Source: Antedon mediterranea
Lineage: Eukaryota; Echinodermata; Crinoidea; Comatulida; Antedonidae
Direction of reading: 5' to 3'
DNA length: 64,000 bases
Assembly (NCBI RefSeq): GCF_964355755.1
Contig: NC_092670.1
Span: 25,655,795 to 25,719,794, forward strand
Part shown: piece after piece, positions 1 through 64,000 of the stretch
How the letters are laid out: each line of letters begins with the position of its first letter
Numbering within the stretch: position 1 is the stretch's first letter
Notes under the pieces: generated by a model
Seen by the model: the letters and a program-made list of their open reading frames with translations, nothing else
Databases searched by the model: none
Told to the model about the DNA's origin: nothing
Translations under genes and position numbers: made by a program

Positions 1-126
1 CCTGGGATGAGGATTTTTTCTGACATTCTATATGGTACAATCTATCAGAAAAACCAAACAAAGTGTTTCCTTTATTTTTTCCCACAAATGTTCTGCACCC
101 AGGCTAAAAATATTAACTTTCTATAG

Positions 127-2343
127 GTAGCTGATCTTGTTGTGAATTCTGGCCAAATTAATACGAGAGAAACCGAAAGAAGCATTGTGTTGGTGAATCG
201 AAAACATTTAAGCCAGTTAGCTCAATGGATTCTAGTGTTACTGATAGACCAGCCAGGAGGTCGTCTAGAGGTCAAATATGTGCCTGATGTCTTCCAGCAG
301 CGATATCACATGAAGCTTAGACATGTTGAATATGGCTATAGTCAACTTGTTTTATTGCTATCAGATATACCGCATGTTATTAAAGTAAGGGGTAACTTGT
401 AACTAATTTTAATTTTAAAAACAGAGTGACTGTGTCATCTGTAATTCTATTGATAATCTTAATTTTACCTCACAGATTTATAATAAATGGCTTCCAGAAA
501 GTTACATAGAATTAACCCAAGGCTACCAGTTTGCCCGTAAGGCCCGGCTTATTCTATTGAAAAACCAGAACTGTATAGCCCTGCAAGACTTTGCTACGCT
601 ATACGAAATGTATTTCAAGGAACCCTTCATTCCACATGTTTATGAGAAGGAGACAGTGTTAGCCTTGGTGTCTGCCGTACCTAGAGTGTTAACCCTAATT
701 GGCAGGGGTCAGCGCAGAGCAGTAGTGCTTAATGCTGATTTGAAAGGTAAACAATAGATAACTTATTTGCCTGACATAGCAGACTAAATATTGTGTTTTG
801 TTGTATTAGATTATAGTTTGGATAGAAACAAAAAAATATTTGCAGAAATGTATTATTATTTTTAATTTGTTTTTACTTCTTTCACTCATATTTATACCAC
901 TAAAAGGTTACATCCTTATCAATGTGTATTAAATTTTGTATTATAGTTGTGCGTTCTATAACACCAAGCAGTTCAGAAGACCCAGGAGTGTCAAGCAGCC
1001 CAAATCCAGGTATGAATGCATATAATTATGATAATTGTTACCTTATCCTTTACATGTTTACAACAGAAGTATTCACATTGTTTGGTATTTTTTATACTTT
1101 TTTATATAATTCCTGGCCAACAAAACCTGTTGTAGAATCATACAATATATTTGGTTTTATCAAATTCATTTTCCAGGCCTTGATTAGTTGAAAGTTGACC
1201 ATTGGTCAGTATCTGTTATTTCTGACTAGGTTAGTACACCTAGATCAAGCACAGATTTTCCAAGTCATAATTAGAGGATAAAGTTATGTATTTCAGCATA
1301 AGTTATACTCTGCCAAATAATTGATTATTATGATGCTCTCTGTATCTCACATAATATGCATGTGCCCATTAAGAACAGAAAAAATGTCACATGCAAATGG
1401 AGAGTTTACATATTTTAATGTAGATTCTGATGTGAGTGTGCCAACTCCAAGCACTAGTTTTGGTCAGGAGTCTGGTTTTGCATCATCATCCGGTACTGGA
1501 TCCTATCCAGCTGGTAACGCCAGTGATGATCAGATTCATAACACTTCTGTAAAGATTGCGCCAGAGACATCAGACAAATCTTCAGCACATTCTGGTGAGA
1601 GTTTAGATGCAATCACCAGATTGGAAAATCAACCATCTGGACAGAGATGTCAAACTCTTGAGCAGACTTCAAGTTATGGCAGATTGTCTCACTTAACCTC
1701 ATCAATAGAGAGAGCCTCAAGACATGACTTGGTGTCTAGTTCCAACAATAATGTTGACCTTATTGACCTTTCATCTCCATCAGCTAAAAGAGGTATGTAA
1801 AGAGTGTTTATTATAATATTCAGTTGTGCTGATTCAGCATCTTTTTCCTGATTAAATAAACATCCATAATTGGGATTATAATTAATAAAATTGTTTAATG
1901 ACAGTGCATACATGTATTTACACTAATGTTACATTTCTTAAATTGGTTCAAGTTGTTTGATTGATTTCTAAAGTTTTTCTTACCTTCATTTCTCTTAAGC
2001 TCTGTCTACATTATGTAAAAATGCAATTTGCCCATATATACCCATGATGATGTCCATATTTGTGCACATCACAATATTTTTGTCAAATTAGTTTGATACA
2101 GTAGTGTAGACAGAGCTTCAGCCTCTCTAGTTGCCTTTTTTCAAACTTGCATCTTTAAGCAGTGTATTGGACTATCATGGTAATATTTATTTTATAAATG
2201 CTGTTTTTTGTGTTCATATTTCAGTTTTATCAAGCAATAATAATGAAAACTTGATTACAAAGACACGTTCATTACCGTCAAGTCCTTGCAGACTAAGGAC
2301 AAAATGCAAGATTGCAGCCAACTTCTCTCTAGCATACATGTAG
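127..2343 (+). CDS. LOTUS-domain protein, MARF1-like, C-terminal five exons (5' partial)
   Basis: Five exons join in frame: 127-384, 476-746, 947-1009, 1379-1792 and 2225-2343, stop TAG at 2341-2343. Splice sites are GT-AG and phases agree (0, 1, 1, 1). Exon 1 encodes a LOTUS/OST-HTH-like fold (LSQLAQWILVLL, then VEYGYSQLVLLLSDIPHV); exon 2 encodes a second one (GYQFARKARLILLKNQNC, then ALVSAVPRVLTLIGRG). Exons 3-5 give a Ser/Thr/Asn-rich, probably disordered tail. Repeated LOTUS units close to the C-terminus are typical of MARF1 (limkain-b1), a cytoplasmic/germline factor that promotes mRNA decay; LOTUS domains are thought to bind RNA or helicase partners. TDRD5/TDRD7 also carry LOTUS domains but near the N-terminus, which fits less well. 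The gene starts upstream of the window. Family assignment is by recall of motifs, not by alignment. Confidence 0.72.
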
Positions 2344-4950
2344 CCGACAAATCTACCAACTATCTGCTGCAGTAGTTTACAGAAGAATATGAGTTTTTAT
2401 TATTCATACAGAAATATTTTTGTTGATTCTTGTTTGTTCAGAAGCCATTTTTCTAAGGTAAACAATTAAATTAACCTATTGACTAAAAGAAATATATTGA
2501 AATATATTTTTGTCATTGATTAAAACTAATGTTAAAATATAATTACTATAAAGAAATATAGTAAAGCTCGGCCCTATTATAAAAATTCCAATAATAAATA
2601 ATGCTGTGGTTATTATAACCAGTACTACACTAAAGAGAGTGTTATATTTCATTAAAACTCAACTCCAAGAGTGTGTTATATAGTTAATTCATTTCATTAT
2701 AATTCAACTCCATATAAACGTTTTACTATAGTACAACTCTATAATGACTTGTGCTGCTTTAATTGATTATTGTACAACTCAATAAAAGATAGTGTTCTAA
2801 TTCATGTCAGTGTAGTACATACCTCTAAAGTAGTGTGTTTGTACTCTTGTTCATTTCACAATAGTACAATTCAATGCCACTCTATTTTATCATTCTCTTA
2901 ATACAAGAGTGTGCGATGTTTTGTCGGAACTCTACAAAAGAGATTTTCCTTGTTTTACTATAGTAACTCTATAATGACTTGTGCTGCTTTAATTGATTTT
3001 TGTACAACTCAATAAAAGAGAGTGCCCTAATTCATTTCAGTGTAGTACTATATACCTCAGGCTTTCTTTGTACTCTTGTTTATTTCACAATAGTACAACT
3101 AAATGCAACCCTACAATGCAATATTTTACAGTTTTTATCATTCTCTTAATACAAGCTGTGTGTGCTATGTTTTTTTAGAACTCTACAAAAGAGTTATTTT
3201 ACTAGAGTACAACTCTATAAAACTTGGTGCGTAGGTAGTTTCAAAATCATACAACATACTGGAGTGTTCAGAAGTTCATTTCACTATTAGTAAAACCCCT
3301 TATTATAAATAGTTGTAAAGTTCATTTTTCTGTAATAGAACTCTATATGAGTTCATTTCAATATAGTATAACTTTATTTACCCACTATAATTCACATTTG
3401 TACAAATATTGTGTTTACAATACTTATATAGTAGTACTGTATTGTTTACTATAAGTGATATTGGTTAACCAATATATTTATATGGTTGTATCTATTTGTT
3501 TATGTACATATTGTGCATCACTTATCTCAAGTAATAAACAGCACTAAATGTTTACAGAAAACAAATTTCAGGATAAAATAACGTGTGTGTCTGCGTCATT
3601 TAGTGTATGATTCTCCATGAGATACATGAAAGGAATCATGTTGATATATTTTGTTAAATAATTTAAAAAACATTCCAATTTGTATTTAAAAAGAAAAGAA
3701 AATGAAAGAAATATTGTTAACGTTAGCCATTCATTTTCCTTCTTAAAAATTTATATTTATATAATACTTATTATGATTTCTTAAGGATGAAATATATGCA
3801 TGAAGGAAGCGTGGTTGTCCTACCTACCTTTATAACTAACATTACAGATTATGAACAATGAATGAGCAAACATACTTTTTTTATTTATACCCTCTTAGAT
3901 TATTAAAATAAATAAAATATTCAATCATAAGGAGATGTTAAGAGGTTATAATTAGTATGAATATTCATAAGGAAAAGAGGTTATACAGTAAATGAATTTT
4001 CATGAAAATATATAACAAATGAATATAGTATGAATATTCATAAGGAGAAGAGGTTATAACGAATAAAGTATGTACATTATTCTTTGCATGTTATGCAAAA
4101 AAAGAATATATGATATAAATACTTCATGAATATTAATTTACAAATAATATTTTAATATTTAAAACTCTTGAAAATGCACTAGTGTTGTTTAGGGTCATGA
4201 CCTATACATGTGCAGATATGTAAACAAAATATTCAACAAATAGTTTGAGCAAATTGAAAGGAGTATTTTCTATGTTCATTGTTAAATTTGATTATCAATA
4301 AAAGAAAAGTTTTTATATTTTCATTAATTTATTATAGAAACAAAAATATTAAACAAAAAAATATGTATGTGTAGTAGCATACAATATTTATTTTTCAGTG
4401 TAATTTATATTTTTCGAGATGTCTTTGTGTAAAGTGATATCATTTATTATTGTGGATTTTATTTTCTATTTAAAATAAAAAGGACTTTTATTTACAAATG
4501 AAATAAGTATTTTTGTTAACACTTTTAAAATAATCTGAATCGCATCGTACGTGAATTAGTTATCGTGGTTTGTATAATGCAAAGACGTGTTCGGTTTACT
4601 TTACAAGACGTTGGTTTGATAAAAATCAAAGGCGAACCGGAGCTTCTCTTGTCCTACTATGTACAGTATTGCACAACAACATTAACACAGTTATATTTCT
4701 TAATTTTCTCCAATACTATAGCATTCCTTAATAAGTAACGGTTCTTCCTTTATAATGGCCAAGGCAACAGTCGTATTACCAGGAAAGAAATATATTGCGT
4801 ATTATACTTTATAGACGTATGATTCCGAATTATATGATCTACTAGAATCACACCGCTTCAAATTAAAAACCTATTAACTCCTATACATTATTTCTTCTTG
4901 AATGTGTATTTACAAATATACATGGATAGCTAGATTGGCGCCAAATTGTG
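2344..4950. other. 3' flank of the LOTUS gene, no gene seen
   Basis: A+T-rich sequence without a convincing exon. It should contain the 3' UTR of the upstream gene; AATAAA occurs at 2781-2786 and near 3533. A degenerate tandem duplication lies at 2721-3200. A short motif, GAATATTCATAAGGA followed by AGAGGTTATA, recurs at about 3957 and 4031, with a weaker copy just before at about 3925. Confidence 0.5.
2721..3200. repeat. Two-copy tandem duplication, about 232 bp unit
   Basis: The segment from 2721 and the segment from 2953 match over their length, including ATAATGACTTGTGCTGCTTT and TCATTCTCTTAATACAAG in the same order. Diverged fragments (GTACAACTCTATAA, AAAGAGAGTG) continue on both sides from about 2620 to 3400, so this is part of an older, decayed array within the 3' region of the LOTUS gene. 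Confidence 0.75.
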
Positions 4951-5009
4951 GTGTGCTGCCTTGTATGCAAGAATTAAACGCTATTAAAATAATATTTGTC
5001 AATATTTTA

Positions 5010-7090
5010 TCTAGAGAAATAGAAAAGTATCACAGACATTATGTGAGAATGCCTGTAGGTTCACGCCAGCAACGATAAATACGTCTGGATCGTCAAATTG
5101 ACATTGCCGAATTGTTCATTGAACTGGAACTTAACTGGCACTGGAAATATCATAAAATCTAAGCCTCGGTGTAAAGTTCCTATAGACGGTAAGGGCGGTA
5201 TTGGTAAATCTACTATTTTAAGACAACTGGGCTACTGATCAATCTAGTAATGCATTTAAAGGTAAGATCGTATTTCCGTTAAATAGATTTAGAAGAGGGT
5301 GTCTTAGATCATATTGGAAAACAACTACATATGGAAGATTTCAATTTAGACACAGACTTTCCAAAAGATCCAAAACAGTCAGTTAAGGTAAATGATAAGA
5401 AAATGTTTTGGTTTTGGATGGATTAGATGAAGGAAAATGTAATACTGTAATAAAAACTTAATTGGTCTTCTTCAAAAGGAATACATTTGAAAACAGTACT
5501 AGTAGATCACGTTAGAAAACATTAATGAATTTTAAAAAGAGTGTACCTTACATATAATATGAGAGTTAACAGGTTTAATGAAGAGAATTTGTGGAAAATA
5601 TATTGAAAAATACTTTTCTAGTTCTTTAATTGGAAATTGATCAGTATGTTTGGCAAGCAACCACCAAGAAGCATATTCAATGTGCAAAAATCCAATATTG
5701 CTTCTCTCCGTCTGTAATATATATGTGGGAAGAAAAGCAAACTCTTCCACATGATAAAACCAACAAACAAGAAACATATCGAAAGATTTCTGAATTTGAA
5801 GACCCTCCATTGGAGCATGTAAATGCTATGATTTTGTTAGGAAAGTGTATGTAAAGTAAATCAACTTTCAATTTAAAAAAAAAAGAGATCTGAAAGCTAA
5901 ACTAAATATGGTAGAAATGGCCCTAAAACTCGGATTTGTTTAGAATCTAACTCCGGCCGCATAAGTTGATAGTTGAGTCATTGGTAGGATTTTATCTGAG
6001 TGGCAGTGAAGCTACGGAGCGTGAATGCCCAGAAGATACAAAATTATTACTTGCATCCTTGGATGAGAATGAATGGGAGGTTAAAAGAGATGGCAAGAGA
6101 TTTTTGATTTGGTTTTCTTGGTTAAATGTGTTAAATTTTTAAAACATATACAGTATTACATATAATCTATCGGCATAATGCTCTCAAATGTATTGTTTAA
6201 ATTATGTCAAAAAACAACAATGATGTCATTGTGGAAAACACAATGATTGATTACATGGTAGGCAATTAGAATTTAGAAATAGAAAAATATATGGTAGATA
6301 TATCAAGCTCTATAAGAATGTTTCTTCTCCATATAAATCCAGATGAACATTTAACTGACAATGAACATTTCATACAACCTTAGTAGAAAACTTCATTGCT
6401 TAAGATACACTGTATATGATTTATATAGATGTTGTGATGTAATGATAGCTAAAAACGGACAACTTATTGCGCATATTTTAGGAATAAGTACTAAATTAAG
6501 TATTATTCTTAATTTGTCAAGTATTGTTATGAATGAAATGATCAGAGAGTGTTCAAATGTAGAGGGTAAAATGGGAATAAGGGTGATTAATCAGTAATAA
6601 GCATCTTAGCCACATTGATGGTACTTTACTAGGTGCTTTATTGAATATGTCTCCGAGTTTGAGTGAACTTGATTTGCATAATTGTAGATTAACAGGTGGC
6701 GTAATCACATGATCATAGAGGTTTGCAATAAAGGAAATAAATTGGCTTTAGGGATGCTAAATATCAGTGATATCAATTTCAGCAACATTGATGGTACATT
6801 AGCCTACTTGGTTAATTATTATTTCCCCAGAAGCATTTTTTTTATACGTAATTGTATATGGTGACGCTAAGAATCATATGGTTTAATTAGCACGCCTAAT
6901 AGACCAGTTGTTTTAGTATTATCCGCCGTGGAAACAATCTTGGCAACACTGATGATACTTCACTTTAGTTCTTGATTGAATATATCTTCTAAGCAGATTG
7001 ATGAACTTTGCATATCTTTAATTGGAATTTTTTTAGGTTTTGCATTGAATATGATCAGAAATCTGGCTATTAGGAAAGTTTGTATTAGTA
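5010..7090 (+). pseudogene. NACHT-LRR (NLR) innate immune receptor pseudogene
   Basis: Several reading frames must be combined to read one protein. A segment before the nucleotide-binding domain reads RQIDIAELFIELEL (about 5085-5130). A Walker A motif GKGGIGKST lies at 5188-5214 and a Walker B/NACHT motif VLVLDGLDE at 5404-5430. A winged-helix-like part (QTLPHDKTN, EFEDPPLEHV, about 5740-5820) follows, then leucine-rich repeats (SLSELDLHNCRLTGG near 6653-6700; ISDINFSNIDGTLA near 6760-6800). Stops and frameshifts interrupt it throughout. Animal NLRs of this design sense danger signals in the cytosol and are strongly expanded in echinoderms and some other marine invertebrates. The lack of visible introns may reflect the large-exon structure of such genes or a processed origin. 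It is clearly not functional as read. Confidence 0.8.
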
Positions 7091-7245
7091 TTAAATAGAA
7101 ATGCACTGGTATTGTTCAAGAAACATTGCTAGTTTATTTATTCTCATAATTTGACAATTTTAAAATACATTTATTTTCTAAATTATCAAACAGTGATATG
7201 AAAAAAGAGAATTGAAATATTTATATATTCGTATTTTGTGGAACA

Positions 7246-7440
7246 TTATTTACCTCCGCCAAGGAGGTATATGAATCGGTCGTGTGTTTGTTTGTTAGCA
7301 GGATTACTCAAAAACTAATTACAAGATCTTTCCCAAAATTAAAATACAGATAGATAGGACCACTCCATTAAACTTTGGAGGCAATCCGGACCACAGTCCC
7401 AATTCTGGACCACTTTTAAAAATTATTTTCAGACTTGCTA
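7246..7440 (+). repeat. Dispersed repeat beginning TTTACCTCCGCCAAGGAGG
   Basis: The segment starts with the palindromic phrase CCTCCGCCAAGGAGG and continues with CGTGTGTTTGTTTGTTAGCAGGATTACTCAAAA, read here in parts. This phrase is a familiar dispersed-repeat signature in marine invertebrate genomes (recall only). No other copy was found in the window. Confidence 0.45.
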
Positions 7441-8369
7441 GTGTTAAAATATAGGACAGAAATTTCAAAAGCCGGTGAGCAGTCTTAAAGTAACAAGTAA
7501 ACTAAAATTGTATTTTCTTGAGAACTACTTGTCCAACAAACTTCATTTTTGTACAAGTAGTTTTATGACATTAGATTTAATGTACAAGTTTGTTTCTTTT
7601 CAAATTCACTCGTTTGTTTTTCGCGTTTCCGTTTTATTGTTATTCGGCTGAAGCTATTGTTAGTTGAAACTCGCACATGCTTGTAGTGAAATTAGTTAGC
7701 CACACACAGCATTAAGACACACATTTTCCAGTGACTAAATCTTACAGTAGGAGTGGCTTTCTAGTTATGTTTATGTTTTTTATCAAAATGTAAATGACTG
7801 CAAACATTATTGACTATTTACTGTATTTACAAAATATAAAAAAAAAATCATATATCTTATTTATTCATGTTTACATGTTTTGATATCTAATGCAATAAAT
7901 GTGACTGCATTCATGGTACAATGTTCATAGGGTGAAAAAGAGTTGATGGTAAGAACATGACTCAGTCAAGTATAATTGTGTATATTATGTATTTCCTATT
8001 CAATTGTAATTAAGTGATCAATTAATCTTGAAAATTAGTTACAAATTTGTATTTAAAAATGTGATAAAAACACAACTGTGTAAACTTATATTTATAGTTA
8101 GTTATAATTATATAGTAACATTTTTTAAGAAAAAGAAAAACTGATTTTGATATTTTTACACTTTAATAATTACAATTAGCCAAACTGCATTGCCACTCAT
8201 TATTAGTAATGATGTGTAGGCCTAGGATGTATATCCTATCTGTAAGGCAATCACATCTACTGCTAGGTAACACTGCTTTCCAAAGTCTCTGAATTTAGTG
8301 AATTCATTTAAAACCATGAATATGTAAACTGTTTTTCAATTAGTCCATATATAGATGATTTCCATTGTG
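7441..8369. other. Intergenic, nothing recognised
   Basis: A+T-rich sequence between the NLR pseudogene and the 3' end of the NDUFA3-like gene. No exon, RNA gene or repeat was recognised. Part of it should be the 3' UTR of the NDUFA3-like gene (minus strand, below 8370). Confidence 0.4.
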
Positions 8370-9400
8370 TCAGAGAGATGTCGGAGGCCCAGTTTCTCCT
8401 TCAACATATCTAATAGGAACTAAAAAGACAAATATAATACAAATATTAGGGTTGTCACAAGGAGCATTATCTTGTGTATGGGGGAGAATAGTGAGCAAAA
8501 ACTGTGATGTCACAAGGAGCATTATCTTGTGTATGGGGGAGAATAGTGAGCAAAAACTGTGATGTCACAAGGAGCATTATCTTGTGTATGGTTTGGGGGA
8601 GAATAGTGAGCAAAAACTGTGATGTCACAATACCTTCTATTAATAAAAATAATAATCTGATTATGTAACCAATTAAATATTTAACTTTTATAGAGTTGAC
8701 ACTAACCCGGATATCGTGTTGGCATATCCGCAACATCTATTGCGTTTTGGTGTTTCCATGGTGAGATAACCCACAGTGGCAAACCTGGAATGAAAAATAA
8801 ATACAAACGTTTCAAATAAGATTTGATTGTTTTCTATTTAGATTTCTGTTTTCGCAATATATGTAGGCCTAGGCTAGTGAATACCTGCAACGCCGAATCC
8901 CACGGCTGCTACAAGAACTGGTTCACGGTCCCAAGATAGTTTCAACCAAGGAATCACACCTAAATAAAAAGAAATATGCAAAACCAAAAAATGATTAAAA
9001 TAATAATTCATAATTAGGCCTAGGCCTATATAATAATAATTTATTTTAAACGTATTAGTTTAGTTACTAACTAGCTAGTACATAGGCCTACATAGGTGTT
9101 GGCTAATTAGGCCAGCCGAAATGTCCTTACTAAGACTAGAGAGCTATGCCTACTAGCCTAGGCTAGGTTTAGCCGTAGGACTGCCCGAACGGCTGCGCTC
9201 TCCAGCCTCTGGCCCTAGGCTAGCCTCTAACTAGCTAGCTAGACCTCCCTCCCTACCCGGCCTAGCTAGCTAGCCTAGTAGGCTAGGCCTAGAATTATTT
9301 ATAGTAGTAGCCTAGTCTAGAACACTATTAAAGGTGAATAAATATCATTATAACCTTTTCTCCAAGCTTGCTTAAAAGGTCCAACCACCCGTGTTGTCAT
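8370..9400 (-). CDS. NDUFA3: NDUFA3-like subunit of mitochondrial complex I
   Basis: Four minus-strand exons join to an 82-aa protein: 9400-9355, 8959-8885, 8784-8707 and 8419-8370 (TGA at 8372-8370). Phases match (1, 1, 1) and every junction is GT-AG. The start is the ATG at 9400 (MTTRVVGPFKQAWRK). The family hallmarks are a short N-terminus, W-D-R-EPVLV, one membrane segment rich in V/A/G (AAVGFGVAGLPLWVI), and a TRYPVPIR end like the NYPVPVR end of known NDUFA3. Length is close to the human protein (84 aa). NDUFA3 is an accessory single-span subunit of NADH:ubiquinone oxidoreductase in the inner mitochondrial membrane. Reading through exon 3 would stop at a TAG just past the donor, giving a shorter 67-aa form; the exon 4 join restores the conserved end, so I prefer it. 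Intron 3 holds a 55-bp tandem repeat. Confidence 0.85.
8460..8632. repeat. 55-bp tandem repeat, three copies, in NDUFA3 intron 3
   Basis: Units begin at 8460, 8515 and 8570 with AGGAGCATTATCTTGTGTAT and end in CTGTGATGTCACA. The third copy carries a 4-bp TTTG insertion. The apparent reading frames across it (both strands) are products of the repeat and not genes. Confidence 0.9.
9040..9310. other. TAGGCCTA/CTAGCTAG-rich segment in NDUFA3 intron 1
   Basis: Dense AGGCCT, CCTAGG and GCTAGC hexamers, themselves palindromic, fill this stretch close to exon 1. Similar runs occur at about 28880-28970, 31020-31290 (next to BLOC1S1 exon 1) and 62178-62440. No function can be assigned. Confidence 0.5.
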
Positions 9401-9972
9401 ATTTTTATTAGAGATTTTTTTTAAGTAATATTTATTTCAAGACGATTTAATTATTGACCTAGCCCTATGATAATTGACCCGTGACGACTTCAACGTGTTA
9501 GCTTCCTAGACTCCCATACTGTTTTTGTTTATGTGTAAATACTTTACTTGAGAAACAAACAGAAAATTGTATGAAAAATTAGTTCAATGAACAAAAACAA
9601 TAATATAAGTTGTAAAGATATAAAATATATCACACAATAGCAGGTAGCTATAGGCATAATTATACTAGGCCTATATTATGTAAAATATTTTAACAGCTGG
9701 TGCATGAAGACTATGTCTGCCACGTCGGTGGAGGCGATGTGTCACACAACAATATTTTGTCGTAGCGCACACATTTTGGATTTGGATGTAATAAATAAAT
9801 AATAATATTGCTTATTTTATATTCAGGCGGACTTCGTACAGGGTTAAATGTATTTTTGCTTTGTTAAGTACGTATGTTTATTAATACTGCGCTGCTATTA
9901 TTCCCATATTTGCAGATCCCTAGCTAGCTAGCTTATGTTTATGTAGCCTAGTAGGCCTAGGCCTACTAGCTA

Positions 9973-10892
9973 GGCCTGTCAGTGTCACGATAAATATGGT
10001 CCGGGGCCAAAATCGGTTTTGGCTCTAAAATTGTGGCCAAAAGCAGTCCGCCACTGCCAAAATCGGTCCGGGCTTTTCTTCTGTCGATTTTAATTGAATT
10101 ACTAGGCCTATGATGCTGTTTTAAGTTGTTTATGGCTAGAAAAATATCCCATGATATATATTAGTATGTTATCTTGTCGGATAAATACTATAAGTATAAA
10201 TAAATGTATTTTATCTAAAAACATGACTTAGGTGTTCACTCTTATTTCGGCCTGCCACACACTCACATGAACGGGTATGAGACGCTGATATTGCCAGCTA
10301 GATTTTATTTATGATTGAGGCCTTTTTCATTCCTCAGCCTAATCAATAATTGGATAATTGTTTTATAATAATTGTATTGAATTGATATATTGATTGATTA
10401 ACCATAAATAATTAATAAATTAAATTGTTTTTAACATCAAGGGGAAACGAAGATGTTAAAAAAGAACAAAATGGATTAAAAACAGGCAGAGATACATATT
10501 GTATACAAAAAGCCTAACAATTAGTACTAATTATTGATGAGTTACTACTAATAATGATAATAAAAAAACAGGCTTAATTTATAATATTAAAATAACAAAT
10601 AAAACCCCGTAGTTTTCAATATAATGACTAATCATGGCCTTTTTTTAATGATATATACATTATGACTCATTTTGCGCACCATATATTTGTAAGACCGGAC
10701 CATATTTGGCGGCCAAAAACAGTCTTACTGCCCGGACCGATTTTATCCAGGCCGGACCAGTTTTGGCGGCCAAAATTGGTCCGGCCGGACAGGTTTTGGC
10801 AGCCATAAATGGTCCCCCGGACTGATTTTGGCAGCCAAAACTGGTCCGCCGGACCGATTTTGGCCTGGACTGATTTTGGTGTGACAGGCCCC
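9973..10892. mobile_element. Foldback element 1 (ends built from GGACC..TTTTGGC repeats)
   Basis: The left end (from GGCCTGTCAGTGTCAC, 9973) and the right end (to GTGACAGGCC, 10881-10890) are inverted copies. The right arm (10690-10880) is a run of short units of the type GGCCGGACCAGTTTTGGC, each partly self-complementary; the left arm (10005-10075) carries fewer units. The roughly 0.6-kb middle has no coding capacity. Long inverted ends made of tandem units are the hallmark of foldback/TU-type elements. No clear target duplication was seen. It sits between the divergent NDUFA3-like and SLC38A10-like genes. Confidence 0.7.
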
Positions 10893-11801
10893 TGCCCTAG
10901 GCTAGACCCTATTATATGCATTATTACTAAAAACAAGAGAGACTCTGCGCTGTGTAGGAGCCTAGCTAGGTAGAAGTGGCTCCTGCTGCTGTTTCGTGTG
11001 GTAGACTTGCTGGATTCCCGACTTGCTATGCCTACTTATAGAGACTAGCTACTGTATATAGGCCTAGTGTGTTTACAACTCCCTGCCCTGGTGTAACTAT
11101 GAACTAGGTAGGCTAACTAGGCCTATCCCAAAATATTAGGCAGTGTCTGTATATTAATAAAATGGCTGTCTGTGAGTGTGTGCTTTGATCTGACACTACT
11201 GTGCCTTTTGATATTTATAGGTATAAAACAGACAATAAATACTATATATGAAGCAAACTTAAATAGAAAATGTTAAATATTAAAAATTTGCCTATTGTAT
11301 TGAGCACAATTATTTTTAAAAGGTATACAATAAAGAATAACTATTTAAAAAAATACTTACATTTATCATAATGATATAATAATATTAATAATATTAATAT
11401 TAAATAAAAACAATAAATTCTTCTGTTTTTTTTTTAAAATAAAGAACTAGTCACTAGGCCTAGTTAGATATAGTAAGTAGGCTAGCTTGATCACTTTGAC
11501 CATTGTGATTCACTTTGTTTTAATCTTAAATAGTAATACTGTAATCATTACAATACATCATTTAGGCCTATTTGTTTGTTACATTTCAGCCCCGTGGAAA
11601 ATGCAAGATAAAATTGTTATGTTTATTATTATTTTATTATTATTACTTTCAATTTTAACTAATGTATGTAGGCTATTTTTTGTTACATTTTGTTTTGCAG
11701 CTATATGGAAGATTCAAGAAATTTTGTATTAATATCAGCAATTGTTCTTTAGATTGTCAATAGCTGTACATCAATGAGCTGACAACCAATAAAAGGGAAT
11801 T
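10893..11801. other. Intergenic region upstream of SLC38A10, nothing recognised
   Basis: A+T-rich sequence with some AGGCCT motifs. It should contain the promoter of the SLC38A10-like gene, but no TATA-like element or first noncoding exon could be supported. Confidence 0.35.
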
Positions 11802-11905
11802 GACCGTGGTGAGGACCATTCTTGACTGACAGTGGAGAGGACCAGTCTTGACTCACAGAGGAGAGGACCAGTCTTAACTGACAGTGGAGAGGACCAGTCT
11901 TGTAG
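11802..11905 (+). repeat. 26-bp tandem repeat, four copies, just before the SLC38A10 start
   Basis: Four units of the type GACAGTGGAGAGGACCAGTC plus TTGACT lie 60-165 bp upstream of the ATG at 11966, so in the 5' leader or proximal promoter. Units 1 and 3 are slightly diverged. Confidence 0.85.
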
Positions 11906-11965
11906 TTTTAGACGGAAACTGTGACAGTGACTCCTATCACTAAAGTAACCGACGAAGACCCCACC

Positions 11966-14900
11966 ATGGCAGGAACAACCCCGCTGGTGCCCATCATTAA
12001 TCTTGCCAACAGCATCATTGGCGTGGGTGTACTCGCAATGCCATGGTGTTTTAATAAGGTACTGGAATCCTTTAAAGATGTCTTGTCCCCCTAAAATTTA
12101 AATAGCCATCATTTTGAAGTTTCAATCAAGTTATTCACTTTAAAAAAAATTCATTTCAGAAAGAAACGAACAAACATAATGATTTCACTTATTAAAAAAA
12201 ACAAAATAAACCAATAATTTGTACAAAAAACTCAGATTGTAATTACAGACAATTTCTATTTTTTCCTTTAAATTACAGTTTATTTCAAGTAAATAATTTT
12301 TTTAAATTTAAATAAATGTGGGTTTTTACAGATCACATTCCTACTAATGCCAACTTTTTTTTAAACTATGATTTCTTTTTTCTGAAATTGAATTCTAAAT
12401 TTATTATTAAATTAAAACATTCCTCAATTTGATCTTGAAGGAAGTTCAATGAGATGACACTCATTTTCTATCTCTTTATTTTAGTATAAGTGGAATATCT
12501 ATTTTTTTAAATGTCAGATTACATACATTATGTTACCAAACTTGTTTGTAAAGGTTTAGTTATTCTGTACAATGACAGGAAATTTAATTCAATTTAAATG
12601 TTTTACTTTCTTTCAGTGTGGTTTCATTTTAGCATGTTGTTTATTATTATTTTCTGCCTTTCTTACCTACACAAGTTGTATGCTGTTACTACGGGCAGCC
12701 AAAGCAACCAAACGTACATCGTACGAAAACCTAGGTAAATGTTGTACACTTTCTTAAACACAAAAAGTTTAAATTAAAATTACCATTCAAAATTCAGTAT
12801 ACAGTAATGATAAATTTCTTTTTTATGAAACTGTCTTGCTATCTAACTAATTATGATGGCGTGTTTCTCTGTTTGTTGTCTGTTGGTACTTCCTTGTCAG
12901 GTTCAATGCCACATTTAAAAATAACAAATGAATGAATAAAACATATGTTTGAAAAATAAATTTAAAGAAATATTTACTGTAATTAAAACTTTTTAGTTTT
13001 ATTTATTTTCTTCAGCCTATCATGTATTAGGTGCCACAGGCAAGATGGCTGTAGAGCTATGGTAAGAATATTATTAGTTGTTGTTTGTCTAATTTCTTGT
13101 ATATTGTCTTTGGTATTGACACATTTTTGTCACATTTTATTAGTTATGTCAGTAATATGTCAATGATCAATAATATATGCTTAAAGGTTTATGAAAAAAT
13201 GTCCTGTAATATTGTGTTACATATATACAGTATGTACAGTGTGTGGGATTTGAATTAATATGTTTAAAATTATAATTAAAATTAATTAAACTGTATGAAA
13301 TATTATGTGGTTTCAGTAAATGTAGAACTTTTTTGATACTGCACTGAAACATTCTGTTTGGTCACAGTATTCAGAATAAGTTTATGTTTTGGTTATTGAA
13401 CAAATAGATCTGTTTTCAATAATACAATATAAACTAATAATGTATTTAATCTTAGTATCATTGGCCTGTAAATTAATAATGTATTTAATCTCTTTTTAGT
13501 ATCATTGGCCTGTAAATTAATAGTGTATTTAATCTCTTTTTAGTATCATTGGCTTGTAAATTAATAATGTATTTAATCTCTTTTTAGTATCATTGGCCTG
13601 TAAATTAATAATGTATTTAATCTCTTTTTAGTATCATTGGCCTGTAAATTAATAATGTATTTAATCTCTTTTTAGTATCATTGGCCTGTAAATTAATAAT
13701 GTATTTAATCTTTTTACAGTATCATTGGCCTGTTGTTTTGTTCCTGTGTGTCATTCTTCATAATAATTGGTGATTTGGGACCAGCAATCATTTCAAAATG
13801 GCTCTCATTAGAAGTATGTTAATCATTAATTAAATATTATCTATTTTGATTACAGACAGGTACTATATGAAACAGGTGCGTCCAAAAAAAGTACGATAGT
13901 ATGATAATTACGACAATTTCAAAACCAACTATAAATCTGTTTTGTCAAAAATTGTCTTTCATTATTTACTGACAATTTAAATGTAGAAATGAGTAACACT
14001 TTTAGAGAAAAAGGAGTTATCGAATTGTACTAATTGACTGTTATTATACAAATTGTTATTATATACATAACAAGGATTTTTAGTTTTTCCATCATCATGA
14101 GGCTAGTTTATTTAATAAGCCTATATTTACTTTCTATTTCACTGCTAGTCTCTAGTTTCAAAAGGCACTTAGCAAAATGGCTACTGACTTTCTGCATAGT
14201 AGTTATGTAAGCATTTTTATTTTCTAGATATGAATTATTGCTTTGATTATTTGTTTAGAATACACCAAAATTGAGGGCGTCGCTACAAATGTTTTTAGCA
14301 GTAACTGTTGTGTTTCCGCTGGGATTAAAGCGTAGTGTAGAGAGTCTTGCAGCAGTTAGTGGCCTCTCTATGATATTTTATATTTGCTTTACAGCCGATG
14401 TAAGTAGTGTGTTCCACTTTTACTTATCTATATATCATTTTAGCTAAAAAGTGTTATCATTACCTACAGTATACCCTAAAAATATACCATATTTATTTTA
14501 TAATATGTATATGAGAGAGTTTTCTCAGATAAGGACTATAAACTGTACACATCTGGCTTATTTGTACTTAAAAGAACCTAGTACATCTTTTGAGGCGAGT
14601 ATGGGGTACTAGTACACAATGTCGCACAGCTACTGTTACACTAACCTTCAGACGACAATGGGTTGCCTGCTATTGCGACTCCTGGGCCAAATGAATAAAA
14701 TAAATGTAAATATGTTAACACGCAGAAGCTTATGCTTTAGTATACGTTAAGTAAGTCTACATTTGTTATCAATGATTAATATTTTTAAATACTTATATTA
14801 TATTATTATAACTTCAGCGGTGTACTATTTTCTTTGTTTCAGATGTTTTTTAATAGTTTGTATGACTTATCAATAGGAACATGGACGCATGAAAGTAAAT

Positions 14901-17900
14901 TGTGGGACACAAAAGGAGGTTTTATTTGTATCACTATTACGACAATAGCATTTAGCTGTCAGACGTAAGTACTGTATGTTACTGTATTACTGCATTTGGA
15001 TTGGGTGAATTATACTTGTTTGCGAGTTTGAGAAAGCATTGTATCGTCCCCAATAGTTGATTTTATCACCCTTGATTAGTTTGACCGTGCCTCTATGTAA
15101 AACTACAGTAATACAATTAATTACTCTCAGTTATTGGAACAACCATAATATCTACCAGTTGGAACAACCATAATAAATACCAGTTGTAACAACCATAATA
15201 TCTCCCAGTTGTAACAACCATAATATCTCCCAGTTGTAACAACCATAATATCTCCCAGTTGTAACAACCATAATATCTCCCAGTTGATATTATGGTTGTA
15301 ACAACCATAATATCTCCCAGTTGTAACAACCATAATATCTCCCAGTTGTAACAACCATAATATCTCCCAGTTGATATTATGGTTGTTACAACTAGGAGAT
15401 ATTCCAGTCGTTACATCTAGGAGATATTACAATTGTTCCAACCATAATATCTCCCAGTTGTAACAACCATAATATCTCCTAGATGTAACGACCGTAATAT
15501 TAGGGAGGTTTCGCAACTTTACGAATACGATCCCCATTTCATATTCGTAAAGCATTTCGTGTGACGAATATCATCAGTCATATTCGTAACTACAAAACGA
15601 GTATAGTTTTTGGTCTATTTTGCATTTTAATCATAAATTATTTATGATTATAATATAATTATAGATTTATTGAAAGTAATTTACTAAAGTAATTTACTAA
15701 AATGCCAGGTAAATTTTGATAATTAACAGTTTTTAAAGTCCTCACTCGCTTTGATGTTACGCCAGGCCTAGACAGTCAAGTAAAATGTACATGCACTTCG
15801 TTCAAATTTACCGCAGTCATAATATTTGGACGGCGCCCTCAATATTCTTTGCCATGCGAAACAGATTTTTACTGGCTTAAGAAAACGAATACGTGTATAT
15901 GTTTTAGTATTTTAGCATTGAAAAACCTCCCTATTTTTTTTTTGAATAACCATAATATCTCCCAGATTGAACGATTGTAATATCTCCCAGTTGGAATGAC
16001 TACAAGATCTAACGAGCTGAAATGAATATACTCCTTTGCGAAATGTGACTTTTAAATTGATGCTAAACAATGTTATTTACTTTGAAATTTCTTTTTCCGC
16101 CAGAGTGCTTTTTACAATTTACGAATCAATGGCAGATAGAACAATAAAAAAAATGCAAGAAGTTGTTAAGAACTCAGTTACATTAGTTACTACAATGTAC
16201 TTTGTTGTAAGTTTGTGTATTTTATAAACTTTATTGAAATATAATTTAAAAATTAGTTTCCATATCAGTTCTATGTTATGAACATTTATTTGATTTCTTC
16301 ATCATTCACATTTCAATTTGTTGATAAAAATTGTTTTTATTTTTTAGGTTGGTTTATGTGGTTATGTAACATACTACAAACAAGGAATTAAGGGAGACGT
16401 GTTACTCAATTTTAAGCCGTCCTTGCTGTCCGACATTTTCCAGATGGGTTTCACTTTCTCAGTTGCTCTTAGTTTTCCATTGGTCATATTTCCTTGTAGG
16501 AGTAGTCTATATTCAATGTTTTATTCACAAAGTATGGTAAGAATTGTATTATAAAGTTATTTTAGCTCTAAAAAGAACTTCTATTTGCTGTCAGCCACCA
16601 CCTTATCTTGGCCAAAATAATAGACGATAGATTTCTTTATGTGATAGTGATTTGGTGTAATGGGTATTGAAGCATGTGATTTTTTCAAGATCTATCAGTC
16701 CCTTGCATACACAATGTACATATACGTGATAAAGATACACTAGATCTACTATTTGAAAAGAGATGGGGATCGTCTTCCAATGTATGCACTTCATTGTAGC
16801 TGTTATGAGAGGGCAGAACTGAGGGCGATTACTAATATTTTTTTTAATGAAGCTTATTCATTTTTTATTTATTTATATCTCTGCAGTCACACAGTATAGA
16901 GAACCCTGGTGGTAGCGGAGGAAGTGTATACATTCCACCCGGCAAATTCAATACGATAACAATGTCGATTATTGCACTTACTCTTACGCTGGGAATCTTA
17001 GTTAAAAATGGTAACTATTCAAAGTCGTTGGTTAACGCTTATAGCATAGATATCGTAGGTCGTCGTAAAAGTTTACATATTTATTTACCATTTCTTTTTA
17101 GTTGAAACGGTACTTGCATTGACTGGTGCTACTCTTGGTAGTTTTATCTGTTTTATTCTGCCAGCTATCATATACATCAAGACACATGGAGTAGCTAATA
17201 AAGGAACAGCAAAGGTAAGCATTTTTCTGCAGTTACTGCAGTATAACGATTATTAGTGACCAGAACATGTAGAGTCTGTGTGGTTAGTATAATCTGTGAC
17301 TAAATGAAACCTAGAGTTATAAAAAAAAGAATTTGCCCTATCTTTAATTGTAGCTAACTAGAGGGTTCGCTCGCGCACCATCTAGTGGGTGTAACCGTAT
17401 GCTTCTCGGAAATATGACCAACGCCTCTGGAAACTTAGGCCAGGGTCCTATGCATGTGACTGATGAGTTCTGCATGTTTATTTGTGATGTTTTATGAGGG
17501 GTCCTTTAACTTACGAAAAAATATCGTTGTCCAGGAAATATAGCAAATTTGATTATGTGGTAGGGCAAAGTTATAAGGTATTCGTTGGTATTCTATGTGG
17601 GACTGTTGTGAAATCCAATTAATGAAGTAGTAAGAATGTTAAATGACATGTAGCTCAGAGAAATAACAACTTTCATACTTATATACAGTTTATAACATTA
17701 AAGTTTAAAATAATTTATAATATAAACATTAAAGGTGTGTCGCACCTCATCCTGATACCAGGCCTCCTATTAGGTAATTAATAAATAACAAAAATAATTA
17801 GTTCAATCACTAAAATCAATTAGCACGTAAAGTAAAAGCCAGTCATTTCAGCCTTGTCCTGCCACTCCCTATTTCATATAGAATTAATATCAATGAGTTA

Positions 17901-20900
17901 TTCATTGTGCCGTGTATTCGTATTCGTATACTACCGAGGATTAAAAATATTGAATGTCGCCACCAGCGGCCATTTTGCAGGAAGCCAGTTGTAAAACTTG
18001 AGTATGTGAATATAACCCTGTGATATCCATAAATTTCGATTGGAAACTCTAGATTTTTTCGTTGTAAAAGACAAACGGAACAATATCGTAATAGTGAAAA
18101 CTAATGTTATCAAATCTACGTTTCTGAGATAGATGAGGTAGAAATCCAAGGCGGAGACCTTTCCCAAAGTAAGCATAATTTATATATAGATAATTTCATT
18201 GTATTTATCTGAACTAACTGAGATTTTAAAGAAATTGTTTCCACCTAGTACACTACAGTATATATACTCTAGTACAGATCTGAATAAAAAGATGTTCTAC
18301 CACAAAATAAATAATTTAAATTACTTGTTGCCTGTATATAAATAACACATAAAAATAAATTGTTTTTTTGCAGTTTATTCTCGTAATGGGGCTTTCATTA
18401 ACTGTGATTGGCTTGTATCATAATTTACAAGCGACACCAAATGATGACACAGCGATTCTTGAACCAAATTTTGAAAACCCGCAACCGCAACACTTTAAAG
18501 AACCTGTTAAGTTTGAAGTTATAGATCCTGGAATAAAATTGCCGGAAGATAAGATAAAAGGTACAATCATATTATGACAATTCTCTGTAAGCTGGTTTTC
18601 CTCAGAAATTATAAAAAGCTCTACTTCCTACTGTTTAAGTTAAATTCTGACAAGAAGGTATTCATATTCATATTCATTTATTATCCAGAAAAATAAAACA
18701 AAAAAATACAAAAAGCATAAATTACATAGAACAACAACAAGCAGAGAAAAAAACACAGAACACTATCCTGGGCTAGCAACCATTCTGGGCATGTCTATGG
18801 ATGACTTATTTATGGGAGAGTTGAATGTTGTTTTACTATCAATATCATGCACCAATTAAAGGCCATTTGATTTATTTTTACTAGAAGATGTGCATAAGGA
18901 ACCACCTAACCCGCACCCACCAATTGATGTACCTGTTAAACAAAATGAAAAACCAATTGAAAATGTAAGGAAGTTTAGTATTTATTTAAACCTCACTCTT
19001 TCAAATGCATGTGAATGCATCTGTAGAGCATCACATTTTAATAAAGCTAATTAAATATTTTTATTTTTCAGATAAATCCAAAAGATCAACCAGTAGTTGA
19101 TAGTAAGTTGGAACATATTTGTTTAGTACACAGTATTATGACAACCCTTATGGAAAGGACTCTACAAAATTGCTCAAAATGTAGTACTTTATTTATCATT
19201 TTCTTGTTCATACTTTGTAGATCAAAAGAAGGAGGAACAAGTTGTTAACAAAGATGAGAACAAAATCAAGGTATGCGACTTTTTTTTATAAGATTAACCA
19301 ACAAGCCGATATATCACCATTATGAGTCAGTAACTTAAACCCTCAGGCTACAGTAAGTTTTAATTCAGGCCCGAATTGCTCAGTAAAATGTAACAAGATG
19401 GTTTTATGTCCAAAATGATGGTACATTTGGTTCCTTAATAATTATAAATAATATAATAAAAATGTATTTTGAATACAAAAAAAGAAAATAAACCAATTAT
19501 TCTTTGTTTCTTACACTAAGGACTCGCAAGAGAAAGAGGAAGACATGGCAGAAAATGTTATAGAGCAACTCAAGGTACAGTATTTGTGGTTGTTATTTAT
19601 GTTGACTCCCCTTGTAGATAATAGGGAGCTTTCAATTTACATATTGTGTTGTTGGTTTTCCCTTGAACCTAAAATTCCAAGTGTAGAAGAACATAGTCAG
19701 TATTCAAGCATTTCTTTTTATTTGTATTTAATGTAGGAGAAGCAAGTAGAACAAGAAAAAAAGATTGAGGCTCAAGCTGAAGAGATAGAGCTACTAAAAA
19801 AGCAGCATGACGAAGAGGAATTAGAAAGAAAAGAAAAAGAAAAGCAGGAGATTTTAGAAAAAGAAGAAAGAGAAAGAAAAGAACTGGAGGAAAAACGTCA
19901 GAAAGAACATGAAGAGGCGGTAAAAGAAGTGAAAGAAAAGGAAGATGCGGCCATCATTGAAAAAGCTAAAGAAGTGATTGAACAGGCTGCAGTATTAAAG
20001 GCTGTTCTTCCTCAAGTTGGAGATCAACAGCTTGGAATAGGTGCTCAGCAAGACAATCCTGCCTTTGGAGGACTTCCTCAACAACCTGTTCAACCTATAG
20101 CACCTTTAGATCAATTACAAGGTGCCAATGCAGTAGCACAAGGTTTACTACCACTAGATCAGGGAGTTCAGCCTGTGGGTGTTGGTGATACAGGTGGCCA
20201 AGGAATGCAAGTAGGCTTAGGTGGACCAGTGGGCCATGGGATTCAACCAGGAGGTGCTGGTTTAGGTGGGCCAATGGACCTGGGGGTTCAACCAGGTGTT
20301 GGTTTAGGTGGGGCAATGGACCCGGGCGTCCAACCAGGAGTTGTTGGCTTAGGTGTTCACGGAGGTAATCAAGGAGGTTTAGGGATTCAAAATGTTCCGC
20401 TTGGTGGAATTGATGGACCATTCAACCAAGGAATTCAGGTTGATGGTTTAAATCAAGGGGTTGGCCAAGGACAGCAACCTATTGGAATCGGCCAACCTGT
20501 TGCTGGTGTTCAAGCTGGTGGCGTAGGAAGACAAGTTGAGCAAGTAGGTGCCATCCAACCTGATGGTCTAGGTAATGAAGGATTTCAACAACTTGATGTT
20601 CAACCAAAAATGGTTCTTCAAGAAGGAGATCCAGCACCTCAACTAGGTAACATTCAAGTAGGACTTGGTGCTCAACCAGATGCACAATTTCAGAATATTC
20701 CACACCTAAATCCAAATTTACATGAAATGGCAATTGATGATCAACACAATTTGAAAGTTCCAGAGGTAAATGCAAATTTGCAAAAGGTTCGTGATCAACC
20801 AAATTTGAAATTTCAAAAGGATCCCGGTTTAGATCCTCGGGCAAACATAGCAGAATTCCAAGGTGCGGCAGTTAATGCTGATGAAAAATTATTTGATCAA

Positions 20901-21293
20901 CAGGAACACAAAGATACTGGTTTAGATAATGTAAAGGAACGACAAGAAAGAGACGTGAAAAATCTAGAAAGTCATGTCAAGATCGAAAATGATGTAAAAA
21001 AAAATTCTGCTAAAAAAATGCAAAAGGTAGAATCAAAGTCAAAAGATGGAATTATTGAACAGAACCAAAAATCGACTCTAACTTTTGAAAAGAAAGGAAA
21101 AGCTGCTGCAGAATATCTGCAACTTGAACTTGCAAATGACCAAAGGAATAAAAATGAAAATGCTGGTGAACCAGATATAAAAGAGAATGATGTTGTGCTA
21201 GAGAAGGCAGTAGAGGACAATAATGCAAATGCCAAAAATGTTAAAGATATAGCTGAAGATGGAGTTGAACAGAAAAAGAAGATAGAAATGTGA
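11966..21293 (+). CDS. SLC38A10: SLC38A10-like sodium-coupled amino-acid transporter
   Basis: Sixteen exons join in frame to 1033 aa: 11966-12058, 12617-12734, 13016-13061, 13720-13813, 14259-14399, 14843-14964, 16104-16206, 16348-16536, 16887-17010, 17102-17214, 18374-18560, 18885-18964, 19072-19102, 19221-19270, 19521-19574, 19737-21293. The start ATG (CCACCATGG) has a good context. The N-terminal roughly 400 residues form the transporter core: [18 protein letters not shown] (first helix), [27 protein letters not shown], VEKNGx-like [17 protein letters not shown]; the last helix is at about 382-403. This matches SLC38A10, which has an unusually long cytosolic tail (human about 1119 aa). Here the tail has a charged coiled-coil-like part (about 516-590), a G/Q/P/V low-complexity part (about 600-790) and a K/E/N-rich end. 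SLC38A10 moves glutamine, alanine and related amino acids and has been linked to ER/Golgi. Intron 3 ends in a remarkable 44-bp array (separate entry). AATAAA at 22486 may be its poly(A) signal. Confidence 0.92.
13453..13735 (+). repeat. 44-bp tandem array of splice-acceptor copies before SLC38A10 exon 4
   Basis: The acceptor AG of exon 4 ends at 13719. Six upstream copies end at 13455, 13499, 13543, 13587, 13631 and 13675, an exact 44-bp spacing. Each unit carries a pyrimidine run, TAG, the first 14 nt of exon 4 (TATCATTGGCCTGT) and then AAATTAATAATGTATTTAAT. With the two nucleotides carried over from exon 3, each copy would read C-I-I-G-L-stop. The genuine acceptor differs by ending in CAG and by continuing into coding sequence. 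The array is best explained by tandem duplication across the intron-exon border. Confidence 0.95.
15127..15495. repeat. 25-bp tandem repeat with inverted units, SLC38A10 intron 6
   Basis: Units of the type CCATAATATCTCCCAGTTGT repeat about every 25 bp. At 15284-15300, 15373-15395 and 15405-15440 the orientation flips (GATATTATGGTTGTAACA), so single strands can fold on themselves. A smaller patch recurs at 15946-16010. The open frames seen on the minus strand here are repeat artefacts. Confidence 0.9.
15498..15940. repeat. Dispersed repeat, TTTCGCAACTTTACGAATAC family
   Basis: GGTTTCGCAACTTTACGAA, CATATTCGTAA, AACTACAAAACGAGTATAGT and TTTTTGG recur in the same order at 46318-46520 with divergence. 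The right side (AACGAATACG, near 15890) resembles the inverse of the left, suggesting terminal inverted ends. It is inserted inside the 25-bp repeat of intron 6, because that repeat resumes at 15946. Confidence 0.6.
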
Positions 21294-24010
21294 TCGTAGA
21301 GTTCTTTTTCTGGTCAATTTACACCAGTCGTGTATTTGTGAATGGGTTGCAGAATTTGTTTTGGATAACAAATTTGGAACCAACTAATTTTGTGAGTTTT
21401 GCAAATTGTGCAGTCGAATGTTCTCATTGTTCAAGCACCCTGTACCAAATGTTTTATCAAACTATTTTTTTTAATATATAAAGACACTTGGAATCTGATC
21501 GTAAGCAAGTGAACATATACTATTTTATAAACCTATATGTAACCAAATTATAAATATTTAATTTTATAATAATAAGCTTTAAAAAGTTCAAATACTCGGC
21601 ACACATTTTCGTATTAAATCATTCATGAAACTTTTCATTATTATCACTAGTTTGAAATCACATGTAAATAATTGATTCACGTTGTTGCCTCAATTATGAT
21701 TGTTTTACATAATTCCATTAATATTATGTCACTCAAAGCAAAGACATATTTTGACAATTAGAATTTACGGTGTCCACACAGCCGTTCGAAGTCATTATAT
21801 TATTGATTAATTATCAGATTGTTCAATTCTGCGGAAATAATAGTGCTATGAATTCGACCGTGTATAAACATGATATGTATATACAGTAATTTTTTTTAGG
21901 TAACACTTCAGACGATGTTTTGCGTAAACAAAGACATTTAAGTGTTAATATAGTATAATATTTAATGTTTTCATTTAATTTTGTTAAATATAAATTAAGA
22001 ACGGTAATATTTTGAATACATGTGTAAATATAAAAGCAAACCAATGCATCATTGTTTCCGTAAAAAAAAACATTGTAGCCTAATGTTATCAAATTTATAT
22101 AGCGCTTTTAACAATAAATATTGTTCCAAAGCGCTGAAAAGAAACATGGGAGAAAAACAGATTGAATTACAAAGAAAAAAAAAATATTGGTTTTTAACAG
22201 GGTTGTGAAAACATCGATAGATTGTGCATTTCGAATTGAATTAGGAAAGTTTATCATAACAAATGAATTTGTCAATTTTTTTATAATTACGAGGATCAAG
22301 CTCTTTATTTTTTCGGACTAAATAATTGCAATATATATTTTGTTATTTCATGCTTATGCTCTGTAGATTATTTTGTAATGGTTTATAACAGTTAGTTTTG
22401 GTCTTACATTAATACAGACAAATAATCTAATATTTGAATTGATGAACACTTTTAAATTGCATTGTTTTTATGACAATTATTCAAAAATAAACGCAAAAGG
22501 ACTAGACTTATTATTTTATAGCATTGAATTTCTTCTATTTCAGTTATACTGTACACATTTACTCTATGTTTATGGCATTGAATTTCTGTGATAACATCAA
22601 GATGAGGTGGTGTACAAATACATCAAGTATAAAAAGATAGATTATAATTCTTGGAACATCAAAACGAGGACAGTCCTCAAATTAAACTAGTTAGTAGACT
22701 ATACAATGACGATACAAGATGGATCATTATGATCTTTACCGTTTAAGTTTTAACGTTAAGAAGTCAAATTCACCTCACGACTTCATGGAATACCTAAAAT
22801 AGATCACTACCCTAGTTAGATAAATTGTGTGACCTTCGACTCGAAGCTTTATTGTTGAAATCGAAATGTGTAATCTTTTTATCCAATAATATAACAAACC
22901 TGTATTATTCTAACTTCTCACAAAATAGGAACCTCGGCCTCCGCAGAATAACAATATGTAAATAGGTTCAGTACTTTTAAGATACACAATTAAAAATGTC
23001 AAGATTACTACTTGAGTCACACACAGTTCAAACATACCAATTATTCCCAAATGGTCCATTAATTTCAATTTATTTCCACAATATAACAACATATTATACT
23101 ATTCCAATTATTATTATACAATAACATGTTACTAAATGGTTAGTTACTACTGTATAGATCAACTTGCATATGAATACAACAAAAAAAGGGGAGAGTCATG
23201 ATAAGTCACAAAGTTCAACCCACTCCAAAATATATAACATTAAATGTGAAAGAAAAAACAATTATTTAATACATAAACTAAAAAAAAGAAACAAAGCTAC
23301 AATTTCTATTCACTTTATCCGGTCTTATGAAATACAGTATATATTTAACGTTTATCATATCTAGATAGTATAATAGGTCTTGTAGTTATAATCTCATTTA
23401 GAAGGTGTGGCATTTATAAAAATAATAAATTCCAAATGTGTTGTGACAATTTTGGGTAGGGTACAGTATTTCCACAAACATACACATGTATTTTAAAAAT
23501 ATTCAGATTGAATAAAATAAAATATGATACAGGATGACTTGGAAACAGTATTAATTTACACTGGCCAACTTGAGACACACTCGACCCATGATGGTAATAA
23601 ATGGCTCAAAATAGTAGAACGCACTATGTCTAACGACAATGAAGCGTAATGGCAATGAATGCAATTCATAAAAATAATTGTAATTTTCATTTTTTTTTTA
23701 TTAGTCTTCAAACATCTTCATTTCTTTTATTCAACCATTAAAAGATATCTGTGCCATTCAGTGTTCAACATGGTGCAGTATTAGGCCTATCTGCTACTTG
23801 TTGTTTCCTGTACAATCAGTAGTCAGACAACTGTGCTCAAGAATTGATTCACCGAGATGACTTTAAGAGTGCTCAGTCTTCCAGCCATATGAAATATAAT
23901 TTTACTCTTACTATCCCCATCTCAATTCCTCTTGTGCTTCCCGGATTGATTACTTCTTTTTGTAATTGCAATCAACATCTGTAACCAGATCCAACATTAT
24001 CATTATTGCA
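21294..24010. other. Convergent 3' UTR region of SLC38A10 and BLOC1S1
   Basis: The stretch separates two convergent genes. AATAAA at 22486-22491 (+) could end the SLC38A10-like transcript. For the minus-strand BLOC1S1-like gene, TTTATT (AATAAA on minus) occurs near 23697 and 23727. No further exon, RNA gene or transposon was recognised. Confidence 0.45.
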
Positions 24011-26728
24011 TCACTCTCCGGCCTCTAAAAAAAAATAAATAAACCATTACTCATACATTGACCAAAATTGATATTGACCATGTTTTGATCATGTAAATCT
24101 GAAAGAGATATTGACTGCAAGTGGCAACTGCCGTCAAATAAATAAGCAGGCAATATCTATATAATTTATGGAAACTATAATTTTAATGTAAAGTTTTTGT
24201 TTTGCAGATCAAATGTGGCATCATCAAAATGTATGGCCACCAAAAATGTTACAATAGCTAGTAATTTATTTCTTGTTGCCAGTTGTGGCAGTTTCACTGT
24301 GTAATGGTCAAATATGTGCATTTAACCAATTGAAATGACCTAGATTGCTAGAGAAAGCCAAAGCTTCTAAGTGGACTTTCACACCACTCCTGTTCAGCTA
24401 AAGTTCGATTCAGATTGTGCATCCAGCTATAGCGGCTTTTTGTTGTCAAGACACACCACTACGCGCACTTCAAGTTAAAAATTAGCCTGCTGCATCAGGA
24501 AGACAAAACATGAGGACGAGAATTTATTTTTGAAGCATTTTTGACAGGCCTCTAGTTACTATCTATATTGTGAATGTGTTACCTTTGTAGGCATACTCTA
24601 AAGCACTTGCTATTGTTCTCATATCTGTTTCAATACTTGTTGCCCAATTTTCTACATCTCCTATCTCCTGCAATGATACAAAATACACAATATTAATATT
24701 ACACCTCTGATTGTTCAGTATTAAAAATAAGTAATTGGTATATACTATTTTATTATAATAAATGACACTGTGTAATTAAAAATAATTTTAAAGACTTTTA
24801 TATTCGTAATCTGCATTTAATAAGCTTTAAAATGAGGGGTCCTTTAATAATAGATTAAAGTTTTCAAATTCTGGCAAGAGAAAACATAAGAATCACCTTC
24901 TAGCTCCGGAAATCTTTGTTTTGAGAAATCAACAATATATTTTTAGTATCTTGAAAGTCATGATTTTCAGATGGAATGCCTCAATGCTCACATTAACTAT
25001 GTCTTAATTGCACATACAAATATTTTAAAATTGAAATAATACCAATTTTATGTGTTTTAAATTGTAAATATCTTTTGCAGTTTGAAAATTATTCCAACTT
25101 ACTTGCATGTAGTTTCAATTACTGTATTTAGCTTACCTTTAATGCCTGGTTGAAGTTATCAATAATCTGTAACCACTGAATTGTTTGTCGACTAAATTGT
25201 GATGCGCTGTTTTGTAATTTCTTCGCTTCAGTATCAAGTTTTTTTTCATTTGCATATGCCTCAGAAACACTAAAAAAACAACATAAATATTTATATATAG
25301 TACATAATAATGTAATACAGTATACAAATAATGAATGTTTATTTGTGGAATTGTACAAATAATGGCATGAGGTGAATGATGAAAGGAAAGTGGAAATATA
25401 ACCTTTTAGTTACAGGCTCATATGCAAGGAAAATTAGCTCCAGCTCGATATTTGTGCCAAAATAAATTTTAATTGGCCAACTTTGTTATTCTTGAGTTGC
25501 TGAATTAAAAAAAGACATTCCACACTGAACTTTGTCATCCATGGTATCATTGGAAAGGGAATGTAATACTGATCATTTTATTCAATTACATCCATATCAA
25601 AAAATACATAGTTATTTAACAATAAAAAGTCAGTAAACGTCACATGACCAATATAGGTCAAAAGGTCAACATTTTAATTTCTCAAATATTTTACTGTTTG
25701 GTATCGTAGGATAGCGTTTTTATTCTAAATACAGTTTCACTAATATATATTCGATTTTCCTTTGTTTATTGTCATAATTTTCCAATTATGTAAATAAATT
25801 GTTTTTAAATGTACAATGAAAAAGGTCTCCTTCATTGTCCCTTTGTCAAATTCCAAAAAAATTTTAAAAAAAAGATTTCGAAAAAAGTGGGTCATTTTGA
25901 AGTATCATAATAGTTATTAACTTTCACCAAAAATTGGTCGAAAAAAAATCATTTAATTGAAATACAGACGTTTTTTGGTTCAAAAAATAACTTTGACTTC
26001 CAGTCAAAGTTTTTGATCAAAACATATCTCATAATGCAACGCGCTTATTTGGCTACTCTGTATGCATTAATCATAAAACTTTCTCGTGATCTATGTGAAA
26101 AGACCTTCTCAATCGTGACGAGTTGTAAACAATCCTAATTAGCATCATGCATAATGTATACTCATGGTTTGAAATCTTCGTTTACTTTCGCTTGCGACAA
26201 TTTTCCAGACGAAATGTAATCAAACTAATTTACCTGTTAATTACGTAAACAATAAGATCAAACAACCATTGCTTTGCAGGTAAATTAAAAATTTTGTTTG
26301 AACTTGGAGGTAAAGTCATTGATTTTAGTACTTTTTATTCGAGCAAGTTCATACAACTACTAAAAGCAGAAACGTAACTTTGGAAAGTAATTTAGATTTG
26401 TCTTATCTGCTAGTTAACGTAGTTTTATTTATAACTATATCTAGTGCAGTGGTGTCTGTTGTTTTTTTCAAACATAGTTTCCTAATAGCATGATTGCATG
26501 TTGTAAGCCTATATATACATATATATATATATAAATAAATAAAATAACAGCAGAAAACTTGGTTACTTCATTGTTTTAATCACTACAAATTTGTTTCGTA
26601 CGACCAGCAAATTTGTAGTGATTAAAACAATGAAGTAACCAAGTTTTCTGCTGTTATTTTATTTATTTATTTATGCTCTACCTCGGTATTGAGCACTCTA
26701 TCCTAACGGTCTGATAATTTCAACCTGA

Positions 26729-26766
<38 letters not shown>

Positions 26767-29700
26767 CCAAAGGCAAATTACTGAAAAAAATGACAATGCT
26801 GTGGGTATCAGTGGCTGGATCTCAATGGAGATACAAAAATAAAAAACGAAAAGCTAAATCAAAACGATACAGAAACAGCCAGAAAAGTTAGCAGAGCTTT
26901 CGGGCAACACTAGCCCTTTATCAGTGCAAGTGAAGGAATTTGGATAACGTCATATATATATAAATCCAAAGGCAAATTACTGAAAAAAATGACAATGCTG
27001 TGGGTATCAGTGGCTGGATCTCAATGGAGATACAAAATAAAAGCGAAAAGCTAAATCAAAACGAGAAGTAAAACAGCCAGAAAAGTTAGCAGAGCTTTCG
27101 GGCAACACTAGCCCTTCATCAGTGCAAGTGATCAATAAGTAAATCGATGAAAAAATTGTTGTTTATTTAAATTAATTTATGTACACATTCTATATTATAT
27201 ATATTGCAAATTTGTGTGACCATAAAGGCAGGATAGAAAAGTGAGTGGCCACCTTTTTAATGTTGTTTTTGTTATCCAAAGCGGTCACAAAACAGGCAGT
27301 ACTGTTGGATTTCATGTGGGTTGATAGTTCACACATAAAGGAAATAGAAAATTCACAGCTGGTCTTTTTTTCTTTGTATGCTAGAATTTTTAATTTTTCA
27401 TTAAAAACAAAATGAAAAAAATATCACACGATCCTTTAATACTGTACCAATATTGAACACACTGTTTACACACAATCGTCTAATCAAATGACAGATACTA
27501 CAATGTTATTACTCGTGTGTGTATTGTGTGTGATGTGTAACATGTGTTGTTTCATATCCATTTTAAAATGTATGCAAAGTACATAGTATAATAAAATTCA
27601 GGCCTTACCCTCTATTAAGTCTTTCAGTAAGCACTTCAGAGACAAGCATTGCTGATGCTACTGCTTCTTTACGCCGTATTTCTATAATAGCATTGGACAA
27701 AACATTATTATTAGTAAACATTTACCCGCATGGTTTTTTAAAGTTATTAAGTACTGCACGCGATGAGAAGGTACTGTTATAAAATAAGAGCTCACTCTTC
27801 TCCGATAGGTACTTTTATTATATACTTTAAATTAAAAAAAATATAGTTCCTTTACAACTTGTGGCCAATGGCCAGATTGCATGTAAGTTGTAACCTTTTA
27901 ATACAGACTCTTAAAATATTATTTAAAACAAAAACCACAATTATATAAAAAATTTAAATACATAAAAATATGAAAAAAATACAGTACAACAGATCAGGCA
28001 TTAAGCGGGATGAAATAGGGGGTAGGGGGTTGGGTGTTGGGGGTTGGGCAGTTACTAAAGCAGGCAGTTCTAGATGCTAATTGTGATATTTGGTTCCTAT
28101 AAACAGAGCAATCTCTCATGACTATCAAACTTCGTTAAAAGAAGAAGTCAATTTTTTAGAGAATATTCTTTATGGCCAGGAATCGATGCGATTATTTTTT
28201 TACGGTGCGCAATAAAAAATTTATTTTAATGAAATCACGTTTGTTATCATATCTTCTCAAACTTGTATCATAATTAAATCAAATTTGGTACTCATGAATT
28301 TCAGGTCATATTTCATCATATGGTAATTATATGCGTAACGTGTATAACGCATGCGTATGCGCGTTTAACATTTTCAAAATTTATTTTTGATGAAATTAGA
28401 GTTTGTTTCAGGCAATTTTAAACATTATAAAAATTGCCATGAGTGCAATATTTTTTTACACGCACTGCGCGTAAAGTGTTAATACTGACTCTTTTTGCCC
28501 AATTTCTGTTTTACAACCTTTCTTTAGTAACTTCATCACATTTGATTAACTTTTCAACTTGAAACCATGATATTGTTATATGAGCACGTCAAAAGTGACA
28601 GGCTACGCACACAGTTAACAAAATAGTGAAAATATGCTAAACTTTAAAATTAATATAGTCCCTAGGTCTAGATCGTCAGAATGCGCCTGGGAACCCCTAT
28701 TTTGTATTTTATCTTTTTTAAAGTGTATGTGTATCACATGTATTATGAAAATAAAGACTATAAATAAGAGAAAAAAAGTTGATTAGGCCTACCTACCTAC
28801 GTCATCATAAATAATTGCATATTAAATTAAAAAATAATAATTTCGACAATCAAACAAACTATGACATTTTCTATTAACTAAACTGGGCTTAGCTAGGCCT
28901 ATGGCTATGCCTTGGCACTTATTAGCCTCCTAGGCTACTAATTACTATAGGCTAGAGTAGTAGGCCTAGCGAATTCGATCCAACTCGGCCCTAAACCGTC
29001 TCGGCCAAAGTCAAGTCGGCCCCACGTCAAGTCGGCCCCAAGTCAAGTCGGCCCCAAGTCAACTCGACCCACCTCAACTCGGCCTCAAGTCAACTCGGCC
29101 TCACGTCAACTCGGCCAAAAACTAATCCGTCAACTCGGCCTCTAAAAACTATGGCACGCAAAAAGTGCTAATATAGTAGTTAATATTATAGTGGCAAGAT
29201 AAACATCACACTATCACAGTTCGGTTAGGACTAGGGTCTACATAATAGACGAAATAAAATGGAAAATTCAATATAAATTAATTAAAGGTTAATTCTACTT
29301 AATTAACTTAATTTTAAGGTATTGTTCTTTCAAACAAAGTATCACATGATGACTGACGTTTGTATAAAAACTGTTATTTGGCTACTGTATATTCTCATGA
29401 CTAAAGGGGCATTCACACCTGTTCCGTTTCACGGAACGGAGAACGGCATCGTTTTGTAGAAAATCGAAAAGCGTTAAAACAATAGCAGCGTTTACACCAA
29501 ATCTGTTCCGTGAAAAATGAACGGCCGGTGAAAAACAACGGAACTGACAGATCTCATAACTTGATAGAAACGGAACGGAAACGAAATAGGGTCTACTTTG
29601 ACCAATCATAACCCGTTTCGTAGTTTATTACGTCAAGGGTAATGAAGTTAAAAAAGTGCGGCGGGAATTGGAGAGACATCTGATCGCAAGGGGATGTGAT

Positions 29701-31175
29701 TGTGATTTTAATGTATTAAATTATGGATTCATGGAATTTGTCATGGTGTGTGTTGTTACTATCATCGGGAATCTTGTGTCCGTTTTGTAATATCATCTTT
29801 AATTAAACTGACAAGATGACCGTATTGGTGAAGCGTCATTCTAAAATAATTGAAGAATTCGTCTTCATTGGTCGCCAGTTACGTTTTACCAATGTTTCAA
29901 ATTGACCAAATTTCTTTCTTTCGGAACAGACCTCGTTTACCCATTTTCTTTTCCTTCTTTTGGCTAAAATTATAGCGGAAAGAATAATTTCTTCCTCACT
30001 ATCATCTGATGACTATCCAGAAACGGCTGCCATTTTAACGTTTGCCCGTTGTCACGGAATATGTCACAAAACGGAACAGGTGTGAATGTTTATTGATCAA
30101 TTTTATTGAACAATACAGGGTGCGGTGGGTGTTAAAAAAACAGATGAGAATGCTAAGGCAATAGTATGTTGTTTAGGAATTCCGTTGTTTAGGACTCAAA
30201 CAAGATGTTTTTGAGTTTTTGCTTGACAAAATAAAAATACGCCATTTTTTCATGATGATTTCTTCAGTGTGTTTTAGATTAGTTTTTTTGCTTGACAAAA
30301 TAAAGATCACCAATTTTTCCATGATGATTTCTTCAGTGTGTTTTATAGATTAATTTCCCATACATAAAATGTATTCATTGGATTCTCCATTATAATCAAA
30401 TCACAAAAGTAATAAAAACAATTTGAATAGCGCACAGTTGCAATAGAACTTTACATGACAGAACATTCCAAATTTGTTTCCATAATCTCTTCGGTGTAGT
30501 TTGATTGACATCGTCATTGTACCCCCCCCCCCCCCCCCCAAAAAAAATGTGTGAACAAATTTTGTTACTGTAATATACCATTTTAATGTCACATAGTTAT
30601 TCACTTTGACCGTATTCATATTGCTAATAATTTGAAAGAGAATATACACAAAAAAAAACATTTTTATTTTACTGTATTAATCTAATAATATCTATATAAT
30701 AATAGGCCTTCTAAGAATATTTCAATTCTTTCTGGGAACAAAAAATAGATCTAACATTAACAAACATTTAAACAATTTACATTGAAATTTCGGTTTTATT
30801 TCGTCTATTATGTAGGCATAACCGTACTATATTTCTGCCATTGTAATAAATGAACTACTATATTAGCACTTTTTGCGTTCCATACTTTTTAGAGGCCAAG
30901 TTGACAACAGATTAGTTTTTGGCCGAGTTGGCGTGAGGTCGAGTTGACGTGAGGCCGAGTTGACTTGAGGCCGACTTGAGGCCGACTTGACTTTGGCTGA
31001 GACGGTTTAGGGCCGAGTTGACCTGCTAAGGCCTGGCCCTAGACTAGGCCTAGTAGAGGGCCCGGCCCCCGGCCTCCTACAGAGGCCTAATTATTTGTTT
31101 ACCTTTTTACTTACCTTGTTCATCTTTTCGCATTGCTAGTTTTACTTGGTGTTCTTTTAGCATAACAGACAACAT
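24011..31175 (-). CDS. BLOC1S1: BLOC1S1-like (GCN5L1) subunit of BLOC-1/BORC
   Basis: Five minus-strand exons join to 121 aa: 31175-31115, 27681-27609, 25269-25137, 24667-24583 and 24024-24011 (TGA). Phases agree (1, 2, 0, 1) with GT-AG borders. The protein begins MLSVMLKEHQVKLAMRK and contains EAVASAMLVSEVLTERLN, LDTEAKKLQNSASQFSRQT, WLQIIDNFNQALKEIGDVEN and DMRTIASALEYAYK, the same order as the conserved family (human 125 aa). The last exon adds only E-A-G-E and is the least certain. BLOC1S1 is a small helical subunit shared by BLOC-1 and BORC, acting in lysosome-related organelle biogenesis and lysosome positioning, and is also implicated in mitochondrial protein acetylation. Intron 1 (3.4 kb) holds a 2-kb foldback element and intron 2 a perfect 63-bp palindrome and Penelope-like ends. 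Confidence 0.92.
25830..26245 (+). repeat. Dispersed repeat A, copy 1
   Basis: The segment matches 55200-55600 in inverse orientation: AAATACAGACGTTTTTTGG, AACTTTGACTTCCAGTCAAA, ATAATGCAACGCGCTTATTT and CATGCATAATGTATACTCAT occur in both in the mirrored order. No coding capacity. It lies in BLOC1S1 intron 2. Confidence 0.85.
26531..26670. repeat. Perfect 63-bp inverted repeat with 14-nt loop
   Basis: 26531-26593 and 26608-26670 are exact reverse complements; the loop is TTTCGTACGACCAG (26594-26607). The arms include TTGGTTACTTCATTGTTTTA. It lies in BLOC1S1 intron 2 beside an (AT)n run (26731-26762), so the transcript could fold into a long hairpin. Confidence 0.97.
26761..27140 (-). mobile_element. 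Two tandem Penelope-like element ends
   Basis: Two head-to-tail copies (26761-26958 and 26959-27140) read on the minus strand as the sequence that ends the Penelope-like element at 33245-34330 (TTTCTGGCTGTTTT, TTGAGATCCAGCCACTGATA, CAGTAATTTGCCTTTGGATT). Each contains the hammerhead-like block CTGATRA-AGGGC-loop-GCCC-GAAA. The second copy differs from the first by small changes, as expected for old tandem pseudo-LTRs. Confidence 0.8.
28150..28620 (+). repeat. Dispersed repeat B, copy 1
   Basis: Shares a long ordered series of words with 56560-57000 (same strand) and 40912-41200 (inverse): GGCCAGGAATCGATG, CGGTGCGCAATAAAAAATT, AACGCATGCGTATGCGCG, CAGGCAATTTTAA, ATTGCCATGAGTGC, and AAAGTGACAGGCTACGCAC at the end. 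Rich in alternating GC purine/pyrimidine steps. Noncoding; lies in BLOC1S1 intron 1. Confidence 0.85.
29405..30090 (-). mobile_element. PIF/Harbinger-type relic nested in foldback element 2
   Basis: GGGGCATTCACACCTGTTCC at 29405 is mirrored by GGAACAGGTGTGAATG at about 30073-30088. Read on the minus strand, 30037-29750 gives pieces of a HARBI1-like transposase N-terminus in two frames: SSDDSEEEIILSAIILAKRR, then DEFFNYFRMTLHQYGHLVSL. A stop and a frameshift break it and the catalytic DDE region is absent. It also shares the word ACGGAACGG several times near its left end. Confidence 0.72.
30522..30547 (+). repeat. Poly-C/poly-A tract (C18A8)
   Basis: Eighteen C residues (30522-30539) followed by eight A residues, within the foldback element. 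Similar G runs occur near 42820 and 62661. Confidence 0.9.
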
Positions 31176-31534
31176 AATTGTTATTCTTGGATAGAATAGG
31201 TTAACCTCTAATAAATGCTCAGATAGCTAGGCCTAGGAGTAGTACTACTAGGCTAGTAGGAGGTACGTAGGCCTAGTGTTAGCGCCGCGACCCGCAAATC
31301 TTTGCTATGACGTACATGACACTTGCAGGTCAAGATCGTATATCGACCAATGATATTATATAGCCAAAGGCTAGATGGCAAACTGCAATGTATCGCAGTT
31401 CAAAAAGTGATTCGCCATCTCAGTATACAGTTGAAAATTAATTTTTTTAAATTAATTACAATAAATACAAATAATCATCTAATTTTAATTTAAAAAAAAA
31501 TATATATATAAATATTCTTTCTTTTATTCCTGTC

Positions 31535-31757
31535 CACCCAGGCAGCACTTGCCAGCTCTTATACTATGACGTTATCCAAATTCCTTCACTTGCACTGATG
31601 AAGGGCTATGTGTTGCTCGAAAGCTCAGCTAACTTTTCTGGCTGTTTTACGTTTTGATTTACGGTAGCTTTTCGCTTTTTTGTATCTCCATTGAGATCCA
31701 GCCACTGATACCCACAGCAGTCATTTTTTTCAGTAATTTGCCTTTGGATTTATAAAT
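31535..31757 (+). mobile_element. Solo Penelope-like element end
   Basis: Matches the 3' part of the element at 33245-34330, from ATTCCTGTCCACCCAGGCAG to CAGTAATTTGCCTTTGGATT. CTGATGA (31595-31601) and GAAA (31619-31622) keep the hammerhead-like core, although the stem between them is weakened in this copy. Confidence 0.8.
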
Positions 31758-32221
31758 ATTAAAAGTATAATTTTTTTTTTTCGCGTCCTAAGAGGATATT
31801 CATTATGAAGCTTTTTCATGGCAGTAGCTATAGTAGGCCTATCTAAGGTTGACAGTTTTGCGAATTTGTAAACTCGACTGTATAATTTATAGGTCCCAGC
31901 TGCTGGACCCAAAAAACGTCTGGGAAAAGAGAGTGAGGGCTCACGGTTGAACGATTTTGGATTCTCGCCCTTTGATTGGGTGACACAAATCAACAGACTG
32001 TGGAATAATTTCTCACTTGTACCACCTTGAAGTCACTTGTCTCTAGACTAATGGTTGCATGCCTTTACAGATTATAAGGTCACAAACACAGGCACAGCAC
32101 AGGTATTTAATCTCTACATCAGTCATGATGAAAGAAAATTATCAGAATCCAATTCTTCAATGAACACATGATGTAATTTCGACAGTTTGAAAAAGAAAAT
32201 TGATCGTGCAATTACGATTCA
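31758..32221. other. Intergenic, nothing recognised
   Basis: Contains an 87-codon open frame on the minus strand (31993-31730) without similarity that I recognise and without splice or promoter context; it overlaps the end of the Penelope-like copy, so it is unlikely to be a gene. Confidence 0.35.
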
Positions 32222-32540
32222 GCATATTTTTATTTATTACATATTTCTATGGTAACAAAAACTTATTTTTAATAAACATTTTGATTGAAAATTGTGTATT
32301 TATATTATACAATTAAGTGGGGGAAAATGGGCATGATGTGATTTATAATTTAATAACTATGTTAGATTTTGTGTATTTTTGCGATTAACCAACATATTTT
32401 TTGTTACACGTTTCCATGGTAACAAAATAAATTTAAAAAAAATTGTGTATTTATAGTATACAATTAACTAGTAAAAAAATGGGCACAATGAGATTCATTA
32501 TTAAAGAACTGTCTTTGATTTGTATATATTTTTGCGATAA
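32222..32540. repeat. Two-copy tandem duplication, about 160 bp unit
   Basis: TTTC(T/C)ATGGTAACAAAA, AAAATTGTGTATTTATA, TATACAATTAA and ATGGGCA recur in the same order in the halves 32222-32383 and 32384-32540. Diverged and noncoding. Confidence 0.75.
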
Positions 32541-32682
32541 AGGACATCTTTTTAATAATCATTTAACATATCTGATGAAAAAACTATGAATAATTTTAAA
32601 ATGTCGAGCGGCGTTTTTTGTAAGAAATATTTCTTGTTTACATCAGAAATGACATTAATAGCGTCCCTCCGACACGGAATGA

Positions 32683-32828
32683 AATAAAAAATATTTTACA
32701 AAATAATATTTCATTCCTTGTCGAGAGATCGAGAACTAGTGCTACTAATTACGTCGCTGCTCTAGTAGTCGATGTTGACGTGATGAAATCTCGACAATGA
32801 AATATTATTTTGTAAAATATTTTTGTAT
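32683..32828. repeat. Inverted repeat (AAATATTTTACAAAATAATA arms)
   Basis: AAATATTTTACAAAATAATATTTCATT at about 32688-32714 is mirrored at 32795-32823, and GTCGAGA (32719-32725) is mirrored by TCTCGAC (32788-32794). The spacer is about 60 bp. Likely a small palindromic element. Confidence 0.75.
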
Positions 32829-32992
32829 AATAAAAAAAAAAAAATATTTTTATTTTTTTTATTTTATTCTGTTCTGTCGTTTTAAGCTGTGGCAACATCG
32901 ACTACTAGTACCCACTAATTAATACTCCGCTGCATGCTCGACACAAACACGTCGAAGAAAGAAATCGCCCCAAAGGAATTATACAGCAAATA

Positions 32993-33121
32993 GAGGGCGG
33001 TATTCCAGTAACGAAGAAGTAGTAAGTAGTTTTCACTTGCACAAAGTTCACGAAACGGAAGATAGAGAGTGGGAACTAACAAGATGGCGGCTGCAATCGA
33101 CTACTGGAGTACGCCCTCTAG
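32993..33121. mobile_element. Short inverted-repeat element (129 bp)
   Basis: Starts TAGAGGGCGGTATTCCAGTA and ends TACTGGAGTACGCCCTCTA, near-perfect inverted ends of about 19 bp with TA at both borders, as expected for a Tc1/mariner-type MITE. An ATG with a plausible exon-like frame inside it (33083) was rejected for this reason. Confidence 0.65.
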
Positions 33122-33244
33122 CCTTCAGCTTATTACACCTCTCAGGCCGAAAGCTATAAAATCTGTGAGCATTCTCTAGTCAGAGCCATACTAAATGGCT
33201 TAAAATCTTAAGTCTAAAGTCGTACTAACTCCTAATATATATAT

Positions 33245-34330
33245 ATATATAACACTGACGTACAAACCACGTCAGCCAAAAAAATCGACCAGAGTGCCAT
33301 TGGTCACAACCTACCACCCCAGGTTGCCTCCATTATGGGCTATTATTGAGAAACATATGCCCATTCTACAGTCCACAGAACGTCTCAGGACTGTTTTTCC
33401 GGAACCACCCATTATTGCATTTCGTAGACCTCCCAACCTTTGTGATATATTAGTCAGATCCAAATTTAAGAGTGAAATTAACTCTCATGACAGCCAAAAT
33501 TTGGGCAGTCACCTTTGCGGCAAATCTTGCAAAACTTGTTCATTGGTTGATTCTACTGAAAAATTTGAGAGTAACCAAACTGGCCGCATTTTTCGGATAA
33601 GACAATCAATTAATTGTCTAACCAAAAACGTCATTTATCTCATATACTATATTTGTGGCAAACATTACGTCGGAGAAACAAAAAACACTCTCCGTATGAG
33701 ACACAACATAGAGATCAGCTATCAAAACATTAAAGCTTGATCAACCTGTAGCCGAACATTTTAATTCAGCTGGTCACTCGATTGCAAATTTCAGAGTTAT
33801 TGCAATAGACCACACGATGTCAAAGAGCGACAAAACTCGCAAAGACAAAGAAAACCACTGGGAATTACTACTTAAAACCACAAAACCTTTTGGACTTAAC
33901 ATTAGGAACATACTCCCAGATCGGTAAAATTATTCCATTGACTACCAAAATTTAAGTTTCAATATTAACCACCATTTTAGCTTTTTTATTTCCATTCCAA
34001 AATTGTTTATATCATCTCTACCAAGCTACCTTCTTTGTTTTCTACTCTTATTCAGACTCCACCCTGGCTTCCTTTGTTATATTTCTTTTATATTCCTGTC
34101 CACCCAGGCAGTTCTTGCCAACTCATATGCTATGACTTTATCCAAATTCCCTCACTTGCACTGATGAAGGGCTAATGTTGCACGAAAGCTCTGCTAACTT
34201 TTCTGGCTGTTTACTTTATCGTTTTGATTTAGCTTTTCGCTTTTTATTTTTGTATCTCCATTGAGATCCAGCCACTGATACCCACAGCATTGTCATTTTT
34301 TTCAGTAATTTGCCTTTGGATTTTTATATA
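33245..34330 (+). mobile_element. 5'-truncated Penelope-like element with GIY-YIG endonuclease
   Basis: Begins in the region after the reverse transcriptase and reads through VTTYHPRLPPLWAIIEKH, SHLCGKSCKTCSLV (paired-cysteine motif) and NVIYLIYYICGKHYVGETKN, the GIY-YIG nuclease core in which LIYYI and YVGET replace the canonical GIY and YIG positions. A frameshift near 33710 moves the frame; afterwards PVAEHFNSAGHSIANFRVI and ENHWELLLKTTKPFGLNI complete the domain, stop at about 33925. The 3' UTR (34080-34330) carries CTGATGA at 34161-34167 and GAAA at 34184-34187, a hammerhead-like core. Penelope-like elements pair a reverse transcriptase with this nuclease and are known to carry hammerhead motifs. 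This copy cannot move by itself. Confidence 0.88.
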
Positions 34331-34479
34331 TATATATATATATAAACACATTAGGCAAAGAACATTAATTCTAAACCGCCCCGTGATATACTGAAATTTA
34401 ATAATTAATTTGAAACGATAAAGATGAGGAAATAATAACTTAGATCGAAACAGTACTGTCTGCAGATTGGGTATTACGC

Positions 34480-34950
34480 TCCTCTACTTTCTGCTATATA
34501 CATATAGTATGTTATAAAGAGTGAGTAGGTCGTTGCTGAGAGTTATTGGTAGGGTGGTTCTCGGTCTTCCTCGAAATTTTATATTGGTAGTGTTGCTGAA
34601 ATAATAGCTTATTGCTGTGTTGGCTGGTGTACATGGGTCTTGTCTATAAGTATGTGACCCAGTAGTCTCCATCTAAGTCTTGCGTCGACTATTTCTAATG
34701 AAATCGGTTTTGTTCCTGTCCTTATGTATAAATTTATGTTCGATATCCTGTCTGGGAACCTGATACCTATGATTTTGCGAAGTTGCTTTCTGTGAAATGT
34801 GTCGAGTTTATGTGCTTCTTCTTTTGTGAGTCAGAGTTGTAGAGTAATATACTTTTAACTAATGAGTTGTACAACTTGATACATATTTTTAATTTGATTT
34901 TATCTTTTCGAAGCCACATCGAGTTTAGTTTGGTCACGATAATTACGCGA
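34480..34950 (-). pseudogene. LINE reverse-transcriptase C-terminal relic
   Basis: Minus-strand pieces in shifting frames read KLYNSLVKSILLYNS, RKQLRKIIGIRFPDR, LYIRTGTKPISLEIVDARLR, and then DPCTPANTAISYYFSNT with RGRPRTTLP. This order (LRKI.G..YP, RLRWLGH-like, GRGRPRTTLP) is common at the end of non-LTR retrotransposon ORF2 proteins. Clade uncertain. Confidence 0.6.
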
Positions 34951-35103
34951 AAATTATTCAGTCAATATCATTGTACTCGAGGATATATACGATTTAATGA
35001 CGATCCTCGCAGCGGTACGGTCATGTGATGCAGTTTCAACCACGATCACGTATTTACATAGGCTATATAATATTATTATACAGATATTGCCTGCTTTGAG
35101 GTA

Positions 35104-35238
35104 AAATAAAAGATTTGACATCCCCGAAGGAATGATATTTTGCTTCTGAAAATATATATTTCCCGAAGCGTCAGCTGAGAGAAATATAATTCTCGAGAGC
35201 ATAATATCATTTCGCGAGAGGATGTCAAATCTTATATT
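35104..35238. repeat. Inverted repeat (AAGATTTGACATCC arms)
   Basis: Left arm from 35108 (AAGATTTGACATCC, then GGAATGATATT) is mirrored by AATATCATTTCGCGAGAGG and GGATGTCAAATCTTATATTT ending at about 35238. It directly abuts foldback element 3. Confidence 0.7.
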
Positions 35239-35246
35239 TGGATTAG

Positions 35247-36085
35247 GCCAAGTTGAGCCGCCGACAAGTTGAGCCGGCGCCAAAAAAACGTTATTTTCTA
35301 TGAAATGCCAAATGCTAACTTTTGCCGGTGCTCATTTCTATTTAATAATAGAAGTTCTATTTTTATTAGGGATATAACGATGTATATTCAAAAGTTTATA
35401 TATCACGGTTTTAAGTATATACTGTATTACCGTATTAAATATTACAATTAAAGAAATAATTATGAAAATCTGACTTGTAGATTCCAAAATATAAGGCCTA
35501 AAACAACATCGAAAAGGATCGTTTTTAGCCAAAAATGACGTGAACATGTTTCCCCCCTCAGCAGGCGGCAGTTGTATGAACTAGGCCTAGGCCTCTAGGC
35601 CTACTCCATTTTTCGCTAAAATAATAACATAAAATCACCGTTTTTTAGTAAAATATTTTGTGTATTAACATTGTAAAATTCAATGAAATTTGATATTAAA
35701 AGATAGTAAATAAAAAATAATAATTATTTAACCTCATTCAAAGAATATCAATAATCTATTAGTCCTGAGAGACAACGTGATTTTACGTGATAGGCCTACA
35801 CGCGAGAAAAATATGATGGAGTGCACTGCATTTTTACCTTGAAAGCTAAGATTAAAAACAATTAAATTATTAAATATGACTAGGCCTACTTTCCTTTGCT
35901 GTGTTGTTATGGCGGTTAAACCAACAAAATTGTAGTATGTAAATATATATTATACATTTTACAATAAACCTAAAGACCATGAACTTATGTACTATAGGAC
36001 ACCACTACGCGAAATGTCGCAAACGACGCACTGGGCGTTTCATAGAAATTACCGGCGGCTCAACTTGTCGGCGGCCCAACCGGTC
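35247..36085. mobile_element. Foldback element 3 (AAGTTGAGCCGCCGAC ends)
   Basis: Left end GGCCAAGTTGAGCCGCCGAC with a second unit AAGTTGAGCCGGCG, then TTTTCTATGAAATGCC. Right end inverse: GGCGTTTCATAGAAATTACC, then GGCTCAACTTGTCGGCGGCC (36056-36076). The middle is noncoding. Shares the general style of foldback element 2 (CAACTCGGCC). Confidence 0.75.
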
Positions 36086-36089
36086 ATAT

Positions 36090-37689
36090 CCCTTATATTT
36101 TACATATATAAAAAGGGATATCTGTTATATTACATAGCCAACAACAAGTAGAATATCTACTGGATCGGGTATATGCCTCCTTTAAGTAATAAGCCTGCCT
36201 AGTTGCGAAGAATAATATTACTAATTAATGGCAATAAAATATTTACTTAGAGGCCTAGGTCATTTAAATTAACAGAAGAATTTCCATCAATAAACCTATA
36301 TTATTAATAATATTATTATTATTATTATTACTATAAGGATAACAATAAGTAACCCACGTTGTTCAAATGTGTTGATATGATGACATCATCAAAATTCAAA
36401 TATTTGTAACTCATGCTAAATATAAGTGATTGAGCAAAAAGATTTTAAAATCTTGAGGACATTGAGGTATGGATAAGCGGATATGCACTCTATTAAATGT
36501 TGTTATGAGCTATGACGAAATAGCCAAAAATCCTATATTTTATATTCGGATGGCCATGAGGTCACAACATCCGAGAGGTAAAAATTGAAAAAAAAAAATA
36601 AACAAATTGGGGTCACGGTTGATCCTGAGGAACTATAATAGATTAAAAATAGGCATGATTTTGACAGTTTTTTGTTGTAACTTTTTCAACTAAAATGCGC
36701 ACAAATCGTCTCATTCAACGTGTTCGTATTGCGTAATTTAAAATTTAAATGATCTCAATCTTTTTTAAAATGACTATTAAAGGGACGAAAATCAAAATTC
36801 AAGAGAAAAAAACGTGATTCTCAAACTCCGTGCGCATCGTACGCGTAAAATAGTTCGCGCACGTGGGAATTTTTGACATGCTCAAAATGTCATGATCGCA
36901 TATATATGAAGTTGATTGGAAATTAATTTTGCGCATTTTAAAATTTTATATGCGCGTGCGCGCGTAACTTTGTGTAAAACATGCCATTTTTAATATATAT
37001 AATATACAGTAAGGTATTGCAGTTAATCGATTCGTTTACCTATCTGGCATATGCATAATATGCCTAATGTGAAAACATTTCATCATTAAAATTACATGTA
37101 TCTAATCCTAATTTAAATTTTAATAATTAAATTATTTCAAATATTCTAATCCACGCCTTGATGATATATGAGGTCAATATTATGAACCAAGATATTATTA
37201 TACAAATACGGAATGTTTATGAGTGAAATGGTACAAATAATGGCATGAGGTGAATGATGAAAGGTTATATTATATCAACGAGGCAAAGTTCACAAATCCT
37301 AAAAACGATCTAAAGCTAATATAAATGCTTTTTGATCTAAATTAGTACATAGGCCTATATGTCTCCAGAAATGTATTTCAATCGCGAAAAACCGGTCATA
37401 AAATTCAAATCGCCGCGAAAGTACAAAGGTGGTGGCGCTGTTGTATTTCAAAAACAGTAGTATTTAAAACAAACGTGAACAGATTTTTTTTTTCGTACAC
37501 GAACAAAATTACTATTAAACGATCGTTTAACTATCCTGTGATAGACATTGAAGATTGAGAAAGTTTGTATCTTTTTCCTCCTCATAATTTATTTATTATT
37601 TAAAACATAATTTTTATTACACTAATTATATATTCAATTTAATTAAAGGCATAATTTAATAAAGAGAACAATTCATATGACGTGATGAA
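36090..37689. other. Intergenic, nothing recognised
   Basis: Contains an (ATT)n run near 36310-36335, a GC-alternating stretch at 36830-36975 and a short match (TACAAATAATGGCATGAGGT, 37231-37250) to 25350-25370 in a BLOC1S1 intron. It should include the 3' UTR of the LRR gene next to 37690. Confidence 0.4.
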
Positions 37690-40600
37690 TTAGTAATCTG
37701 ATAGTTCAATTTCTTTAAAGAACGTATCATTTGGATCACTACATGCTGATGAATGGTTTGCATTCGTATTTAGCATTGCAGTTTCATCCCAGCTTCGCTC
37801 TGATGCTTCATCTGAACTATACATTACGGTACCACTCCTAGGTATAGGCTTACAGTACTCTGGTTCCGAGTCGTTTCCTGCTAACGAATACAATATTTCC
37901 TCTGAATTGTCCTCTTCTTCTTTGCGTTTTTGCGCAAATGAAAGTTTTCTTAACGATGATATCATACTCAATTTTCGAATAGGTTTCGTCTCTCGTTTAT
38001 TTTTATCTATTTCCTGTAGTAAGATAAATAATGAGTGTTAAGCAAAACATTGGTCTTTTTCTATACCCACTAATATAATAAGTGATACTACGGTCGATTA
38101 CAGTTTCAAAAAAGTATATCGGTAGACTACCAAGAGGATATGGATTTGCTGTTAGGTTATGTATAATAATTATTAAGACAATTGTATTTAATAGTAGAAG
38201 TGGAAACTATGTCACAAGTCTACAGTGTTTTAAGAAATTACTTGACATAAAATGACAAACAAACAGTTATATTATTCAACCAAAACCCCATTTCCTGGCA
38301 GTGAATTTGACTATTTTTTACTTTAAAAAAAATCAAATAATGCATATTAGTTTTTTAGGAGAACAATATATCTTAAAATATATATTGTCCCCTAAACAAA
38401 ATTTAGAAAACGTTTTTGTAATAAATAACTTGATTAAAACTGCAAAATGGCATTTTAATAATCATAATTGTTCATGTTTTTTGGGAACAATATATCTTTA
38501 TTATTAAAATTGATTTTACCTATAGTATTTTCATTTAGATAAAATAATCTATATTAACTAAACTAAAGTCCAGTGGCTGTATTCACCAATCCCACTTAAG
38601 TGAGATATTTCCCTTAAATCCTAAGAATATTCCTTAAATCAAGAAAAAAGGTTTCCGCGTAAGTGGTATTCACAAAGGTTTTAAGTGAAAGTGAAATCCT
38701 TAACTTGGTCTATTTTCCCCATAACTTTAAGTGACCTCAGAGTTCCTTTAAAAGTTTCCATAACTATTTCAGTCCATTTAGTTCCATTGTCTCAGGCTGA
38801 GGCTAACCTGGGACTGCCTGCAGAGGACTGTCAGTAGAATTTTGGCTTAACGGAGGTTAAATCTTATATATATATTCAATTCAAAAAAGCATTTATTATT
38901 ATTATGATTAATATATTTGCTGTTCATAACGTTCGGAATCAATAATATTATTAATAGGTACTTTATTATTTTTAAGTGTTTTAAAGGACATCATTTTAAT
39001 AATTAATCATTTAATATATCTGAAGAAAGAACAATGATTAATTTTCTTGTTTACTCTTAAATTAAGTGTTTTCCATTGGTAAGTGAATCTCTTAACTCAT
39101 TTGTGAGTTACCTTTAAGGTAAATTGTAATGGTAGGTATTTCCCTTAGCCTAAGTGCGATTGGTGAATACGGCCACAGTTCCACAAGCGGAAGTCTGGCT
39201 CTATCAGAGCCATATAATTATTATAAAGAGTTACGACTTTGGATTAAAGTCACGTGATATGCAAATCCAAAAATGCATGTAAAGTAGGCCTATAGGAGCA
39301 ACAAAATACTTTCAACTTTCTTATATTTTGAAAAATTTAATTGCATATTTGACGTCAAATATCGATGTGCACAGCGTACACAGAAGTACTTGCGGCAAAG
39401 AATATTGCGCACTAGAGTACATTATAAAGTGCGATTGACTGATTTTTGAACGAAACATCCCATAACTACCGTACGTCTTATTAATAACAATTATGTAATA
39501 TTTTTAATTCATAATGCATGCTTGATGACTAAATAAAATAATAAAGTGTCGTGGATATATTTGTTAATGTACTGAAAAGGGTATGAATAATATTAAAACA
39601 ATAAAGGCAAATTGAATGCCACGATAAGCTAAGGCTAGAAACATATTTCAAGTGTAAATTATTTGTTTTATTCTTTTACTCAGCTATTTATTCTGTCTTT
39701 CTGCGATTCTTACTAGTATTTTAATAAATCAAACTACAGTAGCCTTAGTTTTATAATTGAATAATTGTCTTACAATTTTCGCTCCTTCGTGGATTTTTCT
39801 GAAACGACCGCCATGATCATCTTCCGTCTGTTCCACGTAGTTCTTTCTAACTACCAACTTAGTAGTTATAGCATTAAGACAACTTTATTGAAGAGATACA
39901 ACATATAAAATATATTATTCTAAAAGAAAGATAAGATTTATAAATCATAATTGTCATATTAGAATGAACGAATAGTTAAAATTAATTTAAAATAAAGTCA
40001 AATTTGAAAAGAACTAGGTTTTTTAAAACTACTCGTATAAAAAAAACCTGTACATTAAATCAAATCATGTTTTAGAATTACAAATCACAAAGTTCAGTGC
40101 TAAATTTCACTACAAGCATGTGTATGCGAATTAGGTGTAATGGTTATGAAACCAGCCTTTCAACTAACAATAGTTAGAACAGCAGTTTGTGATTATTTTA
40201 ATTCATAATAGACAACTGTCAATTTTTTAAAGAAGAGAAGTAGTCTCCTTACTAAACAAAGGAGAAGACTTTAAAAATTGGAGACCAATAACTCTTCCTA
40301 ATATAGATTACAAGATTATGGCAAATGTTATTGCTAATAGACTAAAATTTGTAGTTGGTGACATACCGTAACAGATACTGATCAAAAGGTTATATTAAAG
40401 GAAGGTTTGCTGGTGAAAATAAAAGGTTGAAGATATACTAGAATACACCAGTAGTTTTAATAAAAAGGTGATATAATATTTCTAGATTTTGTTTTTTACA
40501 GAATAGATAGAATATTTTTAATCAAATCACTGAAAAGTTTTGGTTTTGGTCATCAGGACCTAATAATACAATGGGTCAAGACTTTTTATTGCAATACACC

Positions 40601-43600
40601 AAATTCTTAGGTGTTTTTGTTGGTTATAATAAAACAAAATGCCACAAAAAACTAGGTTAAAAATGTGTTAAAAACATGGGGAAAATGAAATTTAAGTATT
40701 TTTGGTAAAGTAATGGTGAACAAGGCCAACAGCCATAAAGTCGCGTGCTACAATGCATAGTGATACCGGACCGACAGACAAACAGACCGACAGACAGACA
40801 GACAGACCGACAGACAGACGGACCGACCGACATAGTGAACTATACTGACCGAAATTACTGAACATGTTTAAAAATGTTGAAATGTTTAAAAACATTTATA
40901 TTTTTTTAATTTACACGTGCATAGCCTGTCACTTTTGACGTGCTCGTATAACGTAATTTCGAGTTGAAAAGTAAGTCAAGAAAACAGAAATCGGGCAAAA
41001 AGAGTGCGCAATAACATTTAACGCGCAGTGCGCGCGCAAAAATCTGCGCACTCATGGCAATTTTGTAAACGCTTAAAATTGCCTGAAACGTACTCTTATT
41101 TCATCGAAAATAAATTTTTAAAATTTTAAGCGCGCGTACGCATGCGTTACATGCGCTACGCACGTAATTGTATTGCCATATGATGATTTTAACAAAAAAA
41201 TTAGGTAAATCTGTGATATACGATATTTATTATGTTAATTAATAAGGCAAGAATCCCTTAAAAAAATTTTTCAGATATGCAAAAAAACTGACTCTATATA
41301 TACTTGAAAGACTGCGAAAAGGCAAACACAAGTTATTAACGATTACGTTGCGTACTTGTAGCAGGGATTTAATAATGTTTAGTGAAATTGTGAAGTTAAG
41401 GGCGCTATTTAAGGTACTCTATTTTCGGTTGCATTAAATACTTAACCGATTATGATGAAAATAGATTTATTTTATAGATAATTAAATCTTCATCCTAATT
41501 AATTAATTAAAAGTCATGTTAGATAATAAATACCTATGAAAAATGTATTATTTGTGTAAATCTAATTAAATTGTATCATCTTGTATTGTGAGCTAAAAAG
41601 AAATAGTTCAACCTGCAGGATTTAATTTTTAAAATATATATATACAGTATAAATGAGAATGACGATCGTAATGAGTTTGATAGAAATTGAATGAACAATA
41701 AATAAAAATAACAACTAAATATAACTAGCATAGTGGAGTCTGGTAGAGGGATATTTTTGTTCAGTTTTTTCCAAAAACACCCAATTTGGTATACAGGTTG
41801 CCCATCCAATACGAATTCAATTTTTGATAGGCGTCAAGCAAAATGATCCCTTGGGTCACTTAATTTGCATAATTTAAAATGGCGGACATTTTCGCTTAAA
41901 CACTCAATATATCTGAAACTACTGGGCATAGGGAGTTGATTTTTTGCTCAAAATGTTCCGAACATCAACATTTCTAACTCTACCGGAAGTACCAGTTTTA
42001 ACATTTGACCCATATTTTAAGGCATTGCTATATCTCAGTAAATGGTTGTCACAGACAGTTTATTTTGGTGTCAAATTGTTCAGAACATAAACAATTATAT
42101 TTACTCTAAGAAAGTATTTCTAAAAAAAATGACAGGAAGTACCATTTTTAACCTTTGACCTTTATGGTGCAATTTCCAACTGCATTAATGTTAATATCTT
42201 TTGAAATAAAAGATTGAATGAATGAATGAATATCCATAAAACTACTTGTCATAGAGAGGTGTCAAAATGTTCAGAACATAAACATTTCTATTTACTATAA
42301 TGAAGTTTTTTCTCAAATAAAGACGAGAAATATCATGTTTGACCTTTGACCTGTTTTTCAGGCAAATTACCATATCTCATTATTGGGTTGACGTGGATAA
42401 TTCATTTTGGTTGTTCACAATATATATGTTACTATTCTGCTTAATAGAAGATTTGTTTAACAAATTAGAGGAAGTACAATTATTGTTAATGTGACATATA
42501 TAAAACTCTAAATTTGTTTTATTTTGCAGCCCACTATTGAGCACTTGTCGAAGATGGCTACTTTCATGCGCAGTTGAACGAAGTATACTGAATGAAGTTG
42601 AATAGATTGTCCTATTGGAAGTGAGTACTACTATATAACGCAAATGAGAGAAATTTGTATAGACAACAAATACCCAATTTCATTTAATGGAGTACTTGTG
42701 TTTATTTGGTTGTTACATTCAGGGTATTTATCCTATATTGCTGAGTATCATCTTCCTTTAATGGGCCTTTAAACTGGGGTATATCAACATACTAATTGAT
42801 AGTATGGACATTTTCGGGGGGGGGGGGGTGCACAATATAATAATAAGACTACTGTTGCCATATCGCGAACCACAACTGAAGAATATATTCTTTATCCAGA
42901 CCTAAGTAATCTTTGGTCCACCAAACTTATTTTAAAACAAAACCGGCCGTCAACTGGACGCGATTAGATGGGTAGTAACACTAACAGTTTTGTCACTTAA
43001 GACATGACACATTTTCTTTTTCATTATTGCCATTTTTACTTGTTTTTTGGTTAATTTGTGAATGTTACAGATTTACTTTTATTACTTTCATTTCTTTTAG
43101 GCCTACGTACATTTCAAAACATTGAATGATGTGCCTTTTCTCATATTGAGCATTTGGAAAACAATGCCTTTTTTAACTTTAACAATCTGGTTGGTTCAGT
43201 CAGCATAACCACATGTATGGTAATGGTAACATTTTCAGTGTTCTTGAATTGTAAATACGAAATGCCCCACTAGTTGGGGAGCCAGAAAGGGAGTTACCAT
43301 TGTTAAATAGTGATTTTTTTAGATTTTAATTGTAATACTAAATAATAAAAATGATTTTAGTGATTTAACTGTGATGTTATTCATTAGAATGAATAGAATA
43401 ATGTATCTATTTATGACTTCCGATACTAAGTATCCATAGTATATACCGTAAATCCTGTAAAAGTAACCCACACTCTAATAGTAACCCCCTTCTGATAGTA
43501 ACCAACCTTATAAGTCAATCTATAATAATAATAACTCACTACTCTAATAGTAACCTCCATTTGTTAGAGTCACAAAAACTTATGATGCAGTCGTATTTTG

Positions 43601-46600
43601 AAAATAAGGAGATAATGCATTTTGATCCCGCGAGCGGGGGAGGATTGAGTGTTTTTGAGTTTATAAAATAAGTTAGAGTTTAACCAAATTTGTTTATTCG
43701 TACTGTTTTATTATTTTGCTATGAGATGCTGACCGGAAAAGTTGGGGGTTGGGTTACTATTTCCAGGTGCCTAATTTATGATTAGAAATAGTAACCCACT
43801 ACTCTAAAAAAAACAATCAAAGAATAATAACCCAGGGTTACTGAAGCTTTTTTGCCATATAAATCATCATTTTTAACTTCTACTACCTGAAAATTATCTA
43901 TAACATTAAAAAGTGTGTTTTTCCAATGTATGGGAATTGCTTGTTTTAAACAAAAATGTCAACAATCCAGTTCTTTGATGTATTAAATTTATCAAAAATT
44001 TCTTGTGAATACTTAAAATGTTTGTCGTTAACAATATCACAAATTTGTGTCATTCCAGAATCAATCCAGTTTTGATTATATAATATTAAGCGGAGGTCTG
44101 TTATTCAGTAAAAATATTTTCAAGGGATTTTTAGTGAATAAATCCATAGAACCAAATGTTCAAACGAAATAGGAAAGATATCTTAATTTAAAATCTTTAG
44201 ATTGGAATACAATATGGTATAGAAAAGTACATTGTACGATTCACAGTAAAATTGCACAATTTAATTTTAAATTGTTGCATAGAATTTTATGTTGTAAAAA
44301 AGAAACTTAAGTTATGGAAGATCTATGATTCAGATATTTGTGACAGATATAACATATAAATAGAAGACGAAAGGCACATGCTAATTAACTGTGAAAAAAT
44401 GCGTCCTTTTGGTATAATTTTAACAACATGTTAAACTCTTGTAACAAAGAAAATCAGGCGTTTGTTGATTGTTCTTTTCAATATATTGTTTGAATATATT
44501 ATCATTGATGTAGCCAATAATATTGTTAATGAGTTGTTATCAAATTTACTTTTTGTATTTACAAAAATTAAATTTGCACGGTTATTTTTCACTTTTTAAA
44601 TACGCAATTGATAATCTTGCGGCTAGAAAGAAATGTGGAAAATTAGATCATAATCGTCTAGAATATTGTCTAAAAAGATGACAGTCAAATGTAAAATTAT
44701 GGAATGATTGAAAAAAATACGGAGAATGACACGAAAAATGTATTTACAGGATATATATAAATCCGAAGGCAAATTACTGGAAAAAATAACAATGTTGTAG
44801 GTATCAGTGGCTGGATCTCAATAGAGATACCAAAAAAAAGTGAAAAGCTAAATCAAAACGATAAAGTAAAACAGCCAGAAAAGCAGAGCTTTCGGGCAAC
44901 ACTAGCCCTTCGTCAGTGCAAGTGAAGAATTTGGATAAAGTCAGCATAAGAACTGGCAGGTGTTGCCTGGGTGGACAGGAATAAAATAAATAAAAAAAAC
45001 AAAAAGAGACAGAGTGGTAAATGGTGGGTGAAGACTGAATAAGAAGAGGAAAAAAGAAGGTAGCCTGGTAGAGATAATTATAAACAATTTTGGAATAGAA
45101 CTAAACAAAACAGCTAAAATGGTGGTTAATATTGAAACTTAAATGTTGGAAGTCAATGGAATAATTTTAGCGATCTGGGAGTATGTTCCTAATGTAAAGT
45201 CCAAAAGGTTTTGTGGTTTTAAGTAGTAATTCCCAGTGGTTTTCTTTGTCTTTGCGACTTTTTTCGCTGACGTGGTTTGTACGTCAGTGTTTGACATCGA
45301 GGAATATCTTTTGCTTTCTTTATAGCAGCTACGATGTGTTCCTTCTTGTAATTAAATATTCCGGAGATTTTCGGTTAGTTCTTCGGTACGATTCTGAAAA
45401 TCTAAATATGAACAGATACGACTGATATGTATTCGTTACGGTATTAGAGGTACTTGTTTAAACTGTTTTTTTACCTCTCCTGCGGTGTTTGGTATGTTGT
45501 ACTGTACATGTAAATGGTATCCAAACTGAAAAACTGTACTATTGAACATTGTAATTGTGAATGAATAAAAATACCCTATCCATCTTTATGGACTATATAC
45601 ATACAGAGGTCTAGCATTCATTTATAGTTTATAATACATATTTTAAGGGGTAAAATCACCATTTCTTTCTAATATTTAAAAATGATTTTACATACAGTAC
45701 CTTAGGCAGCAACATGGCATGGTAGAACTGGAATTATTAACATTTTCTTGATTTTGTGTGGAATTCTTTCCTGGTGAAATTTCAACGTAACCTGTATCCT
45801 TGCGAACCTCATGCACATACTAATATATGTATACCGTACATACGCAATGTAAACAATACAAAAATAATAAGAGGATAACAATAAAAAAATAATAGATAAA
45901 TATAAAGTCATCATATTATTTGTCTTAAATCCATAGATCTATTTCTAACCGCCGTATTCTTAGACCGAACGACCGTATTCTTAAACCGAACGCTTTTATT
46001 TTGTGCAAACAGAGACTCCATTTCCACTCTAGGTATTAGCGATTCCGAGGCCGGCTCTGAGCCAACGGTATACAAATTGTAATATAAACACTTTGGGAAT
46101 AACCCATTGCCAATTTTGATTCTACTCTAGAGTAGGCTTTGGGCCGGCAATCGTGGGCCTCGGGCCGGCACACAGTGAGCCAGAATCAATTCAAAGTGTG
46201 CCAAAAGTCCAAAATTTTCAATGTGGCAATCAAAACTTTTTAATATTGTATTAGGAAGAAGAAAACTTAAATTATATAAATCCACTAATAATTTTATATT
46301 TGGTAAATTTTAATAATAAAGGGGTTTCGCAACCTTACGAAAACAGACCCCTCACAAAAAAGTCATTTCATTTCTACTTTTGAGTTGATCCCCATGTCAT
46401 ATTCGTAGATGGGTATTCGTTTTAAGGAAAAAGGCAGCCGTATTCGTAAGTACAAAAACGAATCTAGTTTTTAACATATTTATCATCTTTTTTAAAAACA
46501 TGCAATGTTTTTATGATTTTTGGATAAATTTACATGATATATTGAAAATAATTGTCTAAAAAGTGGTAAGTTGATTTAATAAAAAAAAGTAGGATAAATA

Positions 46601-49600
46601 GCAAGTAGAAAGTTCTGTCTCATTTTGGTCGCTAGGCTAATATTAATAAGTAAAAGTAGCCTACACAATTTGTAATATACAGTATACATTTAAGCCTATC
46701 CTATATAATTTAACATTACATTATTTATTTGTAAGTAATGTCGCTAATAATACTAATAGGCCTAGGTCTATATGTGTGTATGCATAGGGTACTGTGTACA
46801 GTCTTACTAACAAAAGCCAACTCAATTTTAATCTTCGCATCGAAAGGAAAGGACAAAAATAAAGTTAATGCAGAGCCTGAAAGTTGGAAGGTAAATGCCA
46901 AAGAGAAATCATAACGTTGCCGACGTATAGCAAACGCGATCGAAATTTCCACACCGCTCAACCCAAGCAGGTTCGATGCCATGCTCCAAGCAGGAAAATG
47001 GCAACTGGTGTAAATGCCAAAGAGCCTCACACACGCAGGACATCAATGTGCTCTCATGGCGACAGGTCAAATCCATTGTGCGCTATACACAGGCAGCAAA
47101 AAGTCCATTGTGAGACGGATATATATATATTGAGGGACTAGTGCTGTTCTGCCGTACCACGCCGAGAATGTTACAGATTCCCTATCCAATCGAGTTTAAA
47201 CAATACCATGGTATAATGTTTAGAAGGAAACAGACGGTCCGGGTTGCGATATTTCTTTTCGTACATAAGTTGGGGACCCCTCGTGAAACGTCACAAAATA
47301 TTCATGAATATTTAGGAAGTAGTTCGGCTATCTTTCACATGGGGTCCCCAACTTATGTACGAAAAAAAAAATCGCGTCCGGGTTGGAATCTCGGTTGGGG
47401 CGATCTTTTCTCAATCTCACAGATTTCCTCGTCTTATCGTTTCAAATTAATTAATTAAATTTCAGTATATCACCGGGCGGTTTACAATTAAATGTTCTTT
47501 GCCTTTTGTGTTTATATATATAAAAGTATCTCTTCGGAGATCCTGCTTCGTGAATAAAATACTGAAAGATGAGGGCGTATCAATTAGATCTCTGGGGCGC
47601 GTGCGTACAATTGAGGGACTAGTGCTGTTCCGCCGTACGACGCCGAAAATCGAGTTTGAACAATACCATGAAAGCCCTGCATATGAAGCAGAAGGTCCGA
47701 ATTCAAGTCTCGGTTGCTCACAGATTATTTTATCGTTTCAAAATTAATTAAATAATTTTCAGTGTATCACCGGGTGGTTTAGATTTCCTCATCTTTATTG
47801 TTTCAAATTAATTAATTAAATTTCAGAATATCACCGGGCGGTTTAGAATTAATGTTTTATGCCTGATGTGTTGAACTAGTGCTGTTCCGCCGTACCACGC
47901 CATATATAAATCATACTGTCAAATTATAGAAACAGTGCTCATATTCGGAACTTTCGCATCGAGCATAGCACATTGGCGAAAGTTCCGTATTTTTTAAGTT
48001 GTATGAAAAAATTCTCTGGCGGGATTCGAACCTGTGACCTCTAGCTTACAGGGCGAGTACCATACCACTAGACCACAGACCCATATATGGTATTATCACA
48101 GATTTTCACCCACCAGATACATTCTATCAGGGAGACTCCCTGATTCTATCATACAACAAACGCCCTCACAATCAATGGAGGCCTAACTATAGTCAGAATA
48201 AATTTAAAGTATTAAAATACGCAACGGGTTTTTAAATAATATTGTGTATATGTAAATCAATTGCGTTGCGTAGAACTGTGTAAAATATATATAACGAATT
48301 AAGCTAATATAAAAAAATACACCATGGCCATATACATGGCTGCAGTCGTGTGCTCAAGTTAGTATTTACCGACCAACCGACCGACACAGTGAGCTCTAGA
48401 GTCACGTTGCACGCGACTATCACGCCACTAGAAATATATATTTCATTACTGAATATCTTGACAATATAACTCAATAAATGTTACATTTCTTTAAAAACCT
48501 TGTTAACAATCATTTAGTCGGCAATTTAGCCTGCTCTTCGAGAACTAAAAAATTAATAAAAATCCGTCACGATTTAGTCGAGGTTGGCTTGAAGTTCGGT
48601 TTAAGAATTAAAATTGAGTCAAGTTTAAGCTCGAACTAAAGTTCGATTTAAGAATACGGGCGTACATTAATCAATGTTGAATTACATATTGTATTTGGTT
48701 TAGAAATGAAAAAAACAATCATAGTGTATTCAAATATTTTACATGAGGTAGGGGGTCCGATGAGGGGGAGTGTATTTATAAAATGAAAATATAGGCCTAA
48801 TAACACTATTGTATTTTATAAAACAAGTTCGATAATTGTTGTAATTCAGGATATAGTAGGAGAGATGTGCGTGGGATGCGCTGCTTTGCTTCCACACTTT
48901 CATCATCATAATAATTTTTTCATAATAAATCCGACTCGTTGGTAATTATCATAATCAGCTTCACTATTTTGATCTCATACCCGTAATTATTCATCGCGAT
49001 CATTTAATGCTCTTTCGTCATTATTGCATCAACAACATTATTATTAAGTTGACTATAAAATCAATGAAATGTTGTTAACTTTTACGGTACCTGTAATGTG
49101 AAGTAAATGGCGATAAAAGCAATAATTGGGATAGACGCCGCAACGATTATCATACTGGTTTCTTCGATGACAATGTGCTGTCTAGAATCGGTAGCATTAA
49201 GACTTTCATCTGTGTAATTTGTAGGTCTGGAATTAATATAAAAGTATAAAAACAGATGTTTTTGATTAGCATAATATTGTTTTACAAAATATTTAAAACA
49301 ATCAATAACTGGGAAATAGTTGCTGTATCTCATCTCCTTACAATTTAATGCTTATTGTTTTGTGTGCGTGCGTTTAGCTGGATAGTTAGGAATATAGACA
49401 TAGACTTGTTACCTTGGTGAAAAAGATGGTTCAAGTTCAAAGTATGTTTTAATAAATGCACTCATCTGACGATGAAACGCACGACCTATGATCCCTCGTG
49501 TCTTCTCGTCTTTAATCTCATTTATTCGATTCCAAATGGCACGGTCATACTGGATTATGTACTCTTGGGCTACACTGCTTGATATAGGCAACAATGTCGA

Positions 49601-52600
49601 CGACCCATTGCAAAACAGTATTCCATCTTTAACCTCTAGATGAACCATGGAAAACATTGAGAAAGCTGTTTTATCGCCATTCGTCTTGATAACGTCATTG
49701 CTTTCCGTTAAGGTGTCGGCAGGGCCTGTCACAGACGCCAGCGTTGAGGTTATTAACGAGGAATGTTGTGACGTAAAATACTCTCCTTTTTAGAATAAAA
49801 AATAATTGTCATGGATAGGTTATTCTAAACAATTTACTAACTTTGACGTTACATACAGAGATTATCAAGGTGCTTGTTTGCGTTGCAATTTTGTAAAATT
49901 ACAAGGTCACATTTCACAAGAGTATGGGTCTAACTATTTAAAAGGTACAATGTTCTAGTACTTGCAAGGATTTAATCTCACTACAACGGTCAGTTTTACA
50001 ACTTACTGCACAAGGACACGTTTTCGCAGCCAGAGTAGAAATCTTGGTCAATAACAATTATATCATAGAATTCTAATCTTGATGTCAGACGAATCCATGA
50101 ACAGTCACAATGACCGCTGTTTGCCCCTATTGATCTATGAGTAAATCAGTTATTTATCATTATTAGCGTTATGTACGCCATTATTATTACTGCATGCTGC
50201 TAAGGGGTTGGAATTATAGTTTAATGCAATTGCATATTGCATTCTAGTTGAATCTTATCGGAATTACATTAATGTTCTAATGAATCTAATTGATATGAAA
50301 GCCAATTTCAACTTACACTCTTTTCAAATTGGGTAGAGTCTCAACTGTATCTCCTTCAATATACCGAATCCTGTTATTGTGTATATATCTAGTATTATTA
50401 AATATCAATAAATAATTTTACTTAGAAAAAGTAAATTAAAAACGTATTTTACAGGTGCTTCCGTCCGTCGCGCTCCTGAAAATAAAATCGAACCTCAATG
50501 TTTCGTTTTCACAACGCTCAACATGGCTATGCGTCAATCGATATTGCGTTCGTATCCGGACACCTACCCCCTGGACAATTACCACCCGGACAAATACCAA
50601 ATGAATAACAACCCCCCAACCCCCCAACCCCCCATAGGACAACTACCACCTGGACAACTACCCCATAGGACAACTACCCCCTAGGGCAATTTTCCCCTAG
50701 GACAATGACCCCCTATGACAATTACCTCATACGACAACCACCTCATACGACAACCCCTAGGACAACTACCCTCTAGGATGTTACCCCTAGAAAAATTACT
50801 TCACTACTATATATATATAGGATAACTATAATTTTCATATGACGTGATATCATTTTATGTTAATTTTTTCGCCTTTTCAAGCTAAAGCTATTTGTACAAA
50901 CTCTGTCCAATCTTAAGCGTAAAAAGTCCTTTTATACTAGCAACTACTGGAAACAATTGTATCCTATCTTTTACTTGTTCAACACATTTCGAATATTTTA
51001 CTCTGTTTAAGGTATGTACGATAACGCTCCAAATTAACTTTAACAATAATAAAATCTTTAGAAATAAAAAGGGTGGAATTGAAATGTTGTTCTTTGTATG
51101 GATTTTACAATAGTTTACTGTTAAGTCCAGTAATTTGAATAGCCCAGCAGCCAAATGCATATTTCTTCCATTTTTAATGGATTCTCGATACCATCAGAAT
51201 GAAGAATATTTTTACAGGACGGCTGTCACCATTGACCAATTTGTATAATTAGCAAAAACAAAATGGCCGCTATTTTCATACAAACATGCATCTCTGGAAT
51301 ATTATATATAATATAGACCTATACCTTGGGAACAATTTGCACCTAGTTTTAATTCTCTCCGACTGGTCAATTTTACAAACAAAATTAATTTGATACCAAA
51401 ATTAACTCAATTAATGTCTAGAAATTCCTCAGATATAGCATGTTTGTATGAAAATAGCGTCCATTTTGTTTATGCTAATTACGAAAATTATATATACTAG
51501 AAAGTGTAGACGATGTTTCTCGGAATGATAATGACTCGGATAAAAAGGTTTTAGAAGGACATTCTGGCTTGGACGTTTTCGGTTGGTTACCGTTATTGAA
51601 ATGCTTGATATTCCTAAAACTAAACCTACTGTCTTAGATGATTAATAGCGTTTTACGTATAGGCCCTAATGTTTATTGTTTGGTAGGGCCCTTATAGTGT
51701 GGATGTGGGGAGGCGGAGTTAATTTGAGGGAGGTGCTTATTCGAGGGATACGTTATTTTTTTTAGTTTTAATAATATGGTACATTTACAAATAAAATCCT
51801 TTAGTAGATATAAAAAGTGGTAAAAAAGAATAACAAATGCTTGGTAAATTGTAGATAACAGTCTGATGAAATCTACTAAAAATAGTATAATTGTATAAAA
51901 ATGGGGTTTCCGGTCAATTTTACAAAAAAAAAGCTGTTAGAGCTAATATAAACATATGCATTGTGAACAATTTGATACAAAAATTAACTCAATTAATGTC
52001 TAGAAATTCCTGAGATATAGCATGTTTGGATAAAATAGCGGCCATTTTGTTTATCCTCAACAGTGCTGATCGACAGTAAAAAAATCGAGAATCAAAATCT
52101 ATAAAAAACTATAGAAAACGTTGCAAGGTTATTGGCTGCCGGACTAGAATATTGGTTTGGCTGTAAACACTTAAAGGGACTTTACAATGAATGTTAGTGA
52201 TTGGAAATCTGACAACCCCATGGAAGGATGGTCGGAGAACGTTGAACGAACCCGACGAACGGAATGATTCCGCTGTATATCGTGAGGTGTAGTAGTCTAT
52301 GGGTGGTTGTCATAGGGGTAGTTGTCCTTGGGGGATAGTTGTCCTAGAAGATAGTTGTCATGTCCAGGAGGGTAGTTGTCCTAGGCCCCAAACAGGAACG
52401 CCTATGGCCTGACACTTAAACAATGTGTATTTGTGTTCGTATCAAGTACTGAAAGTAAATTAGTGTACTTGTTTATAATTATACTACAGTACTACATTAT
52501 TTAAGTGCGATTAGCCCTCTCATGCCACGTTCTATTTTAATGTTGGTTAGTGTCGATTTAATAAAATATATAATTATTTAAAACTCTTTGACATCGCAAT

Positions 52601-55600
52601 AATAAATACAAGTTTTTTTTTTATTTAAATTATTTTGTATTATTTTAGACTACAGAATTTAATTTTTCTCAAATCTTGACTATATTTTGTAAAAAACTAG
52701 TGCGTTGTTGTTGTTCGTTCACTTACTCAGATCAAATACTTACAATGTCTTTAGTTCGTTTAAACCAAGAAATGCGTCATTCATCAATACTTTCAAATAG
52801 TTGTGCGACAAATTTCTGAAAGTAATTGTATACATTTTTAATAATTGTTACGTTCCGCAATACAACTTGGGTGGTTTATCTGGAAAAACCTTTGTTTAAA
52901 CGCAATGAAATCATATCTGTTAATCTTATTCACTGAGAGTTGTAGGCATAAACCTCTTCTCCTTAACAAACGATTTAATTGTAATTAATTTATATTCTAT
53001 CTTTCTAATCTACGCATAAAATATTGTAGCATTGAAAAAGAGTATACTTCTTTACATCCAAATTAATCAATCATACTCATCAAACTCATTAGACACAGTT
53101 TAGAAAAATGCCTAGGCCTACTTTTTTAATCTACTCTGTTACTCACAATGTTGTTAATTGAGTCATTTGTTGAAATATACCTCCAAAAATACTTTTTATG
53201 TTGTTGTATGACAGATTTCTGAAACCAAGTAAATGAATGACGAGAACAAATTGCTATTAAAGCGTATAATTAAACTAGGAAATCAGGAAGAAGATTCTAT
53301 ATCATGTATCTTTATTTGTGACTGAAAGGCTGAATTGCTACAATAAAATTACAATATTAAATATAAAAATGACATCAAAAGTTAAAATTTATGTATAAGA
53401 AGACCATCGAAAATTACAACATTAAAAATACAATATAATAATATAAAACTGACATCAAATTTAAACATAAAAATAATAATAGATAATTGATATAAAAAAA
53501 ACTATGTATAAGGGAAGTCCCTGCTACGTATATAAAATGAAATGAGAATACAGAAAACAATTGTATAAACCGGCGTTAAATCTGGATAGAAAAAATACAT
53601 GACCTAGAAAGTAAGGGTAAGGATATGTCATACTTACAAAAATCTTAAATTAACAAGGCCATCAAAAACATTGTCTTGAAAGAATTCTATTCCATTGTTA
53701 CTAATGTTGCTGAAAAGATAGAAAAGCCAATCAGCATTCGTTACTGCTAACGACTAGCTACGACTTATACAATTCTATTTGTTATTAAAATCTAACTTGT
53801 TAAAATGAATAATTTCATACAAACTAGCCGATTCCATCGACACAATCATTCAGTGCAACCATCATGTAAACTATATTATTTTTGATCACCATTGTTTCAA
53901 TGTTTTTTACAAATACTGTAAACACACATTGACCTATTGGAAATATAGAGGCATCCCAACACCTTTACCAATTATCGGAAATGGATTATATGATTTTTTA
54001 GAAACGAATTTCATCAAAGCTAAAATATGGATCGATCGTTGGTATACATAATAGACGAGAACCGCAGTCGATGATTTGGAAACACTACAACATAAATACT
54101 TTATTAACATTCATGATCATACAGTATAATGTTGAGAATTTCAAACCATTAAATAAAGGAATGATTCAGTTGAAAGGACAGGAATGGAAGGATGTTCGTA
54201 AATAAACGTTCAGTAAGTAAACTGAAGTTAATGTTACACACAAAAAAATACAAGAAACCATCAGAAAGAGTAGAAGTAAAAAAAAAGAAGTAGGCCTAAA
54301 CGTTAAAGAACTGTATGGTTATGTGTTTGATGATAGATATTGTAGTTACATCTGTAGATATAGATGCTATGGACACTCCAGAGTGCCTCTTCATTAAACA
54401 CATAAAAACGTTTCTAAAATTCGGGCGTATTTCCAACATGAAGTCTTCCGTTGAGTTCTATGTGTTCGCGTGTTTTTTTTAAAGCACCAGTACATTTTTT
54501 GTTAACGTCTCGGAACAAATTATTGCAACAAGAAAAGTAAACCCTAATATAGAGAAAGAAACACATCACAATGAACAAAGAATCATAGTAACAACTGCTA
54601 ATTCAATTCAATCCAATGCAATGAATTCGGGCAGGTTATTCTGAGGTCCGGTTTTGAAATTGCATTTGAGTCTATATGATTTCATATAAGAATAATACAA
54701 TAATAATGTTAGGTTTACGCGGTACACCAGTAGTTTATAAAAAATGAAATAAACCAAGAATTAAGAATGTTTTAAAGATAATTTTTGCGCATGAGTACGT
54801 AAACATTAATTTAACGCTATTTCCCAAAATTCAAGTTCCACCCACTTTGTAAACAAATTATTCTGCGATGCGTAAGTATTACGCAAAATCTTAGTAAGGA
54901 GCTTTTATTCGAGCACGTAAACGTTTACTTTAATGGATGACGTCAACATTCTACTGATTTGCATAGTAGTTCAGCAAACAGTTGCGTTAACGGGAACGCA
55001 AAGCGCTCGCATAATTAATTACATATTGCAATGAACAATTTTTAATAAAAATCAAAAATGTTTGATTTGGACTAATTTAAAGATGTATTGTCCCTTGAAA
55101 CACAAAAAAAGAAGGTCAAAATATTCTAAATTTAAATTGGCCATATCAAAGTAATATTAAAGTTATTCACCTTGAGTCGAAAATTCGAGCCAAAAACAAC
55201 AATTTTACGTAATTAACAGCTAAATTAATTTGATTACATTTCGTCTGGATAATCGTCCCGAGCGAAAGTAAACAAATATTTCAAACCATGAGTATACATT
55301 ATGCATGATGCTAATTAGGATTGTTTACAACTCGTCACAGATGAGAAGGTGTTGTTACACAGATCGCGAGGAAGTTTTATGATTATGCATACAGAGTAGC
55401 CAAATAAGCGCGTTTCATTATGAGATATGTTTTGATAGAAAACTTTGACTGGAAGTCAAAGTTATTTTTTGATCCAAAAAACGTCTGTATTTCAGTTAAA
55501 TTATTTTTATTTCGACTCATTTTTGGTGAAAATTAATAATAAGATACTTCAAAATGACTCATTTTTTTTTTTTTTTTTTTTTTTTTTTGGAATTTGACAA

Positions 55601-58600
55601 AGGGACAATACATATTTAAACAAACGCAATTTGTGTTTTGTATGTATTAGGGTTGAGGGATGAGGAAGAGGATGGGTGCAATGAGGAACGATTTCTAAAT
55701 ATATTCTTTATCCAATCAGTAACAAAATATTTTTTCATGTTTTATAGGCCTACAAATAATATACCAATAATACAGTAGAACATTTGTGATTTAATACGTT
55801 GTGTTAAAACTTTCACGGTCATAGTCAATTGATAAAGTAAAGTATAGAACGCCTCCTCTGCCTTCTATCATGCAGTACACACCAATCGTCATGCAGTACA
55901 CACCAATCGTCATGCAGTACACACCGATGGTCATGCAGTACACACCAATCGTCATGCAGTCACCAATCGTCATGCATTGCACACCAAACGTCATGCAGTA
56001 CACACCAATTGTCATGCAGTACACACCAATCATCATGCAGTACACACCAAACATCATGCAGCACACACCAATGGTCATGTATTCGTGCATGCAGTACACA
56101 CCAATGGTCATGCAGTACACACCAATCGTCATTCAGTACACACCAAACATCATGCAGTACACACCAATGGTCATGCAGTCGTGCATGCAGTACACACCAC
56201 CAATGGTCATGCAGTACACACCAAAATATTGCGTAATTTATACTGCCACCTATCGACAAAATCGAATATCACGTGACGTTTATTAGACGGCTGAGTAAAA
56301 CTAAGGACATCGACTTTTCTTTATCTTTTATGCTTGACATACTGTACTTATTTTAACCGCTACACATCTCTGTAAATGCTCTGTTTTTTAGTCGCGTGGA
56401 AGCGACTCTATAGTTCACTATGTCGGTCGGTCGGTCTGTCTGTCTGTCTGTCGGTCTGTCTGTCGGTCTGTCTGTCTGTCGGTCCGGTATCACTATGCGT
56501 TTTATCGCTTTCTGACCTTATCTTGATATCAGTTTAATCTAGCTAGGTCAATTTTTCACAGTATATTCCTTATGGCCAGGAATCAATGTGGTTATGTTTT
56601 CACGGTGCGCAATAAAAAATTACGCGGTCTACGCACGATTTAACGAAATCACGTTTGTAATCATATCTTCACAACCATGAATCACAATTAAATAAAATTT
56701 GGTACTCATAAATTTCAGGGCATAAATCATCATATGGCAATACAATTACGTGCGTAGCGCATGTAACGCATGCGTACGCGCGCTTAACATTTTCAAAATT
56801 TATTTTCGATGAAATAAGAGTACATTTCAGGCAATTTTAAGCGTTTACAAAATTGCCATGAGTGCGCATATTTTTGCGCGCGCACTGCGCGTTAAATGTT
56901 ATTGCGCACTCTTTTTGCCCGATTTCTGTTTTCTTGACTTACTTTTCAACTCGAAATTACGTTATACGAGCACGTCGAAAGTGACAGGCTACGCACGTGT
57001 AAATTAAAAAAAAATAAATGTTTTTAAACATTTCAACATTTTTAAACATGTTCAGTAATTTCGGTCAGTATAGTTCACTATGTCGGTCGGTCGGTCTCTC
57101 TGTCTGTCTGTCTGTCTGTCAGTCTGTCGGTCTGTCTGTCGGTCTGTTGGTCTGTCTGTCGGTCCGGTATCACTATGCATTGTAGCACGCGACTTAATGG
57201 CTGTTGGCCTTGTTATATATACAATTAATTTATTATGCGAGACACCGGCGCGGCTGGGAGGCCATTGCAATTATTGAATTCCATAAAAGAAGTTTAAATA
57301 GTCTTAGTTTTACAGCCGTCTAATAAACGTCACGTGATATTCAATTTTGTCGATAGGTGGCGGTATAAATTACGCAATATTTCACTGCATGACGATTGGT
57401 GTGTACAGCATGACGATTGGTGTGTACTGCATGACGATATGTGTGTACTGCATGACCATTGGTGTGCACTGCATGACGATTGGTGTGTACTGCATGACGA
57501 TTGGTATGTACTGCATGATGTTTGGTGTGTACTGCATGACGATTGGTGTGTACTGCATGACGATTGGTGTGTAGCCTACTACATGATGCTTGGTGTGTAC
57601 TGCATGACGATTGGTGTGTACTGCATGATGTTTGGTGTGTACTGCCTGACGATTGGTGTGTACTGCATGACGATTGGTGTGTACTGCATGACGATTGGTG
57701 TGTACTGCATGATAAATATGAACTGAAGGCACAGGAGGCGTTCCATAGTACACACCAATCGTCATGGAGTACACACCAATCGTCATGCATTTACATTTAT
57801 TCCACATTTATTTAGTCATCAATTACAGTACATCATAATTACAGTACAACTGAGAACAGGGATCCTGCATAAAAAAGCTGTAGCTTCGTTTTTTTGTAGG
57901 ACCCTTTTACATAAGAACAAGTATATAGAACTTAAATAAACAAAGGTGTTGTTAATCAGCATATAGTGATAAAAAGTATTTTTTAACCTGTTTTTTTATA
58001 CATTTATTTTGTTTCTTTAAGATAACTGGTTTATTACCACCATTACAAGTGAATTCTTTCCACAATTTTGGTCCATATATGTGTATAAACTGTTGACTGC
58101 AAGTTAGTCTTGTGAAGGGAATTTTGAATTCAGTTTCTGTTCTGAGGTTATGAGTAGGCCTAATACTGTAACAGTAATTAAAAATATTTAAAATGTGATG
58201 TGGTAATTCATTGAATTTTACGTTTGCCATAAATCCTATGACGTTTACTTTGTAAATATCATAAACGTTTAATATTTTTAGTTTCTTAAACAGTGGCTCT
58301 GAGGCTTGTCTGGATTTAGAGAAGGTAATGCATTTTACAGCTCTCTTTTGGAGTTTTAGTATTACTTCTAACGTGCTCTTGTATGTATTTCCCCATATTA
58401 AGTTACCATACTGAAGGTGAGGTAATACTAAGGTGTTATAAAGACTAATACGGACTTTATGAGGAAAGAATTCTCTTACTTTTAAAAGTATACCAATTGC
58501 CCTAGACATTTTTTTCCTAATAAGCTGTATGTGATGTTTCCAGTTAAGATTTTCGTTTAAAATTACACCTAGAAATGTCACATTTTCTTTTCTATGTAAT

Positions 58601-61061
58601 AACACATTATTCATTTTTATTTTAAACTGGTTTTTGTCAAAGTTCTTTTGGCTAGTTCTAAAAACAACGTAATTAGTTTTGCTGACATTCAGTAACAGCT
58701 TATTTGCTTTAAGCCATACGTTTATTTTTTCTAGTTCAATATTCATAGTATGGTTTAACATTGTAGGGTCATCTCCCCTTGTTATACAAGTTGTGTCGTC
58801 AGCAAAACTAATTATATCTATTTTACTACTTGCTCGACTTATATCATTGATGTAAATTAAAAACAAAAGTGGTCCTAAAACAGAACCCTGTGGCACCCCT
58901 ATATTGGTGTCTTTTAAACATGATGATCTACCGTTGGCATAAACATATTGTTTGCGGCCACTTAAATAGTTTCTAAACCACATTAAAACGATGCCTCTTA
59001 TACCATAATGCGCCAATTTGCTCAACAGAATACTGTGATCGATAATGTCAAACGCTTTTGACAAATCCATAAAGGTAGTAAGTGCATATTCCTTTTTTTC
59101 AAATGCATTTAATATTTTATGGACCAAGTCGATCATAGCATGAGAAGTTGAGTGTTTGTTTCTAAATCCATATTGATTGTTGCTTAACACTTTACATTTT
59201 GTAAGATAATTGTATAATTGATTATGGATAATCTTTTCAAAAACTTTCTAAAAAATGGGCAACAGCGATATGGGACGATAGTTTGAGGCCAAATGGCGGT
59301 CCCCTTTTTTATGTATGGGAACTACTTTGGAAATTTTCAATTTCCCTGGTATTAGTCCAGTTTGAAGTGATAAATTAAAAATATATGTCAGCGGCTTTAA
59401 AATATTGTATTTTACTTCCTTTACAACTTTTGCTGAAATGTCATCAAATCCGGGAGCTTTGTTTGAATCGAGAGATTCAATAACTTTTAGTACCTCCTCC
59501 TCATCAACATAGCAAAAAAACATTGAGTTGCGTTGTTTGTTTGTGAGGTATTCAGAATATTTTGTCGTAGTAGACTCAATATTGTCTCGAACCTTACAAC
59601 CTACATTAATAAAATAATCATTAATATGATTTACAACATTTTCGCAACCATGTATAGTTTCATTGCTATGTGTAAAAGAAGATGGAACTTTAGTTTTTCC
59701 TTTATTCGGATCAATTACATCATTTATAACATTCCATGTTTTTTTAATATTACCATTTGTTCGATTGAAAAGATTTTCATATTACATCTTTTTGGCGATT
59801 TTGCACGTGCGTGCAAAAGCTTTTTTAAATTCTTTATACGTATTTTTGTTTTTTACAGTAGGGTGTTTTATGAACCTTTTATACAGTACATGCTTTCTTT
59901 TACTTGACCTTAGTAACCCAAAACTCATCCAGGGCTGCTTGAATTTGTCATACTGTTTTGATGACTTTACAGTTTTTTAAGGTGTTTGTTATATAGAAAC
60001 TTAAAATTATCCAGAAAATCATTATAAGCGATTTCTGGATCAGTCGCTTCATATACTCCAAGCCACTCTGCACTTAATAAATCACTATTTTTAGTTTCAT
60101 AATATTTCTATTGTTAACTATATACGTGTCACATGAGACTGAGGTGCCTTTATTCATGTGCGTGTTTACGTGGGAAGACGAAGCAGAGTGAGTTATTTGA
60201 TATACTGGTAAATGGTCGGAAATGTCCGAGATTAGTATACCAGATAGAACTTTTTCGGAAATTGTATTTGAAAATATGTTGTCAATTAGTGTTACTGACT
60301 GATCTTGTATTCTAGTTGGTCTAGATATAGATGGATAAAACGAGTGAGACATCATTATTTCAATAATTTCAAATATATTGCGCAGAGCCATATATATAAA
60401 GAGTTACCGCCCGTATTCTTAAACCGGACTTTAGTCGTAGTTCGAAGTTCGACTTGAAAAAGTCGTAGTTCGAGCTATTACTTCAAATTCGATTCAAAAA
60501 CGAAGTAGTCGAAGTTTGCAGTTCGACTTAATGAAGTCGAGCTTTTAGTCGAGTTGCACACGTCTGGGTAACAAAGGCTAAACATTGGCCAATGACAAGA
60601 GAGTATTTGAGGAGCAGACGAAATTTTGCGCATTGATATCACTTTCCATTTTCTTACAAAACTTTTTACGCATTAAGACTATATACATGAAAAATAATTT
60701 TGTTGACACGCTGACTGCTAAATTTCAGTTATTTAGGCAGTATCGAGCCGTTCCTTTTAAGAATACTCATATTCCAATAATCCAAAAAGATTGAAATTGG
60801 CAAGGGTTTTCCAAGAAGTGGTATTCCACTTGGTTTGGAGAAACGGCAGTAATCAAGAAGTGGATATTGCAAATTTTCAGATAAGAAGAATCTAATTACT
60901 ACAATGCAAAATTAATTAATTAGTTTGGAAGATTTTTCTTATTCTAATTTGACTAATTGTACAGTATGTGTTGACTAAAATTTACTTACAGAATAATTAG
61001 CTGCCATAAGCCTTGGAAACTTTCCGCAAGTAAAACAGATAAGTGGTTGTGAGAAAGATCC
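37690..61061 (-). CDS. Leucine-rich-repeat type I membrane protein (5' partial)
   Basis: Nine minus-strand exons join in frame to about 433 aa: 61061-60990, 53709-53638, 53218-53147, 52815-52744 and 50388-50317 (each exactly 72 nt, phase 2, one LRR), 50116-50007, 49785-49413, 49226-49091 and 38013-37690. LRRs read DLSHNHLSVL, NISNNGIEFF, NLSYNNIKSI, NLSHNYLKVL and YIHNNRIRYI, each followed by F/G and LxxL positions. The next exon is a C-terminal LRR cap (GHCDCSW, then SGCENVSLC, four cysteines). A 124-residue segment of unknown family follows, with N-glycosylation sites (CNGSST, TNYTDES), then one membrane helix (SMIIVAASIPIIAFIAIYF). The 107-aa tail has a basic juxtamembrane part (KNKRETKPIRKL) and acidic serine clusters (SSDEASERSWDE). 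The signal peptide and more LRRs must lie beyond the window. I cannot name the ligand or the family; 72-nt phase-2 LRR exons also occur in LGR/RXFP receptors, but this has a single span. Confidence 0.8.
38573..39176. mobile_element. Inverted-repeat element, TGGCTGTATTCACCAAT ends
   Basis: The left end GTGGCTGTATTCACCAATC (38573) with CACTTAAG is mirrored at the right by TAAGTGCGATTGGTGAATAC-GGCCAC (39151-39176). AAGTG/CACTT words recur inside both ends. About 600 bp, noncoding, in the last intron of the LRR gene. Confidence 0.75.
39177..40229. other. Intron sequence, nothing recognised
   Basis: Includes GAGTTACGACTTTGGATTAAAGTCACGTG (39226-39255, in parts), of which a close inverse occurs at 61305-61345. 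No other structure seen. Confidence 0.35.
40230..40640 (+). pseudogene. Tx1/L1-type LINE reverse-transcriptase relic
   Basis: Reads NWRPITLPNIDYKIMANVIA-NRLK, then KGRFAGENKRL and SLKSFGFGHQDLIIQWVKTF in more than one frame. This is the N-terminal half of a reverse transcriptase of the L1/Tx1 type (NWRPI.LLN.DYKI.AKVLANRL; GFI.GR...EN). Stops occur throughout; the catalytic YADD block is missing. Confidence 0.65.
40730..41200 (-). repeat. GTCTGTCG microsatellite plus dispersed repeat B, copy 2
   Basis: 40760-40850 is a GACA/GACCGACA run flanked by TAGTGATACCGGACCGACAG and CATAGTGAACTATACTGACC. Immediately beside it, 40912-41200 is an inverse copy of dispersed repeat B (from GTGCATAGCCTGTCACTTTT). 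The same pairing and the same flanks occur at 56390-57180, so the two parts move or spread together. Confidence 0.85.
41750..42400. repeat. Degenerate internal repeat, GGAAGTACCA/CAGAACATAAACA units
   Basis: GGAAGTACCA, then TTTGACC, then a CTATATCTCA-type word, then TTTATTTTGGTGTCAAA and GTTCAGAACATAAACA recur about three times at about 130-180 bp spacing between 41960 and 42400. Highly diverged and noncoding; not a known family to me. Confidence 0.5.
43455..43850. repeat. Clustered TAGTAACCC units, possible decayed foldback element
   Basis: Units such as AATAGTAACCC(A/C) recur at 17-18 bp spacing at 43458-43555 and again at 43785-43840, with one inverted copy (GGGTTGGGTTACTATTTCC, 43747). 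The spacing and mixed orientation resemble the ends of the foldback elements, but a clean inverted pair is not seen. Confidence 0.4.
44130..44720 (+). pseudogene. Tx1/L1-type LINE ORF2 C-terminal relic
   Basis: Reads LDWNTIWYRKVHCTIHSKIA, QFNFKLLHRILCC and IEDERHMLINC in changing frames; this order (W..I......FQ.KLLHRIL; E....HL...C) is typical of the region after the reverse transcriptase in L1/Tx1 elements. Possibly the tail of the same old insertion as 40230-40640. Confidence 0.55.
44755..45412 (-). mobile_element. Internally deleted Penelope-like element
   Basis: Inverse of the family at 33245-34330. From right to left it reads reverse-transcriptase thumb (EHIVAAIKKAKDIPRCQT), then LTYKPRQRKK, then jumps directly to RKDKENHWELLLKTTKPFGL, so almost all of the GIY-YIG nuclease is missing. 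The 3' UTR keeps CTGACGA (minus of 44910-44916) and GAAA (minus of 44890-44893) with an intact GGGC/GCCC stem. Confidence 0.82.
45413..47109. other. Intron sequence with one old repeat, no gene
   Basis: 46318-46520 is a diverged copy of the TTTCGCAACTTTACGAATAC repeat. CCGTATTCTTAGACCGAACG at 45952-45990 resembles the ends of the element at 62849-63777. Open frames near 46725-47140 overlap on both strands and show no recognisable protein. Confidence 0.4.
47110..47890 (+). repeat. Decayed array of the tRNA-bearing 366-bp repeat
   Basis: GAGGGACTAGTGCTGTTC occurs at 47132 and 47613, and the ordered words CGCCGTAC, CGAGTTT-GAACAATACCATG, TTCGTGAATAAAATACTG and CACCGGGCGGTTT repeat, all matching the inverse of 61358-62180. 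A third, shorter copy ends near 47900. The tRNA part is lost or damaged here; in the first unit its 3' half (GTCCGGGTT...TCTCGGTTGGGGCGA) is split by a 130-bp insertion. Confidence 0.8.
47246..47375. mobile_element. 130-bp inverted-repeat element with 9-bp target duplication
   Basis: The ends GCGATATTTCTTTTCGTACA and its inverse (to ATCGC at 47375) extend over about 35 bp, to GTTGGGGACCCC. GTCCGGGTT flanks it on both sides (47237-47245 and 47376-47384). A 9-bp duplication fits Mutator-like elements. It interrupts the T arm of a tRNA-like sequence. A half copy lies at 62686-62750. Confidence 0.9.
48011..48082 (-). pseudogene. tRNA-like sequence (degenerate)
   Basis: 72 nt on the minus strand with a good A box (TGGTCTAGTGG) and a perfect B box (GGTTCGAATCC). 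The anticodon-loop position reads GTA, but the anticodon and T stems do not pair well and only part of the acceptor stem does. More likely a SINE head or tRNA pseudogene than an active tRNA. Confidence 0.6.
48520..48668. repeat. Right half of the CGCCCGTATTC inverted-repeat family
   Basis: CATTTAGTCGGCAATTTAGCCTGC, GATTTAGTCGAGGTTGGC, GAAGTTCGGTTTAAGAATTA and TTTAAGAATACGGGCGT match the right end of the element at 62849-63777 in the same order. Confidence 0.75.
50556..52392. mobile_element. Foldback element 4 (ends built from GGACAACTACCCCCTA repeats)
   Basis: The left arm (50556-50800) is a run of about 17-bp units of the type GGACAACTACCCCCTAG; the right arm (about 52300-52392) carries the inverse (TAGTTGTCCTAGG...). 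The middle contains a second inverted pair: GCATGTTTGTATGAAAATAG near 51439 mirrors 51271-51290, with a third copy near 52019. About 1.8 kb, noncoding, in an intron of the LRR gene between two LRR exons. Confidence 0.8.
53710..55199. other. Intron sequence of the LRR gene, nothing recognised
   Basis: A+T-rich; no further 72-nt LRR exon was seen, nor a recognised repeat. Confidence 0.35.
55200..55600 (-). repeat. Dispersed repeat A, copy 2
   Basis: Inverse of 25830-26245, with shared words ATGAGTATACATTATGCATG, AAATAAGCGCG and ACTTTGACTGGAAGTCAAAG. A T-run (55561-55589) lies near its edge. Confidence 0.85.
55847..57745. mobile_element. Foldback element 5 (arms of 21-bp tandem repeats, 1.9 kb)
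   Basis: Outer ends GAACGCCTCCTCTGCC (55848) and its inverse (GGAGGCGTTCC, to 57744) enclose two arrays of a 21-bp unit containing CACACCAATCGTCATGCAG: 55868-56225 in one orientation, 57385-57715 in the other. Inside each array is the same unique 80 bp in mirror image (GTAATTTATACTGCCACCTATCGAC; ATCACGTGACGTTTATTAGACGGCTG). The core contains two GTCTGTCG tracts and dispersed repeat B. Two extra direct-orientation units (57748-57787) lie outside the right end. Because the unit is a multiple of three, all frames stay open; none of this is coding. Confidence 0.88.
56390..57180 (+). repeat. Two GTCTGTCG tracts flanking dispersed repeat B, copy 3
   Basis: TATAGTTCACTATGTCGGTC begins both tracts (56409 and 57069); both end GTCGGTCCGGTATCACTATG. 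Repeat B (56560-57000) sits between them. Compare 40730-41200. Confidence 0.85.
57800..60400 (-). mobile_element. CR1/Jockey-type LINE, 5'-truncated, ORF2 broken
   Basis: Minus strand. 60391 to about 60150 reads the end of an apurinic-type endonuclease (TLIDNIFSNTI, SDISDHLPVYQ with the conserved DHLPV). The linker (59900-59530) reads EFKKAFAR and KKTWNVINDVI across frame changes. The reverse transcriptase follows: SNKAPGFDDISAKVVKE, SKVVPIHKKGDR, ASNYRPISLLPIF (59523-59248), a frameshift near 59240, then the long intact frame 59190-57952 with FMDLSKAFDIIDHSILL, GVPQGSVLGPLLFLIYIN and the catalytic FADDT. ORF2 ends YFLSLYAD. The 3' UTR ends in ATAAATGT-type repeats near 57800. Inserted beside foldback element 5 within a 7-kb intron of the LRR gene. 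No intact ORF2, so not autonomous. Confidence 0.9.
60405..60700 (+). repeat. Left half of the CGCCCGTATTC inverted-repeat family
   Basis: Nearly identical to 62850-63145, from CGCCCGTATTCTTAAACCGG through GTCGAGTTGCACACGTCTGG to CTATATACATGAAAAATAAT. The right half is missing; the sequence diverges after about 60700. Confidence 0.9.
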
Positions 61062-61468
61062 CTATACAAAAATAATATTTATACCATAAATAAAACTTAT
61101 TTTCTTCACTGATTCATTCATTATCGTTAGTTAGGTTTAAGTACAAAATAATTTTTTTTCCTGATGTCAGAAAATATATAATGTAACTGAAAAATAAATA
61201 ATTTTGAGTTTATAATCATTTAATATCAAATTATTATTTATTATTTACTGATTACTGATTACAGATTACTATTACTATCATTGTCATTGTCAAATATCTA
61301 TTTGATCTGCATATCACGTGACTTTAATCCCATGTCGTAACTCTATATATATATATATATATATATAGGCAAAGAACATCAATTCCAAACCGCCCGGCGA
61401 CATACCGAAACTTAATTAATTAATTTTAAACGATAAAGATGAGGAAATCTGTGAGAATGAGAAAAAGT

Positions 61469-61540
61469 CGCCCCAACCGAGACTCGAACTCGGACCGTCT
61501 GCTTGATATGCAGTTGCCCTAACCATTAGACCACTGGGGC
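61469..61540 (-). tRNA. tRNA-like cloverleaf, anticodon position AUC
   Basis: 72 nt. Acceptor GCCCCAG pairs with TTGGGGC (one G-T pair), D stem GTCT/GGGC, anticodon stem CTGC/GCAG with loop ATATCAA, T stem CCGAG/CTCGG with loop TTCGAGT, discriminator G. A box TGGTCTAATGG and B box GTTCGAGTCT support Pol III recognition. The anticodon would be AUC (Asp codon GAU), which eukaryotes do not normally use (they use GUC), and position 32 is A. So this may be a tRNA-derived repeat rather than a working tRNA. No CCA is encoded and no intron is seen. Confidence 0.65.
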
Positions 61541-61834
61541 TTTCATGGTATTGTTCAAACTCGATTGGATAGCGACTCTTTAACATTCTCGGCGTGGTAT
61601 ACGGCGGAACAGCACTAGTCCTCAGTTGTACACACGCGCAACAGAGATCAAATTGATACGCCCTCATCTTACAGTATTTTTATTCACGAGGCGGGATCTC
61701 CGAAGAGATACTTTTATATATATAAACACAGTAGGCAAAGAACATCAATTCCAAACCACCCGGCGACATACCGAAACTTAATTAGTTAATTTGAAACGAT
61801 AAAGATGAGGAAATCTGTGAGAATGAGAAAAAGT

Positions 61835-61906
61835 CGCCCCAACCGAGACTCGAACTCGGACCGTCTGCTTGATATGCAGTTGCCCTAACCATTAGACCAC
61901 TGGGGC
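61835..61906 (-). tRNA. tRNA-like cloverleaf, anticodon position AUC, second copy
   Basis: Same 72-nt sequence as the copy at 61469-61540, in the next unit of the 366-bp array. Both copies keep every stem, which argues for recent duplication or for constraint on the fold. Confidence 0.65.
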
Positions 61907-62177
61907 TTTCATGGTATTGTTCAAACTCGGTTGGATAGCGACTCTTTAACATTCTCGGCGTGGTACGGCGGAACAGCACTAGTCCTCAGTTGTACACACG
62001 CGCAACAGAGATCAAATTGATACGCCCTCATCTTACAGTATTTTTATTCACGAGGCGGGATCTCCGAAGAGATACTTTTATATATAAACACAGTAGGCAA
62101 AGAACATCAATTGCAAACCGCCCGGCGACATACCGAAACTTAATTAATTAATTTGAAACGATAAAGATGAGGAAATC

Positions 62178-62440
62178 TGTGAGAGAGATTTAATAATAGG
62201 CCTAGCCTAGTCTAGGCCTATTATTAAGTATTAGTTTTAGGCCTAGCCTAGAGGTATGGTCTCTATCTAGGCTCTTGGCTAGCTAGGCCTAGTAGTAGTA
62301 TTTCAATAATTACATTATTATAGGCCCCAATTAGATCTAGCCTAGGCCCTAGCATTATGTCTTATGCCTACTAGATAGGCACCTAGGCCTAGAAGCATAG
62401 AAGACTAGCCTAGGCGCTTGCCATAAATAAAGGTCTCTGT
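62178..62440. other. TAGGCCTA-rich segment
   Basis: AGGCCTAG, CTAGGCCT and TAGCCTAG words are packed densely right after the last partial 366-bp unit. Same base style as 9040-9310 and 31020-31290. Confidence 0.5.
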
Positions 62441-62685
62441 TTGGCTGAAATATGTTTATTGTTTGCTTCCCAATAAAATGTCGGTCATGCAAGCGGTATT
62501 TAAAACGATCTTTTATCGTACCACGATAGAATCGTTAGTTACCGGTACCGTCCTAGTGTGAACGGTTCTATTGTTTTTAACTTAAGCGTGTATCGTCATA
62601 GTTATCATCGTAGGCCTAGTAGTAACAGCAGTAGCAGTGGTGTATCCAGAATGTTGAAGTCGGGGGGGGGGGGGCGGCGATTTTT

Positions 62686-62750
62686 TTTTTTCGTACATAA
62701 GTTGGGGACCCCCTCATGAAACGTCACAAAATAAACATGAATAATTCATC
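62686..62750 (+). repeat. Half copy of the 130-bp inverted-repeat element
   Basis: TTTCGTACATAAGTTGGGGACCCC and GAAACGTCACAAAATA match the left half of 47246-47375; the mirrored half is absent. A G12 run (about 62661-62672) lies just before it. Confidence 0.8.
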
Positions 62751-62848
62751 AGTTAAATTTTCTTGTTCCGTGTGCACCCAAGCGTATAGCAACAAGAAGT
62801 GATTACACAACTGCGATACGATACTTTTACAGTAGGCCTAGGATTCTA

Positions 62849-63777
62849 ACGCCCGTATTCTTAAACCGGACTTTAGTCGTAGTTCGAAGTTCGACTTGGA
62901 AAAGTCGTAGTTCGAGCTATTACTTCAAATTCGATTCAAAAACGAAGTAGTCGAAGTTTTCAGTTCGACTTAATGAAGTCGAGCTTTTAGTCGAGTTGCA
63001 CACGTCTGGGTAACAAAGGCTATACATTGGCCAATGACAAGAGAGTATTTGAGGAGCAGACGAAATTTTGCGCATTGATATCACTTTCCATTTCTTACAA
63101 CACTTTTTACGCATCAGGACTATATACATGAAAAATAATTTTAATCGTTAATTATTAGAACAATATCAGTATTAATTTAACAGTGAAGTATATTTGATTA
63201 ACAACAAATAAAATCTTAAAAATATATTTAGGAACCATGGCGGTACGGTAACTTTTATATTTTCTAGGACCCAACAAAGTATGATCGCCACGAACCACGC
63301 ACTTCATAGCGTGACAAGAAAGCGCTAGGCCCCCTAAACATTCCATCGCGTGGTGAATTGCCGCATCTCCCATTGTCGCTATGGCGTGACGTAGCTCAAG
63401 TCGGACTTGCGCGAAGAAAATAATGTAATTTGTATACAGTTGTAAATAAAGATGATTTTCATTATTATAATTTATACCAATGTATATTTAATTAAGCTAA
63501 TATAAATATAGATATTTCATTCTTCAATATCTGGCCAATATAACAACTCAATGACTGTTACGTTTTTTATAAACATCGTTTAAAAACCATTTAGTCGACC
63601 ATTTAGTCTGCCCCCTCCAGGACTAAAAAAATCGATCAAAATCCGTCTCGATTTAGTCGAGGTTGGCCTGATTTAGTCGGTGATTTAGTTGAAGTTCGGT
63701 TTATGAATTAAAATGACGTCATTTTTTTAGTTTTAGCTCGAACTACGACTAAGGTCCGGTTTAAGAATACGGGCGTA
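62849..63777. mobile_element. 0.9-kb inverted-repeat element, ACGCCCGTATTCTTAAACCGG ends
   Basis: The left end (62849) and the right end (CCGGTTTAAGAATACGGGCG, to about 63776) are inverse copies. Both arms carry several short TAGTCGAA/TTCGACTA and GATTTAGTCG words, so the arms are internally repetitive as in the foldback elements. Related halves lie at 60405-60700 and 48520-48668. Noncoding. Confidence 0.82.
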
Positions 63778-63879
63778 AGTCAATTCACGTGATTGCCTTC
63801 GCGCACTCTTCTTCATACACACACACCACTATGCAAAATGTGTCGAGTCGAGGCTAATCGACAGCTAGGCAAGACATTA

Positions 63880-64000
63880 CACTAAAGCCCCTTTCTCACA
63901 GATGTGCCTGCAATATACCGGTACAGTGCTGGCGTCGTGCCGGTATCGTTACCGGCATATAACCATTCTCATCGGACTATCGTGCCGGAAATATAACCGG
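63880..64000. other. Probable left end of another repeat, cut by the window
   Basis: AAGCCCCTTTCTCACAGATG followed by ACCGGTA/TACCGGC words looks like the end of an inverted-repeat element; its partner would lie beyond the window. Similar ACCGGTACCGT text occurs near 62540. Confidence 0.35.

Follow-up and report, generated by a model that had tools for sequence, protein, structure and literature searches.

How is an exon recognized when its acceptor is repeated at even spacing in the intron before it? The boundary of intron 3 and exon 4 of a transporter gene raises this question. It lies in the window, the whole 64,000-nucleotide stretch of DNA analyzed here, and the first-pass annotation had reported six extra acceptor-like AGs at 44-bp steps before exon 4. 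We consider it highly probable that these AGs belong to a minisatellite whose unit spans the intron-exon boundary (a "mirage"), with splicing mostly at 13720 and little leakage to the other copies.

The host gene and its seven-copy array

Between the presumed ATG at 11966 and position 17200, nine exons plus the beginning of a tenth form a single open frame of 376 residues; the model was ended at 17200 by choice, and the full protein is at least 376 residues long. Pfam Aa_trans matched the joined protein with 195.7 bits in a single stretch (residues 10-372) that crosses the 13720 junction. Trp_Tyr_perm also matched, below Aa_trans (38.3 bits), two bacterial NCBIfam models matched far under their cut-offs, and a PDB search with the protein gave no match at E 0.001. 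We take the gene to be SLC38A10-like, the Aa_trans family alone being confirmed computationally. The features around the boundary are as follows (a slash marks the splice junction).

13016..13061, +, coding exon 3 of the Aa_trans (presumably SLC38A10-like) transporter; donor ATG/GTAAGA at 13062
13430..13733, +, tandem array of seven units, period 44 (TRF and unit listing)
13454..13468, +, decoy 1: AG and exon-like TATCATTGGCCTG, tract shortened (AATCTTAG); PWM 0.19, 3rd percentile
13498..13512, +, decoy 2: CTCTTTTTAG/TATC; PWM 8.01, 45th percentile of 33 reference acceptors
13542..13556, +, decoy 3: acceptor score as decoy 2; C to T in the exon-like part (GGCTTG)
13586..13600, +, decoy 4: acceptor sequence as decoy 2
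13630..13644, +, decoy 5: acceptor sequence as decoy 2
13674..13688, +, decoy 6: acceptor sequence as decoy 2
13718..13719, +, genuine acceptor AG (CTTTTTACAG/TATC); PWM 10.48, 64th percentile; sole frame-keeping site of the seven
13720..13813, +, coding exon 4, 94 nt, 31 residues; donor GAA/GTATGT at 13814

The array reported by TRF (7.0 copies, score 531) begins 368 bp downstream of the exon 3 donor. Each unit joins about 31 nt of intron end to 13-14 nt of exon 4 start, and the true intron-exon boundary sits in the last copy. The first exon-like base of AG/TATCATTGG falls at 13456, 13500, 13544, 13588, 13632, 13676 and 13720, every step being exactly 44 bp, which confirms the positions of all six extra AGs. 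The motif AGTATCATTGGY occurs seven times on the forward strand of the window, every time inside the array, and the best lag-44 identity was 0.92 over 264 bp, and none of 500 single-base shuffles exceeded 0.44.

In its commonest form the unit reads TAAATTAATAATGTATTTAATCTCTTTTTAG/TATCATTGGCCTG. Four units, starting at 13469, 13557, 13601 and 13645 (copies 2, 4, 5 and 6), are identical, in keeping with the earlier proposal of a homogenised array, and the unit at 13513 (copy 3) differs from them by two changes. The near-identity of units described in the first-pass annotation therefore holds for the interior but not for the edges: in copy 7 three bases at the end of the tract are changed (CTTTTTACAG vs CTCTTTTTAG), and copy 1 is a broken acceptor in a unit of 39 nt, its tract being 5 nt shorter by manual count. 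Likewise, the pyrimidine run ascribed to each copy is present in decoys 2-6, whereas decoy 1 has lost most of it. The 14 exon 4 bases said to be common to the copies were found in the unit listing. Two single-base changes also exist, as claimed, but instead of being divided between copies 2 and 3 both lie in one unit (13513-13556) if the register begins at TAAA.

The assembly comprises 354 Mb in 18 contigs, with the window on contig 1. A 30-base unit probe, allowing up to 3 mismatches, matched six places in it, all within the array, with the broken copy 1 missed; the reversed probe matched none. A dispersed repeat or mobile element is not supported, as the 901-bp region and the probe match solely here; this single assembled copy of the array is a lower bound, as are all assembly match counts, very common words being skipped by the search. 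No Rfam family reached its cut-off in 11000-17500. Tandem arrays can be mis-assembled, and the draft BflGb6 array of amphioxus is described as aberrantly assembled in PMC3087553, but the present array is short (304 bp), its copies 1, 3 and 7 can be told from the others and the assembly has only 18 contigs, so that an error of copy number, or an array created by assembly, seems extremely improbable.

Two other elements were observed in the window. A later intron of the same gene holds a 25-bp minisatellite (GTTGTAACAACCATAATATCTCCCA) with opposite-sense segments at 15134-15500, and reverse transcriptase reading frames lie at 57952-59781 on the reverse strand (RVT_1, 109.5 bits for 57952-59247), perhaps from a non-LTR element.

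Strength and consequence of the decoy acceptors

Acceptor strength was measured against 33 reference acceptors, scored leave-one-out, from 25 CCT-gene introns of the same genome (45 of 56 matches used, 10 being outside the fetched stretches and one overlapping another) and the eight other acceptors of the host gene. Introns were taken as the best-scoring in-frame GT-AG pair (by consensus score for the CCT genes, by the earlier matrix for myosin), which biases the reference sites to consensus-like ones. With the pooled matrix, decoys 2-6 scored 8.01 (45th percentile), the true site 10.48 (64th) and decoy 1 0.19 (3rd), and the five good decoys were the top-scoring AGs in the intron apart from the true site. 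The order was unchanged with a CCT-only matrix, the true site again standing above every decoy, but it reversed with a matrix of the eight other host-gene acceptors (decoys 7.08 vs true site 5.04), and for this reason the strength order of true site and decoys is not firm. Decoys 2-6 are nevertheless credible acceptors that score like ordinary ones of this genome, and the anatomy first described for all six is correct for five.

An ending in TAG, shared by nine of the 33 references, is no bar, and the acceptor of exon 10 in the same gene (17102; TTTCTTTTTAG) closely resembles the decoys. An AG lies 19-46 nt upstream at 25 of the 33 reference acceptors, with none within 60 nt at the other eight; the AG found 44 nt upstream of the true site falls inside this range and is ordinary for the genome.

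Joining exon 3 to any decoy yields a protein of 90 residues, against at least 376 in the model, that ends in MAVELCIIGL directly before a stop. On translation of the joined exons, the TAA predicted from the sequence to follow the fifth codon was recovered for six of six decoys, as was the premature stop, and 13720 alone continues the transporter frame. Five ordinary-looking acceptors, placed above the true site by the host-gene matrix and all leading to a stop, speak for a splicing rheostat, in which a substantial fraction of splicing goes to decoys 2-6, or exon 4 recognition is weakened, NMD follows and copy number sets transporter output. We regard this reading as unlikely; no feature of the sequence requires selection for decoys, and published cases, considered below, bear on it in both directions.

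Which acceptor is chosen would depend on the branch site. Each unit may be a complete module of possible branch site (TTAAT), tract and AG: in units 2-7 the second A of TTAAT is placed 24 nt before the intron ends, and copy 1 has CTAAT at 19 nt. This placement is a guess, because scans for the branch-site motif at the 33 reference introns gave no enrichment over shuffles. With branching in the last unit, 13720 becomes the first AG downstream; if the branch forms at the CTAAT of copy 1 or the TTAAT of an earlier unit, decoy use is to be expected. In duplicated-acceptor experiments, exon sequence past the junction helps the choice of acceptor, and the full exon follows the last array copy only. 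The spliceosome would then mostly pick 13720, as the first AG after the last-unit branch site and the only copy with the full exon behind it. According to PMC7317903, the AG that comes first downstream of the branch point is reported to be preferred, and in NF1 an AG newly created before the genuine one was used or caused exon skipping, the latter for 24 of 49 mutations creating a new AG in that zone. Given these skipping cases, exon 4 may also be skipped as another cost of the array, and at 94 nt its loss would also break the frame, an outcome that would likewise suit a rheostat.

Comparison with known repeats at splice sites

The closest precedent is the mirage, a boundary-spanning minisatellite described in several amphioxus genes (PMC3087553, PMC3902484). 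In the literature searched, which took in few subscription papers, the name occurred in these two papers only, and all hosts were cephalochordate. In the present genome GFP (PF01353) and three families taken as tunicate, mollusc and annelid markers (PF01341, PF14830, PF16915) gave no match; a miss of this kind does not amount to absence. Amphioxus mirages exist in acceptor and donor versions; the units of Adh3 measure 10-72 bp, and the acceptor-side mirage of BflGb6 has units of 150-160 bp, with 6 and 3 copies in two haplotypes (PMC3087553). As in the transporter array, the unit spans the boundary, the copies contain splice signals (here at the 45th percentile of the 33 references for five of six decoys and at the 3rd for one), and a homogenised interior is flanked by diverged edges. 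The transporter array differs in lying in another gene, in its minisatellite-sized 44-bp unit and in the immediate stop that follows every decoy.

The edge pattern, with copies 2, 4, 5 and 6 identical and 1 and 7 diverged as in the amphioxus globin mirage (PMC3087553), speaks for the reading put forward at the outset, as do the place of the true site above all decoys with the pooled and CCT-only matrices, the ordinary spacing to the upstream AG and the mirror case described below. The lead of the decoys under the host-gene matrix and the decoy-like exon 10 acceptor speak against it. Amphioxus mirages are said to leave regular splicing unaffected (PMC3087553, PMC3902484), which argues against a rheostat: Adh3 data and the authors' RT-PCR suggest undisturbed splicing (PMC3087553), and Adh and TnC are cited as free of aberrant mRNAs, with PGBD5 added as a case (PMC3902484). 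The same authors nevertheless allow that mirage copies could act as cryptic sites (PMC3087553).

A second precedent is the VNTR in intron 18 of human ABCA7, which includes the exon 18 donor and has a 25-bp unit in about 12 to 427 copies (PMC5954066). Here too a minisatellite overlaps a splice site and use of a repeat copy leads to a premature stop, the resulting RNA being NMD-sensitive; however, the ABCA7 repeat is donor-side and the transporter array acceptor-side, with the donor of the preceding exon outside it. ABCA7 comes with population and expression data (PMC5954066): VNTR length is inversely correlated with expression, which favors a rheostat, and directly with exon 19 skipping. Yet retention of one unit (~2%), which shifts the frame, is independent of VNTR length; frameshifting isoforms did not change with length, and exon 19 skipping alone did, which weighs against output being set by decoy use. 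The transporter array is real and of a known kind; the closest precedent opposes a strong regulatory effect, and effects of length are conceivable from ABCA7. Regulatory tuning by the array is a possible but hypothetical role.

Intron gain by tandem duplication, reported for potato RdRp (PMC4974935) and Drosophila (PMC2891723), offers a third comparison: tract, acceptor and exon bases are duplicated, and a GT lies at the joint between copies. The joint sites in the present array are:

13468..13693, +, six donor-like CYT/GTAAAT at copy joints, with GT at 13468, 13512, 13556, 13600, 13644 and 13688

Together with the acceptor before it, each joint donor would close a 12-nt in-frame microexon adding IIGL (IIGF for copy 3; inserted sequence TATCATTGGCCT), with the remainder of the array as a second intron. 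The array would then be a nascent intron or microexon array with donor CCT/GTAAAT, a reading that we hold to be very doubtful. In its favor, each copy would preserve the reading frame, potato RdRp is reported to have gained its intron by intron-exon duplication with activation of a cryptic GTAAG (PMC4974935), a related model was drawn for amphioxus globins (PMC3087553), and in some human genes cryptic splice sites are said to have been activated by variable tandem repeats (PMC2812944). The AG of the duplicated segment is credible as a source of an intron but the GT, albeit in frame, is very weak: none of the 34 reference donors scores as low as five of the six joint sites (0.57), and the remaining one, at 13556, reaches 2.89 (3rd percentile). 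Between decoy 6 and the true site the intron would also measure just 32 nt, and the insertion would be predicted to hit a hydrophobic stretch of the transporter. Unlike in potato RdRp and Drosophila, a new intron is a candidate only.

The boundary-spanning minisatellite thus remains the preferred reading. A 44-bp segment would have been duplicated in tandem and then have grown by unequal exchange or slippage. Duplication across an acceptor could be tolerated in that the copy nearest the exon keeps the exon whole and the upstream copies turn into intron. We infer splicing mainly at 13720 with minor leakage cleared by NMD: rare use of decoys 2-6 would give the truncated product, with NMD removal and a small effect on output. 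If the host is not a lancelet, the array extends this kind of repeat beyond lancelets, and any copy-number differences between alleles would reveal at this locus whether decoys carry a cost. Boundary arrays of this sort offer a natural test of spliceosome choice among near-equal acceptors, here seven equally spaced, near-identical modules of which the last alone is productive.

A donor-side counterpart and the frequency of arrays

The same genome holds a mirror case, detected by TRF in the gene for CCT theta (L005). A 336-nt intron begins inside a 44-bp, 7.0-copy array at 2747-3048 (TRF match 83%), which starts within the last bases of the exon. The peptide joined across TETK/GTVLIKTA matched TCP-1 theta chains; the alignment inspected, that to 8sgq, is gap-free, which fixes the donor at 2753 (AAG/GTAAGA). 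This donor scores 12.06; the seven other GTs of the array that score above 2 reach at most 7.24, and use of any of them would bring an in-frame stop two codons on. The last copy is thus the real one in the acceptor array and the first in the donor array, and both fit one idea, namely that the copy leaving the exon whole must be used: the last for an acceptor, the first for a donor. The two cases suggest a rule, testable in any annotated genome, by which duplicated boundaries persist where splicing takes place at the copy closest to the intact exon. A broader claim would be that boundary-spanning minisatellites recur at acceptors and donors in a genome outside the cephalochordates, with array copy number setting the NMD leak as a length-variable dial on a conserved gene; this we think quite improbable.

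Tandem arrays are dense in this genome. Counting those with a period of at least 10 and at least 2.8 copies, 13 were found in the window and 29 (4,801 bp) in 132,714 bases outside it, some counted twice as loci L011-L034 partly overlap. No enrichment of arrays was found at splice sites: one of 82 inferred junctions, that of the transporter array itself, lay in an array, against about 6.9 expected from a coverage of 8.4% of the loci; a few large arrays dominate this coverage. The junctions form a small and uneven sample from 25 CCT, 7 myosin (32 of the 80 listed matches used) and 9 transporter introns, and the CCT-theta donor array is absent from them, its neighboring exons being outside the match list. 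Selection may explain why overlaps of arrays and junctions were fewer than random placement would give.

Three further observations concern the myosin genes. A 31-bp unit is repeated 49 times with a 100% match (TRF rounding) in a myosin gene region (L036:4851-6369), and this array is probably very young. On contig C3 of the assembly (G000), at least 19 places over 5.5 Mb (19.6-25.1 Mb) match Myosin_head from about 342 to 408 with similar scores, pointing to a large local expansion of myosin genes; the figure comes from 80 listed matches and 65 scored candidates of 334 and is a lower bound. Finally, two adjacent versions of one myosin exon (ending in EAFGNAKTCRNDNSSRF and EAFGNAKTIRNDNSSRF), with GTAAGTA after each, lie at L044:2517-2822 and are possibly mutually exclusive exons.
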